Assembly: GCF_024748615.1 (NCBI RefSeq)
Contig: NZ_CP087168.1
Coordinates: 4,588,001-4,652,000, forward strand
From: Pseudomonas sp. B21-048
GTDB taxonomy: Bacteria; Pseudomonadota; Gammaproteobacteria; Pseudomonadales; Pseudomonadaceae
Reading direction: 5' to 3'
Length of the DNA: 64,000 nucleotides
The notes beneath the pieces are model-generated. The model was not told the DNA's origin. It did not search any database and worked only from the letters and a program-made list of their open reading frames with translations. The position numbers were made by a program, and so were the translations under genes. Shown here in pieces: positions 1 through 64,000 of the stretch (its first letter is position 1; every line of letters starts with the position of its first letter).

Positions 1-545
1 GGGTCGAGTGCCGAAGTCGGTTCGTCGAACAGCATGATTTTCGGTTTCATGCACAGGGCACGGGCAATCGCCACACGCTGTTGCTGGCCACCGGACAATT
101 GCCCCGGGAATTTATGCGCCTGCTCCGGAATGCGTACGCGTTCCAGGTAATGCATGGCGATTTCTTCGGCCTTGCGCTTGGGCATCTTGCGCACCCACAT
201 CGGTGCCAGCGTGCAGTTCTGCAGGATGGTCAGGTGCGGAAACAGGTTGAAGTGCTGGAATACCATGCCGACTTCGCGGCGGATCGCTTCGATCTGCTTG
301 AGGTCGTTGGTCAACTCCACGCCATCGACCACGATGCGGCCTTGCTGGTGTTCTTCCAGACGATTGAGGCAACGGATGGTGGTGGATTTGCCGGAACCCG
401 ACGGGCCGCACAAAACGATACGCTCGCCTTGCTTGACGTTCAGGTTGATGTCTTTCAACACGTGGAACTGGCCGTACCACTTGTTCACGCCCTGCATCTG
501 AATAATGCCTTCAGGGCTCACAGGCTGTTTGATCGCTTCACTCAT
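1..545 (-). CDS. aapP: General L-amino acid ABC transporter ATP-binding subunit (partial, C-terminus outside window)
   Basis: Cytoplasmic ATPase that powers uptake of polar amino acids through the AapQ/AapM membrane pair. The ATG at 545 follows the permease gene; 181 codons are visible and the frame is still open at base 1. The Walker A motif GPSGSGKST (about residues 47-55), the signature LSGGQQQR (about 148-155) and Walker [14 protein letters not shown] at the window edge are all intact, so it is a normal PAAT-family ATPase (AapP/GltL/GlnQ type). The name rests on operon position, last of aapJQMP, because ATPases of this family are too similar to separate by sequence alone. Confidence 0.93.
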
Positions 546-556
546 AAACTACGCTC

Positions 557-1654
557 CTAACGCTTGTGGCCAGTGTCCAGCTTACGTTCCAAATGCATGG
601 AGTAGCGGGACATACCAAAACAGAAAATCCAGAACACCAAGGCCGCGAACACATAGCCTTCAGTGGCCATGCCCAACCATTTCGGGTCGGCGGCGGCTTG
701 CTTGACGCTGTTGAGCAGGTCGAACAGGCCGATGATGATCACCAGGCTCGTGTCCTTGAACAGCGCAATGAAGGTGTTGACGATGCCAGGGATCACCAGC
801 TTCAGGGCTTGCGGCAAAATCACCAGGCCCATGCTGCGCCAGTAACCGAGGCCCATCGCCGCTGCCGCTTCGTACTGACCTTTAGGGATCGCTTGCAGAC
901 CGCCACGCACCACTTCAGCGATGTACGCCGACTGGAACAGGATCACGCCGATCAGCGCCCGCAGCAGTTTGTCGAAGTTCATGCCTTCGGGCAGGAACAA
1001 CGGCAACATCACCGAAGACATGAACAGCACCGTGATCAACGGCACGCCGCGCCAGAATTCGATGAAGGTCACGCAGACCACACGAATCGCCGGCATGTTC
1101 GAACGACGGCCCAAGGCCAGAACGATACCCAGCGGCAATGCGCCGACGATACCGACGGTAGCGATCACCAGGGTCAGCATCAGGCCACCCCACTGGCTGG
1201 TCGCCACTTCGGTCAGACCGAACCAGCCACCGTGCAACAAGGTGTAGGAAATGATCGGATAAAGCACCAGAAAGCTCAGCCCGTAGACCGCCTTGCGCGG
1301 GAAGCGCGAGATGAACAACGGCGCCACGCCAATCACCGCCAGCCACACGGTCAGGTCCACGCGCCAGCGCAAGTCTGTCGGGTAGTAGCCGTACATGAAC
1401 TGGCCAAAGCGTTGCTGGATGAACACCCAGCAGGCGCCTTCCTTCGTGCAATCGGCGCGAGTAGTCCCGACCCAGTTGGCGTCGAGAATCGCCCAGCTCA
1501 AGATAGGCGGAATTATCAGATAAATCAGATAGAACGCGAACAGCGTCAGCAGGGTGTTGATCCAGCTGGAGAACATGTGCGCCCGCATCCACGCCACGAC
1601 ACCAATGCTACTGCTCGGTGGTGGCATGTCGGGTTTGAAAGTATGAGTCGTCAT
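557..1654 (-). CDS. aapM: Amino acid ABC transporter permease AapM
   Basis: Inner-membrane subunit of the general amino acid transporter, 365 aa. It has the long form typical of AapM/BztC: an N-terminal transmembrane segment (about residues 30-55), a periplasmic stretch with two Cys (C-T-K-E-G-A-C), then the canonical permease half from about residue 150. The ATPase-contact EAA loop is visible as ...QYEAAAAMGLGYW.... It lies 11 bp upstream of aapP and 10 bp downstream of aapQ, so the three genes are cotranscribed. AapM and AapQ form the heterodimeric channel. Only the C-terminal half is homologous to short permeases such as HisM. Confidence 0.94.
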   Translation of the reverse strand: MTTHTFKPDMPPPSSSIGVVAWMRAHMFSSWINTLLTLFAFYLIYLIIPPILSWAILDANWVGTTRADCTKEGACWVFIQQRFGQFMYGYYPTDLRWRVDLTVWLAVIGVAPLFISRFPRKAVYGLSFLVLYPIISYTLLHGGWFGLTEVATSQWGGLMLTLVIATVGIVGALPLGIVLALGRRSNMPAIRVVCVTFIEFWRGVPLITVLFMSSVMLPLFLPEGMNFDKLLRALIGVILFQSAYIAEVVRGGLQAIPKGQYEAAAAMGLGYWRSMGLVILPQALKLVIPGIVNTFIALFKDTSLVIIIGLFDLLNSVKQAAADPKWLGMATEGYVFAALVFWIFCFGMSRYSMHLERKLDTGHKR

Positions 1655-1664
1655 GCGCTTTTCC

Positions 1665-2846
1665 TTACCGCTCGATCAGCGCAATGCGCTTGTTGTACCA
1701 GTTCATCAGCAGGGAAATGCTGATACTGATCGCCAGGTACACACTCATGGTAATGGCAATCACCTCGATGGCCTGCCCAGTCTGGTTCAGCACCGTACCG
1801 GCAAACAACGAGACCATCTCCGGATAACCGATACCGGCCGCCAGCGAGGAGTTTTTCGCCAGGTTCAGGTATTGGCTGGTCAGCGGCGGAATGATCACGC
1901 GCAGGGCTTGCGGGATGATCACCTTGCGCAGGGTCGGACCGTTACGCAATCCCAACGAGCGGGCCGCTTCGGTCTGGCCATGGCTGACCGACTTGATCCC
2001 CGAACGCACGATTTCGGCGATGAACGCCGCGGTGTACACCGTCAGGGCCAGGGTCAGCGCCAACAGTTCCGGGATCAACACCCAGCCACCCACGAAGTTG
2101 AAGCCTTGCAGCTTCGGCAGCTCCCAGTGCAACGGCGCGCCGAAAACCAGGGCGCACAATGCAGGGATGACGAAGAACAGCGCCAGGCCCACCCAGAACT
2201 TGTGGAACGGGACGCCGGTCGCTTCGAAACGCTTGTTGGCCCAGCGGCACATCAGCACGATCGCGACGATGGCCACGACGATGCCCGCCACAAACTGCCA
2301 GAAACCATCCGCGATCATTGCTGCCGGCATATTAAGACCACGGCTGCTGACGAAGAAGGTGTCACCGAAGTTATGGCTGTTGCGCGGCCCAGGCATGGTC
2401 AGGAAGACCGCGAAGTACCAAAACAGGATTTGCAGCAGCGGTGGAATGTTACGGAAGACCTCGACGTAGACGGTCGCCAGTTTGCTGATGATCCAGTTGT
2501 GCGACAGCCGTGACACGCCGACGATGAAACCGAGGATCGTCGCCAGGATCACGCCGATGAAGGTCACCAACAGAGTGTTGAGCAGGCCGATGACAAACAC
2601 CCGGGCATAACTGTCCGATTCGGTGTAGTCGATCAAATGCTGAGCGATGCCGAAACCGGCGCTGCGCTCCAGAAAACTGAAACCGGAGGTAATGCCCCGG
2701 TGTTGCAGGTTTGTTTGAGTGTTGTCGAACAGGTACCAACCCATCCCGACCACGGCGATAACCGTGATGATCTGAAACAGCCACGCACGCACTCGTGGAT
2801 CGCTGAGGCTGAGCCTCTGCTTTGGTGCGCCGATTGAATTTTGCAT
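1665..2846 (-). CDS. aapQ: Amino acid ABC transporter permease AapQ
   Basis: Second membrane subunit of the aapJQMP importer, 393 aa, partner of AapM. One TM helix near residues 25-42 is followed by a periplasmic region, then a permease core with several hydrophobic segments. The EAA-type loop reads GQTEAARSLGLRNGP. Length and layout match AapQ/BztB, which carry a long insertion relative to HisQ-type permeases. The gap to aapJ is 65 bp, enough for mRNA processing that favours the binding protein, as is usual in ABC operons. No defects seen. Confidence 0.94.
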   Translation of the reverse strand: MQNSIGAPKQRLSLSDPRVRAWLFQIITVIAVVGMGWYLFDNTQTNLQHRGITSGFSFLERSAGFGIAQHLIDYTESDSYARVFVIGLLNTLLVTFIGVILATILGFIVGVSRLSHNWIISKLATVYVEVFRNIPPLLQILFWYFAVFLTMPGPRNSHNFGDTFFVSSRGLNMPAAMIADGFWQFVAGIVVAIVAIVLMCRWANKRFEATGVPFHKFWVGLALFFVIPALCALVFGAPLHWELPKLQGFNFVGGWVLIPELLALTLALTVYTAAFIAEIVRSGIKSVSHGQTEAARSLGLRNGPTLRKVIIPQALRVIIPPLTSQYLNLAKNSSLAAGIGYPEMVSLFAGTVLNQTGQAIEVIAITMSVYLAISISISLLMNWYNKRIALIER

Positions 2847-2911
2847 GAAGGGCCCCGCAAATAATGGAACAGAACATCACCCGGTGGTTGGCCCACCGGG
2901 CGATAGAACCA

Positions 2912-3943
2912 TCAGCGCACTGGTGGTGCGTATTGAATGCCGCCGTTGGTCCACAGGGCGTTCAAGCCACGGTCGATTTCCAGCGGAGTGCTCTTGCCGA
3001 GGTTTCTCTCGAAGACTTCGCCGTAGTTACCCACTTGTTTGACGATTTTAACTACCCAGTCTTTCGGCAGTTTCAGATCTTTGCCGTATTCACCGTCGCC
3101 CCCCAACAGACGAGCAACGTCCGGGTTCTTGGTGGCCTTGGCTTCGGCTTCGACGTTCTTCGAAGTGATGCCTGCTTCTTCAGCGTTGAGCATGGCGAAA
3201 CCCGTCCAGCGCACGATGGCCAGCCACTCGTCGTCGCCATTACGCACGACCGGACCCAGAGGTTCCTTGGAGATGGTTTCCGGCAGAACGACGTAGTCTT
3301 TCGGCGAGGCCAGTTTGCTGCGCTGTGCATACAGCTGAGACTTGTCGGAAGTCAGCACGTCGCAACGACCGGATTCCAGCGACTTGGCGCTTTCATCGGA
3401 GGTGTCGAAGGTGATCGGGGTGTACTTCAGGTTGTTGGCACGGAAGTAGTCGGATACGTTCAGCTCGGTGGTGGTACCGGCTTGAATACAGATGGTCGCG
3501 CCATCCAGTTCCTTGGCACTCTTCACGCCCAGCTTGCTGTTGGCCAGGAAGCCAACGCCGTCGTAATAAGTAATGAAGCCAGGAAACTTCAGGCCCATGC
3601 CCGCGTCACGGGAACTGGTCATGGTGGAGTTGCGCGACAGCATGTCGATTTCGCCGGATTGCAGAGCAGTGAAACGCTCCTTGGCATTCAACTGGCTGAA
3701 TTTGACCTTGGTCGCGTCGCCGAATACGGCAGCCGCCACAGCGCGGCAGAAGTCAGCATCGATACCCACGATCTTGCCGGTGGAGTCCGGAACCGAGAAG
3801 CCCGGCAAACCATCACTCACACCACACTGTACGAAACCTTTTTTCTGCACTGCATCCAGGGTTGCACCCGCCTGAGCGAACCCACTGACACCGAGCACTG
3901 CGGCTGCAGTCACGATGGCCAGGGTGGATTTCAACATCTTCAT
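2912..3943 (-). CDS. aapJ: Periplasmic general L-amino acid-binding protein AapJ
   Basis: Solute-binding protein that delivers amino acids to AapQM, 343 aa. A Sec signal peptide is evident (MKMLK, hydrophobic core, cleavage near FAQAG at about residue 25). The mature part is SBP_bac_3 type: DGLPGFSVPDSTGKIVG near the start, then GIDADFCRAVAAAVFG and the family's RNSTMTSSRDA. GGAGG lies seven bases before the ATG. It is the first gene of aapJQMP and corresponds to PA3858 by position next to the esterase gene and rhlB. The genus often uses this system for glutamate, aspartate and their amides; the exact spectrum cannot be read from sequence. Confidence 0.94.
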   Translation of the reverse strand: MKMLKSTLAIVTAAAVLGVSGFAQAGATLDAVQKKGFVQCGVSDGLPGFSVPDSTGKIVGIDADFCRAVAAAVFGDATKVKFSQLNAKERFTALQSGEIDMLSRNSTMTSSRDAGMGLKFPGFITYYDGVGFLANSKLGVKSAKELDGATICIQAGTTTELNVSDYFRANNLKYTPITFDTSDESAKSLESGRCDVLTSDKSQLYAQRSKLASPKDYVVLPETISKEPLGPVVRNGDDEWLAIVRWTGFAMLNAEEAGITSKNVEAEAKATKNPDVARLLGGDGEYGKDLKLPKDWVVKIVKQVGNYGEVFERNLGKSTPLEIDRGLNALWTNGGIQYAPPVR

Positions 3944-5069
<1,126 letters not shown>

Positions 5070-5154
5070 AAGCTACCCATTGATCCATCCCACTACGCCG
5101 CGCCCGATTCTTGCATTACACTGGCCGGCGTATATTCCTTAACCAATTGATGAG

Positions 5155-6642
5155 ATGACCGTGCTCAAAGCACTCAAGAAAATGTTCGGTAAAAGCGAGA
5201 CTGAGCAGCTCGCGCCAGTCTCCAGCGCTCCTTCTCATACTCCCAGCCACCGCACCGACGGTAATCAGCCTGGCCGGACCGCAACCGTAGCGGCACCGAA
5301 ACACGAGCCGGTGACCACACCGACCGCCCCCGCAGCCCCGGCCATCGCCTCTGAGCAGCCGCGCAGCGAAGCCCCGAAACCGGCAAAACCGCGTCGCGAA
5401 CCAAAGCCAAAAGCGCCGGTTATTCCCTGGAAACTCGAAGACTTCGTGGTCGAACCCCAGGAAGGCAAAACCCGCTTCCACGATTTCAAACTTGCCCCCG
5501 AACTGATGCACGCCATTCAGGACCTGGGCTTTCCGTATTGCACGCCGATCCAGGCGCAGGTGCTTGGCTTCACCCTCGCGGGCAAAGACGCCATCGGTCG
5601 CGCCCAGACCGGCACCGGCAAAACCGCCGCCTTCCTGATTTCGATCATCACTCAGCTGCTGCAAACCCCGCCGCCCAAAGAGCGCTACATGGGTGAACCG
5701 CGGGCACTGATCATCGCCCCGACCCGGGAACTGGTGGTGCAGATCGCCAAGGACGCAGCCGACCTGACCAAGTACACCGGCCTCAACGTCATGACATTTG
5801 TCGGCGGCATGGACTTCGACAAGCAACTCAAGCACCTCGAAGCCCGTCACTGCGACATTCTCGTTGCGACACCGGGCCGCTTGCTCGACTTCAACCAGCG
5901 CGGCGATGTGCACCTGGACATGGTCGAAGTGATGGTGCTGGACGAAGCCGACCGGATGCTCGACATGGGTTTCATCCCACAAGTGCGTCAGATCATTCGC
6001 CAGACTCCGCCGAAGAACGAGCGTCAGACGCTGCTGTTCTCCGCGACCTTCACCGAAGACGTGATGAACCTCGCCAAGCAATGGACCACCGACCCGTCGA
6101 TCGTCGAGATCGAAGCACAGAACGTGGCCAGCGAAAACGTCGAGCAACACATCTACGCGGTGGCCGGTGCCGACAAATACAAATTGCTCTACAACCTGGT
6201 CAACGATAACGGCTGGGAACGGGTGATGGTCTTCGCCAACCGCAAGGACGAAGTGCGGCGCATCGAAGAACGCCTGGTACGCGATGGCGTCAACGCGGCG
6301 CAATTGTCTGGCGATGTGCCGCAGCACAAGCGCATCAAGACCCTCGAAGGTTTCCGCGAAGGCAAGATCCGCGTGCTGGTGGCTACCGATGTTGCCGGTC
6401 GCGGCATTCACATCGACGGCATCAGCCACGTGATCAACTTCACCCTGCCGGAAGTCCCGGACGACTACGTGCACCGCATCGGTCGTACTGGCCGTGCCGG
6501 CGCGGATGGCGTGTCCATCAGTTTTGCCGGTGAAGATGACTCCTACCAGCTACCGTCCATCGAGGCGCTGCTGGGTCGCAAGATCAGTTGTGAAACACCA
6601 CCGACGCATCTGCTGCGGGCGGTTGAACGCAAGCGCCCATAA
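5155..6642 (+). CDS. rhlB: DEAD-box ATP-dependent RNA helicase RhlB
   Basis: RNA helicase that unwinds structured RNA, as in the RNase E degradosome. Residues 1 to about 95 form a low-complexity extension rich in Ala, Pro and Lys that is absent from E. coli RhlB. The core has Q-motif context, motif I AQTGTGKT (150-157), PTREL, DEAD within [12 protein letters not shown] within LFSATF, and the C-terminal [10 protein letters not shown] arginine motif. A GTG codon at 5161 is an equally plausible start. A hairpin with a T-run follows at 6661-6693. Other pseudomonad DEAD-box proteins (RhlE, DeaD) differ in their C-termini. Confidence 0.9.
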
Positions 6643-6660
6643 CGCGGGCCTTTCAGAAAG

Positions 6661-6693
6661 AGGCGCAGCCGGCAACGGACTGCGCTTTTTTTT
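6661..6693 (+). terminator. Rho-independent terminator after rhlB
   Basis: Arms GCGCAG (6663-6668) and CTGCGC (6680-6685) are followed by a run of eight T. It lies 19 bp after the rhlB stop and before the dauB promoter. Confidence 0.85.
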
Positions 6694-6736
6694 CGTCCGG
6701 CTTTTTTCAACAGGCGCTTGCTAGAGATAACTAAAA

Positions 6737-6749
6737 GTCCATAATGGAC
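6737..6749. promoter_or_regulatory. Candidate DauR-type operator upstream of dauB
   Basis: Perfect palindrome GTCCAT-A-ATGGAC, 34 bp before the dauB ATG at 6783, set in an AT-rich stretch with near-symmetric outer arms AACTAA (6729-6734) and TTAGTT (6753-6758). A closely related site lies upstream of the binding-protein gene at 10759-10771, in the same orientation relative to transcription. The encoded regulator DauR is the natural candidate ligand; that link is inferred. Confidence 0.55.
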
Positions 6750-6782
6750 AAATTAGTTTACATCCAGCGCCCGGAACCGACC

Positions 6783-7730
6783 ATGCCCAGCACGCCTTAC
6801 GTGATCACCCAATCCCAGACCCGCGAACTGTTGGCGCAAATCGACGTGCCGCAGATCCTGCGCAAGTTGTTTCGCGACCTGGCCACCGGGCAAGCCGTAC
6901 AACCGGCGCAACAGCGGGTGGAATTCCCGAAGGGTGCTGGGGATTTCATCAACTTCTTGGGTGTGCTGGCCGAAGACGGGGTATATGGCGTCAAGACGTC
7001 GCCTTACATCGTGCGCGAGCAAGGCCCACTGGTGACTGCCTGGACGCTGCTGATGTCGATGCAGACCGGCCAGCCGCTGCTGCTCTGCGATGCTGGTGAA
7101 CTGACCACGGCACGCACCGCCGCCACGACGGCGGTGGCAGTCGATGCCCTCGCGCCGCTGAAGGCTCAGCGTCTGGCGATCATCGGCAGCGGCAAGGTGG
7201 CCCAGGCGCACCTGCATTACGTCAAGGATCTGCGAGACTGGCAAAGCATCAGCCTCTACTCACCGAGCCTGAGCGACAAGAATCCCGAAGCGTTGGCACA
7301 GCTCAAAAGCCTCGATCCACGGCTGACCCTCGCCGACAGTTGCGAAGCGGCGATTCAGGACGCCGACGTGATCATGCTCTGCACCTCGTCCGCCGGGCCA
7401 GTGATCGACCCGTCAATTTTGACCAAACCGGCGCTGATCACTTCCATCAGCACCAATGCCCCACGCGCTCATGAAGTGCCGCCGCAGAACCTCCATGACA
7501 TGCAGGTGTTCTGCGACTATCGTCAGACCACTCCGGGCTCGGCCGGTGAAATGCTGATCGCCGGTGAGCAGCATGGCTGGGACAAGCGTTCGATTGTCGG
7601 CGACCTGCCCGACTTGCTCAGCGAGAAAGTGCAGCGCCCTGAATACGATCGCCCGGTGTTCTTCCGCTCCATCGGCCTGGGCCTGGAAGACATTGCACTG
7701 GCCAATGCCCTTTACCAACTACAGCGCTAA
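6783..7730 (+). CDS. dauB: DauB: NAD(P)H-dependent reductase of the ornithine cyclodeaminase/mu-crystallin family (D-arginine utilisation)
   Basis: In P. aeruginosa DauB reduces the iminoarginine made by DauA to L-arginine, so D-Arg is racemised in two steps. The protein is 315 aa from the ATG at 6783. An in-frame ATG at 6744 is less likely, because it falls inside the operator palindrome. A Rossmann segment LAIIGSGKVAQAH lies around residues 134-146 and the family's GELTTARTAA motif precedes it. Followed by dauA and dauR as in PA3862-PA3864. True ornithine cyclodeaminase activity is the alternative, but the operon context strongly favours DauB. Confidence 0.9.
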   Translation: MPSTPYVITQSQTRELLAQIDVPQILRKLFRDLATGQAVQPAQQRVEFPKGAGDFINFLGVLAEDGVYGVKTSPYIVREQGPLVTAWTLLMSMQTGQPLLLCDAGELTTARTAATTAVAVDALAPLKAQRLAIIGSGKVAQAHLHYVKDLRDWQSISLYSPSLSDKNPEALAQLKSLDPRLTLADSCEAAIQDADVIMLCTSSAGPVIDPSILTKPALITSISTNAPRAHEVPPQNLHDMQVFCDYRQTTPGSAGEMLIAGEQHGWDKRSIVGDLPDLLSEKVQRPEYDRPVFFRSIGLGLEDIALANALYQLQR

Positions 7731-7747
7731 CACCACGCCCCCCGTAG

Positions 7748-9015
<1,268 letters not shown>

Positions 9016-9114
9016 CCCTGATCCTGCCTCTCAGGTGACGTGTCCACGCGATTGCGGCAAACTTCCAGCGTCCCTTTTTAACGGGGGCGCTGACGCTGCC
9101 TGGAGTTCCACTGT

Positions 9115-9756
9115 ATGAACGCACCCGAAAAAGACTCGGCCCTGGACACTGCGTCCATGGACAACTTCCGCGCGATTGCCGATGCGATCGCCACGTTGTT
9201 CTTTCCTCACGCCGAGGTGGTGCTGCATGACCTGCGCACGCAAAAGGTCGATTACATCGCCAACAACCTGTCCAAACGGGAAATCGGCGATGACTCGTCG
9301 TTGGAAGACATGCTCAGCGAAGAGGTCAGTGAGCGAAACATCGGGCCGTACGAAAAGCTCAACTGGGACGGCCAGAAGATTCGCAGCCTCAGCAGCGTAC
9401 TGCGCGACAGCGAGGGTCGTCCGTTGGCGGTGCTATGCATCAACCTTAATATTTCGTTGTTCGAGAACGCGAAAGCAGCACTGGATTTGTTCCTGTCGCC
9501 GACCAAGCTGATCCCGCAACCGGACTCACTGTTTCGCGATGACTGGCAGGAACGGATCAATACCTTTCTGCACGCCTGGCTGCGCGAGCGTCAGTTGAGC
9601 CTGAACGTGCTGACCCGCGACCACAAACGCGAACTGGTGCTGGCGCTGCACGCCGAAGGCGCCTTCAAAGGCAAAAGCGCCTCCAACTATGTGGCCAATG
9701 TGCTGAACATGGGGCGGGCGACGGTGTACAAGCATTTGAAGGAATTGAAGGGCTAG
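9115..9756 (+). CDS. dauR: DauR: YheO-type (PAS_6 + HTH_22) transcriptional regulator of D-arginine utilisation
   Basis: 213-aa regulator with an N-terminal YheO/PAS-like sensing domain (about residues 15-125; FFPHAEVVLHDL is the family signature) and a C-terminal helix-turn-helix (about 165-211; ...VANVLNMGRATVYKHLKEL). In P. aeruginosa DauR represses dauBAR and D-arginine relieves the repression. Third in the dau cluster, 99 bp after dauA. The palindromes before dauB and before the gene at 9903-10679 are candidate binding sites. A weaker TGGA-GT-TCCA sits just before its own start codon. Confidence 0.9.
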   Translation: MNAPEKDSALDTASMDNFRAIADAIATLFFPHAEVVLHDLRTQKVDYIANNLSKREIGDDSSLEDMLSEEVSERNIGPYEKLNWDGQKIRSLSSVLRDSEGRPLAVLCINLNISLFENAKAALDLFLSPTKLIPQPDSLFRDDWQERINTFLHAWLRERQLSLNVLTRDHKRELVLALHAEGAFKGKSASNYVANVLNMGRATVYKHLKELKG

Positions 9757-9784
9757 GCCCTGAGATTTGTGCTGTCTGAGAGGA

Positions 9785-9898
9785 CCCCTTCGCGGGCAAG
9801 TCGGATCGCCGCAGCGCTCGCTCCGACAGTCCAACGTTGTTTACAAATCGGGTGAACGACGCGAAACCTGTAGGAGCGAGGCTTGCCCGCGAAAGCGA
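9785..9898. repeat. REP pair (REPIN-like) after dauR
   Basis: The core CTTCGCGGGCAAG (9788-9800) faces its inverse CTTGCCCGCGAA in GTAGGAGCGAGGCTTGCCCG near 9870-9894, with about 70 bp between them. The left copy is degenerate in its outer half. The same unit occurs at 15477-15530 and 17313-17335. Confidence 0.8.
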
Positions 9899-9902
9899 TC
9901 AA

Positions 9903-10679
9903 TCAGTCGCCGTAGATATCCGACTTGAAATACTTCTGCGAAATTTTCTGATACTCGCCGTTGGCGCGAATGTCGTCGATCGCCTTGTTCAGATCCGCCA
10001 CCAACTGCGTGTTGCCCTTGCGCACGGCAATCCCGGCGCCCTCGCCCACGTATTTCGGATCCTTGAGTTCCGGCCCGACAAAAGCGTAACCGGCGCCACG
10101 CGGCATCGACAGGAAGTCATTCAATGGAATGGTATCGGCAAAAATCGCATCGAGGCGACCGGCTGCCAGATCCATGTAGATTTCTTCGTTGTTACCGTAG
10201 CGCTTGACGTTGATGCCCTTGGGCTCGAAAACCTCGGTGGCGTAACGGTCGGTGGTGGTTGCGCGCTGCACGCCGATATTCTTGCCCTTGAGGCTGGCGT
10301 ACTGGTCATCCACCACGGCGCCGTCCTTCATCACCAGACGCGATGAGGTGAAGTAATACTTGTGAGTGAAATCCACCGATTTCTTACGGTCTTCGTTGAT
10401 GGTCATGGACGACAGCGCCATGTCGATTTTCTTCACTTTCAGGGAAGGAATCAGACCGTCGAACTCGCCTTCGACCCACTCACACTTGACCTTCATCTGC
10501 GCGCACAGCGCATTGCCGATGTCGTAGTCGAAACCGACTATTTTGCCTTCTTCGGTTTTGGACGCGAACGGCGGATAAGCCGCTTCGATGCCGATGCGCA
10601 GGTTTTTCTCGGCGGCGAACAGGCTACTGCACGCCAACAGGCTCAAGGCCAGACCGGTGATGAGGGGGAATTTCTTCAT
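9903..10679 (-). CDS. Periplasmic basic amino acid (Arg/Lys/Orn)-binding protein
   Basis: SBP_bac_3 solute-binding protein, 258 aa, with a Sec signal peptide (MKKFPLITG..., cleavage after about residue 22, near LFAAE). The mature start [16 protein letters not shown] and the later [16 protein letters not shown] are typical of lysine/arginine/ornithine-binding proteins. No permease or ATPase gene is adjacent, so it is an orphan that must use another transporter. Its neighbour dauBAR and the palindrome shared with dauB (10759-10771) suggest it supplies D-arginine or another basic amino acid to that pathway. It corresponds by position to PA3865. Confidence 0.88.
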
Positions 10680-10758
10680 ATTCGTTCTCTCGCGGGTTGT
10701 TGTTGGTTTGGCAAGACAGAAGAAGCTGAAACAGGAAAAGCATTTTTTGTACTTATAA

Positions 10759-10771
10759 TTCCATACTGGAC
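10759..10771. promoter_or_regulatory. Second copy of the dauB-type palindrome, upstream of the binding-protein gene
   Basis: Read on the minus strand, the sequence TAAAAGTCCA, two variable bases, then ATGGA matches the dauB upstream region, where the same 10-base and 5-base blocks flank two different bases. The ATG of the binding protein is 80 bp away. The shared block argues for co-regulation of import and catabolism. Confidence 0.5.
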
Positions 10772-10841
10772 TTTTACGTATTACCCGTCAATTGGGTAAA
10801 CAGGTTCATAGGCGGCCCTTGGTCGGGTGCTAGCCGAATGC

Positions 10842-10892
10842 AAAAAAAGGCCGGGTCGGTGCTTCGCGAACAAGCGAAACACCAACCCGGCC
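10842..10892 (-). terminator. Rho-independent terminator after fhp
   Basis: Arms GGCCGGGTCGGTG and CACCAACCCGGCC (one mismatch) flank a short loop. On the minus strand they are followed by a run of seven T (10848 to 10842), 22 bp beyond the fhp stop codon. Confidence 0.9.
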
Positions 10893-10913
10893 CTCAGGAA
10901 CTACCGCAGACAG

Positions 10914-12095
10914 TTATTCCAGCGCGGCAGCCGGCCCGAAGAACTCGTAACGGCTTTGCTTCTCTGGCACACCCAAGGCCTTGAGGTGACGCTTGATCAC
11001 TGCCATGAAGCCTTTAGGCCCCAGGAAGTACGCATCCACATCGCGCTGTTCCGGCATCCACTCGCAAAGTTGCTCCTGGCTCAACAGGCCAACCTTGTCC
11101 GCCGCCGGGCTGACACCATCGTCTTCGGCGTAGCAATAAAAACGCTTGAGCTGCGGATGACGCTCGGCCAGGCCATCGATCCAGTCACGGAAAGCATGCA
11201 CGCTACCGTTGCGCGCGCAGTGGATAAAGTGCACCGGCCGCTCAGTCGCCAGCGCCGCTTCGAGCATCGCCAGCGTCGGAGTGATGCCGACGCCGCCGCT
11301 GATCAGCACCAGCGGTTTGTCGCTGGCGGTCAGGGTGAAGTCGCCCGCTGGCGGGAACAGCATAATGCTCGCGCCCACATTCAGTTGATCGTGCAAATGG
11401 TTGGAAGCGCGGCCGCCGATTTCGCGCTTGACGCTGATGCGGTACTGGCCCTTGCTGGCCAGCGCCGACAGCGAATAGTTACGGCGAATTTCTTCGCCCT
11501 CGAGGATCAGTTTCATGCCGATGTACTGGCCAGGCTCTGCCGCCAGAATCGGCCCCTTGTCCGCCGGTTCGAAATAAAACGAGGTGATTTCCGCGCTCTC
11601 CTCGACCTTGGCCGCCACGATGAACTCCCGCGCACCACGCCAGCCACCCGGTGCCTGCGCTTTCTGGTCGTAGATGCTGGCTTCGGCGCCGATCAGGATC
11701 TCGGCCAATTGACCGTAGGCCGCGCCCCAGGCACTCATCACTTCAGGCGTGGCAATCTCTTCGCCCAGCACTTCTGAGATCGCTCGCAACAGGCAGCTAC
11801 CCACGATCGGGTAATGCTCCGGAAGGATTTGCAGGGCCACGTGCTTGTTGATGATCTTGGCCACCAGGTCGCCCAACTGATCGAGCTGGTCGATGTGCCG
11901 CGCATACATCAATACACCGTTGGCCAGGGCGCGAGGCTGATCGCCACTGGCCTGGTGGGCCTGGTTGAACAGCGGACGGACTTCCGGGTATTCAGAGAGC
12001 ATCATGCGGTAGAAGTGAGTGATCAACGCTTCGCCGCCACTTTCCAACAATGGCACGGTGGACTTGACGATGGCACGGTCTTGAACGCTAAGCAT
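10914..12095 (-). CDS. fhp: Flavohaemoprotein / nitric oxide dioxygenase
   Basis: Detoxifies NO to nitrate using O2 and NAD(P)H, 393 aa. The N-terminal globin domain (1-140) has the hallmark residues Tyr29, Gln53 and proximal His85 (INKHVALQI). The FAD domain follows (about 150-255; RNYSLS, the flavin-binding RxYSxS) and then the NAD domain (ISGGVGITP about 265-273). It is divergent from norR, which carries the NO-sensing activator. AGGAG lies nine bases before the ATG. Also named hmp; P. aeruginosa fhp (PA2664) is the closest model. A candidate sigma-54 promoter lies at 12135-12150. Confidence 0.95.
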   Translation of the reverse strand: MLSVQDRAIVKSTVPLLESGGEALITHFYRMMLSEYPEVRPLFNQAHQASGDQPRALANGVLMYARHIDQLDQLGDLVAKIINKHVALQILPEHYPIVGSCLLRAISEVLGEEIATPEVMSAWGAAYGQLAEILIGAEASIYDQKAQAPGGWRGAREFIVAAKVEESAEITSFYFEPADKGPILAAEPGQYIGMKLILEGEEIRRNYSLSALASKGQYRISVKREIGGRASNHLHDQLNVGASIMLFPPAGDFTLTASDKPLVLISGGVGITPTLAMLEAALATERPVHFIHCARNGSVHAFRDWIDGLAERHPQLKRFYCYAEDDGVSPAADKVGLLSQEQLCEWMPEQRDVDAYFLGPKGFMAVIKRHLKALGVPEKQSRYEFFGPAAALE

Positions 12096-12134
12096 AAGAG
12101 CGACTCCTGGGCTTTATATGAATGACCTATACAT

Positions 12135-12150
12135 ATCAGTTTCCATGCCA
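12135..12150 (-). promoter_or_regulatory. Candidate sigma-54 promoter of fhp
   Basis: Minus strand TGGCATG-N4-CTGAT. The -24 block is good; the -12 block (CTGA against TTGC) is weak. It is positioned about 40 bp before the fhp start and about 45 bp downstream of the nearest NorR-type site, a sensible geometry for an enhancer-binding protein. Confidence 0.4.
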
Positions 12151-12191
12151 ACAATTAAATCCTTATAAATCAGATAGTTAAAAACATAGTA

Positions 12192-12247
12192 GTCATATCG
12201 ACATACGACGATTTATAGTCTCACCGACTACACGGAGTCATTATGAC
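12192..12247. promoter_or_regulatory. Three NorR-type GT-N7-AC sites between fhp and norR
   Basis: GTCATATCGAC (12192-12202), GTCTCACCGAC (12218-12228) and GTCATTATGAC (12237-12247) all fit the NorR core GT-N7-AC. The last one fits the E. coli consensus GTCA-N3-TGAC exactly and overlaps the norR start codon at 12243. Three sites is the number E. coli NorR requires for open-complex formation. Confidence 0.65.
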
Positions 12248-13796
12248 TGCAAAATTACTGCTCACGACCCTGCTGCCCCTGGTCTCCGACCTGTCCCGCG
12301 AATTACCCGAAGGCGAGCGCTACCGACGCCTGCTCGAAGCCATGCGCGCCCTGCTCCCTTGCGACGCCGCGGCCCTGCTGAGACTCGATGGCGAATGGCT
12401 GGTGCCGCTGGCCGTGGACGGATTGAGCACTGATACCCTCGGCCGACGTTTCAAAATCAGCGAACACCCGCGCTTCGAAGCGCTGCTCAGCAGTCCCGGC
12501 CCGACTCGCTTCGCCGCCGACAGCGATTTGCCCGATCCTTATGACGGTCTGGTCGAGGGTCTTCACGATCACCTGGAAGTCCACGACTGCATGGGCTGCC
12601 CGCTGTTTATCGACGAGCGTCCATGGGGTTTGCTGACCCTCGACGCGCTCGACCCTGAACGCTTCGAACCGATCGAACTGGACGCCCTGCAAGCCTTCGC
12701 CAGCCTCGCCGCCGCCACGGTCAACGCCGCCGAGCGCATTGAACGGCTGGCCAATCGCGTCGAAGACGAACATCAGCGCGCCGAGGTTTACCGTCAGGTC
12801 AGCGGCCAGCAGAGCCGCGAAATGATCGGCCAGAGCAAGGCGCACAAACGACTGGTGGAAGAGATCAACCTGGTGGGCGGCAGCGATCTGACGGTGCTGA
12901 TCACCGGGGAAACCGGGGTCGGCAAAGAGTTGGTGGCTCAGGCTATCCACGCGGCGTCCCCACGGGCCGACAAACCGATCATCAGCCTCAATTGCGCAGC
13001 CCTGCCAGACACACTGGTGGAGAGCGAATTGTTCGGCCATGTGCGCGGTGCTTTCACCGGCGCGACGAATGATCGTCTCGGCAAGTTCGAACTGGCCAAT
13101 GGCGGCACCTTGTTCCTCGATGAAGTCGGTGAACTGTCGCTGACGGTTCAGGCTAAATTGTTGAGAGTGCTACAAAGCGGTCAACTGCAGCGCCTGGGGT
13201 CGGACAAGGAACATCAGGTCGACGTGCGATTGATTGCAGCGACCAACCGCGACCTGGCCGAAGAAGTGCGTAGCGGTCGCTACCGTGCCGACTTTTATCA
13301 TCGCCTCAGCGTTTACCCGCTGCTGGTCCCCGCACTGCGCGATCGCGGTCGGGATGTGCTGCTGCTCAGCGGCTACTTCCTGGAACAAAACCGCTCACGC
13401 ATGGGCCTCAACAGCCTGCGCCTGTCCGGCGATGCGCAAGCGGCATTGTTGGCGTATGACTGGCCGGGTAACGTACGAGAGCTGGAGCATTTGATTGGCC
13501 GCAGCGCGCTGAAGGCGTTGGGCAACTGCAAACAACGGCCGAAGATTCTCAGTTTGAGCGCGGCGGATCTGGATTTGCCCAATGGCGGCGTTGAACCCGC
13601 GCCAGAACCGGTGGTGGCTGCGCCGGCGGCTGCATTAATTGCAGGGGATTTGCGTGAGGCCACCGAGCATTATCAGCGCCAACTGATCAGCGCTTGCCTG
13701 GAACGGCACCAGAACAACTGGGCCAGCGCGGCGCGGGAGCTGGGTCTGGATCGGGCGAACCTTGGGCGAATGGCTAAGCGGTTGGGTATGAAGTAA
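12243..13796 (+). CDS. norR: NO-responsive sigma-54-dependent activator NorR
   Basis: Senses NO through a non-haem iron in its GAF domain and activates sigma-54 transcription, 517 aa. GAF spans about residues 25-165, and Asp101 (PYDGL) and Cys116 probably correspond to the E. coli NorR iron ligands Asp99 and Cys113. The AAA+ domain has Walker A GETGVGKE (222-229), the sigma-54 contact loop GAFTGA (269-274) and Walker B LFLDE (290-294). A Fis-type HTH ends the protein ([19 protein letters not shown]). Divergent from fhp, its evident target; called fhpR in P. aeruginosa. Confidence 0.95.
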
Positions 13797-13819
13797 GCCC
13801 GATATCATCAGTTCGGTAT

Positions 13820-13958
13820 TTCTGTGGCGAGGGGGGCTTGTCGGAACGCCGCATCACCCCGTTCGGCCGCGAAGCGGCGTGAAACCAGCGATGAGGTTAG
13901 TCTTGAAAAAAACGGGAGCAAGCTCCCTCGCCACAGGCAAGCTCCCTCGCCACAGGGG
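13820..13958. repeat. REPIN-like palindrome with a tandem-duplicated right arm
   Basis: The left arm TCTGTGGCGAGGGGGGCTTG (13821-13840) is the inverse of CAAGCTCCCTCGCCACAGG, which is present twice in tandem (13919-13937 and 13938-13956). This is the common P. fluorescens REP family. Together with 13960-14082, where I see nothing beyond the cheV leader, it fills the 286-bp gap between norR and cheV. Confidence 0.85.
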
Positions 13959-14082
13959 TTCACCGTTTGGGTGGCAATGGGGATTACGCCTAAAGCCTGC
14001 CCCCGACAAGTCGATAACCCGACATCGATAGCTGTTGGCGATCTTCACAATCGCCCATCACCTTTCTCCACAGAAGGTTTTT

Positions 14083-14985
14083 ATGTCTTCCAACAAAGCC
14101 CGCGCAGATTCACTTTCGCTTCTGCTGTTTACCTTGCGCAGCGGCAAGCTGATGGCGATCAACCTGCTGAAGGTCAGTGAAATCATTCCCTGCCCGCCGC
14201 TGACCAAGCTGCCGGAGTCGCACCCCCACGTCAAAGGCATCGCCACCCTGCGCGGCGCGTCGTTGTCGGTGATCGACCTGAGCCGCGCCATTGGCGAGCG
14301 ACCGCTGGAAGACCCGAACGGTGGCTGCCTGATCGTCACCGACGTCAGCCGCTCCAAACAGGGTTTGCACGTTCAGGCGGTGAGCAAGATCGTCCATTGC
14401 CTGACCACCGACATCCGACCACCGCCCTTCGGTTCCGGCGGCGTGCGCTCATACATCACCGGCGTGACCTCCGTCGACGGCACGCTGGTGCAAGTGCTGG
14501 ACATCGAAAAGGTCATCCACGGCATCGCGCCAGCGCAGATCGAAACGGCTCCGACCGAACTGAGCATGGAAGACGCCGAAGTACTCGGCAACGCGCGGAT
14601 CCTGGTGGTCGATGACAGCCAGGTCGCCCTGCAACAATCGGTGCACACCCTGCGTAACCTCGGCCTGCAGTGCCACACCGCTCGCAGCGCCAGGGAAGCC
14701 ATCGACTGCCTGCTGGACCTGCAAGGCACCGCCCAACAAATCAACCTGATCGTCTCGGACATCGAAATGTCGGAAATGGACGGCTATGCCCTTACCCGCA
14801 CATTGCGCGAAACGCCGGACTTCTCGCACCTCTACGTGTTGCTGCATACATCATTGGACAGCGCGATGAACAGCGAGAAGGCTCGACTGGCCGGGGCCAA
14901 CGCGGTGCTGACCAAATTCTCCTCGCCGGAACTGACCAAATGCCTGATCGCGGCGGCCAGGGCCATCGCCGAACAAGGTCACTGA
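14083..14985 (+). CDS. CheV-type chemotaxis coupling protein (CheW + receiver)
   Basis: Links chemoreceptors to CheA and adapts through phosphorylation. The CheW-like domain (about residues 8-150; LLLFTLRSGKLMAINLLKVSEII) is followed by a response-regulator receiver domain (about 172-295) with acidic pair Asp-Asp in ILVVDDSQ, the phosphorylatable Asp in LIVSDIEM, a T/S site in LLHTSL and the conserved Lys in LTKFSS. I chose the ATG at 14083, behind AAGG; an upstream in-frame ATG at 14035 lacks a ribosome site. About 300 aa. It stands alone, with no che operon nearby. Confidence 0.92.
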   Translation: MSSNKARADSLSLLLFTLRSGKLMAINLLKVSEIIPCPPLTKLPESHPHVKGIATLRGASLSVIDLSRAIGERPLEDPNGGCLIVTDVSRSKQGLHVQAVSKIVHCLTTDIRPPPFGSGGVRSYITGVTSVDGTLVQVLDIEKVIHGIAPAQIETAPTELSMEDAEVLGNARILVVDDSQVALQQSVHTLRNLGLQCHTARSAREAIDCLLDLQGTAQQINLIVSDIEMSEMDGYALTRTLRETPDFSHLYVLLHTSLDSAMNSEKARLAGANAVLTKFSSPELTKCLIAAARAIAEQGH

Positions 14986-14988
14986 GTT

Positions 14989-15471
14989 GTGGCTGAGGTT
15001 TTTTGTTTTCTGATGCGGCGCAACCTCGCTGAGGCTGTGCCGCCTTGCGCTTGGCCAAATGGCATTGAGTTGACCGAGTACCGTCCTGAACTCGCCGAAG
15101 CCGTTCATCAATTGATGGAACTTGGCTATCTGGAAGGTAGCGGTCGCGTACCGGCGCGGGAAGTCTGGCAGCAGCGTTTCGAAACCGATCCTGAATACGA
15201 TCCGGCCCTATGCTTTATTGCCTTGGATGCCGAAGGAATCGTCGGCGTCGCCCAGTGCTGGACCAGCGCTTACATCAAGAGCCTGGTGGTGCACCCGCGC
15301 GCTCAAGGCCTCGGACTTGGCCGTGCTCTGCTGCTAAATGCTTTCAATGTGTTTCAGCAACGCCGCGAAGGATTTGTGGATTTGAAAGTCTTGGAAAACA
15401 ACCTTCGGGCACAACGTTTGTATGAAAGTGCCGGGATGTATGTGGTCCGCCGAGAGCCGGTTCCAACCTGA
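14989..15471 (+). CDS. GNAT-family N-acetyltransferase
   Basis: Acetyl-CoA-dependent acetyltransferase of unknown substrate, up to 160 aa. The acetyl-CoA site is clear: VHPRAQGLGLGRALL fits the (Q/R)xxGxG/A motif near residues 103-117, preceded by the SLVV strand; NNLRAQRLYESAGM is the typical C-terminal GNAT helix. The start is uncertain: GTG at 14989, three bases after the cheV stop and possibly coupled to it, or ATG at 15013. The first 20 or so residues look poorly conserved, which favours the later start. I do not recognise a specific subfamily. Confidence 0.82.
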   Translation: MAEVFCFLMRRNLAEAVPPCAWPNGIELTEYRPELAEAVHQLMELGYLEGSGRVPAREVWQQRFETDPEYDPALCFIALDAEGIVGVAQCWTSAYIKSLVVHPRAQGLGLGRALLLNAFNVFQQRREGFVDLKVLENNLRAQRLYESAGMYVVRREPVPT

Positions 15472-15476
15472 CACCG

Positions 15477-15530
15477 CTTTCGCGGGCACACCGAACCCTG
15501 TAGGAGCGAGGCTTGCCCGCGAAGAGGCCG
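15477..15530. repeat. REP element between the GNAT gene and the next gene
   Basis: CTTTCGCGGGC and its inverse GCCCGCGAAGAGG surround GTAGGAGCGAGGC, the same REP family as at 9785-9898. Confidence 0.8.
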
Positions 15531-15598
15531 CCTAAACAATCCAAAACCATCAGGCATACTCCTGACCTCGGCCACTACACGCCAAGGATGCCCAAACC

Positions 15599-15925
15599 AT
15601 GAAAGCCATCACCCTGACCTTCCTCTGCCTCACCACCCTCGCCACCCAAGCCCACGCCTCCAGCCCCGACGCCTGGGCCGCCTACGACAAAGCCGTACTC
15701 GCCAGTTGCACCAAAACCAGCGGCCTGAAGAACGTCAAACCCGTCGGCAACGCCGCGCAGTTCGATGACCGGGTCGGCTATACCGCGCTCCTGCTGCAAG
15801 GCCAGTACCCGCAAAAGCACATGAAAGGCCAACAAGGCACCGAGTTGTGCCTGTACAACAAGAAAAGCAAAACCGCCTACGTGACCGAGTGGGACTCCAT
15901 CCGCTCAACAGCAAAAACGCAGTGA
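15599..15925 (+). CDS. Small secreted protein of unknown function
   Basis: 108 aa with a clear Sec signal peptide (MKAITLTFLCLTTLA, cleavage after ATQAHA near residue 20). The mature ~88 residues contain two Cys (ASCTKTSG and ELCLYNK) that could form one disulfide, and basic Lys-rich patches. Similar short exported proteins are widespread in Pseudomonas without assigned function. It has its own ATG and sits between a REP element and a cysteine-cluster protein gene. Codon use matches the neighbours, so I regard it as real. Confidence 0.75.
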   Translation: MKAITLTFLCLTTLATQAHASSPDAWAAYDKAVLASCTKTSGLKNVKPVGNAAQFDDRVGYTALLLQGQYPQKHMKGQQGTELCLYNKKSKTAYVTEWDSIRSTAKTQ

Positions 15926-16008
15926 ATGGCGCATAACTTGCTTCGGCACAGGCCTTTGCGGTGGCTTTTTGTCGCCATTTCATGCCCCCACAGGTGACTG
16001 GCCGTTCG

Positions 16009-16758
16009 ATGAATACAACGTTTTCCTGCGTAGGTTGTGGCAAATGCTGCAACGACCACCACGTGCCCCTGACACTGACAGAAGCCCGGATGTGGGCGGC
16101 CGATGGCGGTCAGGTGATCGTGCTGGTGGAAGCCTTTCTCGCCAATGGCCTGGGCCTGCCCGCGCAGCAACGCGAACACGCCGAACGCCGTTCGGTGATG
16201 GTTCGAAGCGGCGCCTGCGAGGCCCACGTAGCGATTACCTTCGCCGCCTACAACGTCGGTCCCTGCCGGAATCTTGACGACGACAACCTCTGCCGCATCT
16301 ACGAACGCCGACCGTTGGTGTGCCGCATCTACCCGATGGAAATCAATCCGCACATCCCGCTCAACCCGGCGATCAAAGAATGCCCGCCTGAGTCCTGGGA
16401 AACAGGGCCGGACTTGATCATTGGGGGTGAGCTGGTGGATCAGGAACTGGCAGGATTAATTCAGCGTTCGCGTCAGGCGGATCGCGATGAGATTCAGACC
16501 AAGGAGGCGATTTGCGCGTTATTGGGGATTCGGACGACAGCACTGAAGGGCGATGGATTTACTGCCTATTTGCCGGACATGACGGCGTTTGCCATGGTCA
16601 TTGATCAGGTGGCGCAACAGCCGCTGGCGGCGTCGGGCGGTGAATGGGCCTTTCATGTGTCGGGCGATGATATCGCCGGGCAAGTGCTGGCAGCCGGGGC
16701 GCAAGTGGCGACTGAAGCGCCGCTGAACTATGCGTTTATTTCGTTGCGGGCGGTCTGA
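16009..16758 (+). CDS. YkgJ-family cysteine-cluster protein (probable metal-binding)
   Basis: Putative zinc- or iron-chelating CxxCxxCC protein of unknown role. The N-terminal cluster CVGCGKCCNDHHVPLT (about residues 7-22) and a second group (CRNLDDDNLCRIYERRPLVCRIYP) match the family signature. About 250 aa from ATG 16009; the in-frame ATG at 15961 adds 16 unlikely residues. The C-terminal 150 residues are outside the recognisable domain. YkgJ-type proteins have been linked to flagellar methylase FliB and Fe-S enzymes, but there is no such gene here. Confidence 0.82.
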   Translation: MNTTFSCVGCGKCCNDHHVPLTLTEARMWAADGGQVIVLVEAFLANGLGLPAQQREHAERRSVMVRSGACEAHVAITFAAYNVGPCRNLDDDNLCRIYERRPLVCRIYPMEINPHIPLNPAIKECPPESWETGPDLIIGGELVDQELAGLIQRSRQADRDEIQTKEAICALLGIRTTALKGDGFTAYLPDMTAFAMVIDQVAQQPLAASGGEWAFHVSGDDIAGQVLAAGAQVATEAPLNYAFISLRAV

Positions 16759-16777
16759 GCCAGATGATGGGCTGGCC

Positions 16778-16899
16778 TCATCGTCGGAACGCCGCCCGGA
16801 GCCGGCTCGCTCCCACAGTGGATTTCGTCGTACACAACATCTGTGTCTCATGAAGATCATGTGGGAGCGAGCCTGCTCCGGGCGGCGTTCCGACGATGA
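16778..16899. repeat. Large REPIN with 39-bp arms
   Basis: The arms at 16778-16816 and 16861-16899 are inverse copies with a single mismatch; the loop is 44 bp. The outer part reads TCATCGTCGGAACGCCGC and the inner part GGCTCGCTCCCAC. It lies between converging genes (ends 16758 and 16930). Confidence 0.92.
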
Positions 16900-16929
16900 C
16901 GATAGATCAGGCACCGTAGAGGTAAAAAC

Positions 16930-17187
16930 TCAGCGCTTACCCATCGAACGACGGGTGCCAGGAGGCGCTGCACCCGGGGTCTTGGTGTGACCATTCTTGG
17001 CGCCGTTCTTATACCAAGGCTGGCTGGCATTCTTCGCCGCGGCCAGTTCACCCGGTTTGAACGGAAATTTGAACACTGGAATCGCCGCTTTGGTTTCGCT
17101 GTCTGCGCTGGAGTCGACGCTGTCTGGCAGATCTGCCTGGTCGTCGCTCAAAGCGTCGGCAACCGGCGGTTGTGTCGGGGAAGTCAT
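16930..17187 (-). CDS. Small hydrophilic protein, unknown
   Basis: 85 aa. An acidic, Ser/Asp-rich first half (...DQADLPDSVDSSADSET) is followed by a basic, Gly/Pro-rich tail (NGHTKTPGAAPPGTRRSMGKR). No signal peptide, membrane segment or catalytic motif. The strong charge asymmetry and lack of Cys suggest an intrinsically disordered protein. Related small proteins are common in Pseudomonas. Coding status rests on codon usage and its isolated position between a REPIN and a REP element; it does not shadow any better gene. Confidence 0.65.
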   Translation of the reverse strand: MTSPTQPPVADALSDDQADLPDSVDSSADSETKAAIPVFKFPFKPGELAAAKNASQPWYKNGAKNGHTKTPGAAPPGTRRSMGKR

Positions 17188-17312
17188 GAAAGCTCCGGGT
17201 GATGCTCAAAGAGTCGGGCCCGGTAGGCGAGCCGCGAAAGGCGGGCAGTATACCTGTGTCGGGAGCCGCAAGCTGCAGTTGGTCAGTTGGGTTTTGTATT
17301 GACTGACCAACC

Positions 17313-17335
17313 GCTTTCGCGGGCAAGCCTCGCTC
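17313..17335. repeat. Single REP unit
   Basis: GCTTTCGCGGGCAAGCCTCG, the same family as 9785-9898 and 15477-15530, here without a partner. Confidence 0.75.
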
Positions 17336-17389
17336 AGGTGCATAGTGTCGTACACCGAATCTGCGAACGACGATGAACGATAACGCGGT

Positions 17390-17758
17390 CTACGCCGGAT
17401 CGACGTTATCCAGCGCCCGACTCACCGCCAACTCCGCCAGCATGATGACCTGCTGAATCGCCAACGCCGTATGGCGCTGCGGGCCGATCAGGTTGTTGGC
17501 GAAATCGGTGGCCAGGACACTCGCTGAGGCCAACGATTCGTAGGCGTGGGCCAGCAGGCTTTCGGTGCCGGCACCCGGGGCGACCATGAACATGGTGCTG
17601 GGGCGACGGGGCTTTTCGGTGTATTGCGCCGGGGGATCGAGGTAGTAGTCGAGGGCGCGTTTTATGGCTTCGCGGTCTTTGAGTAATTCTTCGGTGCGCG
17701 AGGCTTCGGCGTTGGGGGTGGTGGTATTGAAGGGTGGGTCGGGGATTAACTTATCCAT
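17390..17758 (-). CDS. DUF6124-like small protein
   Basis: 122 aa from the ATG at 17758 (AGGAG five bases before). It resembles the Pseudomonas DUF6124 family: an N-terminal disordered DPPFNTTTPNAE segment, the alternating helix REAIKRALDYYLDPP, then MFMVAPGAGTESLLAHAYESLASASVLATDFANN and a C-terminal helix MLAELAVSRALDNVDP. Function unknown. The frame stays open upstream to 17926, but that part encodes the structured leader described at 17761-18000 and is unlikely to be protein. Family membership is from memory. Confidence 0.75.
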   Translation of the reverse strand: MDKLIPDPPFNTTTPNAEASRTEELLKDREAIKRALDYYLDPPAQYTEKPRRPSTMFMVAPGAGTESLLAHAYESLASASVLATDFANNLIGPQRHTALAIQQVIMLAELAVSRALDNVDPA

Positions 17759-17760
17759 AC

Positions 17761-18000
17761 AAACTCCTGCTGAAATGGGTGCCACCACTCGCCGGATCTC
17801 AAGCGACGAGGAGGTGGCAGCTATGTGCAGAGTGAGATCCACCGGAGCAGGCAACCGGCCAGACCGAAGTCTGCCCGCACACAGCTGCCATAACGCATTT
17901 ACAGGCAGCGGATAAGCTGGCGCCAATTATGGTGGTGTTGGCGCTAGATGCATAGCAATTGCCGGGGATCTCACGCCCGGTCGCTGAGTTGTCAGCGACA
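17761..18000 (-). promoter_or_regulatory. Structured leader RNA of the DUF6124-like gene with competing helices
   Basis: On the minus-strand transcript, arms at 17877-17889 and 17816-17828 form a 13-bp helix (one G-U pair) enclosing a CAGAC-UUCG-GUCUG hairpin (17860-17873) and a CCGG-CCGG stem. Bases 17813-17819 can instead pair perfectly with 17780-17786 (TGCCACC with GGTGGCA), with an inner CTCG/CGAG stem; the two helices share 17816-17819. A GGATCTCA segment (17833-17840) can pair with TGAGATCC at 17794-17801 or at 17966-17973. Near 17980-17999 is another perfect hairpin, GTCGCTGA/TCAGCGAC. The ribosome site is at 17764-17768. Confidence 0.5.
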
Positions 18001-18092
18001 GCCAAAGGTTATTGGGCCCGCGTCCGACCGACAACCTGAAAAATGCGTGGGAAAGGTCTGCGTTCTGACACACCCGTTAAACATTCAAAAGC

Positions 18093-18213
18093 GGAACGCG
18101 GAGCGTCCCTGGCGGCATTCCCACGCGGGAGCGTGGGAACGATCAATCCCACGTCTGACACCGAATGCTCGCCTGACACGGATGACTGTAGGAGCCGTCG
18201 AGTGAAACGAGGC
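18093..18213. repeat. Partial composite repeats upstream of the RND operon
   Basis: 18093-18145 is half of the GCGGAGCGTCC...TTCCCACGC...GCGTGGGAACGATCA composite that appears complete at 24524-24634 and 56471-56586. 18186-18213 (TAGGAGCCGTCGAGTGAAAC) is a solo copy of the arm found in the dauB-dauA palindrome. Confidence 0.8.
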
Positions 18214-18254
18214 AGTGCCTACCAGGGAATCAGCATCAACCCAAAGAGGTCCAA

Positions 18255-18324
18255 ACTGACAGCGCCGTCAGTTACCCGTCACTCTACTGACGGCCGAACA
18301 GGTTTATAAAGGAAGGTATAAACC
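18255..18324. promoter_or_regulatory. Operator-like inverted repeats upstream of the RND efflux operon
   Basis: Three half-sites alternate: ACTGAC (18255), GTCAGT (18267) and ACTGAC (18286). They make one 6+6 palindrome and one 8+8 palindrome (CCGTCAGT/ACTGACGG). A second, unrelated perfect palindrome GGTTTATA-N8-TATAAACC follows at 18301-18324, ending 39 bp before the operon's ATG. Such arrays usually bind a TetR-, LysR- or MerR-type regulator; no regulator gene lies next to the pump. Confidence 0.5.
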
Positions 18325-18363
18325 TGACAAAACTCCGACCACTCTGCCCGGCGCCCCACTCGC

Positions 18364-19524
18364 ATGCGAACTCAGAAAAAAACCGCGTTGTTCGCCGCCC
18401 TTCTGATCGTCCTGGCAGCGCTGGGCGTGTGGTACGTCGCCAAGCCCGCCACGACCAAACTGGCCACCTCCACCGCCATCCCCGTGCGAGTGGTCAGCGT
18501 CGCCGAAAAAGACGTGCCCCGCTACGTCAGCGGCATCGGCTCGGTGCTGTCGCTGCACAGTGTGGTCATACGTCCGCAGATCGACGGCATTCTCACCCAA
18601 TTGCTGGTCAAGGAAGGCCAACGCGTGAACAAAGGTGACCTGCTGGCCACCCTCGACGACCGCTCGATCCGCGCCAGCCTCGATCAGGCACGGGCGCAAC
18701 TGGGCGAAAGTCAGGCGCTACTGCAAGTGGCACAGGTCGATCTCAAGCGCTACAAACTGCTGAGCGTCGACGACGGCGTGTCCAAGCAGACCTATGACCA
18801 GCAACAAGCCCTGGTCAACCAACTCAAAGCCACTGCCCAAGGCAATCAGGCATCAATCGACGCCGCTCTGGTGCAGCTTTCCTACACACAGATTCGCTCC
18901 CCGGTCACCGGTCGCGTCGGTATTCGCACAGTGGATGAAGGCAACTTCCTGCGCATGACTGACACTCAAGGGTTGTTCACGGTGACCCAGATCGACCCGA
19001 TCGCCGTGGAGTTTTCCCTGCCACAACAAATGCTGCCGACCCTGCAAGGCCTGATCAACGATCCCCAGCACACGCCGGTCAAGGCTTACATCGGTGCCGA
19101 CACCGACGGCGAAACCGGCAACCTGCTGGGCGAAGGCCACCTGACCCTGATCGACAACCAGATCAACGCCAACACCGGGACCATCCGCGCCAAGGCCGAA
19201 TTCGCCAACCCCGCACAGAAACTCTGGCCGGGCCTGCTGGTAACGGTAAAAATTCAGACAGCGCTGGATAAAAATGCGCTGGTGGTGCCGCCCACCGTCG
19301 TACAACGTGGCCTCGATCAACATTTCGTCTACCGGGTCAACGGCGACAAGGCTGAAGCCGTTCAGGTGCAGATGGTTTATCAAGGCAGCGGCCAGGACAT
19401 CATCAAAGGCGTGAAACCGGGCGATGTGCTGGTCAGCGACGGCCAGTCGCGGCTCAAACCTGGCTCGACCGTGCAGGTAGTGACCGACCCGCCGCAAGTG
19501 GTGCAATCGGAGCCGAAACCATGA
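18364..19524 (+). CDS. RND efflux periplasmic adaptor (membrane fusion protein)
   Basis: Adaptor linking the inner-membrane pump to an outer-membrane channel, 386 aa. An N-terminal membrane anchor (about residues 8-27) has no Cys lipobox, so it is a signal-anchor and not a lipoprotein. The biotinyl-lipoyl part (VVIRPQIDGILTQLLVKEGQRVNKGDLLATLD), alpha-hairpin (ASLDQARAQLGES...) and beta-barrel domains (about 210-290) follow in the normal order. MdtA/MuxA/OqxA-like. The stop codon overlaps the pump gene start (ATGA at 19521), so translation is coupled. Substrate cannot be deduced. Confidence 0.9.
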   Translation: MRTQKKTALFAALLIVLAALGVWYVAKPATTKLATSTAIPVRVVSVAEKDVPRYVSGIGSVLSLHSVVIRPQIDGILTQLLVKEGQRVNKGDLLATLDDRSIRASLDQARAQLGESQALLQVAQVDLKRYKLLSVDDGVSKQTYDQQQALVNQLKATAQGNQASIDAALVQLSYTQIRSPVTGRVGIRTVDEGNFLRMTDTQGLFTVTQIDPIAVEFSLPQQMLPTLQGLINDPQHTPVKAYIGADTDGETGNLLGEGHLTLIDNQINANTGTIRAKAEFANPAQKLWPGLLVTVKIQTALDKNALVVPPTVVQRGLDQHFVYRVNGDKAEAVQVQMVYQGSGQDIIKGVKPGDVLVSDGQSRLKPGSTVQVVTDPPQVVQSEPKP

Positions 19525-22500
19525 AGGGTCATGGCTCGGTTTCCGCGTGGTGCATCGATCATCCGGTGGCGACGGTCCTGCTGACTTTTGCCTTGGTGCT
19601 GCTCGGTGTTATTGCCTTTCCGCGACTGCCAATTGCCCCGCTGCCCGAAGCGGAATTCCCGACCATCCAGGTGGCTGCGCAACTGCCCGGCGCCAACCCC
19701 GAGACCATGGCCTCGTCGGTGGCCACGCCGCTTGAAGTGCAATTTAGCGCCATCCCCGGCGTGACCCAAATGACCTCGAGCAGCGCCCTGGGCTCGACCA
19801 TCCTGACCCTGCAATTCACCCTCGACAAAAGCATCGACACCGCCGCGCAGGAAGTCCAGGCCGCGATCAATACTGCCGCCGGCAAACTGCCCAAAGACAT
19901 GCCGAACCTGCCGAACTGGAGGAAGGTCAACCCGGCCGACAGCCCGGTGCTGATCCTCAGCATCCACTCACCGCAAATGCCCGGCACCGAAGTCAGTGAC
20001 TTGGTGGAAACCCTGCTCGCCCGTCAGATCAGCCAGATCGACGGCGTAGGCAATATCAATATCACCGGTCAGCAACGTCCGGCGATTCGCGTGCAGGCCT
20101 CGGCGGACAAACTCGCCGCCATCGGCCTGACCCTGGCAGACATCCGCCTGGCGATCCAGCAGACCAGCCTCAACCTGGCCAAGGGTGCGTTGTACGGCGA
20201 GTCGAGCATTTCGACCTTGTCCACCAACGACCAATTGTTCCACCCCCAGGAATACGGTCAGCTGATTGTTTCCTACAAGGACGGCGCACCGGTTCATCTC
20301 AAGGATGTGGCCAAAGTCGTCAACGGTTCGGAAGACGCCTACATCCAGGCCTGGGCTGACGGTCAGCCGGGGGTGAACCTGGTGATTTTCCGGCAACCGG
20401 GAGCCAACATCGTCGCGACCGTCGACCGTATCCAAGCGGCACTGCCGACGCTGGAGGCCATGCTGCCGGCCTCAGTGCAGGTCAACGTGTTGGTCGACCG
20501 CACCCAGACCATCCGCGCTTCGTTGCATGAAGTGGAAGTCACCCTGCTGATCGCGATCCTGCTGGTGGTGGCGGTGATGGCGCTGTTCCTGCGGCAGTTG
20601 TCGGCGACCCTGATCGTGGCGTCGGTGCTCGGTGTGTCGTTGATCGCCAGTTTTGCCCTGATGTACATCATGGGCTTCAGCCTGAATAACCTGACGCTGG
20701 TGGCGATCGTGGTGTCCGTCGGGTTTGTGGTGGACGATGCGATTGTGGTGGTGGAAAACATTCACCGCCACCTGGAGGCCGGCGACGGCATGCGCGAGGC
20801 GGCGATCAAGGGCGCCGGCGAGATCGGTTTTACCGTGGTCTCGATCAGTTTCTCGCTGGTGGCGGCGTTCATTCCGCTGCTGTTCATGGGCGGTGTGGTC
20901 GGGCGGCTGTTCAAGGAATTCGCCCTGACCGCCACCTCGACCATCATGATTTCCGTGGTGGTGTCCCTGACGCTGGCGCCGACCCTGGCCGCGCTATTCA
21001 TGCGCGCGCCGGTGCATCACGCCCACGGCAAACCGGGTTTCGGCGAACGCTTGCTGGCGCTGTATGAGAAAGGCCTGCGCCGCGCCCTCGCCCATCAGAC
21101 ATTGATGATCGGTGTGTTCGGCCTGTCCCTCGGCCTGGCGGTCGCCGGGTACATTTTCATTCCGAAGGGTTTCTTCCCGGTGCAGGACACCGGTTTCGTC
21201 CTCGGCACCACCGAAGCGGCGGCGGACATTTCCTACGGCGACATGGTGAAAAAACACTTGGCGATGGCCGAAATCGTCGCCGCCGATCCTGCCGTCGAGA
21301 CGTTCTCGCACTCGGTCGGCGTTGCGGGCAGCAACCAGACCATCGCCAACGGACGGTTCTGGATTTCGCTGAAAAAGCGCGGCGACCGCGATGTGTCCGC
21401 CAGTCAGTTCATCGACCGGATTCGCCCACAGCTGATGAAAGTCCCGGGCATCGCGCTGTATCTGCGTGCCGGGCAAGACATCAACCTCAGCTCCGGCCCG
21501 AGCCGCGCGCAGTATCAATACGTGCTCAAGAGCAACGACGGCGCACTCCTGAGCACCTGGACCCAGCGCCTGACGGAAAAACTGCGCAGCAACCCGGCGT
21601 TCCGCGACATTTCCAACGACCTGCAACTGGGCGGCAGCATTACCCACATCAGCATCGACCGCAGCGCTGCGGCGCGTTTCGGCCTGACGGCCAGCGATGT
21701 TGATGAAGCGCTGTACGACGCCTTCGGCCAGCGGCAGATCAACGAATTCCAGACCCAGACCAACCAGTACAACGTGATTCTAGAGCTGGACACCAAACAG
21801 CGTGGCAGGGCCGAAAGCCTCAACTATTTCTACCTGCGCTCGCCGCTGAGCGGGGAAATGGTGCCGCTGTCGGCCTTGGCGAAATTCACTGCGCCAACTA
21901 TCGGTCCGTTGTCCATCGCTCACGACGGGATGTTCCCGGCAGCCAACCTGTCGTTCAACTTGGCGCCCGGCGTTGCGTTGGGTGATGCGGTGATCATGCT
22001 CAATCAGGCCAAGACCGACATCGGCATGCCGGTAGCCATCAGCGGTAATTTCCAGGGCGCGGCCCAGGCCTTCCAGAGTTCGCTGGCCAGCCAGCCGTGG
22101 CTGATTCTGGCAGCGCTGGTGGCGGTGTACATCATTCTTGGCGTGCTGTACGAAAGCTTCGTACACCCGCTGACGATCATCTCGACCCTGCCCTCGGCGG
22201 GGCTCGGGGCGGTGATCATGCTGTGGATCTGCGGCCAGGACTTTTCGATCATGGCGCTGATCGGGCTGGTGTTGCTGATCGGCATCGTCAAGAAGAACGG
22301 CATTCTGATGATCGACTTCGCACTGGACGCCCAGCGCAACCGTGGCTTGCCGCCAGAAGAGGCGATCTATGAGGCCTGTATGACGCGGTTCCGGCCCATC
22401 ATCATGACCACCCTCGCCGCCCTGCTTGGTGCTCTGCCGCTGATGCTCGGCTACGGCACCGGCGCCGAACTGCGCCAGCCATTGGGCATCGCGGTGGTCG

Positions 22501-22622
22501 GCGGTTTGTTGGTGAGCCAGGCGCTGACGCTGTTCACCACGCCGGTCATATACTTGTGGCTTGAACGGCTATTCCATCGACCTAAGCCGGCACCGATATC
22601 GGCGCTGACGACCACAGACTGA
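19521..22622 (+). CDS. RND-family inner-membrane efflux pump (AcrB/MdtB/MuxB-like)
   Basis: Proton-driven trimeric transporter, 1033 aa, full length. An N-terminal helix (about 13-32) leads into a large periplasmic loop (PN/PC domains), TM2-6 with the proton-relay Asp-Asp pair in VGFVVDDAIVVVENI, a second periplasmic loop, and C-terminal helices with KKNGILMIDFA. It forms a two-gene operon with the adaptor. No outer-membrane factor gene accompanies it, so an unlinked TolC/OprM-type channel is needed. HAE-1 hydrophobe efflux is more likely than metal efflux (HME), because the Asp pair is of the HAE type. Confidence 0.92.
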   Translation: MKGHGSVSAWCIDHPVATVLLTFALVLLGVIAFPRLPIAPLPEAEFPTIQVAAQLPGANPETMASSVATPLEVQFSAIPGVTQMTSSSALGSTILTLQFTLDKSIDTAAQEVQAAINTAAGKLPKDMPNLPNWRKVNPADSPVLILSIHSPQMPGTEVSDLVETLLARQISQIDGVGNINITGQQRPAIRVQASADKLAAIGLTLADIRLAIQQTSLNLAKGALYGESSISTLSTNDQLFHPQEYGQLIVSYKDGAPVHLKDVAKVVNGSEDAYIQAWADGQPGVNLVIFRQPGANIVATVDRIQAALPTLEAMLPASVQVNVLVDRTQTIRASLHEVEVTLLIAILLVVAVMALFLRQLSATLIVASVLGVSLIASFALMYIMGFSLNNLTLVAIVVSVGFVVDDAIVVVENIHRHLEAGDGMREAAIKGAGEIGFTVVSISFSLVAAFIPLLFMGGVVGRLFKEFALTATSTIMISVVVSLTLAPTLAALFMRAPVHHAHGKPGFGERLLALYEKGLRRALAHQTLMIGVFGLSLGLAVAGYIFIPKGFFPVQDTGFVLGTTEAAADISYGDMVKKHLAMAEIVAADPAVETFSHSVGVAGSNQTIANGRFWISLKKRGDRDVSASQFIDRIRPQLMKVPGIALYLRAGQDINLSSGPSRAQYQYVLKSNDGALLSTWTQRLTEKLRSNPAFRDISNDLQLGGSITHISIDRSAAARFGLTASDVDEALYDAFGQRQINEFQTQTNQYNVILELDTKQRGRAESLNYFYLRSPLSGEMVPLSALAKFTAPTIGPLSIAHDGMFPAANLSFNLAPGVALGDAVIMLNQAKTDIGMPVAISGNFQGAAQAFQSSLASQPWLILAALVAVYIILGVLYESFVHPLTIISTLPSAGLGAVIMLWICGQDFSIMALIGLVLLIGIVKKNGILMIDFALDAQRNRGLPPEEAIYEACMTRFRPIIMTTLAALLGALPLMLGYGTGAELRQPLGIAVVGGLLVSQALTLFTTPVIYLWLERLFHRPKPAPISALTTTD

Positions 22623-22646
22623 GGCGGGCATCTACCGCGATAGTTC

Positions 22647-22804
22647 GAGCGCTTCTACCGAGTTGATGCATCGCGCAGTAACAGCGGCAACAACCATGGC
22701 CTGGGGCTGGCAATCGTCAAGGCGATTGCGCTGATGCACGGCGGGAATGTGTTTGTGCGCAGTGATCAGGGATGAATACGTTCGGCATCCACCTCCCGGT
22801 CTGA
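22647..22804 (+). pseudogene. Remnant of a CopS/CusS-type sensor histidine kinase (3' end only)
   Basis: In-frame codons from 22647 read ERFYRVDASR, then the ATPase G2 box GLGLAIVKAIALMHGG and NVFVRSDQG, ending at TGA 22773-22775. After a shift of one base, NTFGIHLPV continues to TGA 22802-22804; that is the normal kinase C-terminus (loss of one base explains both). The upstream kinase (sensor, HisKA, N and G1 boxes) and its response regulator are missing. Heavy-metal two-component kinases end this way. It starts just 25 bp after the RND pump stop codon. Confidence 0.8.
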
Positions 22805-22893
22805 TCACACAGAACCCTCGCCACAAAAAAACCAGACCATCCGACAGGGTAGTTATCGACTACCCGCCGAATGTCTTCTAAGCTTCCATTAGC

Positions 22894-22926
22894 AAAAGGC
22901 CAGCATGTTTTGCTGGCCTTTTTTTT
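22894..22926 (+). terminator. Rho-independent terminator (after RND operon / kinase remnant)
   Basis: Perfect arms AAAGGCCAGCA and TGCTGGCCTTT followed by a T-run. The 407-bp gap between the pump gene and the cyclase holds only the kinase remnant, this hairpin and the cyclase promoter region. Confidence 0.92.
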
Positions 22927-23029
22927 ATCCGGCATTTATATAGGCGCTCTGAACACAAGCGGTTTCTAGGACTCTGCCCGATTGTTGTAAAAGAACTTTC
23001 ATAACGCCTTATTTGCAGAAGTCAGAACC

Positions 23030-24526
23030 ATGAGTGTGAGCAGTACGAAATCTCGCCATCCGCGCCGCTCGACGCGCTCGGAACGGCTTCTGGTTCTCGG
23101 CAGTGTGTTGTTGGTGATTGCGATACTGAGCATCGTGGCGTTCCTGCTGATCCGTGAACGCGCCAATGCCGAATTGTCCGCCGCGCGCGCCGCCAACAAT
23201 ATCGTGCAATTGATCGACGCCGATGTACTGCGCAATGTCGAACTCTATGATGTATCCCTGCAGGGTTTGATCGCGGCTTCCCAGCGAGAAGACCTCAAGA
23301 GCGTTTCTCCAGCTATTCGACATCTGGCCTATTTCGACCGCGCCACTGCCGCGCCGTACAAGGGCAACATTTTGTTGCTCGACAACAAGGGCGACGTGAT
23401 CGCCGACTCGGCCTCGGTGGAGCCCAGGCAAGGCAACTATACCGACCGCGAATACTTCCAGTCTCACGTGAACAACCCGGACCCGGGCATGTTCATCAGC
23501 CGCCCCTTCAGGAGCAGGTCGCCAGAGCAGGATTGGCGTATCAGTTTCAGCCGCCGGGTGAACGGCTCTCAGGGTGAGTTCCTGGGCGTGGCCGAAGCCG
23601 CCATGCGTTTGAGTTACTTCGATCAGTTGTTCAACAGTTTGAGCATCGGTCGTGACAGTACAGTCAATCTGATCAGCAAGGACGGGATTCTTCTGGCCCA
23701 GCAACCACGCCTGGCCGAAGAACTGATCGGCAAGGACTTCAGTAATCGTCCCAATTTCCAGCGCATCGTCAAGGAAGGCAACGGCAGCTTCACTGGCATC
23801 TCCAGCCGATACAAAGACAAACGCTTGTACACCTTCTCCAAGGTCGGAAACTTGCCGTTGATCGTCATCGTTGCGCTGTCCAGTGATGAGGTCTTTGCGA
23901 CCTGGAAGCGCACGGCGGTGGTGGTCAGCTTTGCGACCATTGCGCTGTGCGTGAGCCTGCTGTGGTTGACCTGGTTGCTCTGCCGGGAATTGCGTCGGCG
24001 CCAAAGTGCCGAGCAGGAACTGGCACAACTGGCCGCTACCGACCCCTTGACCGGACTGGCCAACCGTCGAAGCCTGGATCAGGCCCTGCGCCACGAATGG
24101 TTTCGTGCCCAACGTTCCGGCCTGCCATTGTCGGTGCTGATGATCGATGTCGACCACTTCAAGGCGTTCAACGATCGCCATGGCCACCAGGGTGGCGACG
24201 ATGCCTTGCGCTCGGTAGCCAAAGTGATCAGCGCCCGTGTCCGACGGCCGGCAGACCTTGTCGCCCGTTATGGTGGCGAGGAGTTTTCGGTGATTCTGGC
24301 TGAAACCGACTGCGCCGGCGCGCAACAGATTGCCGAGAACATCCGGGCAGCGGTGGAGCAGTTGCCGTTGGAGGGGAAAGATAAGTCGCCAATTACTGTC
24401 AGTATCGGTATCAGTACCTGGACGACGGCGTCTGATATCGGCCTGGAGCAATTGCTGTTTGTGGCGGACAAGGCGTTGTATCAGGCCAAGGAAAGTGGGC
24501 GGAATCGGGTGGTTGCAGCGGATTGA
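23030..24526 (+). CDS. Membrane-bound diguanylate cyclase with Cache-like sensor
   Basis: Makes c-di-GMP from two GTP, 498 aa. TM1 about residues 19-42, a periplasmic Cache-like sensor about 45-290 (NILLLDNKGDVIADS, YTDREYF, FISRPF are dCache signatures), TM2 about 294-318, a short linker helix, then GGDEF domain 330-495. The active site is GGEEF (415-419), the common active variant, and the product-inhibition I-site RPAD (406-409) is present, so activity and feedback control are expected. No EAL domain. The stop codon is the first base of a large palindrome at 24524. Confidence 0.93.
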   Translation: MSVSSTKSRHPRRSTRSERLLVLGSVLLVIAILSIVAFLLIRERANAELSAARAANNIVQLIDADVLRNVELYDVSLQGLIAASQREDLKSVSPAIRHLAYFDRATAAPYKGNILLLDNKGDVIADSASVEPRQGNYTDREYFQSHVNNPDPGMFISRPFRSRSPEQDWRISFSRRVNGSQGEFLGVAEAAMRLSYFDQLFNSLSIGRDSTVNLISKDGILLAQQPRLAEELIGKDFSNRPNFQRIVKEGNGSFTGISSRYKDKRLYTFSKVGNLPLIVIVALSSDEVFATWKRTAVVVSFATIALCVSLLWLTWLLCRELRRRQSAEQELAQLAATDPLTGLANRRSLDQALRHEWFRAQRSGLPLSVLMIDVDHFKAFNDRHGHQGGDDALRSVAKVISARVRRPADLVARYGGEEFSVILAETDCAGAQQIAENIRAAVEQLPLEGKDKSPITVSIGISTWTTASDIGLEQLLFVADKALYQAKESGRNRVVAAD

Positions 24527-24634
24527 TCGTTCCCACGCTCCGCGTGGGAATGCCTCCCCGGACGCTCCGCGTCCGTTTTGGCAGGACGCGGAGCGTCCCG
24601 AGCTGCATTCCCACGCAGAGCGTGGGAACGATCA
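24524..24634. repeat. Composite palindromic repeat (nested inverted repeats)
   Basis: The outer arms TGATCGTTCCCACGC / GCGTGGGAACGATCA enclose a second pair, GGACGCTCCGCGTCC / GGACGCGGAGCGTCC, plus small hairpins CCCACGCtccGCGTGGG. A near-identical element is at 56471-56586 and half of one at 18093-18145. Confidence 0.9.
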
Positions 24635-24643
24635 TACGAGCAT

Positions 24644-24676
24644 AAAAAAAGGCCACCCGAAGGTAGCCTTTAAAAA
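24644..24676 (-). terminator. Rho-independent terminator after lpxC
   Basis: Arms AAAGGCCACC / GGTAGCCTTT around CGAA. On the minus strand a run of seven T follows (24650 to 24644). It ends the leftward transcript of lpxC. Confidence 0.88.
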
Positions 24677-24694
24677 ACTAGAGAGGTTTTTTGC

Positions 24695-25642
<948 letters not shown>

Positions 25643-25718
25643 TCAACAAAGGCTGGCGATAATAGCAGACCAGACCTTTGCTGAACACCAATCACCCGAA
25701 TACCCCTGATACATTTCA

Positions 25719-26912
25719 TCAATCGGCCTGACGACGCAGGAAAGCCGGGATGTCCAGATAGTCCAGGTCATCTTGCGGGTTCATCTTCGCGGCAGTCGCA
25801 GCACCGGCCTGAGCCTGGTTGCGCATGACGGTCGGACGGTCCAGGTCACGGTAGTTCACCGCAGGCTGTTCCTGACGAACAGGGGCTTGTTGTTGTGGCT
25901 GGGAGGCCATCGAGGTGTGAACGGTATTGTCGATGACCTTCACAGGCTTCTCGATTTTAGCGCCTAAACCGGTGGCAACAACAGTCACGTGCAGCTCGTC
26001 GCGCATGTCTGGATCGATAACGGTACCGACCTTGACCATCGCGTGCTCGGAAGCGAAGGCTTCGATGATGCTACCCACGTCGGAGTACTCACCCAGGGAC
26101 AGGTCAGGACCGGCGGTGATGTTCACCAGGATGCCGCGTGCGCCTTGCAGGTTCACGTCTTCGAGCAACGGGTTGCGAATGGCCGCTTCGGTGGCCTCAC
26201 GCGCACGGTTCGGACCGCTGGCGCAGCCAGTGCCCATCATCGCCATGCCCATTTCGCTCATCACGGTACGCACGTCGGCAAAGTCGACGTTGATCATGCC
26301 CGGACGCTTGATGATGTCGGAGATACCGCGAACGGCACCGGCCAGTACATCGTCGGCCTTGGCGAAAGCCGACAGCAAGCTGGCGTCTTTACCGAGGATG
26401 GTCAGCAGCTTCTCGTTGGGAATGGTGATCAACGAGTCGACGCTTTCAGACAGCAGACGAATACCTTCGTCGGCGATCTGCATACGCTTGCGACCTTCGA
26501 ACGGGAACGGACGGGTCACCACCGCAACGGTGAGGATCCCCATTTCCTTGGCCACTTCGGCGATGATCGGCGCAGCACCGGTACCGGTACCACCGCCCAT
26601 GCCGGTGGTGATGAACACCATATTGGTGCCCTGCAGGACTTCGGCAATGCGCTCACGGTCTTCGAGAGCGGCCTGACGACCTACTTCAGGGTTGGCGCCG
26701 GCGCCCAGGCCTTTGGTCACGCCGGTACCCAGTTGCAGGATGGTCCGCGCGCCGATGCTTTTCAGCGCTTGGGCATCAGTGTTGGCGCAGATGAATTCAA
26801 CGCCTTCAATGTTGCTCTTGACCATGTGATTGACAGCGTTGCCGCCGCCACCGCCAACACCGATAACTTTAATTACCGGGCTTGCGGGGATGTTGTCTAC
26901 GAGTTCAAACAT
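25719..26912 (-). CDS. ftsZ: Cell division GTPase FtsZ
   Basis: Tubulin-like GTPase that forms the Z-ring, 397 aa. The GTP-binding signature GGGTGTG lies at about 106-112, N-terminal GVGGGGGNAVNHM at 18-30 and the T7 loop NVDFADVRTVM about 206-216. A disordered Gln/Pro-rich linker (about 318-375) precedes the conserved C-terminal peptide DYLDIPAFLRRQAD, which binds FtsA and ZipA. It is 80 bp downstream of ftsA. The ribosome site is AGGAGAGGG, a few bases before ATG. Confidence 0.98.
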   Translation of the reverse strand: MFELVDNIPASPVIKVIGVGGGGGNAVNHMVKSNIEGVEFICANTDAQALKSIGARTILQLGTGVTKGLGAGANPEVGRQAALEDRERIAEVLQGTNMVFITTGMGGGTGTGAAPIIAEVAKEMGILTVAVVTRPFPFEGRKRMQIADEGIRLLSESVDSLITIPNEKLLTILGKDASLLSAFAKADDVLAGAVRGISDIIKRPGMINVDFADVRTVMSEMGMAMMGTGCASGPNRAREATEAAIRNPLLEDVNLQGARGILVNITAGPDLSLGEYSDVGSIIEAFASEHAMVKVGTVIDPDMRDELHVTVVATGLGAKIEKPVKVIDNTVHTSMASQPQQQAPVRQEQPAVNYRDLDRPTVMRNQAQAGAATAAKMNPQDDLDYLDIPAFLRRQAD

Positions 26913-26992
26913 TTTCCCTCTCCTTACATTCTCTAGTTTTTTTCGCCTACTGCGTTTTGCTGCTTTACTGCTTGTAGCTTGAAACTGCTTCG

Positions 26993-28252
26993 TCAGAAGT
27001 TGCCTTGTACCCAGCTCTTGATGCGATCGAGCAAAGCGGCTTTCGGCTCGTCATTGCTGTAGCTGTCGCGGCTGCCGATGCCCGAGAACGAAATCCCGTC
27101 GGACTGCTTCTGCAGGCCGTACATCAACAGGCCAACGCCGGTGGAATAAATCGGGTTGCGGACCACGTCGTCCAGGCCCTTGACGCCATGCGGCACGCCC
27201 AGGCGAACCGGCATGTGGAAGATCTCTTCGGCCAGTTCGACCGCGCCTTCCATCTTCGACGTACCGCCGGTCAGCACGATGCCGGCCGGGATCAGGTCTT
27301 CGTAGCCACTGCGACGCAGTTCAGCCTGGATCAGGGTGAACAGTTCGTCGTAACGCGGCTCGACCACTTCGGCCAGGGCCTGACGGGACAGCTCGCGCGG
27401 TGGACGGTCGCCGACGCTTGGCACCTTGATGGTTTCGCCGGCACCGGCCAGTTTGGCCAGGGCACAGGCGTAGCGAATCTTGATTTCTTCGGCGTACTGG
27501 GTCGGGGTGCGCAGCGCCATGGCGATGTCGTTGGTCACCTGATCGCCCGCTATCGGGATGACCGCGGTGTGACGGATCGCACCTTCGGTGAAGATCGCGA
27601 TGTCGGTGGTTCCGCCGCCGATGTCCACCAGGCATACGCCCAGCTCTTTCTCGTCATCGGTCAGGACCGAGTAGGCCGAGGCCAACTGCTCGAGAATGAT
27701 GTCGTCGATTTCCAGACCGCAGCGGCGCACGCATTTTTCAATGTTCTGTGCAGCGTTCACGGCGCAGGTGACCACGTGAACCTTGGCTTCCAGACGCACA
27801 CCGGACATACCCAGCGGCTCGCGAACGCCTTCCTGGTTATCGATCACGTAATCCTGCGGCAGGGTGTGCAGCACGCGCTGGTCAGCCGGGATCGCCACAG
27901 CCTGGGCAGCGTCGAGAACGCGCTCAAGGTCGGCGGAGCTGACTTCGCGATCACGAATCGCCACGATGCCGTGGGAGTTCAGGCTGCGGATGTGATTGCC
28001 GGCCACGCCGACAAACGCCGAGTGGATTCGGCAACCGGCCATCAGCTGCGCTTCTTCGATCGCGCGCTGGATCGACTGGACGGTGGACTCAATGTTCACC
28101 ACCACGCCTTTTTTCAGGCCGCGGGACGGATGAGTACCGATCCCGACGATTTCGAGCGTGCCGTCGTCCGCGACCTCGCCTACCAGCGCCACCACCTTGG
28201 AGGTGCCGATATCGAGACCGACGATCATTTTGCCGCTTTGCACGTTTGCCAT
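26993..28252 (-). CDS. ftsA: Cell division protein FtsA
   Basis: Actin-like membrane tether of FtsZ, 419 aa. Phosphate loops are visible: VGLDIGTSKVVALVG near residue 10 and CLVDIGGGTTDIAIF around 205. The 1C insertion (SHUB) lies about 85-165, and the C-terminal amphipathic helix LLDRIKSWVQGNF serves as membrane-targeting sequence. It sits between ftsQ (15-bp gap) and ftsZ as in the standard dcw order. A 714-codon frame on the other strand covers this gene and ftsQ but shows no family features. Confidence 0.98.
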   Translation of the reverse strand: MANVQSGKMIVGLDIGTSKVVALVGEVADDGTLEIVGIGTHPSRGLKKGVVVNIESTVQSIQRAIEEAQLMAGCRIHSAFVGVAGNHIRSLNSHGIVAIRDREVSSADLERVLDAAQAVAIPADQRVLHTLPQDYVIDNQEGVREPLGMSGVRLEAKVHVVTCAVNAAQNIEKCVRRCGLEIDDIILEQLASAYSVLTDDEKELGVCLVDIGGGTTDIAIFTEGAIRHTAVIPIAGDQVTNDIAMALRTPTQYAEEIKIRYACALAKLAGAGETIKVPSVGDRPPRELSRQALAEVVEPRYDELFTLIQAELRRSGYEDLIPAGIVLTGGTSKMEGAVELAEEIFHMPVRLGVPHGVKGLDDVVRNPIYSTGVGLLMYGLQKQSDGISFSGIGSRDSYSNDEPKAALLDRIKSWVQGNF

Positions 28253-28267
28253 GGGTCCTGCCTCTTC

Positions 28268-29134
28268 TTAATTCTTCGCGACAGCGGGTTGGGCTGTCGT
28301 CGGCGCTACAGGTTCCCGCCAGCCAACGGCGAGGCCGTTGGCGTAGCGCAGATCGATGCGCGCAATGTTCGTAATCTGTTCTTTAAGCGTCTTGTCGTAG
28401 ATGGCGATGAAGCGGCGCATCTTTTCCACCAGGTTGCCGCGTCCCAGCAGCAGTTCGATCCCCGGGCCCGCGCTGCCGGCGCCGGTGGTCAGGAACCAGC
28501 TGCCTCGTTCACGCAATTCCAGGCGTGCAATCGAGAAGCCCAATGGCCTGAGCATCTGGCTCAGCACCTGATATTGCTGCATCACTTGCTGCTGGGCCCG
28601 CTGCGGGCCGAACAGCTGTGGCAAGTGTTCGTAGTTCGCCAGCTCACGCGGGGTGAACGCCTGCCCCTGGTTGTTCAACAGCGACTCATCGCCCCAACGG
28701 GCCACCGGCAGTTGTTCTTCCAGGCGAATCACTACTTGATCCGGCCATACCCTGCGCACTTCGGCGTGGGCAATCCATGGCATCTGTTCAAGCTCGGTGC
28801 GCATGCTCTCCAGGTCGATAGTGAAGAAGCTCGACGCCACGTAGGGGGCGATCCGCTGCTGCACCGCTTGCTGGCTGATGTAACTCAAGTCGCCCTGCAC
28901 CGCGATTTTGGTGACCGGCCGGTCGGCGTACGGCAGCAAACGCTGTGCGCCTTCATAAGTGCCGAACCCCAGCGCAACCAGCAGCACGGGCCAGAACAGG
29001 CTTTTCAGAAAACCAAAGTTGGCTTTCGGCAGGCGCGCGGACATCGGCTCTTTGGCCACCATTCGGCTGGCACCCCGCGGCACCGGTTTGCGGCCGGGTG
29101 CGGAGGGCTGATGTCTAAGCTGTGCGCCTTGCAT
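28268..29134 (-). CDS. ftsQ: Cell division protein FtsQ
   Basis: Bitopic divisome protein that binds FtsB/FtsL, 288 aa from ATG 29134 (four bases after the ddlB stop codon). A basic cytoplasmic N-terminus with several Arg/Pro is followed by one TM (about 46-63), a POTRA domain (about 73-140; [16 protein letters not shown]) and a beta domain (about 145-270; LPVARWG, GQAFTP). Alternative upstream starts up to 29212 overlap ddlB and lack sequence conservation, so I use the shorter one. Confidence 0.95.
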
Positions 29135-29138
29135 CGTC

Positions 29139-31547
<2,409 letters not shown>

Positions 31548-31555
<8 letters not shown>

Positions 31556-32618
31556 GGGCCACCTCCAGGCAGGTATCGACCACGTTACGAGTGGCATCGG
31601 GTTTGGCCAGGCGGCGTGCCGCGGTGGCCATGTCGTTGAGTCGTTGCGGTTGCATCAAGACCTCTGTCAGGCGAGCGGCAAGATCCGCTGCGCCGGTCGT
31701 TCTTTGCGGCATCAGGAAGGCAGCGCCTTCACGGGCCAAATAATCAGCGTTGCGGGTCTGGTGATCGTCGATCGCGTGGGGCAAAGGCACCAGCATCGAG
31801 GGCAGACCGGCAGCCGCCAGTTCACTGATGGTCAGTGCGCCTGCGCGGCACACCACTAGGTCGGCCCAACCATAGGCTTGGGCCATGTCTTTGATGAAAG
31901 GCTGCACTTGCGCCTCGACACCAGCTGCGCGATAGCGCTCTGTAGTCACTTCATCGTGGTTTTTGCCGGCCTGATGAAACACGTCCGGGCGCAGGTCGGG
32001 GGCGACTTGCGACAGGGCTTCAGGCAGCAACTTGTTCAACGGCTCTGCGCCCAGGCTTCCGCCCAGGATCAGCAAACGTGCCTTGCGACCGGCCAGGGCA
32101 GGTCGCGGTGTTTCGAGGAACAGCTCGGTGCGCACCGGGTTACCGGTGGTGCGACGGCTGTTCGACAGGGTAAAGGTGTCGGGGAACGCTTCACAGACTC
32201 GGGCGGCCAACGGCACCAGCAACCGATTGGCGGTACCGGCCACGGCGTTCTGCTCGTGAACGATCACCGGCACGCCGGCCAACTTGGCTGCAACGCCGCC
32301 GGGGCCAGTCACATAACCGCCGAAGCCGACCACGCAGACTGGCTGCAGCTGACGAATGATCGCCCGCGCCTGCCAGATCGACTTGAGCACCATGAACGGT
32401 GCCTTGAGCAGGGACAATTTGCCCTTGCCGCGCAAACCGCTGGCGTTGATCCGATGCAATTCAAGACCGGCCGCCGGCACCAGATCGTTTTCGATCCCGC
32501 GCGGCGTGCCGAGCCAGTGCACGGTATAACCGCGGGCCTGGAACTCCCGAGCGCAGGCCAGCGCCGGGAACACATGCCCCCCGGTGCCGCCAGCCATGAT
32601 CAATACATTAGCGCCCAT
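31548..32618 (-). CDS. murG: Undecaprenyl-PP-MurNAc-pentapeptide GlcNAc transferase MurG
   Basis: Peripheral membrane GT-B glycosyltransferase making lipid II from lipid I, 356 aa. G-loops are seen at [15 protein letters not shown] (residues 7-21) and LGSL-containing [12 protein letters not shown]; the UDP-GlcNAc site includes [10 protein letters not shown] and [13 protein letters not shown] 32618 gives the family's start and overlaps the ftsW end by 11 bp; the longer frame to 32723 lies wholly within ftsW and is discounted. Confidence 0.97.
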
Positions 32619-33825
32619 GGTTCGGCTCCTCGGCGAAGTCGCTCTCATGGAACTCCATCTCTTCGCTGCCCAAGTGGGTTCGACTCTCCCACTCGATGCG
32701 CAGCAACAAGCCAAGACAGGCACAGCAGATCACCAACGAACTGCCGCCATAACTGAGAAATGGCAGGGTCAGACCTTTGGTCGGCAGCAGACCGACGTTC
32801 ACCCCGATGTTGATCAGGAACTGACCAATCCACAGGAACGACAAGCCGTACGCGATGTAGGCGGCGAAAAATTGCTTGGCCTTCTCGGCCCAGTAACCGA
32901 TGTACATGCCACGAATACAGACAAAGACGAACAGCGCTACGGTGCACAAAGAACCCACGGCACCCAGCTCTTCGGCCAGGACCGAGAACACGAAGTCGGT
33001 GTGCGCTTCCGGCAGGTAGAACTGTTTCTGCACGCTGTTGCCCAGGCCAACGCCCAGCCATTCGCCGCGACCGAAAGCGATCAAGGCCTGAGACAACTGA
33101 TAGCCAGCACCGAACTGGTCGGCCCACGGGTCCGCAAAGTTGGTCAGACGCGCCATTCGATACGGCTGCATTTGAATCAACAGCACCACCGCGGCGACAG
33201 CCAGGACAACCATCAAGGAAAAACGGAACAGCCCGACCCCGCCGAGGAACAGCATCGCCGCAGCCGCTCCCATCATCACGACGGTGGCACCGAAGTCCGG
33301 CTCCATCAGCAACAGACCCGCCATTGGCAGCAGAACGATGAACGGCTTGAAGAAGCCCATCCAGCTTTCACGCACTTCTTTCTGGCGCCGCACCAGATAA
33401 CCGGCGAGGTAGATCACCACGAACACCTTGGCGATCTCGGAAGGCTGGACGTTGAAGAAACTGAAGCCGATCCAGCGCATCGAACCGTTCACTTCACGGC
33501 CGATCCCGGGGACGATCACCATCACCAGCAAACCGAACGCACCAATCAGCATCAGCCAGCCCAGGCGTTGCCAGGTCGCGATCGGAATCATCATGGTGAC
33601 GACGCAGGCACCAAGGCCCAGTACTACGTAGATCAGGTGGCGAATCATGTAGTACAGGGCACTGCCCGATTGCACCGCCCCCACCTCGGTCGAGGCCGAT
33701 GCAATCATCACCAGCCCAAGACCCAGCAGCGCCAGGCAGCCGGCGAGCATCGGGAAATCGAGGTCGATGCCGCGCCCGGTGATGATCGGCGACGGATACG
33801 GCTTGATGATATTCAGGAGGCTCAT
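32608..33825 (-). CDS. ftsW: Lipid II polymerase FtsW (SEDS family)
   Basis: Septal peptidoglycan glycosyltransferase partnered with FtsI, 405 aa, ten predicted TM helices. SEDS features: a periplasmic-loop Asp in RLTNFADPWADQFGAGYQ, then GNSVQKQFYLPEAHTDFVFSVLAEELG and the C-terminal LPFLSYGGSS. Start taken at ATG 33825, behind GGAGG-like AGCCTCCTGAAT in minus orientation and overlapping the murD stop by four bases. Upstream in-frame codons to 33948 fall in murD. Confidence 0.96.
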   Translation of the reverse strand: MSLLNIIKPYPSPIITGRGIDLDFPMLAGCLALLGLGLVMIASASTEVGAVQSGSALYYMIRHLIYVVLGLGACVVTMMIPIATWQRLGWLMLIGAFGLLVMVIVPGIGREVNGSMRWIGFSFFNVQPSEIAKVFVVIYLAGYLVRRQKEVRESWMGFFKPFIVLLPMAGLLLMEPDFGATVVMMGAAAAMLFLGGVGLFRFSLMVVLAVAAVVLLIQMQPYRMARLTNFADPWADQFGAGYQLSQALIAFGRGEWLGVGLGNSVQKQFYLPEAHTDFVFSVLAEELGAVGSLCTVALFVFVCIRGMYIGYWAEKAKQFFAAYIAYGLSFLWIGQFLINIGVNVGLLPTKGLTLPFLSYGGSSLVICCACLGLLLRIEWESRTHLGSEEMEFHESDFAEEPNHGR

Positions 33826-35168
33826 GCCAAGTCCTCCACGGCGCGGACAAACTGGTGACCGCGATCTTCGTAGTTCTTGAACATGTCGAAACTGGCGCAG
33901 GCTGGCGACAACAGCACCGCGTCGCCCGGCTCGGCAGTGGCGCGGCATTGTTCGACGGCTTCGACGAGCGAGCCGACGCGGATCAGCGGCACGCCGTCAC
34001 CGATGGCCTCACCAATCTTGTCGGAGTCGCGGCCCATCAGGATCACGGCACGGCAGTTGGCCGCGACTGGATCACGCAGATCCTTGAACTCGGCACCCTT
34101 GCCGTCACCACCGGCGATCAGCACGATCTTGCCGTCGATGTCCGCGCCCAAACCTTCGATGGCAGCCAGTGCGGCGCCGACGTTGGTGGCTTTTGAATCG
34201 TTGTAGTAGCTCACGCCATTCAGGTCGCGCACCCACTGGCAGCGGTGCTCGAGCCCGGCGAAACTGCGCAGGGCCGAAAGCATGGTGTCGAACGGCAAGC
34301 CGACAGCATGGCCCAACGCCAATGCCGCCAGAGCGTTGGACTGGTTATGGGCGCCACGAATCTTCAATTCGCGCACCGGCATCAGGTTCTGGAATTCGAA
34401 GGCCAGGTATTTCTCGCCGCCTTCTTCACGGATACCGAAGGCCTTGAAATCGGGTTTGCTCAGGCCGAAGGTCCAGCATGGCTGACCTTCACCCATCAAC
34501 GGACGGCTCAGGGCGTCCTGACGGTTGACCACAAATTGTTTGGCACCCCGGAAGATCCGGTGCTTGGCCAGATGATAGGCCGGCAGACCGCTGTAGCGGT
34601 CCATGTGGTCTTCGCTGATGTTGAGCACGGTCGCCACTTCGGCGTTGAGTTGATCGGTGGTTTCCAGTTGGAAACTCGACAACTCCATCACGTACAGCTC
34701 GACGTCGTCGCTGAGCAAGTCCAGCGCCGGCGTGCCGAGGTTGCCGCCGACGGCCACACGCTTGCCGGCCGCAGCCGCCATCTCGCCGACCAGGGTGGTG
34801 ACGGTGCTTTTTGCGTTGGAACCGCTGATGGCGACAATCGGCGCCTTCGCGTTACGCGCGAACAGCTCGATGTCGCCGGACAACTTCACGCCACGGGCGG
34901 CGGCAGCCTGCAGGGCCGGGGTCGCCAGAGCCAGGCCGGGGCTCACGTAGAGCTCGTCGGCACGGCACAGGAATTCGACGTCCAGCTCGCCACAACGCAC
35001 TTCCACGTGCGGATAGTCACGCTTGAGCGTGGCCAGTTCCGGTGGATTTTCCCGCGTATCGGCGACCGCAAATGACACGCCCCGGTTCGCCAGGAAGCGA
35101 ACCAGGGACATGCCGCTCTTGCCGAGGCCGACAACGATGCGGAAGTGGTCAGAAGCGATCAGAGACAC
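33822..35168 (-). CDS. murD: UDP-MurNAc-L-alanine--D-glutamate ligase MurD
   Basis: Second Mur ligase, adds D-Glu, 448 aa. The P-loop reads AISGSNAKSTVT (about residues 112-123), with Ala where E. coli has Gly, as I recall for other pseudomonads. Other signatures: MELSSFQLE, NISEDHMDRY, the central KIRGAHNQSNALAA, and the C-terminal DSKATN and LLSPACASFDMFKNYEDRG. The start codon lies five bases after the mraY stop. Confidence 0.97.
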   Translation of the reverse strand: MSLIASDHFRIVVGLGKSGMSLVRFLANRGVSFAVADTRENPPELATLKRDYPHVEVRCGELDVEFLCRADELYVSPGLALATPALQAAAARGVKLSGDIELFARNAKAPIVAISGSNAKSTVTTLVGEMAAAAGKRVAVGGNLGTPALDLLSDDVELYVMELSSFQLETTDQLNAEVATVLNISEDHMDRYSGLPAYHLAKHRIFRGAKQFVVNRQDALSRPLMGEGQPCWTFGLSKPDFKAFGIREEGGEKYLAFEFQNLMPVRELKIRGAHNQSNALAALALGHAVGLPFDTMLSALRSFAGLEHRCQWVRDLNGVSYYNDSKATNVGAALAAIEGLGADIDGKIVLIAGGDGKGAEFKDLRDPVAANCRAVILMGRDSDKIGEAIGDGVPLIRVGSLVEAVEQCRATAEPGDAVLLSPACASFDMFKNYEDRGHQFVRAVEDLA

Positions 35169-35173
35169 TCGTT

Positions 35174-36256
35174 CTACCTCAGCTTCAGGGTGGCAAGGCC
35201 GACCAGGACCAGAATCACGGTGATGATCCAGAAACGGACGATCACACGCGGCTCGGGCCAGCCCTTGAGTTCAAAGTGGTGGTGTATCGGTGCCATGCGG
35301 AATACACGGCGACCGGTCAACTTAAAGGAGGCAACCTGAATGACGACTGACAGGGTCTCCATCACGAACACACCGCCCATGATGAACAGGACGATTTCCT
35401 GACGGACGATCACCGCGATGGTGCCCAAGGCTGCGCCCAGCGCCAGTGCGCCGACGTCGCCCATGAATACTTGGGCCGGATAGGTGTTGAACCAGAGGAA
35501 CCCCAGGCCCGCGCCGATCAACGCGCCGCAAAACACGATCAACTCACCCGCGCCCGGTACGTAAGGAATCAGCAGGTATTCGGCGAATTTCACGTTACCC
35601 GACAGGTAGCAGAAGATCCCCAAGCCACCGCCGACCATCACGGTAGGCATGATCGCCAGACCGTCGAGGCCGTCGGTCAGGTTGACCGCGTTGCTCGAAC
35701 CGACAATCACGAAATAGGTCAGGACGATGAAACCCGCGCCCAATGGAATGCTGTAGTCCTTGAGCATCGGCAGGATCAGGGTGGTTTCCACCGGCGTCGA
35801 GGCAGTCATATAAAGGAAGATCGCCGCGCCCAGACCGAACACCGACTGCCAGAAATACTTCCAGCGGCTCGGAAGGCCGCGGGAGTTTTTCTCGATGACT
35901 TTGCGGTAATCGTCGACCCAGCCGATGGCACCGAACAGCAGGGTTACCAACAACACGACCCACACGTAACGGTTGCTCAGGTCGGCCCAGAGCAAGGTGC
36001 TGACACCGATGGACGAAAGAATCAGCGCGCCGCCCATGGTCGGGGTGCCCGACTTGGACAGGTGCGATTGCGGGCCGTCGTTGCGAACGGATTGACCGAT
36101 CTGACGGTTCTGCAAGGTGCGGATCATCCACGGGCCATAGCACAGCGACAAGACCAGCGCGGTCAGCACACCGAGAATCCCGCGCAGGGTCAGGTACTGA
36201 AAGACCGCGAAGCCTTTGTAGAACTGTTGCAGATACTCCGCTAGCAGCAGCAGCAT
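35174..36256 (-). CDS. mraY: Phospho-MurNAc-pentapeptide translocase MraY
   Basis: Integral membrane enzyme making lipid I on undecaprenyl phosphate, 360 aa, exactly the usual length. Ten TM helices. Catalytic motifs: [11 protein letters not shown], the Asp pair in [17 protein letters not shown] and the loop [10 protein letters not shown] with three His. ATG 36256 shares one base with the murF stop (TAATG); the frame extends to 36283 but within murF. Confidence 0.97.
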
Positions 36257-37623
36257 TAATGTTTCTCCAGACGGGGCCCGCACAAAGCGGCGACGATGTT
36301 TTCCATCGCGGCGCTGCGCGAGCCCTTGATCAAAATGGTGGTGTTTGTGTCCTGCTCGGCTTCCAGGGCCTTGATCAGCTCAGCCTGAGTACTGAAGTGA
36401 AAAGCCTGTTCGCCGAAAGCGTTCACGGCGTGCGCCATCATTGGCCCGACCGCGTAAAGCGCGGATACCTTGCCGCGGGCGTACTCACCCACATCGCGGT
36501 GCCCCTGCTCCGCCCAATCGCCCAACTCGCCGATATCTCCGAGCACCAAAACGGTGCGACCGGAAAAGCCGGCGAGTATATCAACGGCGGCGCACATAGA
36601 GGTGGGGTTTGCGTTGTATGTGTCATCAATCACGCGCATGCCGTTAGTCGCCAGTTGCGCGACGGTGCGGCCCTTCACCGGTTGCACCGCGCCGAGACCA
36701 GTGGCGATGCCGGGCAGCGACACGCCCAAAGCATGAGCTGCAGCGGCGGCGGCCATGGCATTGGCGACGTTATGGGTGCCGAGCAGGTTCAGTTGAACCC
36801 GTTCCACACCTTCAGGGCTGTGCAGGTTGAACGCCGGGCAACCGCGAGCATCGCGATCCAGATCGCTGGCGTAGAAGTCGGCGCTGAGGTTGCTCAGGGC
36901 AAACGTCAGCACGTGGCGACCGGCGGCTCGGGTTTTCCAGATTTCAAACGCCTTGTCGTCGAGATTCAGCACGGCGACGCCATCGGCATCCAGCCCTTCG
37001 AGAATCTCGCCCTTGGCTTCAACGATTTTTTCCGGTCCGCCGAACTCGCCGACATGGGCGGTCCCGGCGTTATTGATGACAGCCACGTGCGGCTTGGTCA
37101 TGGCGACGGTGTAAGCAATCTCGCCGAGCCGCGAAGCACCGAGTTCGATCACGGCCGCGGTATGTTCCGGCGCCAGTTCGAGCAGGGTCAGCGGAGCGCC
37201 CAGGTCATTGTTCAGGTTGCCACGGGTCGCCAGCACCGGACCGCGCGTGCGCAGGATGCTCGCGAGCATTTCCTTGACCGTGGTCTTGCCGCTGGAACCG
37301 GTGATGGCCACGACTGGCTGAGTGAATGCCGCACGGTTTATCGCGCCCAATTGGCCGAGGGCCTGGCGGGTGTCCTTGACCAGCAGTTGTGGCAGCGCGC
37401 TGTCGGTAACTTCGCGCTCGACCAAGGCACCCACGGCGCCTTTGGCGGCGACGTCATTGAGGTAGTCATGTCCATCAAAACGCGGGCCGGCCAGAGCGAT
37501 AAACAGCTGGCCTGGCTTGATCGCGCGGCTGTCGATGCTGACGCCGTTGAAGCTGGCGTCGCTGGCAATCAGACGGCCATTCAATGCGCTGGTCAGTTCG
37601 CTCAGCTTCAAGGCTTTAAGCAT
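36256..37623 (-). CDS. murF: UDP-MurNAc-tripeptide--D-Ala-D-Ala ligase MurF
   Basis: Last cytoplasmic Mur ligase, adds the D-Ala-D-Ala made by DdlB, 455 aa. P-loop [14 protein letters not shown] (about residues 107-120), [39 protein letters not shown] and [13 protein letters not shown] are the expected family blocks. The start overlaps murE by eight bases, so the two are translated together. The N-terminal domain (1-95) is the typical MurF substrate-binding domain. Confidence 0.97.
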
Positions 37624-39078
37624 GGGCCACCTCCCACGCGGTCAGGGCGTAATCAGCCTCGACCAGATCGGAGAAAGCGTGGCGCTCGCCGTTGATTTCC
37701 TGATAGTCCTCGTGACCTTTACCGGCTAGGACAATCACGTCATCCGCCGAAGCGCTGGCGATCAATTGGGCAATCGCCTGGCCACGGCCGGCGACGAAGG
37801 CAACTTTATCCACAGCGGTGAAACCGGCGCGGATGTCATCGAAAATCACAATCGGGTCTTCGGTGCGCGGATTGTCATCGGTGACCAATACGCCATCGGC
37901 CAGACGCTCGACCACTTCCGCCATCAGCGGACGCTTGCCCCGATCGCGATCACCGCCACAACCGAACAGGCACAGCAACCGACCTTTAGCGTGAGGACGC
38001 AGGGCCATCAAGACTTTTTCCAGCGCATCCGGCGTGTGGGCATAATCGACCACCACCAACGGCTGACTACCGCCGCCCAGGCGCTGCATGCGACCGGCCG
38101 GGCCTTCGAGTTTCGGCAGCACTTTGAGGATTTCGTCCAGCGCGTAGTCCAGCCCGAGCAAGGCGCCGACCGCAGCCAACACGTTGCTCAAGTTGAAACG
38201 ACCGAGCAAGGTGCTACGCAAATGGTGCTCGCCTTGCGGCGTGACCAATGTGGCGCGCACGCCTTCGTCGTCGAACTGCGCCTCGCGGCAATACAGGTAG
38301 GCGCTGGAATCTTCCAGGCTGTAAGTGATCAACCGCGACTCGCCTTTATCAGCAGCCAATTGCCGGCCGAAATCGTCGTCGAGGTTGACCACCCGGCACT
38401 TCAGATCATTCCAGGCAAACAACTTGGCCTTGGTTTCGCCATAGGCCTGCATGGTGCCGTGGTAATCCAGATGATCGCGTGACAGATTGGTCATCACCGC
38501 CACATTGAACGCCAACGCAGTCACGCGGCCCTGATCCAGGCCGTGGGAGGAGACTTCCATGGCCACGGCTTTGGCGCCGGCCTTTTTCAGGTCGGCGAGG
38601 GTCGCTTGCACCGCAATCGGGTTCGGCGTGGTGTGCAGGCCGCTTTCCAGCGCGCCGTAGAAGCCGGCGCCCAAGGTGCCGACGATGCCGCAGTGTTGAC
38701 CGAGCAGGTCGAGTGCCTGGGCGACCAATTGGGTCACGCTGGTCTTGCCGTTGGTACCGGTCACGCCAATCAGATTCAAGTGACGGCTCGGTTCACCATA
38801 AAAACGCCCGGCAATGTCCGACAGCTGCGCCGCCAGGCCTTTGACCGGAATCAACGGCACGTCGGTAATCGGCAGCACGGTCGCGCCTTCGACTTCATAA
38901 GCCACGGCAGCCGCGCCGCGTTGCAAGGCATCGGCGATGTGCGCACGCCCATCGAACTTGCCACCCGGGACCGCGAGAAACAGATCGCCTGCCCGTACAT
39001 TGCGACTGTCCAGCGCCAATTCGCGGATCAACAGATCGCGACCGGCGTGGGCGAAAATCTTGTTCAGGCTCAGCGACA

Positions 39079-39079
<1 letters not shown>
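37616..39079 (-). CDS. murE: UDP-MurNAc-dipeptide--meso-diaminopimelate ligase MurE
   Basis: Adds meso-DAP to the stem peptide, 487 aa. P-loop VTGTNGKTSVTQ (about residues 107-118), MEVSSHGLDQGRV, FNLSNVLAAVGA and the C-terminal DNPRTEDP; the Asp-Asn-Pro-Arg motif marks DAP rather than lysine specificity, as expected for a Gram-negative. The start codon shares one base with the ftsI stop (TGATG). Confidence 0.97.
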
Positions 39080-41107
<2,028 letters not shown>

Positions 41108-41111
<4 letters not shown>

Positions 41112-42055
41112 CGCAGCTTCTCCGCAACGCGCATGACAGCGCTACGGGAACGCGGGTTGGCCTTCAGTTCGGCGTCGGAGGCCGTCTGCGCTTTGCCATG
41201 GATTTTGATGATCGGTTCGAAAGCAACGTGACGGACCGGTAGGTTGCGCGGCAGGTTGTCGGCTTCGCCTTTCACCAGTTTGCGCATGAACAGTTTGACG
41301 ATGCGATCTTCCAGCGAGTGGAAGCTGATGACGACCAGACGGCCGCCCACTTCCAGGCATTCCAGCGCGGCTTCGAGACCGGCTTCCAGATCGCCCAGTT
41401 CGTTGTTGACGTGGATACGCAGCCCCTGGAACGCACGGGTGGCCGGGTTCTTGCCCTTTTCCCATGCCGGGTTGGCAACTTTCAGCACTTCAGCCAGATC
41501 GCCAGTGCGCTCGAACGGCCTGATGTCGCGACGCTCGGCCACGGCACGCGCCATGCGACCGGAGAACCGCTCTTCGCCATATTCCTTGAACACACGGGCG
41601 ATTTCTTCCACCGGCGCGGTGTTGACGAACTCGGCTGCACTGATCCCGCGGGACGGGTCCATGCGCATGTCCAGCGGACCGTCGTTGAGAAAACTGAAAC
41701 CGCGCTCCGGGTCATCGAGTTGCGGGGAAGACACGCCGAGGTCAAGCAGAATACCGCTGACCTTACCGGTCAGACCACGTTCAGCGACTTCCGAACCGAG
41801 CTCGGCAAAGCTGCGCTGCACAATGACAAAGCGGCCGTCTTCGGCCGCTAGCGTTTGCCCGGTGGCAATCGCTTGGGGATCTTTGTCGAATCCGAGCAGC
41901 CGACCCTCAGGCCCGAGCTGGCTGAGGATCAACCGACTGTGTCCGCCACGTCCGAACGTACCGTCCAGATAGCAGCCATCAGGACGTACGGCGAGAGCCT
42001 CGACGGCTTCGTCAAGCAATACGGTGATGTGGTTAAAGCCGCTATCAATAGTCAC
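41108..42055 (-). CDS. rsmH: 16S rRNA m4C1402 methyltransferase RsmH (MraW)
   Basis: SAM-dependent N4-methyltransferase acting on C1402 of 16S rRNA, 315 aa. Starts with [16 protein letters not shown] motif [12 protein letters not shown] near residues 31-42; [10 protein letters not shown], a family hallmark, about 105-114; C-terminal [10 protein letters not shown]. RsmI, which modifies the ribose of the same nucleotide, is encoded 1.2 kb away (43288-44193). The gene overlaps mraZ and ftsL by four bases each. Confidence 0.97.
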
Positions 42056-42507
42056 AGGATCAAATCACGCAGTTCATCAGGCATGGCGCCCGGTTGTTGA
42101 ATAGCAGCTAGGTCAGCGGCAGAAACCGCATTCCAGGCATCCTCGTCCCACAATTGGAACTTGTTCAGTTGGCCTACCAACATTGCGCGCTTATCCAACC
42201 TGGCATATTCGCGAAGACGTGGTGGAACCAGAAAACGACCACTGCCATCGAGCTCGAGGTCGACGGCATTACCAATCAGTAAACGTTGCAAGCGGCGGTT
42301 CTCTTCGCGAAGCGAAGGCAGTGCGCGCAGTTTGGTTTCAATAATTTCCCACTCATCGAGGGGATAAACACACAAACACGGATCAACGGCATCGATGGTG
42401 ACGATTAATTGACCGGAACTTCGCGAAACAAGCTCGTCACGATACCGGCTCGGCATGGCGAGACGGCCTTTTGCATCGAGACTGATAGCGTTAGCTCCGC
42501 GAAACAC
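42052..42507 (-). CDS. mraZ: Transcriptional repressor MraZ
   Basis: DNA-binding regulator of the dcw operon, 151 aa, with two AbrB-like swapped-hairpin repeats: [19 protein letters not shown] (residues about 8-26) and [18 protein letters not shown] (about 82-99). First gene of the cluster. In E. coli MraZ represses its own promoter by binding TGGG-type repeats spaced 10 bp; matching repeats are at 42549-42573 here. Confidence 0.96.
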
Positions 42508-42548
42508 GTCAGCGTTTCTCCAAATATTAGCGTTTTGCGTTCAAAAAA

Positions 42549-42573
42549 CCCACTTCATGCCACTTTCCGCCAC
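42549..42573 (-). promoter_or_regulatory. MraZ operator: three GTGG(C/G) repeats at 10-bp spacing
   Basis: On the minus strand, GTGGC-N5-GTGGC-N5-GTGGG (each box preceded by AA) lies immediately downstream of the -10 element and 42 bp before the mraZ ATG. This is the known MraZ-box layout. Confidence 0.85.
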
Positions 42574-42581
42574 TTGTGCAC

Positions 42582-42611
42582 ACTATAGGAATGCGCCCAC
42601 CACACCGTCAA
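42582..42611 (-). promoter_or_regulatory. Sigma-70 promoter of the dcw operon
   Basis: Minus strand: -35 TTGACG (42611 to 42606), 18-bp spacer, -10 TATAGT (42587 to 42582). Transcription would start near 42575, at the first MraZ box. The remaining bases up to rnpB (42612-42850) contain nothing else I can assign. Confidence 0.75.
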
Positions 42612-42851
42612 GGCGCGGATTAAAGGAAAAGCCTTACAGAACGGAGATTTAGGAGCGTAAAAGGAGGGTTAACGAGAATCTGACGGATGAGTTCGCTCAA
42701 TAACTTGAATCAGCACAGAAGGCTGCGCTCAGAAGTTAAAGTAGTTTGTTAAGAGTAAGATTTTTTCGGTATTACAAAAACGCTTCTGCTATTGATTTAG
42801 CAGGGAGGGAATTTGCCCTTGCACACATCGCAGCCAAGGATTCAGCAGAGA

Positions 42852-43216
42852 GAAAAAAAGGTGGAGAGTCGATCTGTAAGCCGGGTTCTGTCTTGAACAG
42901 TCATTCGTCTACGATGGCCATCACTGGACATCTTTAGCAACCTACCCGGTCCCAGCGCGGGCCACGCCTTGGGACCCTATTTGGTCTTGCTCCAAGTGGG
43001 GTTTACCTAGCCACGAACTGTTGCCAGACGTGCGGTGCGCTCTTACCGCACCTTTTCACCCTTACCGGCGCCGAAGCGCTTAGGCGGTTATTTTCTGTGG
43101 CACTTTCCGTAGGCTCACGCCTCCCAGGCATTACCTGGCACTTCGCCCTATGGAGCCCGGACTTTCCTCCCCCCCCTAATTTTCATAGAGGGCAGCGACT
43201 GTCCGATCGACTCTCC
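42852..43216 (-). ncRNA. rnpB: RNase P RNA (type A), rnpB
   Basis: Catalytic RNA that matures tRNA 5' ends. The 5' end AGAGTCGATCGGACAGTCGC (from about 43214) and the 3' end ...GAACCCGGCTTACAGATCG pair as helix P1 (AGAGTCGAT with ATCGACTCT). Conserved blocks are present: GAGGAAAGTCCGGGCTCC near the 5' side and the universal region ending in GGGTAGGTTGC. About 355 nt, the size of Pseudomonas rnpB. A run of seven T (minus strand, 42859-42852) follows as terminator. Located between mraZ and rsmI as in P. aeruginosa. Confidence 0.95.
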
Positions 43217-43287
43217 GCCGCGAAGGTTAACGGTAGAGCGAGCGAAGAACAAGCGTTAAAAGCCTCTGGCCGGCGCTGCATGTCGGT

Positions 43288-44193
43288 TTACTCGCCCTTC
43301 TGTTTATCCAGCGCGATCTGATAGAGCACATTCTTGCGCTCGCCGGTAATTTGCGCGGCCAATGCCGCCGCACGCTTGAGCGGCATCTCTTCGAGTAATA
43401 AGTTGAGAATACGCATGGCTTCACTGCTGACAGCGTCTTCGGTCTCAGGGGCGGACCAGCCCGCCACCAGCACCACACACTCGCCACGTTGCTGATTGCT
43501 GTCTGATTCGACGAACTCGCGCAACTCGGCCAACGGCAAGCCTTTGAGGGTTTCGAAGGTCTTGGTCAGTTCCCGCGCCAGTAATGCCGGACGCTCGGCA
43601 CCCAATACCAGCTCCATGTCTTGCAGGCATTCGAGGATGCGGTGCGGTGCCTCATAGAAAATCAGCGTGCGCGGCTCTTCTTTTACGAGCTCCAGACGAG
43701 CACGTCGACCGACAGCCTTGGCCGGCAAAAAACCTTCGAAGATGAAACGGTCGGATGGAAGTCCCGCCGCCGACAACGCCGCGATCAATGCACAGGCGCC
43801 GGGAACTGGCACGACATTGACCCCCGCGGCACGGGCCTGACGCACCAGGTGATAACCCGGATCGGAAATCAGCGGCGTCCCGGCGTCGGAGATCAACGCC
43901 ACATCGTCGCCCGCCAGCAGACGCGTGATAAAGCGGTTACCCTCCTCCCGCTCGTTGTGTTCATGGCAGGCCGCCAGCGGCGTGGAAATGCCGAAATGCT
44001 GCATTAATCGCTGGGAATGGCGCGTGTCTTCGGCCGCGATCAAGGCGACCTCGCGCAGGATCTTCAGTGCACGCGCACTGATATCGTCCAGGTTGCCGAT
44101 GGGCGTCGCCACCACATAAAGCGAGCCAGCAGCGGAATTCAAAGCACCTGGAGCAGTCAAAGCGCACACCTCATGATCGGTAAAAGGCGACAT
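43288..44193 (-). CDS. rsmI: 16S rRNA 2'-O-ribose C1402 methyltransferase RsmI
   Basis: SAM-dependent tetrapyrrole-methylase-fold enzyme that methylates the ribose of C1402, 301 aa. Blocks: LYVVATPIGNLDDISARAL, EDTRHSQRLMQHF, LISDAGTPLISDPGYHLV, FEGFLPAK and FYEAPHRI. I use ATG 44193 rather than 44268, since residues before MSPFTDHEV are unlike the family. It is divergent from lpoA (177 bp between the starts). Pairs functionally with RsmH at the same nucleotide. Confidence 0.95.
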   Translation of the reverse strand: MSPFTDHEVCALTAPGALNSAAGSLYVVATPIGNLDDISARALKILREVALIAAEDTRHSQRLMQHFGISTPLAACHEHNEREEGNRFITRLLAGDDVALISDAGTPLISDPGYHLVRQARAAGVNVVPVPGACALIAALSAAGLPSDRFIFEGFLPAKAVGRRARLELVKEEPRTLIFYEAPHRILECLQDMELVLGAERPALLARELTKTFETLKGLPLAELREFVESDSNQQRGECVVLVAGWSAPETEDAVSSEAMRILNLLLEEMPLKRAAALAAQITGERKNVLYQIALDKQKGE

Positions 44194-44370
44194 TGTAGCG
44201 CGTAGCAGCGCTTGCGATACGCCTCGACTTGCCCGGGTTTTCCAGCCGTTTGTGCAGTGCTGCAACATTTGTACGAGCTAAATTGATCGATTCACGCCAG
44301 TAACATCGCGCCCCGGCCAGTGCTTGGGTACAATTCCACGCTAATTTGATCGAGTATCAGGAACACTTAC

Positions 44371-46181
44371 ATGATCGCTTGCCTGCGGCTGCTCACTGCC
44401 CTCTGCCTCGCTGCCTTGCTGGCGGCTTGCGCCAGCTCGCCCTCCTCCAGCCTTGGCGAACTTCCACGGACCCCGGACGCCAGTATCGAGCAATTGCTCG
44501 AACAGGCCACTCAAAGCAAGGATCCGGAAAAAGCCGCTCTACTGCGCTTGAGCGCGGCAGACCTGGCTTATCGTCAGGGCAATGCCGGCCAGTCCGCGCA
44601 AATCCTGCAACAAGTACCAATGGAACAACTCAAGCCTGGCCAACAAGTTTTCGCCAACACCCTGGCGGCTGAACTGGCCATGACCCGCAATCAGCCCAAA
44701 GCGGCGCTGACTGCCCTGAGCCATCCGAGCCTGCAACGCCTGAGCGAACTGCCCGTCGAACAACAGGTTCGCACCGGCACCGTTCATGCTCGCGCCCTTG
44801 AGGCCGACGGCCAGACCCTGGCCGCCGCACGGGAGCGCATCTTTATTGCCCCGATGCTTGAAGGTGAAGCAGCCAGCAAAAACCACGAAGCGATCTGGAC
44901 CCTGATCGCTTCGCTGCCGACCGATCAATTGCAGCCGACCACCGACGACGACCTCGGCGGCTGGATACGTCTGGCGCTGGCAGTGAAAACAGCCGGCACC
45001 CTGGAACAGCAGCAAGCCGCGATCGACACCTGGCGCGAACAGAATCCAAAGCACCCGGCTGCCATCCAGCTGCCGTTGCCACTGACCAAACTCAAGGAAC
45101 TGGCCAGCCAGCCCCTGAGCAAGATCGCCCTGCTGCTGCCGCAAGACGGCCCGCTGGGGACGGTTGGCAAAGCACTGCGCGAAGGCTTCATGGCCGCTCA
45201 CTACCAGGCGCAACAAGCCGGGCAGAAGCCGCCAGCCATCGAGTTCTATGACAGCTCGCGCCTGACCTCTCTCGACGAGTTCTATCGCAAGGCCCAGGCC
45301 GATGGCGTGCAACTGGTGGTCGGCCCGCTGGAAAAGCCGCTGGTCAAACAGCTCAGCGCGCGCCCGCAACTGCCGATCACGACCCTGGCGCTGAACTATA
45401 GCGAAGGCGAACAAGGTCCGGCCCAGCTGTTCCAGTTCGGCCTTGCCGCTGAAGACGAAGCCCGCGAAGTGTCCCGTCGTGCACGCGCCGATGGCCTGCA
45501 CCGCGCCGCCATCATGGTGCCAAAAGGCGAATGGGGCGACCGTGTACTCAGAGCGTTCAGTCAGGATTGGCAAGCCAATGGTGGCAGCATCGTTGCGACT
45601 CAACGCGTCGACCAACCGGTCCAATTGGCCCAACAGATTGCCGACATGTTCCAGCTGCGCCAGAGCGAAGGCCGCGCCAAGAGCTTGCAAAGCACCGTCG
45701 GCTCACAGGTGGCCGCACAACCTTCGCGTCGTCAGGACATCGAGTTCATCTTCCTGGCCGCGACACCGCAACAGGCTCAACAGATTAAACCAACCCTGAA
45801 CTTCCAGTACGCGGGTGACGTGCCGGTTTACGCCACCTCCCACGTGTTCAGCGCCAGCGGCGACCAGAACCAGTACAACGACATGAACGGTATTCGCTTC
45901 TGCGAAACCCCATGGCTGCTGGATGCCAACGACCCGCTGCGTAAACAGGTCACTGCACAATGGCCACAAGCCGGCGGCAGCCTGGGCCGCCTGTACGCGA
46001 TGGGCGTCGACGCCTATCGTCTGGCACCGCGCCTTGGTCAACTCAAGGCCCTGCCGGACAGCCGCATCCAGGGTCAATCGGGCAGCCTGGGCATGAATCG
46101 CAATCAACGGGTCGAGCGTCAGCTGCCATGGGCAGAGTTCGCCAACGGCCAGGTTCAACGCCTGCCGGACACCTCGCGCTG

Positions 46182-46182
<1 letters not shown>
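44371..46182 (+). CDS. lpoA: Outer-membrane lipoprotein activator of PBP1A (LpoA/YraM family)
   Basis: Outer-membrane lipoprotein, 603 aa. Lipobox LLAAC with Cys20 after a short signal peptide. N-terminal TPR-like helical part (about 35-260; many Gln/Leu/Ala), then a periplasmic-binding-protein-like domain (about 265-590; IALLLPQDGPLGTVGKALREGFMAAHY). The architecture matches LpoA. The pseudomonad counterpart's partner PBP has been debated (LpoP serves PBP1b), so a role in PBP1a activation is inferred from family. Followed by yraN with a one-base overlap. Confidence 0.9.
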
Positions 46183-47817
<1,635 letters not shown>

Positions 47818-47880
47818 TACTTCCTTGCTGGCGGTGGCGTCCTTGAGATCGCCTTCGCCGGCAAGCCTGGCTCCAGCAAT

Positions 47881-47914
47881 AAAAAAGGCGATCCATCCGG
47901 ATCGCCTTTTTTAT
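47881..47914. terminator. Bidirectional terminator between dolP and sspB
   Basis: Perfect arms AAAAAAGGCGATCC / GGATCGCCTTTTTT with a four-base loop, usable by both converging transcripts. A REP-like fragment (about 47840-47876) precedes it. Confidence 0.93.
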
Positions 47915-48327
47915 TACTTCACCACCTTCAAACTCGGCCGACCGCTGGGACGCGGCGGCTCGCTGTCGGGTGGCGGAACATCATCATCCGGCTCGATCTC
48001 TTCCTCGTCCTCTAGAGGCGATTCCATATCGAACACCATGCCCTGACCGTTCTCCCGAGCGTAAATGCCCAGGATCGAGGCGATAGGCACGTACAGGGTG
48101 TGCGGCACGCCACCGAAGCGCCCCTCGAAGCTAACCGCTTCGTTGTCCATGTGCAGATGACGCACGGCCGCCGGGGAAACGTTCAGAACAATCTGTCCGT
48201 CACTGGCAAAACCCTGAGGCACCTGCACCGATGGATACTCGGAATTGACCAGCATGTGCGGGGTGCAATCGTTGTCCACAATCCACTCATAGAGCGCACG
48301 GACCAGATAAGGTCGACTGGAGTTCAT
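47914..48327 (-). CDS. sspB: ClpXP protease specificity-enhancing factor SspB
   Basis: Adaptor that delivers ssrA-tagged and other substrates to ClpXP, 137 aa. Folded domain 1 to about 110 (SSRPYLVRALYEWIVDNDCTPHMLVN), then an acidic linker (PLEDEEEIEPDDDVPPPDSE) and the C-terminal ClpX-binding tail RPSLKVVK. It follows sspA with a 16-bp gap, the usual sspAB operon. Confidence 0.96.
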   Translation of the reverse strand: MNSSRPYLVRALYEWIVDNDCTPHMLVNSEYPSVQVPQGFASDGQIVLNVSPAAVRHLHMDNEAVSFEGRFGGVPHTLYVPIASILGIYARENGQGMVFDMESPLEDEEEIEPDDDVPPPDSEPPRPSGRPSLKVVK

Positions 48328-48343
48328 AGCGGCTCCTTAAGCC

Positions 48344-48961
48344 TTAGCGCATATCGCGTTCGACACCAGACAGACTCGCCTGGAAAGCCTCACGCGCAAA
48401 CGAGCGCTCCATGTAATCAAGCAGCGGCTTGGCAGGCCGCGGCAGTTCAATACCCAAAATCGGCAATCGCCAGAGTATTGGCAATAGGCAGCAATCCACC
48501 AGACTTTGTTCCTCACTGAGGAAAAACGGCTTGTCGGCGAACAACGGCGACACGCCGGTCAGGCTTTCGCGCAGCTCTTTACGAGCCACGACACGGGCGG
48601 CCTCCTTGGTCCGCGAATCCAGAATCAGATCCACCAGGCCACACCAGTCGCGCTGAATACGATGAATCAGCAGACGACTGTTGGCACGCGCCACAGGATA
48701 AACCGGCAGCAATGGCGGGTGCGGGTAACGCTCATCCAGATATTCCATCACCACGGTCGACTCCCACAACGCCAGATCACGATCGACCAGGGTGGGCAGG
48801 CTTCCGTAAGGGTTCACCTCAATCAGTTTAGGCGGCTGGCGACCAGCCTCCACGTAAATGATCTCGGCGCTGACACCCTTCTCTGCAAGTACGATGCGCA
48901 CTCGGTGGGAATAGTGGTCGGCGGGGTCGGAGTAACAGGCCAACCGATTGGTCACGCCCAT
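48344..48961 (-). CDS. sspA: Stringent starvation protein A (SspA)
   Basis: RNA-polymerase-associated regulator with a glutathione S-transferase fold but no GST activity, 205 aa. N-terminal thioredoxin-like domain ([20 protein letters not shown]) and helical C-terminal domain; the surface motif [14 protein letters not shown] is the family's conserved pocket. Upstream of sspB. In Pseudomonas it influences alginate and stress phenotypes. Confidence 0.95.
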
Positions 48962-49111
48962 GGCGGTCCTCCTCGCTTGTTGAAATTATCGGAAACAGAA
49001 AAACACGCGCGCCCAGAGGGCGCCTCCCGTAACGCCTGGGTCACCAGACTCGTTACACCTTCAGAGACGCCCCTGGGCGCGCGCGATTAACAGCAATGGC
49101 TTACAGCTTTA

Positions 49112-49894
49112 TCAATGGACGTCTTTCCAGTATTCACGCTTGAGCAAGTAAGCGAATACAAAGAAGAACGCCAGGTACAGCAACACATAGGTACCGATGC
49201 GCTGATGCTGCAGCTTCACCGGGTTGGCCGAGTAGGCCAGGAAGGTCACCAGGTTCTTGACCTTCTCGTCGAACTGCTCTTCGTTCAGCGTGCCGGTTTT
49301 CGGCAATACAGTCAGTTGATCGCAGGCTTCATGGGTCAAACCCGTACCGGTCAGCGGATCATATTGCTTCTTGCCGTCTTCAACGATTTGAACTTGTTTA
49401 CAGCCTACCACCTGACGACCCTGCAGGCCGACCAGAACGTTAGGCATGCCGACGTTCGGGAACACCTTATTGTTCACGCCCCAAGGACGCGATGGGTCTT
49501 CATAGAACGAACGCAGGTAACCATAGAGCCAGTCGGTGCCACGAACACGAGCCACCAGCGTCAGGTCGGGCGGTGCCGCACCGAACCAGGTCTTGGCATC
49601 AGCCGGCTCCATGCCGATACTCATGTGATCGCCAATCTTCGCTCCAGTGAACACCAGCTTCTCGAGCATCAACTCATGAGGAATGCCCAAGTCATCGGCG
49701 ACACGCTCGTAGCGTTGGAACTTGGCGCTGTGGCAGCCCATGCAATAGTTGGCGAACGTACGTGCGCCGTCCTGCATGGCAGCCTTGTCAGAAACGTCGA
49801 TATCGACCTTTTCCAGCTCCGGGCCACTCGATGTCGATGCGAAAGACAGCACAGGCATCGCCGCAAGAATCAGTACAGCAAATAGCTTTTTCAT
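49112..49894 (-). CDS. petC: Cytochrome c1 of the bc1 complex
   Basis: Haem-c subunit of ubiquinol-cytochrome c reductase, 260 aa. A signal peptide (MKKLFAVLILAAMPVLSFAS) is followed by haem site CMGCH (residues 51-55), the LTLVARVRGTDWLYGYLRSFYEDP block and a C-terminal TM (about 233-250) ending in KREYWKDVH. Start at ATG 49894 shares one base with the petB stop (TGATG). The longer frame to 50134 lies inside petB. Confidence 0.96.
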   Translation of the reverse strand: MKKLFAVLILAAMPVLSFASTSSGPELEKVDIDVSDKAAMQDGARTFANYCMGCHSAKFQRYERVADDLGIPHELMLEKLVFTGAKIGDHMSIGMEPADAKTWFGAAPPDLTLVARVRGTDWLYGYLRSFYEDPSRPWGVNNKVFPNVGMPNVLVGLQGRQVVGCKQVQIVEDGKKQYDPLTGTGLTHEACDQLTVLPKTGTLNEEQFDEKVKNLVTFLAYSANPVKLQHQRIGTYVLLYLAFFFVFAYLLKREYWKDVH

Positions 49895-51105
49895 CAGCCA
49901 GTCACCCTTTCCGGAACCGGTTTGGTCTTCTCGAGCCTGGTGTAGAACGGCATCAGAATGAAGTAGGCGAAGTACAGGAAGGTACATACCTGCGACAGCA
50001 ACGTACGGCCTGGAGTTGGAGCCAGAACACCCAGCACACCCAGGATCACGAACGAGATGCAGAACACCCAGAGCCAGATCTTGCTCAGCCAGCCTTTGTA
50101 GCGCATCGACTTGACCGGGCTGCGATCCAGCCATGGCAGGACGAACAGCACAGCGATGGCCGCGCCCATGGCGATAACGCCCAGGAGCTTGTCCGGAATC
50201 GCCCGCAGAATCGCGTAGAACGGTGTGAAGTACCAGACCGGAGCGATGTGCTCAGGGGTCTTGAAGGCGTTCGCCACTTCAAAGTTCGGCTTCTCGAGGA
50301 AGTAGCCGCCCATTTCAGGGAAGAAGAACACGATCGAGCAGAAGATGAACAGGAACACCACCACGCCGACGATATCTTTCACGGTGTAGTACGGGTGGAA
50401 GGCAATGCCGTCCAGCGGTATACCGTTTTCGTCTTTGTGCTTCTTGATGTCGACGCCATCCGGATTGTTCGAACCGACTTCGTGCAGCGCCAGAATATGC
50501 ACCACCACCAGACCGAGAATCACGATCGGCAGGGCAACCACATGCAAGGCGAAGAAGCGGTTCAGGGTAATACCGGAAATCAGGTAGTCACCACGAATCC
50601 ACTGGGTCAGGTCGTTGCCGATGACCGGGATCGCACCGAACAGCGAGATGATCACCTGGGCACCCCAGTAGGACATCTGGCCCCACGGCAGCAGATACCC
50701 CATGAACGCTTCAGCCATCAGCGCCAGGTAGATCAGCATGCCGAACACCCACACCAGTTCGCGCGGCTTTTGGTACGAACCGTAGAGCAGGCCACGGAAC
50801 ATGTGCAGATAGACCACGATGAAGAACGCCGAAGCGCCGGTGGAATGCAGCAGACGCAGGATCGAGCCGTACTCGACGTCGCGCATGATGTATTCGACGG
50901 AAGCAAACGCTTCTTCCGCCGACGGGGTGTAGCTCATGGTCAGCCAGACACCGGTAACGATCTGGTTGACCAGAACGAGCAGCGCCAGGGAGCCAAAGAA
51001 ATAGAAGAAGTTGAAGTTCTTCGGGGCGTAGTACTTGCTGAGATGGTCTTCCCACATTTTGGTCGCTGGGAAGCGCGCATCAACCCAATCCATGAACTTG
51101 CTCAT
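49894..51105 (-). CDS. petB: Cytochrome b of the bc1 complex
   Basis: Integral membrane subunit with two b haems and both quinone sites, 403 aa. Haem ligands in LLHSTGASAFFIVVYLHMFRG and FFALHVVALPIVILGLVVVHILALH; the Qo-site motif PEW is PVWYF here, with TPEHIAPVWYF giving the PxWY form. Eight TM helices. Start ATG 51105 shares one base with the petA stop; the GTG three bases earlier belongs to petA. Confidence 0.96.
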   Translation of the reverse strand: MSKFMDWVDARFPATKMWEDHLSKYYAPKNFNFFYFFGSLALLVLVNQIVTGVWLTMSYTPSAEEAFASVEYIMRDVEYGSILRLLHSTGASAFFIVVYLHMFRGLLYGSYQKPRELVWVFGMLIYLALMAEAFMGYLLPWGQMSYWGAQVIISLFGAIPVIGNDLTQWIRGDYLISGITLNRFFALHVVALPIVILGLVVVHILALHEVGSNNPDGVDIKKHKDENGIPLDGIAFHPYYTVKDIVGVVVFLFIFCSIVFFFPEMGGYFLEKPNFEVANAFKTPEHIAPVWYFTPFYAILRAIPDKLLGVIAMGAAIAVLFVLPWLDRSPVKSMRYKGWLSKIWLWVFCISFVILGVLGVLAPTPGRTLLSQVCTFLYFAYFILMPFYTRLEKTKPVPERVTG

Positions 51106-51698
51106 CACGCTTTCTCCGTATCGACGCCAATGACAATGATGTCATTGGTCTCATAGGAATGCGGGGGAACTGGCAGGTTCAAAGGCGCGGGTTGCGACTT
51201 GTAGACGCGGCCAGCCAAATCGTAGTGAGAACCGTGGCAAGGGCAGAAATAACCCCCGACCCAATCCTTGCCCAGATCCGCGGGCGCCACTTCCGGGCGA
51301 AAGGTCGGTGAGCATCCCAGGTGAGTGCAGATACCGATCAGCAGCAGAACTTCTGGCTTGATCGAGCGCGTTTCCGGATCGACATAGGTGGGTTGCGTCG
51401 AGTTCTTGGAGGTCGGGTCAGACAACTGGCCCTCGATCTTTTTCAGATTCCCCAGGATTTCCTCGGTACGGCGGACAATGAACACCGGCTGACCGCGCCA
51501 CTCAGCAATCATTTGCTGACCTGGCTCGATTTTGCTGACATTCACTTTCACCGGTGCACCTGCAGCTTTCGCCTTGGCACTGGGAAACCATGACCCCACG
51601 AACGGGACCGCAGCCCCCACCGCTCCTGCAGCACCCACCACGGATGTGGCTGCTACCAAGAAGCGACGCCGGCCTGCATTCACGCCGTCATTGCTCAT
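51105..51698 (-). CDS. petA: Rieske iron-sulfur subunit of the bc1 complex
   Basis: [2Fe-2S] protein that takes electrons from ubiquinol, 197 aa. A twin-arginine-type signal anchor (RRRFLVAATS) is followed by one TM (about 17-36) and the Rieske fold with CTHLGC (124-129) and CPCHGSH (152-158). First gene of petABC. The 267 bp before it hold the rpsI terminator (51909-51951), a weak AGCCCC/GGGGCT hairpin near 51795-51830, and a possible minus-strand promoter (TTGTCA, 17 bp, TACCAT) near 51780-51815. Confidence 0.96.
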   Translation of the reverse strand: MSNDGVNAGRRRFLVAATSVVGAAGAVGAAVPFVGSWFPSAKAKAAGAPVKVNVSKIEPGQQMIAEWRGQPVFIVRRTEEILGNLKKIEGQLSDPTSKNSTQPTYVDPETRSIKPEVLLLIGICTHLGCSPTFRPEVAPADLGKDWVGGYFCPCHGSHYDLAGRVYKSQPAPLNLPVPPHSYETNDIIVIGVDTEKA

Positions 51699-51908
51699 TC
51701 AGTCCTCTCCCATCAGCTTTGTGGCCTGTTAAATCAGGCGTCTACTAAGTAAAAATCTGAACTTATAAAAATTTTGCCGAATGGTAATGAAAAGCCCCAA
51801 TTCTGACAAGGTAATTACCGAGGGGCTCCACTGCCAAGCCTTGCAGTATAGGGGCTCTGCGGATGTGGCAAGTTGTCACAGCACAATTCTCTGATAAATC
51901 GCGCCCAT

Positions 51909-51951
51909 AAAAAAACGCCCAGCTCCGTGAGGAAACTGGGCGTTTTTTTTG
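51909..51951 (-). terminator. Terminator after rpsI
   Basis: Arms AAAAACGCCCAG (51911-51922) / CTGGGCGTTTTT (51936-51947) with a 13-base loop. The poly-A on the plus strand gives a T-run for the leftward rplM-rpsI transcript. Confidence 0.9.
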
Positions 51952-51965
51952 AACGTGAAAGCGAA

Positions 51966-52358
51966 TTAACGCTTCGAGTATTGCGGACGCTTACGCGCTT
52001 TACGCAGACCCACTTTCTTACGTTCAACTTCACGAGCATCGCGAGTAACGAAGCCAGCTTTGCGCAGAGCGCCACGCAGGGTTTCGTCGTACTGCATCAG
52101 TGCGCGAGTGATACCGTGGCGGATTGCGCCAGCTTGACCACTTACACCACCGCCGATCACGGTGACGTAGATGTCGAACTTCTCGACAGTCTCAGTCAAT
52201 TCCAACGGCTGACGAACTACCATGCGGGCAGTTTCGCGGCCGAAGAAATTATCCAGCGAGCGGTTGTTGATGGAGATGTTACCAGTACCCGGACGCAGGA
52301 AAACGCGTGCGGTTGCGGTCTTGCGACGGCCAGTGCCGTAATTTTGAGTCGCCGACAT
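51966..52358 (-). CDS. rpsI: 30S ribosomal protein S9
   Basis: Small-subunit protein whose C-terminal tail reaches the P-site tRNA, 130 aa, the standard length. Starts [24 protein letters not shown] and ends [14 protein letters not shown], the invariant basic tail with the terminal Lys-Arg. Fourteen bases downstream of rplM. Confidence 0.98.
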
Positions 52359-52372
52359 AATGAACTATTCCG

Positions 52373-52801
52373 TTAAAACTTCAGTTCTTGGGGCTGCTGA
52401 GCAGTATGAGGGTGTACAGCGCCCGCATAGACTTTCAGCTTACGATACATGTCGCGACCCAGCGGGTTCTTAGGCAGCATGCCTTTGACCGCGGTCTCGA
52501 TCACGCGCTCAGGGGCTTTAGCGATCAGCTTTTCGAAGTTGATCGACTTGATGCCGCCCGGGAAACCGGAGTGGGAGTAGTAGATTTTGTCGGTGGTTTT
52601 AGCACCGGTTACACGAATCTGCTCGGCATTGATAACGACGATGTAATCGCCGGTGTCAACGTGAGGAGTGTACTCAGCTTTATGCTTGCCACGCAGACGG
52701 CTCGCGATTTCGGTGGCCAGACGACCCAGGGTCTGACCTGCAGCGTCGACGACAAACCAGTCGCGCTGTACTGTTTCCGGTTTAGCAGTAAAAGTTTTCA
52801 T
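52373..52801 (-). CDS. rplM: 50S ribosomal protein L13
   Basis: Early-assembling large-subunit protein, 142 aa. Typical start [22 protein letters not shown] and middle [22 protein letters not shown]. First gene of the rplM-rpsI operon with the promoter at 52843-52871. In E. coli L13 represses its own mRNA through the leader; the leader here is short (about 35 nt). Confidence 0.98.
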
Positions 52802-52842
52802 TCTTTATAGCCTCAGGGGCCGCCCTGTAAATTAGACGGCGG

Positions 52843-52871
52843 ATCTTACTGAATAGTGCGTACTTTGACAA
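52843..52871 (-). promoter_or_regulatory. Sigma-70 promoter of rplM-rpsI
   Basis: Minus strand: -35 TTGTCA (52871 to 52866), 17-bp spacer, -10 TAAGAT (52848 to 52843). The predicted start is about 35 nt before the rplM ATG. Confidence 0.7.
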
Positions 52872-53046
52872 GTCAAAGGCAGCCGGATACAGACGCTTTC
52901 GGGGGCTCGGGTCGGCGCGTCCGTTCAACGGCAAGATTCTTCGGCGGCGGCGCATCACTTCCACTGCAGAAAGAGGTGCGCAATTATGCAGATTGCGAAA
53001 AATATTTCAACCTGCTTTTATGATTGTTTTGCCCAAGGAGCACCCG

Positions 53047-54087
53047 ATGGACTATCGCCAGCTAGGCCGTACCGATCTGAACGTGAGTGCAATCTGCCTC
53101 GGCACCATGACCTGGGGTGAGCAAAACAGCGAGGCTGAAGCCTTCGCCCAGATCGAACGGGCCAAGAGCGCCGGGATCAATTTCATCGACACCGCCGAAA
53201 TGTACCCGGTGCCGCCCAAGGCCGAAACCTACGCCACCACCGAGCGTTACATCGGCAATTACTTCAAAAGCCGCGGCGATCGCGCCGACTGGATCCTGGC
53301 GAGCAAGATCGCCGGCCCGGGCAATACCATCGACTACATCCGCGACAAAAACCTCAAGCACAACCGCGAGCACATCGTCCAGGCCGTAGATGCGAGCCTC
53401 AAGCGCTTGCAGACCGAATATATCGACCTCTATCAATTGCACTGGCCGGAACGCAGCACCAATTTCTTCGGCCAACTGGGTTACAAGCACAGGAGCGAAG
53501 TCAACCTCACCCCGCTGGAAGACACCCTCGAAGCACTGGACGAACAGGTCAAGGCCGGCAAGATCCGCCACATCGGCCTGTCCAACGAAACTCCGTGGGG
53601 CACCATGCGTTTCCTCGCCCTCGCCGAAGCCCGTGGCTGGCCGCGGGCGGTGTCGATCCAGAACCCCTACAACCTGCTCAATCGCAGCTTCGAAGTCGGC
53701 CTGGCGGAAATTGCCATCCGCGAACAGTGCGGTCTGCTCGCCTACTCGCCACTGGCGTTCGGCTTCCTGTCGGGCAAGTACGAAGGTGGCGCGCGTCCGC
53801 CCAAAGGGCGACTGAGTCTCTATAGCCGATTCAGCCGCTATTTCAATCCGCAATCGGAAGCCGCGTGCAGCCGTTATGTGGCACTGGCTCGTGAACATGG
53901 CCTGGATCCGGCACAGATGGCACTGGCATTCGTCACACAGCAACCGTTCGTCACCAGCAACATCATTGGCGCCACCACGCTTGAGCAGCTTGAAAGCAAT
54001 TTAGCGAGCTTCGACCTGAAACTTTCCGATGAAGTGTTGGCGGGGATCGAGGCGATTCACCAGGATCAGCCGAATCCTGCCCCCTGA
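53047..54087 (+). CDS. Aldo/keto reductase (Tas family)
   Basis: NADPH-dependent oxidoreductase with a TIM barrel, 346 aa. Starts MDYRQLGRTDLNVSAICLGTMTWG. Catalytic tetrad positions: Asp and Tyr in FIDTAEMYP, Lys in WILASKIAG, His in YQLHWPER. The Tas group (with this long insertion NFFGQLGYKHRSE) is widespread; substrate unknown. ATG 53047 is preceded by AAGGAG. Matches PA4434 by position after rplM. Confidence 0.9.
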   Translation: MDYRQLGRTDLNVSAICLGTMTWGEQNSEAEAFAQIERAKSAGINFIDTAEMYPVPPKAETYATTERYIGNYFKSRGDRADWILASKIAGPGNTIDYIRDKNLKHNREHIVQAVDASLKRLQTEYIDLYQLHWPERSTNFFGQLGYKHRSEVNLTPLEDTLEALDEQVKAGKIRHIGLSNETPWGTMRFLALAEARGWPRAVSIQNPYNLLNRSFEVGLAEIAIREQCGLLAYSPLAFGFLSGKYEGGARPPKGRLSLYSRFSRYFNPQSEAACSRYVALAREHGLDPAQMALAFVTQQPFVTSNIIGATTLEQLESNLASFDLKLSDEVLAGIEAIHQDQPNPAP

Positions 54088-54099
54088 TTGATTCAAGGC

Positions 54100-54163
54100 C
54101 CAATCGCGGGCAAGCAACACTCCCATAGGGAAATCACAAACCTGTGGCTTGCCCGCGATGGCG
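54100..54163. repeat. REP palindrome between converging genes
   Basis: CAATCGCGGGCAAGC (54101-54115) and GGCTTGCCCGCGATGG (54147-54162) are inverse copies around a short loop, between the aldo/keto reductase and the acyl-CoA dehydrogenase. Confidence 0.85.
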
Positions 54164-54182
54164 TCCACCCAGTCCCTGCAAA

Positions 54183-55319
54183 TTACAGTGACCGCGCAAT
54201 AATCTCCTTCATGATCTCATTGGTCCCGGCATAAATCCGCTGCACCCGCGCATCTGCCCACGCCCGGGCGATCGGGTATTCCCACATGAATCCGTAACCG
54301 CCATGTAGTTGCACGCATTCATCGAGCACCTTGCATTGCAGGTCGGTGCCCCAGTACTTGGCCATCGCCGCAGTTGGCACGTCGAGTTTGCCTTGCAGAT
54401 GCAGTTCCAGACAGCGATCGACAAAGACCCGGCCGATCTGGATTTCGGTCGCCATTTCAGCGAGTTTGAAGCGGGTGTTCTGGAAGTCGGCGATGGCCTT
54501 GCCGAACGCCTTGCGCTCACGGGTGTAATCCAGCGTCCATTGCAACGCCGCTTCGGCTGACGCCAAGCCCCCCACCGCGACCGTCAGACGCTCCTGCGGC
54601 AATTCCTGCATCAGGTAAGCGAAGCCCATCCCGGCCTGGCCCAGCAGGTTTTCCTTTGGCACCCGAACGTCCTGGAAGAATAGCTCCGAGGTGTCCTGAG
54701 CCTTCATGCCGACCTTTTCCAGACGCTTGCCCTTGGCGAAGCCTGGCGTGTTGGCCTCGACCAGAAACAGACTGATGCCCTTCGCCCCGGCCTTCGGATC
54801 GGTCTTGGCCACGACGATCACCAGGTCAGCCAGAAAGCCATTGGTGATGAAGGTCTTCGAACCGTTGATCACGTATTCGTCGCCCTCCAGCACGGCAGTG
54901 GTTTTTACCCCTTGCAGGTCGGAACCGGCACCCGGCTCGGTCATGGCAATCGCGGTGACCCTCTCACCAGACACCAGTTTTGGCAGGTATTTGTGTTTCA
55001 GCGCTTCACTGCCGTAATGCAGGATGTAAGGCGCCACAATGTCCGAATGAAGGGAAAAACCAATGCCGGTCAGCCCCAAACGACCGATTTCCTCGATCAC
55101 CACTGCACTGTAGAGAAAGTCGGCCCCCAGCCCGCCGTATTCTTCCGGCAAATGCGAACAGAGCATCCCCGCCTCCCCCGCCTTGTTCCAGAGTTTGCGG
55201 TCGATATAGCCTTGTTTTTCCCATTGCCCATGGAACGGCACGGCCTCTTTTTCGAGGAACGTTCGCACGCTGTCGCGAAAAAGTTCGTGCTCGGGGCTGA
55301 ACAAGGTTCTGGGGATCAT
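54183..55319 (-). CDS. Acyl-CoA dehydrogenase
   Basis: FAD-dependent dehydrogenase introducing the alpha,beta double bond in acyl-CoA, 378 aa. FAD/substrate segments: AIAMTEPGAGSDLQGVKTTA, YVINGSKTFITNG; C-terminal QLHGGYGFMWEYPIARAWADARVQRIYAGTNEIMKEII includes the catalytic-base Glu region. Medium/long-chain or branched-chain type; chain-length specificity cannot be read. It resembles PA4435 by position. Divergent from the GlxA-type regulator (145 bp between the starts). Confidence 0.92.
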   Translation of the reverse strand: MIPRTLFSPEHELFRDSVRTFLEKEAVPFHGQWEKQGYIDRKLWNKAGEAGMLCSHLPEEYGGLGADFLYSAVVIEEIGRLGLTGIGFSLHSDIVAPYILHYGSEALKHKYLPKLVSGERVTAIAMTEPGAGSDLQGVKTTAVLEGDEYVINGSKTFITNGFLADLVIVVAKTDPKAGAKGISLFLVEANTPGFAKGKRLEKVGMKAQDTSELFFQDVRVPKENLLGQAGMGFAYLMQELPQERLTVAVGGLASAEAALQWTLDYTRERKAFGKAIADFQNTRFKLAEMATEIQIGRVFVDRCLELHLQGKLDVPTAAMAKYWGTDLQCKVLDECVQLHGGYGFMWEYPIARAWADARVQRIYAGTNEIMKEIIARSL

Positions 55320-55464
55320 GCGACACCTGTGGTTATTGTTAGGCGGAATTGACCTCTAGAGACTAAGCCTCGCTTCCGATACAGGACACTGGACACACCC
55401 GACAAAAAATAAGACGATCCAGCCGTCTGGTGACCACTTTCCCCTATAAGAATAAAGTTGAATT

Positions 55465-56460
55465 ATGTCTAACCAAGTCTCCACGCCCTTGCGGCGCGTC
55501 AGCATCCTGGCTATCGACCGGGTTTTCGCTTCCACCCTCATGCAAGCCAAGGATTTCTTCCATCTGGCCAGCCTGCGCTATGGCAAACAACTGGGCCACG
55601 GCCTGACACCGGCGTTTGAAACCCGACTGGTCAGCCCCGACGGCAAACCGGTGAACAGCTTCAGCGATGTGATCATGCCGGTGGACGGCGGCCTGGAAAA
55701 CGCCGACATCATCATCCTTCCCGCCTTCTGGGACGATTTCGACACCCTCTGCAAACGTTATCCACAGGTTCTGCCGTGGCTGCGTCAGCAGCATGCACGC
55801 GGCACCGTGTTATGCGGCGAGGCCACCGGTGTGTTCTGGCTGGCCGAGGCAGGGCTGCTCGATGGCAAGGAAGCGACGACCTACTGGCGCTTCTTCAATG
55901 CGTTTGCCGAGCGTTTCCCGCAAGTGCAGCTCAATCAGGACAAACACCTGACCGATGCCGACAACTTGTATTGCGCCGGCGGCACCACCTCGGCCTGCGA
56001 CCTCTACATTTACCTGATCGAGCGCTTTTGCGGCGCCAACGTGGCCCAGGCCGTGGCCCGCGACATTCTTTACGAAGTGCAGCGCAGCTATACGCCGGGG
56101 CGGATCGGTTTCGGCGGGCAGAAGTTGCACCAAGACGTGATCATTCTGCAGATCCAGCATTGGCTCGAAGAGCACTTTGCTGACAAGTTCCGCTTCGAAG
56201 ACGTGGCCCGCGAGCACGGCATGAGCATCCGCAACTTCATGCGTCGTTTCCAGACTGCCACTGGCGACAAACCGCTGCATTACCTGCAGCGACTGCGCAT
56301 CGAAACCGCCAAGGGCTTGTTGTCCGGCAGCCGCAAGAGCATCAAGACCATCAGCTATGAAGTCGGTTACGACGACGCGAGCTTCTTCGCGCGGCTGTTC
56401 CGCCAGCACACAGAGTTATCGCCGAACCAGTATCGGCAGCAGTTTCAGCAAGCGGCGTAA
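55465..56460 (+). CDS. GlxA-type AraC-family regulator with DJ-1/PfpI domain
   Basis: Transcriptional regulator, 331 aa. The N-terminal class I amidotransferase/PfpI-like domain (about 10-195) has the nucleophile-elbow Cys in TVLCGEATGVFWLAEAGLL. The C-terminal AraC domain (about 225-325) has two HTH motifs, the second in SIKTISYEVGYDDASFFARLFRQHTELSPNQYRQ. Such regulators control quaternary-amine or amino-acid catabolism genes in Pseudomonas (GbdR, CdhR, ArgR types). It is divergent from the acyl-CoA dehydrogenase gene, which may be a target. Confidence 0.88.
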   Translation: MSNQVSTPLRRVSILAIDRVFASTLMQAKDFFHLASLRYGKQLGHGLTPAFETRLVSPDGKPVNSFSDVIMPVDGGLENADIIILPAFWDDFDTLCKRYPQVLPWLRQQHARGTVLCGEATGVFWLAEAGLLDGKEATTYWRFFNAFAERFPQVQLNQDKHLTDADNLYCAGGTTSACDLYIYLIERFCGANVAQAVARDILYEVQRSYTPGRIGFGGQKLHQDVIILQIQHWLEEHFADKFRFEDVAREHGMSIRNFMRRFQTATGDKPLHYLQRLRIETAKGLLSGSRKSIKTISYEVGYDDASFFARLFRQHTELSPNQYRQQFQQAA

Positions 56461-56470
56461 TCCGCTCCTA

Positions 56471-56586
56471 ATGATCTTTCCCACGCTCCGCGTGGGAATG
56501 CCGCCATGGACGCTCTGCTTCCGCTTCTGAATGTGACGCGGAGCGTCCCGGGATGGCATTCCCACGCGAAGCGTGGGAACGATCAT
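56471..56586. repeat. Composite palindromic repeat (second full copy)
   Basis: Outer arms ATGATCTTTCCCACGC / GCGTGGGAACGATCAT with inner GGACGCTCTGC / GACGCGGAGCGTCC. Same design as 24524-24634. Lies just before the bidirectional terminator at 56595-56632. Confidence 0.9.
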
Positions 56587-56594
56587 ACGGTGCA

Positions 56595-56632
56595 CAAAAA
56601 AGGGCCTGCATATGCAGGCCCTTTTTTATTTT
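56595..56632. terminator. Bidirectional terminator between the AraC-type gene and zapE
   Basis: Arms AAAAAAGGGCCTGCA / TGCAGGCCCTTTTTT, two-base loop, with T-runs on both strands. Confidence 0.93.
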
Positions 56633-56642
56633 CCGAATCGCC

Positions 56643-57737
56643 CTACGGCTTATGCGCCCGGGCCAGGAATTCGTGTGACTGCATTTCGAGCAAGCGGCTA
56701 AGCGTGCGCTGGAACTCGAAGTTCAGGCGACCGCCGGTATAGAGGTCTTTGAGCTCGACTTCAGCAGAAATGATCAGCTTCACGTTACGGTCGTAGAACT
56801 CGTCGACCATGTTGATAAAGCGTCGGGCGATATCGTCGGTGGTGACGCTCATTTGCTCGACATTACTGAGCAACACCGCGTGGAAGATTTTACCCAGTTC
56901 GATGTAATCGTTCTGGCTGCGTGGGCCGTCACAGAGTTCGCGGAAGTCGAACCAGGCCACGTCATCGCAAGTGCGCACGGCACGGATTTCACGGTTCTCG
57001 ATCACCAGTACATCGTTCTCGATGGCTGCCGTGCATTCCGGCGTCAGGGCCCGGAAGCTCTTGCGCAGGCTTTCCTGGGCAGCGTCATCCAGCGGAAAGT
57101 GGAACAGTTCCGCTTGCTCAAGGTGACGCAGACGGTAATCGACGCCGCTGTCGACGTTAACGATCTCGGTGTTCTGCTTGATCAGCGCAATCGCCGGCAG
57201 GAAACGCGCACGCTGCAGGCCGTCCTTGTACAGGCCGTCCGGCACGATGTTCGAGGTCGCGACCAGGGTCACGCCGTTCTTGAACAGCTCTTCCATCAGC
57301 GTGCCAAGAATCATGGCGTCGGTGATGTCGGAGACGAAGAACTCATCGAAACATATCACTCGCGACTCGTTGGAGAAGCGCTTGGCAATGATGGTCAACG
57401 GGTTTTTCTCACCGCCCAGAGTCTTCATCTCTTCATGCACGCGCTTCATGAAGCGGTGGAAGTGAGTGCGAGTCTTTTCCTTGAACGGCAGCGCTTCGAA
57501 GAAGGTGTCGACCAGGTAAGTCTTGCCGCGACCCACGCCGCCCCAGAAGTACAGGCCCTTGACTGGTGTCTGATCCTTCTTGCCAAACAGTTTGCCGAGC
57601 AGGCCCGGTTTGTTCTGCGAGGCAACGACCAGATCGTCGTACAGGCGCTGCAAATGACGCACCGCCGTTTCCTGGGCAGCATCGTGGAAGAATTCCGGGC
57701 GTTTCAGATCAGCTTGATATCGTTCTAGGGGCGTCAT
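56643..57737 (-). CDS. zapE: Cell division ATPase ZapE (AFG1 family)
   Basis: AAA-type ATPase that associates with the Z-ring under stress, 364 aa. Walker A GGVGRGKT (66-73) and Walker B VICFDEFFVSD (about 131-141), with Sensor-1-like LVATSNIVP. Family start MTPLERYQADLKRPEF. Not linked to the dcw cluster but upstream of rpsI/rplM neighbours in many proteobacteria. No mitochondrial-type extension. Confidence 0.93.
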   Translation of the reverse strand: MTPLERYQADLKRPEFFHDAAQETAVRHLQRLYDDLVVASQNKPGLLGKLFGKKDQTPVKGLYFWGGVGRGKTYLVDTFFEALPFKEKTRTHFHRFMKRVHEEMKTLGGEKNPLTIIAKRFSNESRVICFDEFFVSDITDAMILGTLMEELFKNGVTLVATSNIVPDGLYKDGLQRARFLPAIALIKQNTEIVNVDSGVDYRLRHLEQAELFHFPLDDAAQESLRKSFRALTPECTAAIENDVLVIENREIRAVRTCDDVAWFDFRELCDGPRSQNDYIELGKIFHAVLLSNVEQMSVTTDDIARRFINMVDEFYDRNVKLIISAEVELKDLYTGGRLNFEFQRTLSRLLEMQSHEFLARAHKP

Positions 57738-57755
57738 AATTCGTTAGCAAGGCAA

Positions 57756-57788
57756 CAAAAACGGGCCGTCACTGTAGCGACGGCCCGT
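57756..57788 (-). terminator. Terminator after trpS
   Basis: Arms ACGGGCCGTC / GACGGCCCGT (57761-57788); on the minus strand a run of T follows (57760 to 57756 region, T-T-T-T-T-G). Confidence 0.85.
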
Positions 57789-57827
57789 GGGAATGGCAAT
57801 CGGCCCTTGGTCGGACCGAACCGTTGT

Positions 57828-59183
57828 TTATTCCTGAGCCGGTGTCAGGGCAACCCGCAGCGCGTCGATGGCAGCATCGCGAGCCGCGGTGTCGGCGAAG
57901 GCCGGGCTGTCGGCAACGCACTCGCCTTCCAGCCAGACGCTGAAGCTCAAGTCTTCGCTGCGCACGTCCAAGGCTTGACCGGATTGCAGTTGCTTGGTCA
58001 CTTGCCCTGCGGTTTTGCCATCGGCGAAGTTGCGCGACAGCAGCAGTTGTTCGCCATCGGCGGCCAGCAGACGGAAGCGGAAACTGCCGTCGTCTTCACG
58101 GAAGCTGACGAAGCGCGCGGCTTTCGCAGCTTTCTTCTTGGTGGTTGCTGCGACTTGGGTCTGAGCGACGAAAGAACGCAGGCCGACCGCCTCGCGCAGT
58201 TCGTGGAGGAACGGCGTCGCAACCGAACGGGCCTTTTTGGCGCCAATCTGCAGCATGTCTTCCAGATCCGCCGGACGTTCGATCAGCTGGTGATAACGCT
58301 CGCGGGATTCGCCCAATTCGCAGTCGAGCAGTTGGAACAGACGATTCTTCGCCTCGCCCCAACCCAGGCCCTGGAGCAATTCGCTGCGGAATTCATCGGA
58401 TTGTGCCGGTGTAGCGAAGGCCTGGAACAAGGTGAACAGGTGCGAATTGTCCGGATCTTTGGCTTCGCCCGGGGCACGGGAGTCGGTAACGATCCGCGAA
58501 ATCGCGTCTTTCATCTCTTTGGCGCTGCTGAACAACGGAATGGTGTTGTCGTAGCTCTTCGACATCTTGCGACCGTCGAGGCCCGGCAAGGTGGCGACGC
58601 TTTCTTCGATCAGCGCTTCGGGCATGGTGAAGAACTCTTTGCCCTGGCCGAACAAGTGATTGAAGCGCTGGCCGATGTCACGGGCCATTTCCACGTGCTG
58701 GATCTGGTCACGACCGACCGGCACCTTGTGGGCGTTGAACATCAGAATGTCCGCTGCCATCAGCACCGGGTAGCTATACAAGCCCATGGTGATGCCGGCG
58801 TCCGGGTCTTCGCCGGTTTCGACGTTCTTGTCCACCGAGGCCTTGTAGGCATGGGCGCGGTTGAGCAGGCCCTTGGCGGCCACGCAGGTCAGCAGCCAGG
58901 TCAGTTCAGGGATTTCCGGGATGTCGGACTGGCGATAGAACGTCACGCGATCTACGTCCAGGCCACCGGCCAGCCAGGTCGCGGCGATTTCCAGACGCGA
59001 GCGCTGGATGCGCAGCGGGTCATCGCATTTGATCAGGGCGTGGTAGTCGGCCAGGAAGTAGAACGAATCGGCATTGCTGTCACGGCTGGCGATGATCGCC
59101 GGACGGATAGCACCGGCGTAGTTGCCCAGGTGCGGCGTGCCGGTGGTGGTGATGCCGGTGAGGATACGGGTACGAGTCGTCAT
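57828..59183 (-). CDS. trpS: Tryptophanyl-tRNA synthetase with extra C-terminal domain
   Basis: Class Ic aminoacyl-tRNA synthetase, 451 aa, against about 330-350 for the usual bacterial enzyme. HIGH-type motif in TGTPHLGNYAG (residues 14-24) and KMSKS in DGRKMSKSYDN. From about residue 345 an extension begins: a Lys/Ala-rich linker (TTKKKAAKAAR) and an ~80-residue domain (FVSFREDDGSFRFRLLAADGEQLLLSRNFADG) resembling YegP/DUF1508. ATG 59183 preferred over 59207. Same long form as I recall for P. aeruginosa PA4439. Confidence 0.95.
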   Translation of the reverse strand: MTTRTRILTGITTTGTPHLGNYAGAIRPAIIASRDSNADSFYFLADYHALIKCDDPLRIQRSRLEIAATWLAGGLDVDRVTFYRQSDIPEIPELTWLLTCVAAKGLLNRAHAYKASVDKNVETGEDPDAGITMGLYSYPVLMAADILMFNAHKVPVGRDQIQHVEMARDIGQRFNHLFGQGKEFFTMPEALIEESVATLPGLDGRKMSKSYDNTIPLFSSAKEMKDAISRIVTDSRAPGEAKDPDNSHLFTLFQAFATPAQSDEFRSELLQGLGWGEAKNRLFQLLDCELGESRERYHQLIERPADLEDMLQIGAKKARSVATPFLHELREAVGLRSFVAQTQVAATTKKKAAKAARFVSFREDDGSFRFRLLAADGEQLLLSRNFADGKTAGQVTKQLQSGQALDVRSEDLSFSVWLEGECVADSPAFADTAARDAAIDALRVALTPAQE

Positions 59184-59207
59184 GGGTAATCGCTTGTCAG
59201 ACTGCAA

Positions 59208-59837
59208 TCAATTCGAAAGACGCGGCAGGATCAGATCCTTGAGATCGGTCAGCTTGCCATGAAAAAAGTGTCCGCATTCTGCCACTTTCAGCAGCTCATG
59301 GGGGCGATCGAGTACGTCGGACCACTCGTAAACCAGCTGCGGATCGATGACTTCGTCGGTTTCTGGCTGGATCAGGGTCAGTTCGCCATGCTGCGGCAGT
59401 TGATCCTGTTCGCCCAAGCGCATGACGGCCGGGGCGACCATGAACAAATGCTTGAGCTGCTCGCCCTTGGCTTCCAGACGCCCGCCGAGACTTGCTGCAA
59501 CAAATCCGCCGAAGGAGAAACCGAACAGGGTCAGGGGCAAGTCAGGATGTTTGGCTCGCAGCCACTCGGCCGCCGCCTGGGCATCGTCGACTTCGCCAGT
59601 GCCCATGTCATGCGTGCCTTCGCTGGCACCGACGCCACGGTAGTTGAAACGCAAGGTAATCAAACCGGCGTCGCGCGCGGTGCGCTGAAGAGTCGAAACG
59701 ACTTTGTTGAGCATGGTGCCGCCCTGCACCGGGTTCGGGTGGCAGATCAGCGCCAGGCTGCGGGGCTGGTCGTTATCCAGGTAAAGGGCTTCCAACTGGC
59801 CGACCGGGCCATCAATCACTACAGGGGTTTCGCGCAT
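59208..59837 (-). CDS. Alpha/beta hydrolase
   Basis: 209-aa serine hydrolase of the dienelactone-hydrolase-like superfamily. Oxyanion region ICHPNPVQGGTMLNKVV, nucleophile elbow GFSFGG (Ser about residue 99), and a late His in ECGHFFHG. The HPNPLxGGTM start is typical of a conserved proteobacterial group without known substrate. Start ATG 59837; the frame continues to 59888 but with no conservation. Cotranscribed with trpS (24-bp gap). Corresponds by position to PA4440. Confidence 0.88.
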   Translation of the reverse strand: MRETPVVIDGPVGQLEALYLDNDQPRSLALICHPNPVQGGTMLNKVVSTLQRTARDAGLITLRFNYRGVGASEGTHDMGTGEVDDAQAAAEWLRAKHPDLPLTLFGFSFGGFVAASLGGRLEAKGEQLKHLFMVAPAVMRLGEQDQLPQHGELTLIQPETDEVIDPQLVYEWSDVLDRPHELLKVAECGHFFHGKLTDLKDLILPRLSN

Positions 59838-59982
59838 AAGCAAGGAAGGAACTCCGTGACCTCGAATCGGGTCGATTCGTCTAGCCAATTGTCTGTGCCA
59901 ATTCTATTGCGAGTGAATCGCGGTATACAGCGCAGGTTCGAGCCGTTAACGTAAAGCAAAGCCGTTTATAGAGGAAGGACTC

Positions 59983-60417
59983 GTGGAACACTCGCTCTTA
60001 GTTTGGTTGTTGCCGACTCTTGCCCTGGTTGTGGGTGTCGCCATTGGATTCCTGATCGCTCGCCTGGTGCCGAATGCCGCGCCTAACCGCACGCAACGTC
60101 AGCTGGATGACATTCAGGAACGTTTCGACAGTTATCAGAACGAAGTGGTCACCCACTTCAACAGCACTGCAACACTGGTCAAGAAGCTGACTCAGAGCTA
60201 TCAGGAAGTGCAGGATCATCTCGCCGAGGGCGCCAACCGTCTGGCCCTGGACGAGCAGACTCGCCAACGCTTGCTGGCGGCCCTGCACGCCGACGCGGCG
60301 CAGTCTCCACGGGAACGCCTGACGCCACCGCGCGATCAGGAACCGCCTCGCGACTACGCCCCTAAAATGCCGAACGCGCCGGGCATGCTCGATGAGCATT
60401 ACGGCCTGAAGAAGTAA
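59983..60417 (+). CDS. zapG: YhcB/ZapG family inner-membrane protein (DUF1043)
   Basis: 144-aa single-pass membrane protein linking division and envelope synthesis. Starts with GTG at 59983, with GGAAGGAC upstream. TM about residues 5-26 (LLVWLLPTLALVVGVAIGFLIARLV), then a coiled-coil (about 38-95; QRQLDDIQERFDSYQNEVVTHFNSTATLVKKLT) and a Pro-rich tail. Called yhcB in E. coli. Divergent from the hydrolase. Confidence 0.9.
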   Translation: MEHSLLVWLLPTLALVVGVAIGFLIARLVPNAAPNRTQRQLDDIQERFDSYQNEVVTHFNSTATLVKKLTQSYQEVQDHLAEGANRLALDEQTRQRLLAALHADAAQSPRERLTPPRDQEPPRDYAPKMPNAPGMLDEHYGLKK

Positions 60418-60435
60418 TCAGGTTTCGCGCGACAC

Positions 60436-60475
60436 AAAAAGCCCTCGGACAAGCGACTGTTCGAGGGCTTTTTTG
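60436..60475 (+). terminator. Terminator after zapG/yhcB
   Basis: Arms AAAAAGCCCTCG / CGAGGGCTTTTT with a 13-base loop and a six-T tail. Confidence 0.92.
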
Positions 60476-60540
60476 TTTCTCATCGGTATCTCTGGTGGCT
60501 GTCAGGGCTTGCTCGCGAAGGCGTCAGAACAGGCGACATA

Positions 60541-60579
60541 AAAAAACGCCCGATCATGTGAGGACCGGGCGTTTTTTTT
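60541..60579 (-). terminator. Terminator after the OmpA-like lipoprotein gene
   Basis: Arms AAAAAACGCCCG / CGGGCGTTTTTT (60541-60552 and 60566-60577). The minus-strand T-run serves the leftward gene ending at 60604. Confidence 0.9.
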
Positions 60580-60603
60580 ACATCCAGGGGTTCAATCAGA
60601 CGC

Positions 60604-61326
60604 TTACGGATACTGCTGAACCTGGCCCTGCTGCTGATATTCCTGACCCGGAATCGGCTTCAGGTTGACCTCGACGCGACGATTCTGCGCCCGGCCATTC
60701 ACATCACCATTGCTGGCAATCGGGTTATCCGGCCCGGCACCACGTGCCGACAGGTTGGCGCCGCTGACACCCTGGGAGGTCAGGTAAGTCGCTACGCTCT
60801 GGGCACGACGTTGGGACAGGTCCATGTTGTGCTGACGACTGCCGGTGCTGTCGGTGTAGCCGACGATCTCGATCTGGTTCTGGTTGAACTCCTTGAGCGA
60901 GCCCGCCAGGTTGTTCAGCGGCTGGTAGAAGCTCGACGCGATGTTCGCCGAATCGGTAGCGAACGTGATGTTGCCCGGCATGATCAGCTTGATCTGATCA
61001 CCCTGGCGCTGCACTTCAACCCCGGTATTGGCCATGCTGGCTCGCAGTTTTTTCTCCTGCTGATCGGCGTAGTAACCGTAACCGGCGGCGGAAGCTCCCA
61101 CCACGGCGGCGCCAATCAGCGCGCCCTTGCCACGGTTATCGTGACCAATGGCAGCACCGGCCAGCGCACCGGCCAAGGCGCCAAGGCCACCGTATTTGGC
61201 GGTTTTGCTCATACCCGTAGAGCCGCTATCAGCCTGCCCCTGGTTGTCATAAGGGTTCGGCGATGCGCAACCGGACAGCAGAGCCACAGCAGTAGCGACA
61301 ATAATCAAACGACGCGAGGTGAACAT
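60604..61326 (-). CDS. OmpA-family lipoprotein with glycine-zipper segment
   Basis: Outer-membrane lipoprotein, 240 aa. Lipobox LLSGC with Cys20. A glycine-zipper stretch (about 45-88; GGLGALAGALAGAAIGHDN...) precedes the OmpA peptidoglycan-binding domain (about 120-225) with IEIVGYTDSTGS, NMDLSQRRAQSVATYL and NGRAQNRRVEV. The Gln-rich tail (EYQQQGQVQQYP) is unusual. YiaD-like architecture. It is the first gene here outside the conserved P. aeruginosa order. Confidence 0.92.
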   Translation of the reverse strand: MFTSRRLIIVATAVALLSGCASPNPYDNQGQADSGSTGMSKTAKYGGLGALAGALAGAAIGHDNRGKGALIGAAVVGASAAGYGYYADQQEKKLRASMANTGVEVQRQGDQIKLIMPGNITFATDSANIASSFYQPLNNLAGSLKEFNQNQIEIVGYTDSTGSRQHNMDLSQRRAQSVATYLTSQGVSGANLSARGAGPDNPIASNGDVNGRAQNRRVEVNLKPIPGQEYQQQGQVQQYP

Positions 61327-61442
61327 GGAGAGCTCCTACTTTTTTTGCATTCTGTGGTGCAGCGGACTTAAGCAATGAACCTTTGCGGGTGTTGGATCAT
61401 CCGCAACGCCAAAAATTCCGTCGTGCCTTCACAACTGCATCC

Positions 61443-62087
61443 TCAGGCTCGCACAAAGGGGTTACCGCGCATTTCATCGCCCAGACGCGTGTCTGGACCA
61501 TGACCGGTCACCACCGTTGCCTCTTCATCGAGGGTATACAACCGTTGTTTGATCGAACGCACGAGTGTCGCCTGATCGCCGCCCCATAAATCTGTGCGCC
61601 CTACCCCGCGCTTGAACAGCGTATCACCGGCAATCAGCAGCTTAGCCTCTGAAAACCAAAAGCTCATGGAACCCGGCGTATGACCCGGCGTGTGCAACGC
61701 CACGCCACACCCGCAAGCCAGCTCTTCGTCGTCGGCCAACCAGCGATCCGGCGATGGCACCGGCGTGTAAGGCACGCCGAACATCTGGCATTGCATCTCC
61801 AGATTGTCCCAGAGGAATTGATCTTCTTTATGCAGGTGCAGGGTCGCGCCGGTCTTTTCCTTCAACTGACCAGAGGCCAGAAAGTGATCGAGGTGTGCGT
61901 GAGTATGAATGATGCTGACCACCTTCAGGCCCAGGGCGTCGAGGCGCGCGAGGATCAGTTCATGGTTGCCGCCTGGATCGACGACGATGGCCTTCTTGGT
62001 GATGGGGTCGCCGATGATTGTGCAGTTGCACTGCAAAGGGCCGACGGGGAAGGTTTCGCGGATGAGGACCGTATTCGGGGTTTCCAT
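61443..62087 (-). CDS. Metallo-beta-lactamase-fold hydrolase (glyoxalase II/YcbL type)
   Basis: 214 aa. Metal site motifs: HTHAHLDH, a His in the loop ALHTPGHTPGSM, and the Asp in LLIAGDTLF; C-terminal VVTGHGPDT supplies the last His. YcbL-like stand-alone glyoxalase II. Probably hydrolyses a thioester, but substrate is unverified. Upstream gap of 104 bp to the divergent kinase gene. Confidence 0.9.
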   Translation of the reverse strand: METPNTVLIRETFPVGPLQCNCTIIGDPITKKAIVVDPGGNHELILARLDALGLKVVSIIHTHAHLDHFLASGQLKEKTGATLHLHKEDQFLWDNLEMQCQMFGVPYTPVPSPDRWLADDEELACGCGVALHTPGHTPGSMSFWFSEAKLLIAGDTLFKRGVGRTDLWGGDQATLVRSIKQRLYTLDEEATVVTGHGPDTRLGDEMRGNPFVRA

Positions 62088-62191
62088 GGGTTAAATCCTA
62101 CTGCCAAGGCTCTGTACTGCGGTTGTGATCCGCAAAAATGGTAGGTTATGCTCGCGTCGAGCCTATTTTGAAACAAGATGGCAGGAAGCCA

Positions 62192-64000
62192 ATGCCCCCT
62201 CCAATGGAACACGTACTTGTCGATAAAAGCGTCCTTTTCCTGGACCCGGACATTATCAACCGCATTCGCGGCAAAAATGGACTGCCTTTTATCTCCCACT
62301 CCGATCTTCTAGAGCTTCAGTCCCTGACCAAAGGGCTTGAGCAGGTCCACAAAAACGCTCGACAGTTTTTCCAATTCTTCGCCAGTCAGCCTTCCCGATC
62401 GCACCGCGCACTCCCTAAAGGTACAGCACTGCGTCCCGGTGATTTGCTGGCTGAATGCGCGTTTGATGGCCATCCGATCTTCTTCCTAAAGCGAACGACA
62501 GAGCCACAGGACCAGACTCCTTCCGGTGATGCCGTCGATTTTTGCCGTCACTACGACCTGTTGTTACTGACTTGCGATGAGGCGCAACTTACTCAGTGCA
62601 AAGCCACTGACGCCAGAGCTCAACGCTGGATCGGCCGTGCGGAAAAAAACGGGGAAGGCACTTTGCCGCCGATCATGCCTTTCGAACTCCCCCAAAAGCC
62701 TCTCACTACCGCCGACAGTCGTATCCATAACAAAGGCGCAAGCGTCACGGAAAGTTCGGTGGTAACGACGTCTAGCGGCCGCCGGTTGACCCTGAACAAA
62801 TCCATCAGCTCCGGTGGCGAAGGAACGATCTACGCAGTGGCAGGAAATGCAGAAGTATGCAAGATCTATCACCCGGAGAAGCTCACTGAACGCCGCCGCA
62901 AGAAGGTCGAGCTTATGGTGACGCGCCGAGTCGTTGAGCCTGGTATTTGTTGGCCGAATGAGCTGGTTTTCAATACGCAGAAAGAGTTCGTCGGCTATGT
63001 CATGCCTCGTGCGGAGGGGAAAACCCTTCAGGCCACGGTATTTGTCAAACCCTTGTTGGCAAGAACGTTTCCGCGCTGGACGCGACGAGATCTGGTGAAT
63101 GTCGCGGTTGCGTTTCTGAAACAGGTGCAATACCTGCATTCGCTGAACATCATTGTGGGCGACATCAACCCGAACAACCTGCTTGTGACACCCGACAGTA
63201 CTAAGGTCTGGATGGTCGATACAGACAGCTTTCAGATCGATCATTTTCCCTGCGAAGTTGGCACCGTGCCTTTCACCGCTCCAGAGATCCAGGGAGAAAA
63301 GTACGGCAACTACCTGCGTACCAAAGATCACGAGTTGTTTGCCATTGCCACCATGCTGTTCATGATCATGCTGCCAGGTAAACCACCCTATTCCCAACAG
63401 GGTGGCGGAACGGCGGCCGACAACATCAAGAACATGAATTTCCCTTATCGATTTAAAAAAGACAGTGGCAAAGGCAAGGTAAGCGTCACGCCGGTGGGTG
63501 CTTGGCAGCACATTTGGAGTCATTTGCCGTATCCGCTCAAGCAGGCCTTCAGCAACACGTTCGAAGATAATCAGCGACAACCGATCGGTGATTGGTTGAC
63601 GCTACTGACTCAGTACGGCGAAGAGTTGCTCAAGGGCAAGCATAGCGATGAGTTGTTCCCCGCCGCTTTCCATATCAACAACCCGGTCGAGGCTGTCTGC
63701 GGTAGTTGCAAAAAAACTTACACCGAATCCAAGGCCTGGCTTAAGAAAAGACAAGCCGTGGGTGGATCAACTCAATGCGCAGACTGTCAGAAGGCATCCA
63801 AACTGAAAAAACTGGCCCGTGAAAGCCAAAAGAAAACCAAGCTGGCAGAACAGCGTGCGGCGCCACCTCCGGCGGCCACCACGCCTCAGCCGAATCCAAC
63901 GCCGGTACGTAATATAGCGGCACCTGCACCTGCACCTAGACGCACTGCGCCGGCCACTGCCACCGTACGCCAGGCATCGACAAGACCGCAGCAACAGCAG
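62192..64000 (+). CDS. PIN-like / protein kinase / zinc-ribbon fusion (partial at right edge)
   Basis: At least 603 residues, open at base 64000. ATG 62192 follows AGGAAGCC. Residues ~5-140 look like a PhoH-type PIN domain (VDKSVLFLDPDII, LLELQSL, nAr, LLLLTCDEAQ), with Lys replacing the usual Thr after the first Asp. Kinase core from ~200: G-loop SGGEGTIY (~206-213), VAIK-Lys in EVCKIY, catalytic loop GDINPNN (Asp 324) replacing HRD, DTDSF (from 343) replacing DFG, then FTAPEI. CGSC (503-506) and CADC (529-532) form a zinc ribbon, then a Lys-rich helix and an Ala/Pro-rich tail. YegI/TerY-P-type kinases have such altered HRD/DFG. Confidence 0.85.
   Translation, partial: MPPPMEHVLVDKSVLFLDPDIINRIRGKNGLPFISHSDLLELQSLTKGLEQVHKNARQFFQFFASQPSRSHRALPKGTALRPGDLLAECAFDGHPIFFLKRTTEPQDQTPSGDAVDFCRHYDLLLLTCDEAQLTQCKATDARAQRWIGRAEKNGEGTLPPIMPFELPQKPLTTADSRIHNKGASVTESSVVTTSSGRRLTLNKSISSGGEGTIYAVAGNAEVCKIYHPEKLTERRRKKVELMVTRRVVEPGICWPNELVFNTQKEFVGYVMPRAEGKTLQATVFVKPLLARTFPRWTRRDLVNVAVAFLKQVQYLHSLNIIVGDINPNNLLVTPDSTKVWMVDTDSFQIDHFPCEVGTVPFTAPEIQGEKYGNYLRTKDHELFAIATMLFMIMLPGKPPYSQQGGGTAADNIKNMNFPYRFKKDSGKGKVSVTPVGAWQHIWSHLPYPLKQAFSNTFEDNQRQPIGDWLTLLTQYGEELLKGKHSDELFPAAFHINNPVEAVCGSCKKTYTESKAWLKKRQAVGGSTQCADCQKASKLKKLARESQKKTKLAEQRAAPPPAATTPQPNPTPVRNIAAPAPAPRRTAPATATVRQASTRPQQQQ

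Follow-up and report, generated by a model that had tools for sequence, protein, structure and literature searches.

The right-hand end of the window (the whole 64,000-nucleotide stretch analysed here, G000:C1:4588001-4652000) carries a gene for a protein that joins a PIN domain, a protein kinase domain and a zinc ribbon, and the genes for a von Willebrand A (vWA) protein and a PP2C phosphatase follow just beyond the window edge. Read from an ATG at position 62192 on the forward strand, the frame stays open for 603 codons up to the edge, and when it was read on in the genome, the gene continued past the window, confirming the long, truncated frame described in the earlier note. Several starts are possible: 62192, with a purine-rich AGGAAG just 5' of it, and the alternatives 62138 (656 aa) and 62204 (634 aa), the last being where the database copy P0001 begins. 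Residues are numbered here from 62204; those of the earlier note are 4 higher. The features, with the basis of each, are as follows.

62192..64000, forward strand: gene of the PIN-kinase-zinc-ribbon protein, ending at L002:2108 (genome 4652108); ORF, homologues
62204..62629, forward strand: PIN domain, residues 1-142; AlphaFold2 models, Foldseek, VIA, conservation
62756..63643, forward strand: protein kinase domain, residues 185-480; PF00069, Foldseek, invariant residues
63659..63853, forward strand: zinc ribbon, residues 486-550; Cys pattern, ordered in the model
63854..64000, forward strand: start of the disordered Pro/Gln-rich tail, which continues past the window; pLDDT
62068..64000, no strand: left part of a 3.6-kb inserted segment; empty-site blastn, GC content
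L002:2133-2807, outside the window, co-directional with the kinase: vWA gene, 224 aa; PF00092, 4.6e-10
L002:2811-3608, outside the window, co-directional with the kinase: PP2C phosphatase gene, 265 aa; PF13672, 1.6e-49

A chance frame is ruled out by the invariant residues and dN/dS values reported below. Promoter and terminator scans at the locus gave no excess over shuffles.

The kinase domain was recognised by Pfam (PF00069, E 4.7e-9) and by Foldseek (a match of the kinase part to CaMKII, E 1.7e-11), and its residues K220, D320, N325, D339 and D341 are present and invariant in alignment A1, which comprises 70 of 120 listed homologues (of 1319). The YegI-type kinase of the earlier note is borne out, the domain being homologous to YegI of E. 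coli (26% identity, E 9.8e-28; profile E 2.3e-40). Behind the kinase lie two cysteine pairs, C499-x2-C502 and C525-x2-C528, all four invariant across the 70 rows, in a region that is ordered in the AlphaFold2 model; since a Pfam search of the protein gave no zinc-ribbon match, the name zinc ribbon rests on the cysteine pattern. The tail that follows has pLDDT below 50 at residues 577-620, and a short helix occupies residues 620-633 beyond the window. This terminal helix (L002:2061-2105) is modelled with pLDDT of about 50-60, in several relatives, too, the tail is followed by a short terminal stretch of hydrophobic and basic residues, and such a helix could make contact with the membrane or a partner.

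The three genes are co-directional and tightly spaced, with gaps of 24 bases between kinase and vWA and 3 bases between vWA and PP2C. The vWA protein matches E. coli YegL (41%, 9e-45) and the phosphatase matches E. coli PphC (28%, 1e-14); by eye, the former retains the vWA DxSxS motif and the latter the PP2C Asp motifs. Thus, the PP2C and vWA genes that the earlier note had predicted lie directly downstream of the kinase, and the contrary outcome that it had named, genes of a quite different kind such as a secretion-system operon, did not occur. In PADLOC, the match of the vWA protein to the TerY model was weak (E 0.041), and the kinase matched best the PD-T4-6 models (1.2e-8), with an STK_OB match (2.1e-6) over residues 317-388 only.

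The triad sits in an insertion. When four empty-site loci were compared with L002 by blastn, homology ended at L002:66-67 (window 62066-62067), a break that falls within the 5' end of the adjacent metallo-beta-lactamase-fold gene, and resumed at L002:3667-3694, outside the window, leaving an insert of about 3.6 kb that contains the triad only and has a MalT-like regulator as its right neighbour. Of 12 other Pseudomonas genomes holding the left neighbour, 6 have the two flanking genes directly side by side, and in none of the 12 was the triad found in the roughly 1.5 kb beside that neighbour. The GC content of the insert is 54.6%, against 59.2% for the window, and none of 117 overlapping equal-sized tiles is as low. 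The departure in gene order remarked on in the earlier note therefore holds relative to the empty-site Pseudomonas genomes, the comparison not being with P. aeruginosa specifically; in L004 and L005, judged by ORF order, the triad occupies the position that it has in the window. Carriers are rare and comprise the own genome only among 95 relatives and 3 of 298 Pseudomonas genomes, own included, and in wider samples 1 of 369 and 2 of 398 genomes beyond the own one match, in the kinase part only. A scan of genome contigs gives no census, since the best 80 of its 256 matches are mostly cyanobacterial and confined to the kinase part. No relative of P0010, a protein whose PIN site is naturally intact, was found in viral contigs; phage records gave two matches, both confined to the kinase part; 22 plasmid records match, no match spanning more than 80% of the query, and a DNA search of the triad against plasmids returned no match.

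Twelve PIN-kinase loci were examined (L002, L004-L010, L012 and L084-L086), and vWA and PP2C genes adjoin the kinase in all of them, recognised by eye in L085 and in a different order in L012. Their PIN domains were assigned on different grounds: Pfam matches exceed the cut-off in L007, L084 and L085 and fall short of it in L010 and L086, L004-L009 were assigned by BLAST against the PIN of the window protein, and L012 by alignment only. The hosts are Pseudomonas, Roseateles, Thermoflavimicrobium, Lachnoclostridium, Paenarthrobacter, Fusobacterium and Lysinibacillus, the loci of Paenarthrobacter (on a plasmid typed conjugative) and Lysinibacillus being plasmid-borne. Not every such triad requires a PIN, as some triad kinases do without it, e.g., the 329-aa kinase of a related Photobacterium triad (L087), which has no room for one.

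Some relatives are elaborated further. L012 holds two kinase, two vWA and two PP2C matches in 12 kb, like two joined triads. P0069, P0070, P0085 and other relatives of about 810-865 aa have added Sel1 repeats (PF08238), which in P0069 precede the PIN. In two long Bacillota kinases (L014:6342-9641 and L019:6036-9611), a diverged PIN-like stretch is preceded by a helical N-terminus that contains an RN-x4-H-like motif and is HEPN-like by eye, for which Pfam gave no such match. A separate gene immediately upstream of the triad in Fusobacterium (L085:4364-5287) encodes a helix-turn-helix (a weak HTH_3, below cut-off) and, by eye, a second PIN-like region.

TerY-P triads consist of a TerY-like vWA protein, a PP2C phosphatase and a Ser/Thr kinase with a C-terminal zinc ribbon (Anantharaman 2012, via PMC11090510), and have been hypothesised to act as metal-sensing phosphorylation switches (PMC11090510). 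Read from its sequence, the locus is composed of these same parts (vWA, PP2C and zinc-ribbon kinase), and it shares with TerY-P triads the compact operon, the patchy distribution and the defence genes near some relatives; it differs in the N-terminal PIN of its kinase and in that no restriction genes are seen, on ORF reading, beside the window copy. Two TerY-P sets resemble it as stand-alone kinase/phosphatase/vWA systems: the anti-phage STK_OB system, whose kinase ends in an OB fold (Gao et al. 2020, via PMC11090510 and PMC7699616), the window kinase having a probable Cys-type ribbon in that place, and a P. aeruginosa variant that is likewise anti-phage, with most cells surviving and some dying (PMC10889362). 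In actinobacterial GAP1-N2 systems, a zinc-ribbon kinase, a PP2C phosphatase and a stand-alone vWA protein are also encoded by adjacent genes, but there the set accompanies GTPase-centred systems, and the portion of PMC7159879 consulted mentions no PIN on the kinase. The YegI-PphC-YegL set of E. coli, homologous in all three proteins, is a more distant relative, as YegI, reported to be membrane-bound (PMC13232886), has no PIN or zinc-ribbon profile match and the gene order differs. A PIN-kinase TerY-P triad was not found described in the open-access literature searched; Anantharaman 2012 and Gao 2020, outside that scope, may hold such a description.

The PIN domain was not found directly by Pfam on the window protein and was identified through structure (AlphaFold2) and relatives. 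As Foldseek with the full model gave kinases among the 50 matches listed, the PIN was modelled alone, which gave a full fold at high confidence, supported as a PIN by Foldseek and VIA, with SMG5 and SMG6 among the structural matches. The PIN-like nuclease domain of the earlier note is thus recovered as a fold, and the failure to find a structural match, which would have counted against it, did not occur. The human proteins SMG5 and SMG6 have PIN domains that complete one another (PMC12923823). The window PIN resembles them in its fold and its incomplete catalytic site; it differs in being fused to a kinase, and no second PIN-kinase was found in the genome (one match). Two strands of the PIN, 80-87 and 90-97, form a beta-hairpin, seemingly absent by alignment from the other (Fusobacterium) branch, that carries D80 and R97.

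Active PIN nucleases have four acidic metal ligands. The state of these bears on a reading built on the earlier note, in which the PIN works as an RNase effector whose cutting the kinase and PP2C toggle through phosphorylation in a stress or anti-phage response. The window copy keeps D7, E37 and D125, with Ser107 at the 'ND' position, so that the set of four acids is incomplete. Of the 68 rows of A1 left after two without an N-terminus were dropped, 32 have the full set of acids (7, 37, 107 and 125) and 36 lack one or more of them, 5 of the latter having an alignment gap at 107 and two being counted as lost by the gap alone; taken singly, the acids are kept in 68, 42, 33 and 60 of the 68. D107 is lost in 35 of these rows, the kinase residues being invariant, and E37 is replaced by Lys in 2 of the 7 rows closest to the window. 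The surroundings of the site follow the same division: an 11-residue shell scores 9-11 in the 32 intact rows and 1-7 in the 36 others (35 of them at or below 5), with 3 of 11 in the window copy, the high scores of the intact rows being partly by construction because the positions were chosen from those rows, so that the bimodality and the tree test are the informative part. On a tree of the kinase domain, the intact/lost label needs 4 parsimony changes, 2 of them forced by well-supported branches, and the AU test rejects a tree that unites the 36 site-losing rows in a single clade (p 2.1e-5). In a sample centred on a Fusobacterium protein (the top-listed of 1467 matches, 1 of 120 dropped), D, E, D and D stand at these positions in 118 of 119 rows, which are mutually related, all being at least 60% identical to one protein; the kinase Lys is Gln in 1 of 120. 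The acid counts, the bimodal shell, the tree changes and the AU test suggest that the ancestor probably had an intact nuclease site, which would have been lost on more than one occasion.

For an RNase effector speak the PIN fold itself, the intact acids of the other branch and of nearly half of the nearer rows, the three ligands that the window copy retains and PIN RNases validated in other defence systems (PMC13092281). An altered or rearranged active site is possible in the window's clade, as D7 and, mostly, D125 and E37 are kept and 7 of the 8 rows of this clade, the window included, have an acid two positions beyond the missing one (D/E109; D109 in the window). Against cutting stand the worn shell, the Lys at position 37 in close relatives and the widespread loss of D107 beside an unchanging kinase, and cleavage by the window protein is doubtful because its shell is mostly gone while the kinase residues are invariant. 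Of the earlier interpretation, then, the PIN, the YegI-related kinase, the vWA and PP2C partners and the break in gene order stand, and phosphorylation-controlled RNA cleavage is weakened, since the shell is mostly gone in the window copy and its closest relatives; in relatives that keep the site intact, it is plausible. A PIN that does not cut ranks ahead of one that does for the window copy, and the RNase-effector reading is retained as a tentative, rather doubtful alternative.

A second alternative is that the locus is a physiological signalling unit of the YegI/PphC/YegL type with no defence role, its PIN being structural or regulatory. Each of the three proteins has a relative in the chromosomal set of E. 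coli, no condition promoting yegI/pphC expression was found according to the portion of PMC13232886 consulted, and the window site lacks the look of a defence island: as judged by ORF reading, the window copy lies among ordinary genes, at the site shared by L004 and L005. This reading is at odds with the sparse distribution and clean insertion of the triad, its plasmid carriage in Paenarthrobacter and Lysinibacillus, the defence activity of the TerY-P triads that have been tested (PMC10889362) and the company kept by relatives at other sites. Three of the 4 such relatives (L006-L009) have defence genes upstream, at distances of about 1 to 8 kb: GajA and GajB about 1 kb upstream in L009, LmuA and LmuB 2 to 6 kb upstream in L008, and PDC-S08 and part of BrxL 4 to 8 kb upstream in L007; of the 12 flanking proteins of L006, the 4 examined singly gave no defence match. 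The scan (A4) covered the 55 flanking proteins of L006-L009, leaving out the flanks of L004 and L005, listed 25 of 139 families and was repeated singly for 20 of the 55 proteins. This proximity is suggestive only, as the counts are uncorrected for background defence-gene density. Overall, a purely physiological unit appears unlikely.

The PIN, though worn, is still under constraint. By a custom Nei-Gojobori script, dN/dS of the window copy relative to L004, L005 and L089, in that order, comes to 0.11, 0.17, 0.13 in the PIN, 0.12, 0.10, 0.11 in the kinase and 0.40, 0.50, 0.57 in the tail; for the zinc ribbon it is saturated against L005, the other values being 0.21 and 0.28. P71, D80, R97, Y117 and W142 are unchanged in all 36 site-losing rows. 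That the PIN half is decaying without a role, with the kinase triad alone mattering, could draw on the faster fall of PIN identity among site-losing rows (0.285 in site-losing pairs vs 0.469 in intact pairs at 50-60% kinase identity, the pairs not being independent of one another, with no such difference in the zinc ribbon, 0.355 vs 0.343), but is very improbable given dN/dS close to that of the kinase, a full fold modelled at high confidence and five residues kept throughout. From the low dN/dS and these five residues, the sequence data are most simply explained if the worn PIN is retained for something other than its original chemistry, such as binding or regulation.

We therefore favour, with modest confidence, an acquired, self-contained TerY-P-like triad with a PIN on its kinase, in which the PIN of the window copy most likely does not cut but serves the kinase as a sensor or regulator. 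This reading starts from what the sequence contains, namely, three tightly spaced co-directional genes, intact kinase residues and the PP2C and vWA motifs, and would work as follows: (i) at rest, the PP2C phosphatase would keep the kinase and its targets dephosphorylated; (ii) phage attack or stress would switch the kinase on through a signal sensed by the PIN and the zinc ribbon, probably a bound nucleic acid but perhaps another infection signal; (iii) the vWA protein would serve as an adaptor linking the partners; (iv) the kinase would be the conserved output, and its phosphorylated targets would stop the infection or protect the cell, which would give the triad a putative role in defence. 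The ancestral PIN was probably an RNase effector, of whose catalytic shell the window lineage has lost the greater part, and RNA cutting by the PIN may also take place in relatives whose site is intact.

To conclude, the signal and output of TerY-P triads are not demonstrated in the portions of the literature covered here, and a PIN that is intact in some lineages and worn in others offers a natural experiment that sets RNA cutting against sensing and against phosphorylation alone. More speculatively, the triads may represent a widespread immune or stress kinase family in which a fused RNase domain was repeatedly turned into a non-cleaving nucleic-acid sensor, with the phosphatase as off-switch and the vWA protein as adaptor. 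If true, this sensor-kinase family would be a bacterial parallel to the kinases switched on by foreign RNA and would add repeated enzyme-to-sensor conversion to bacterial immunity.
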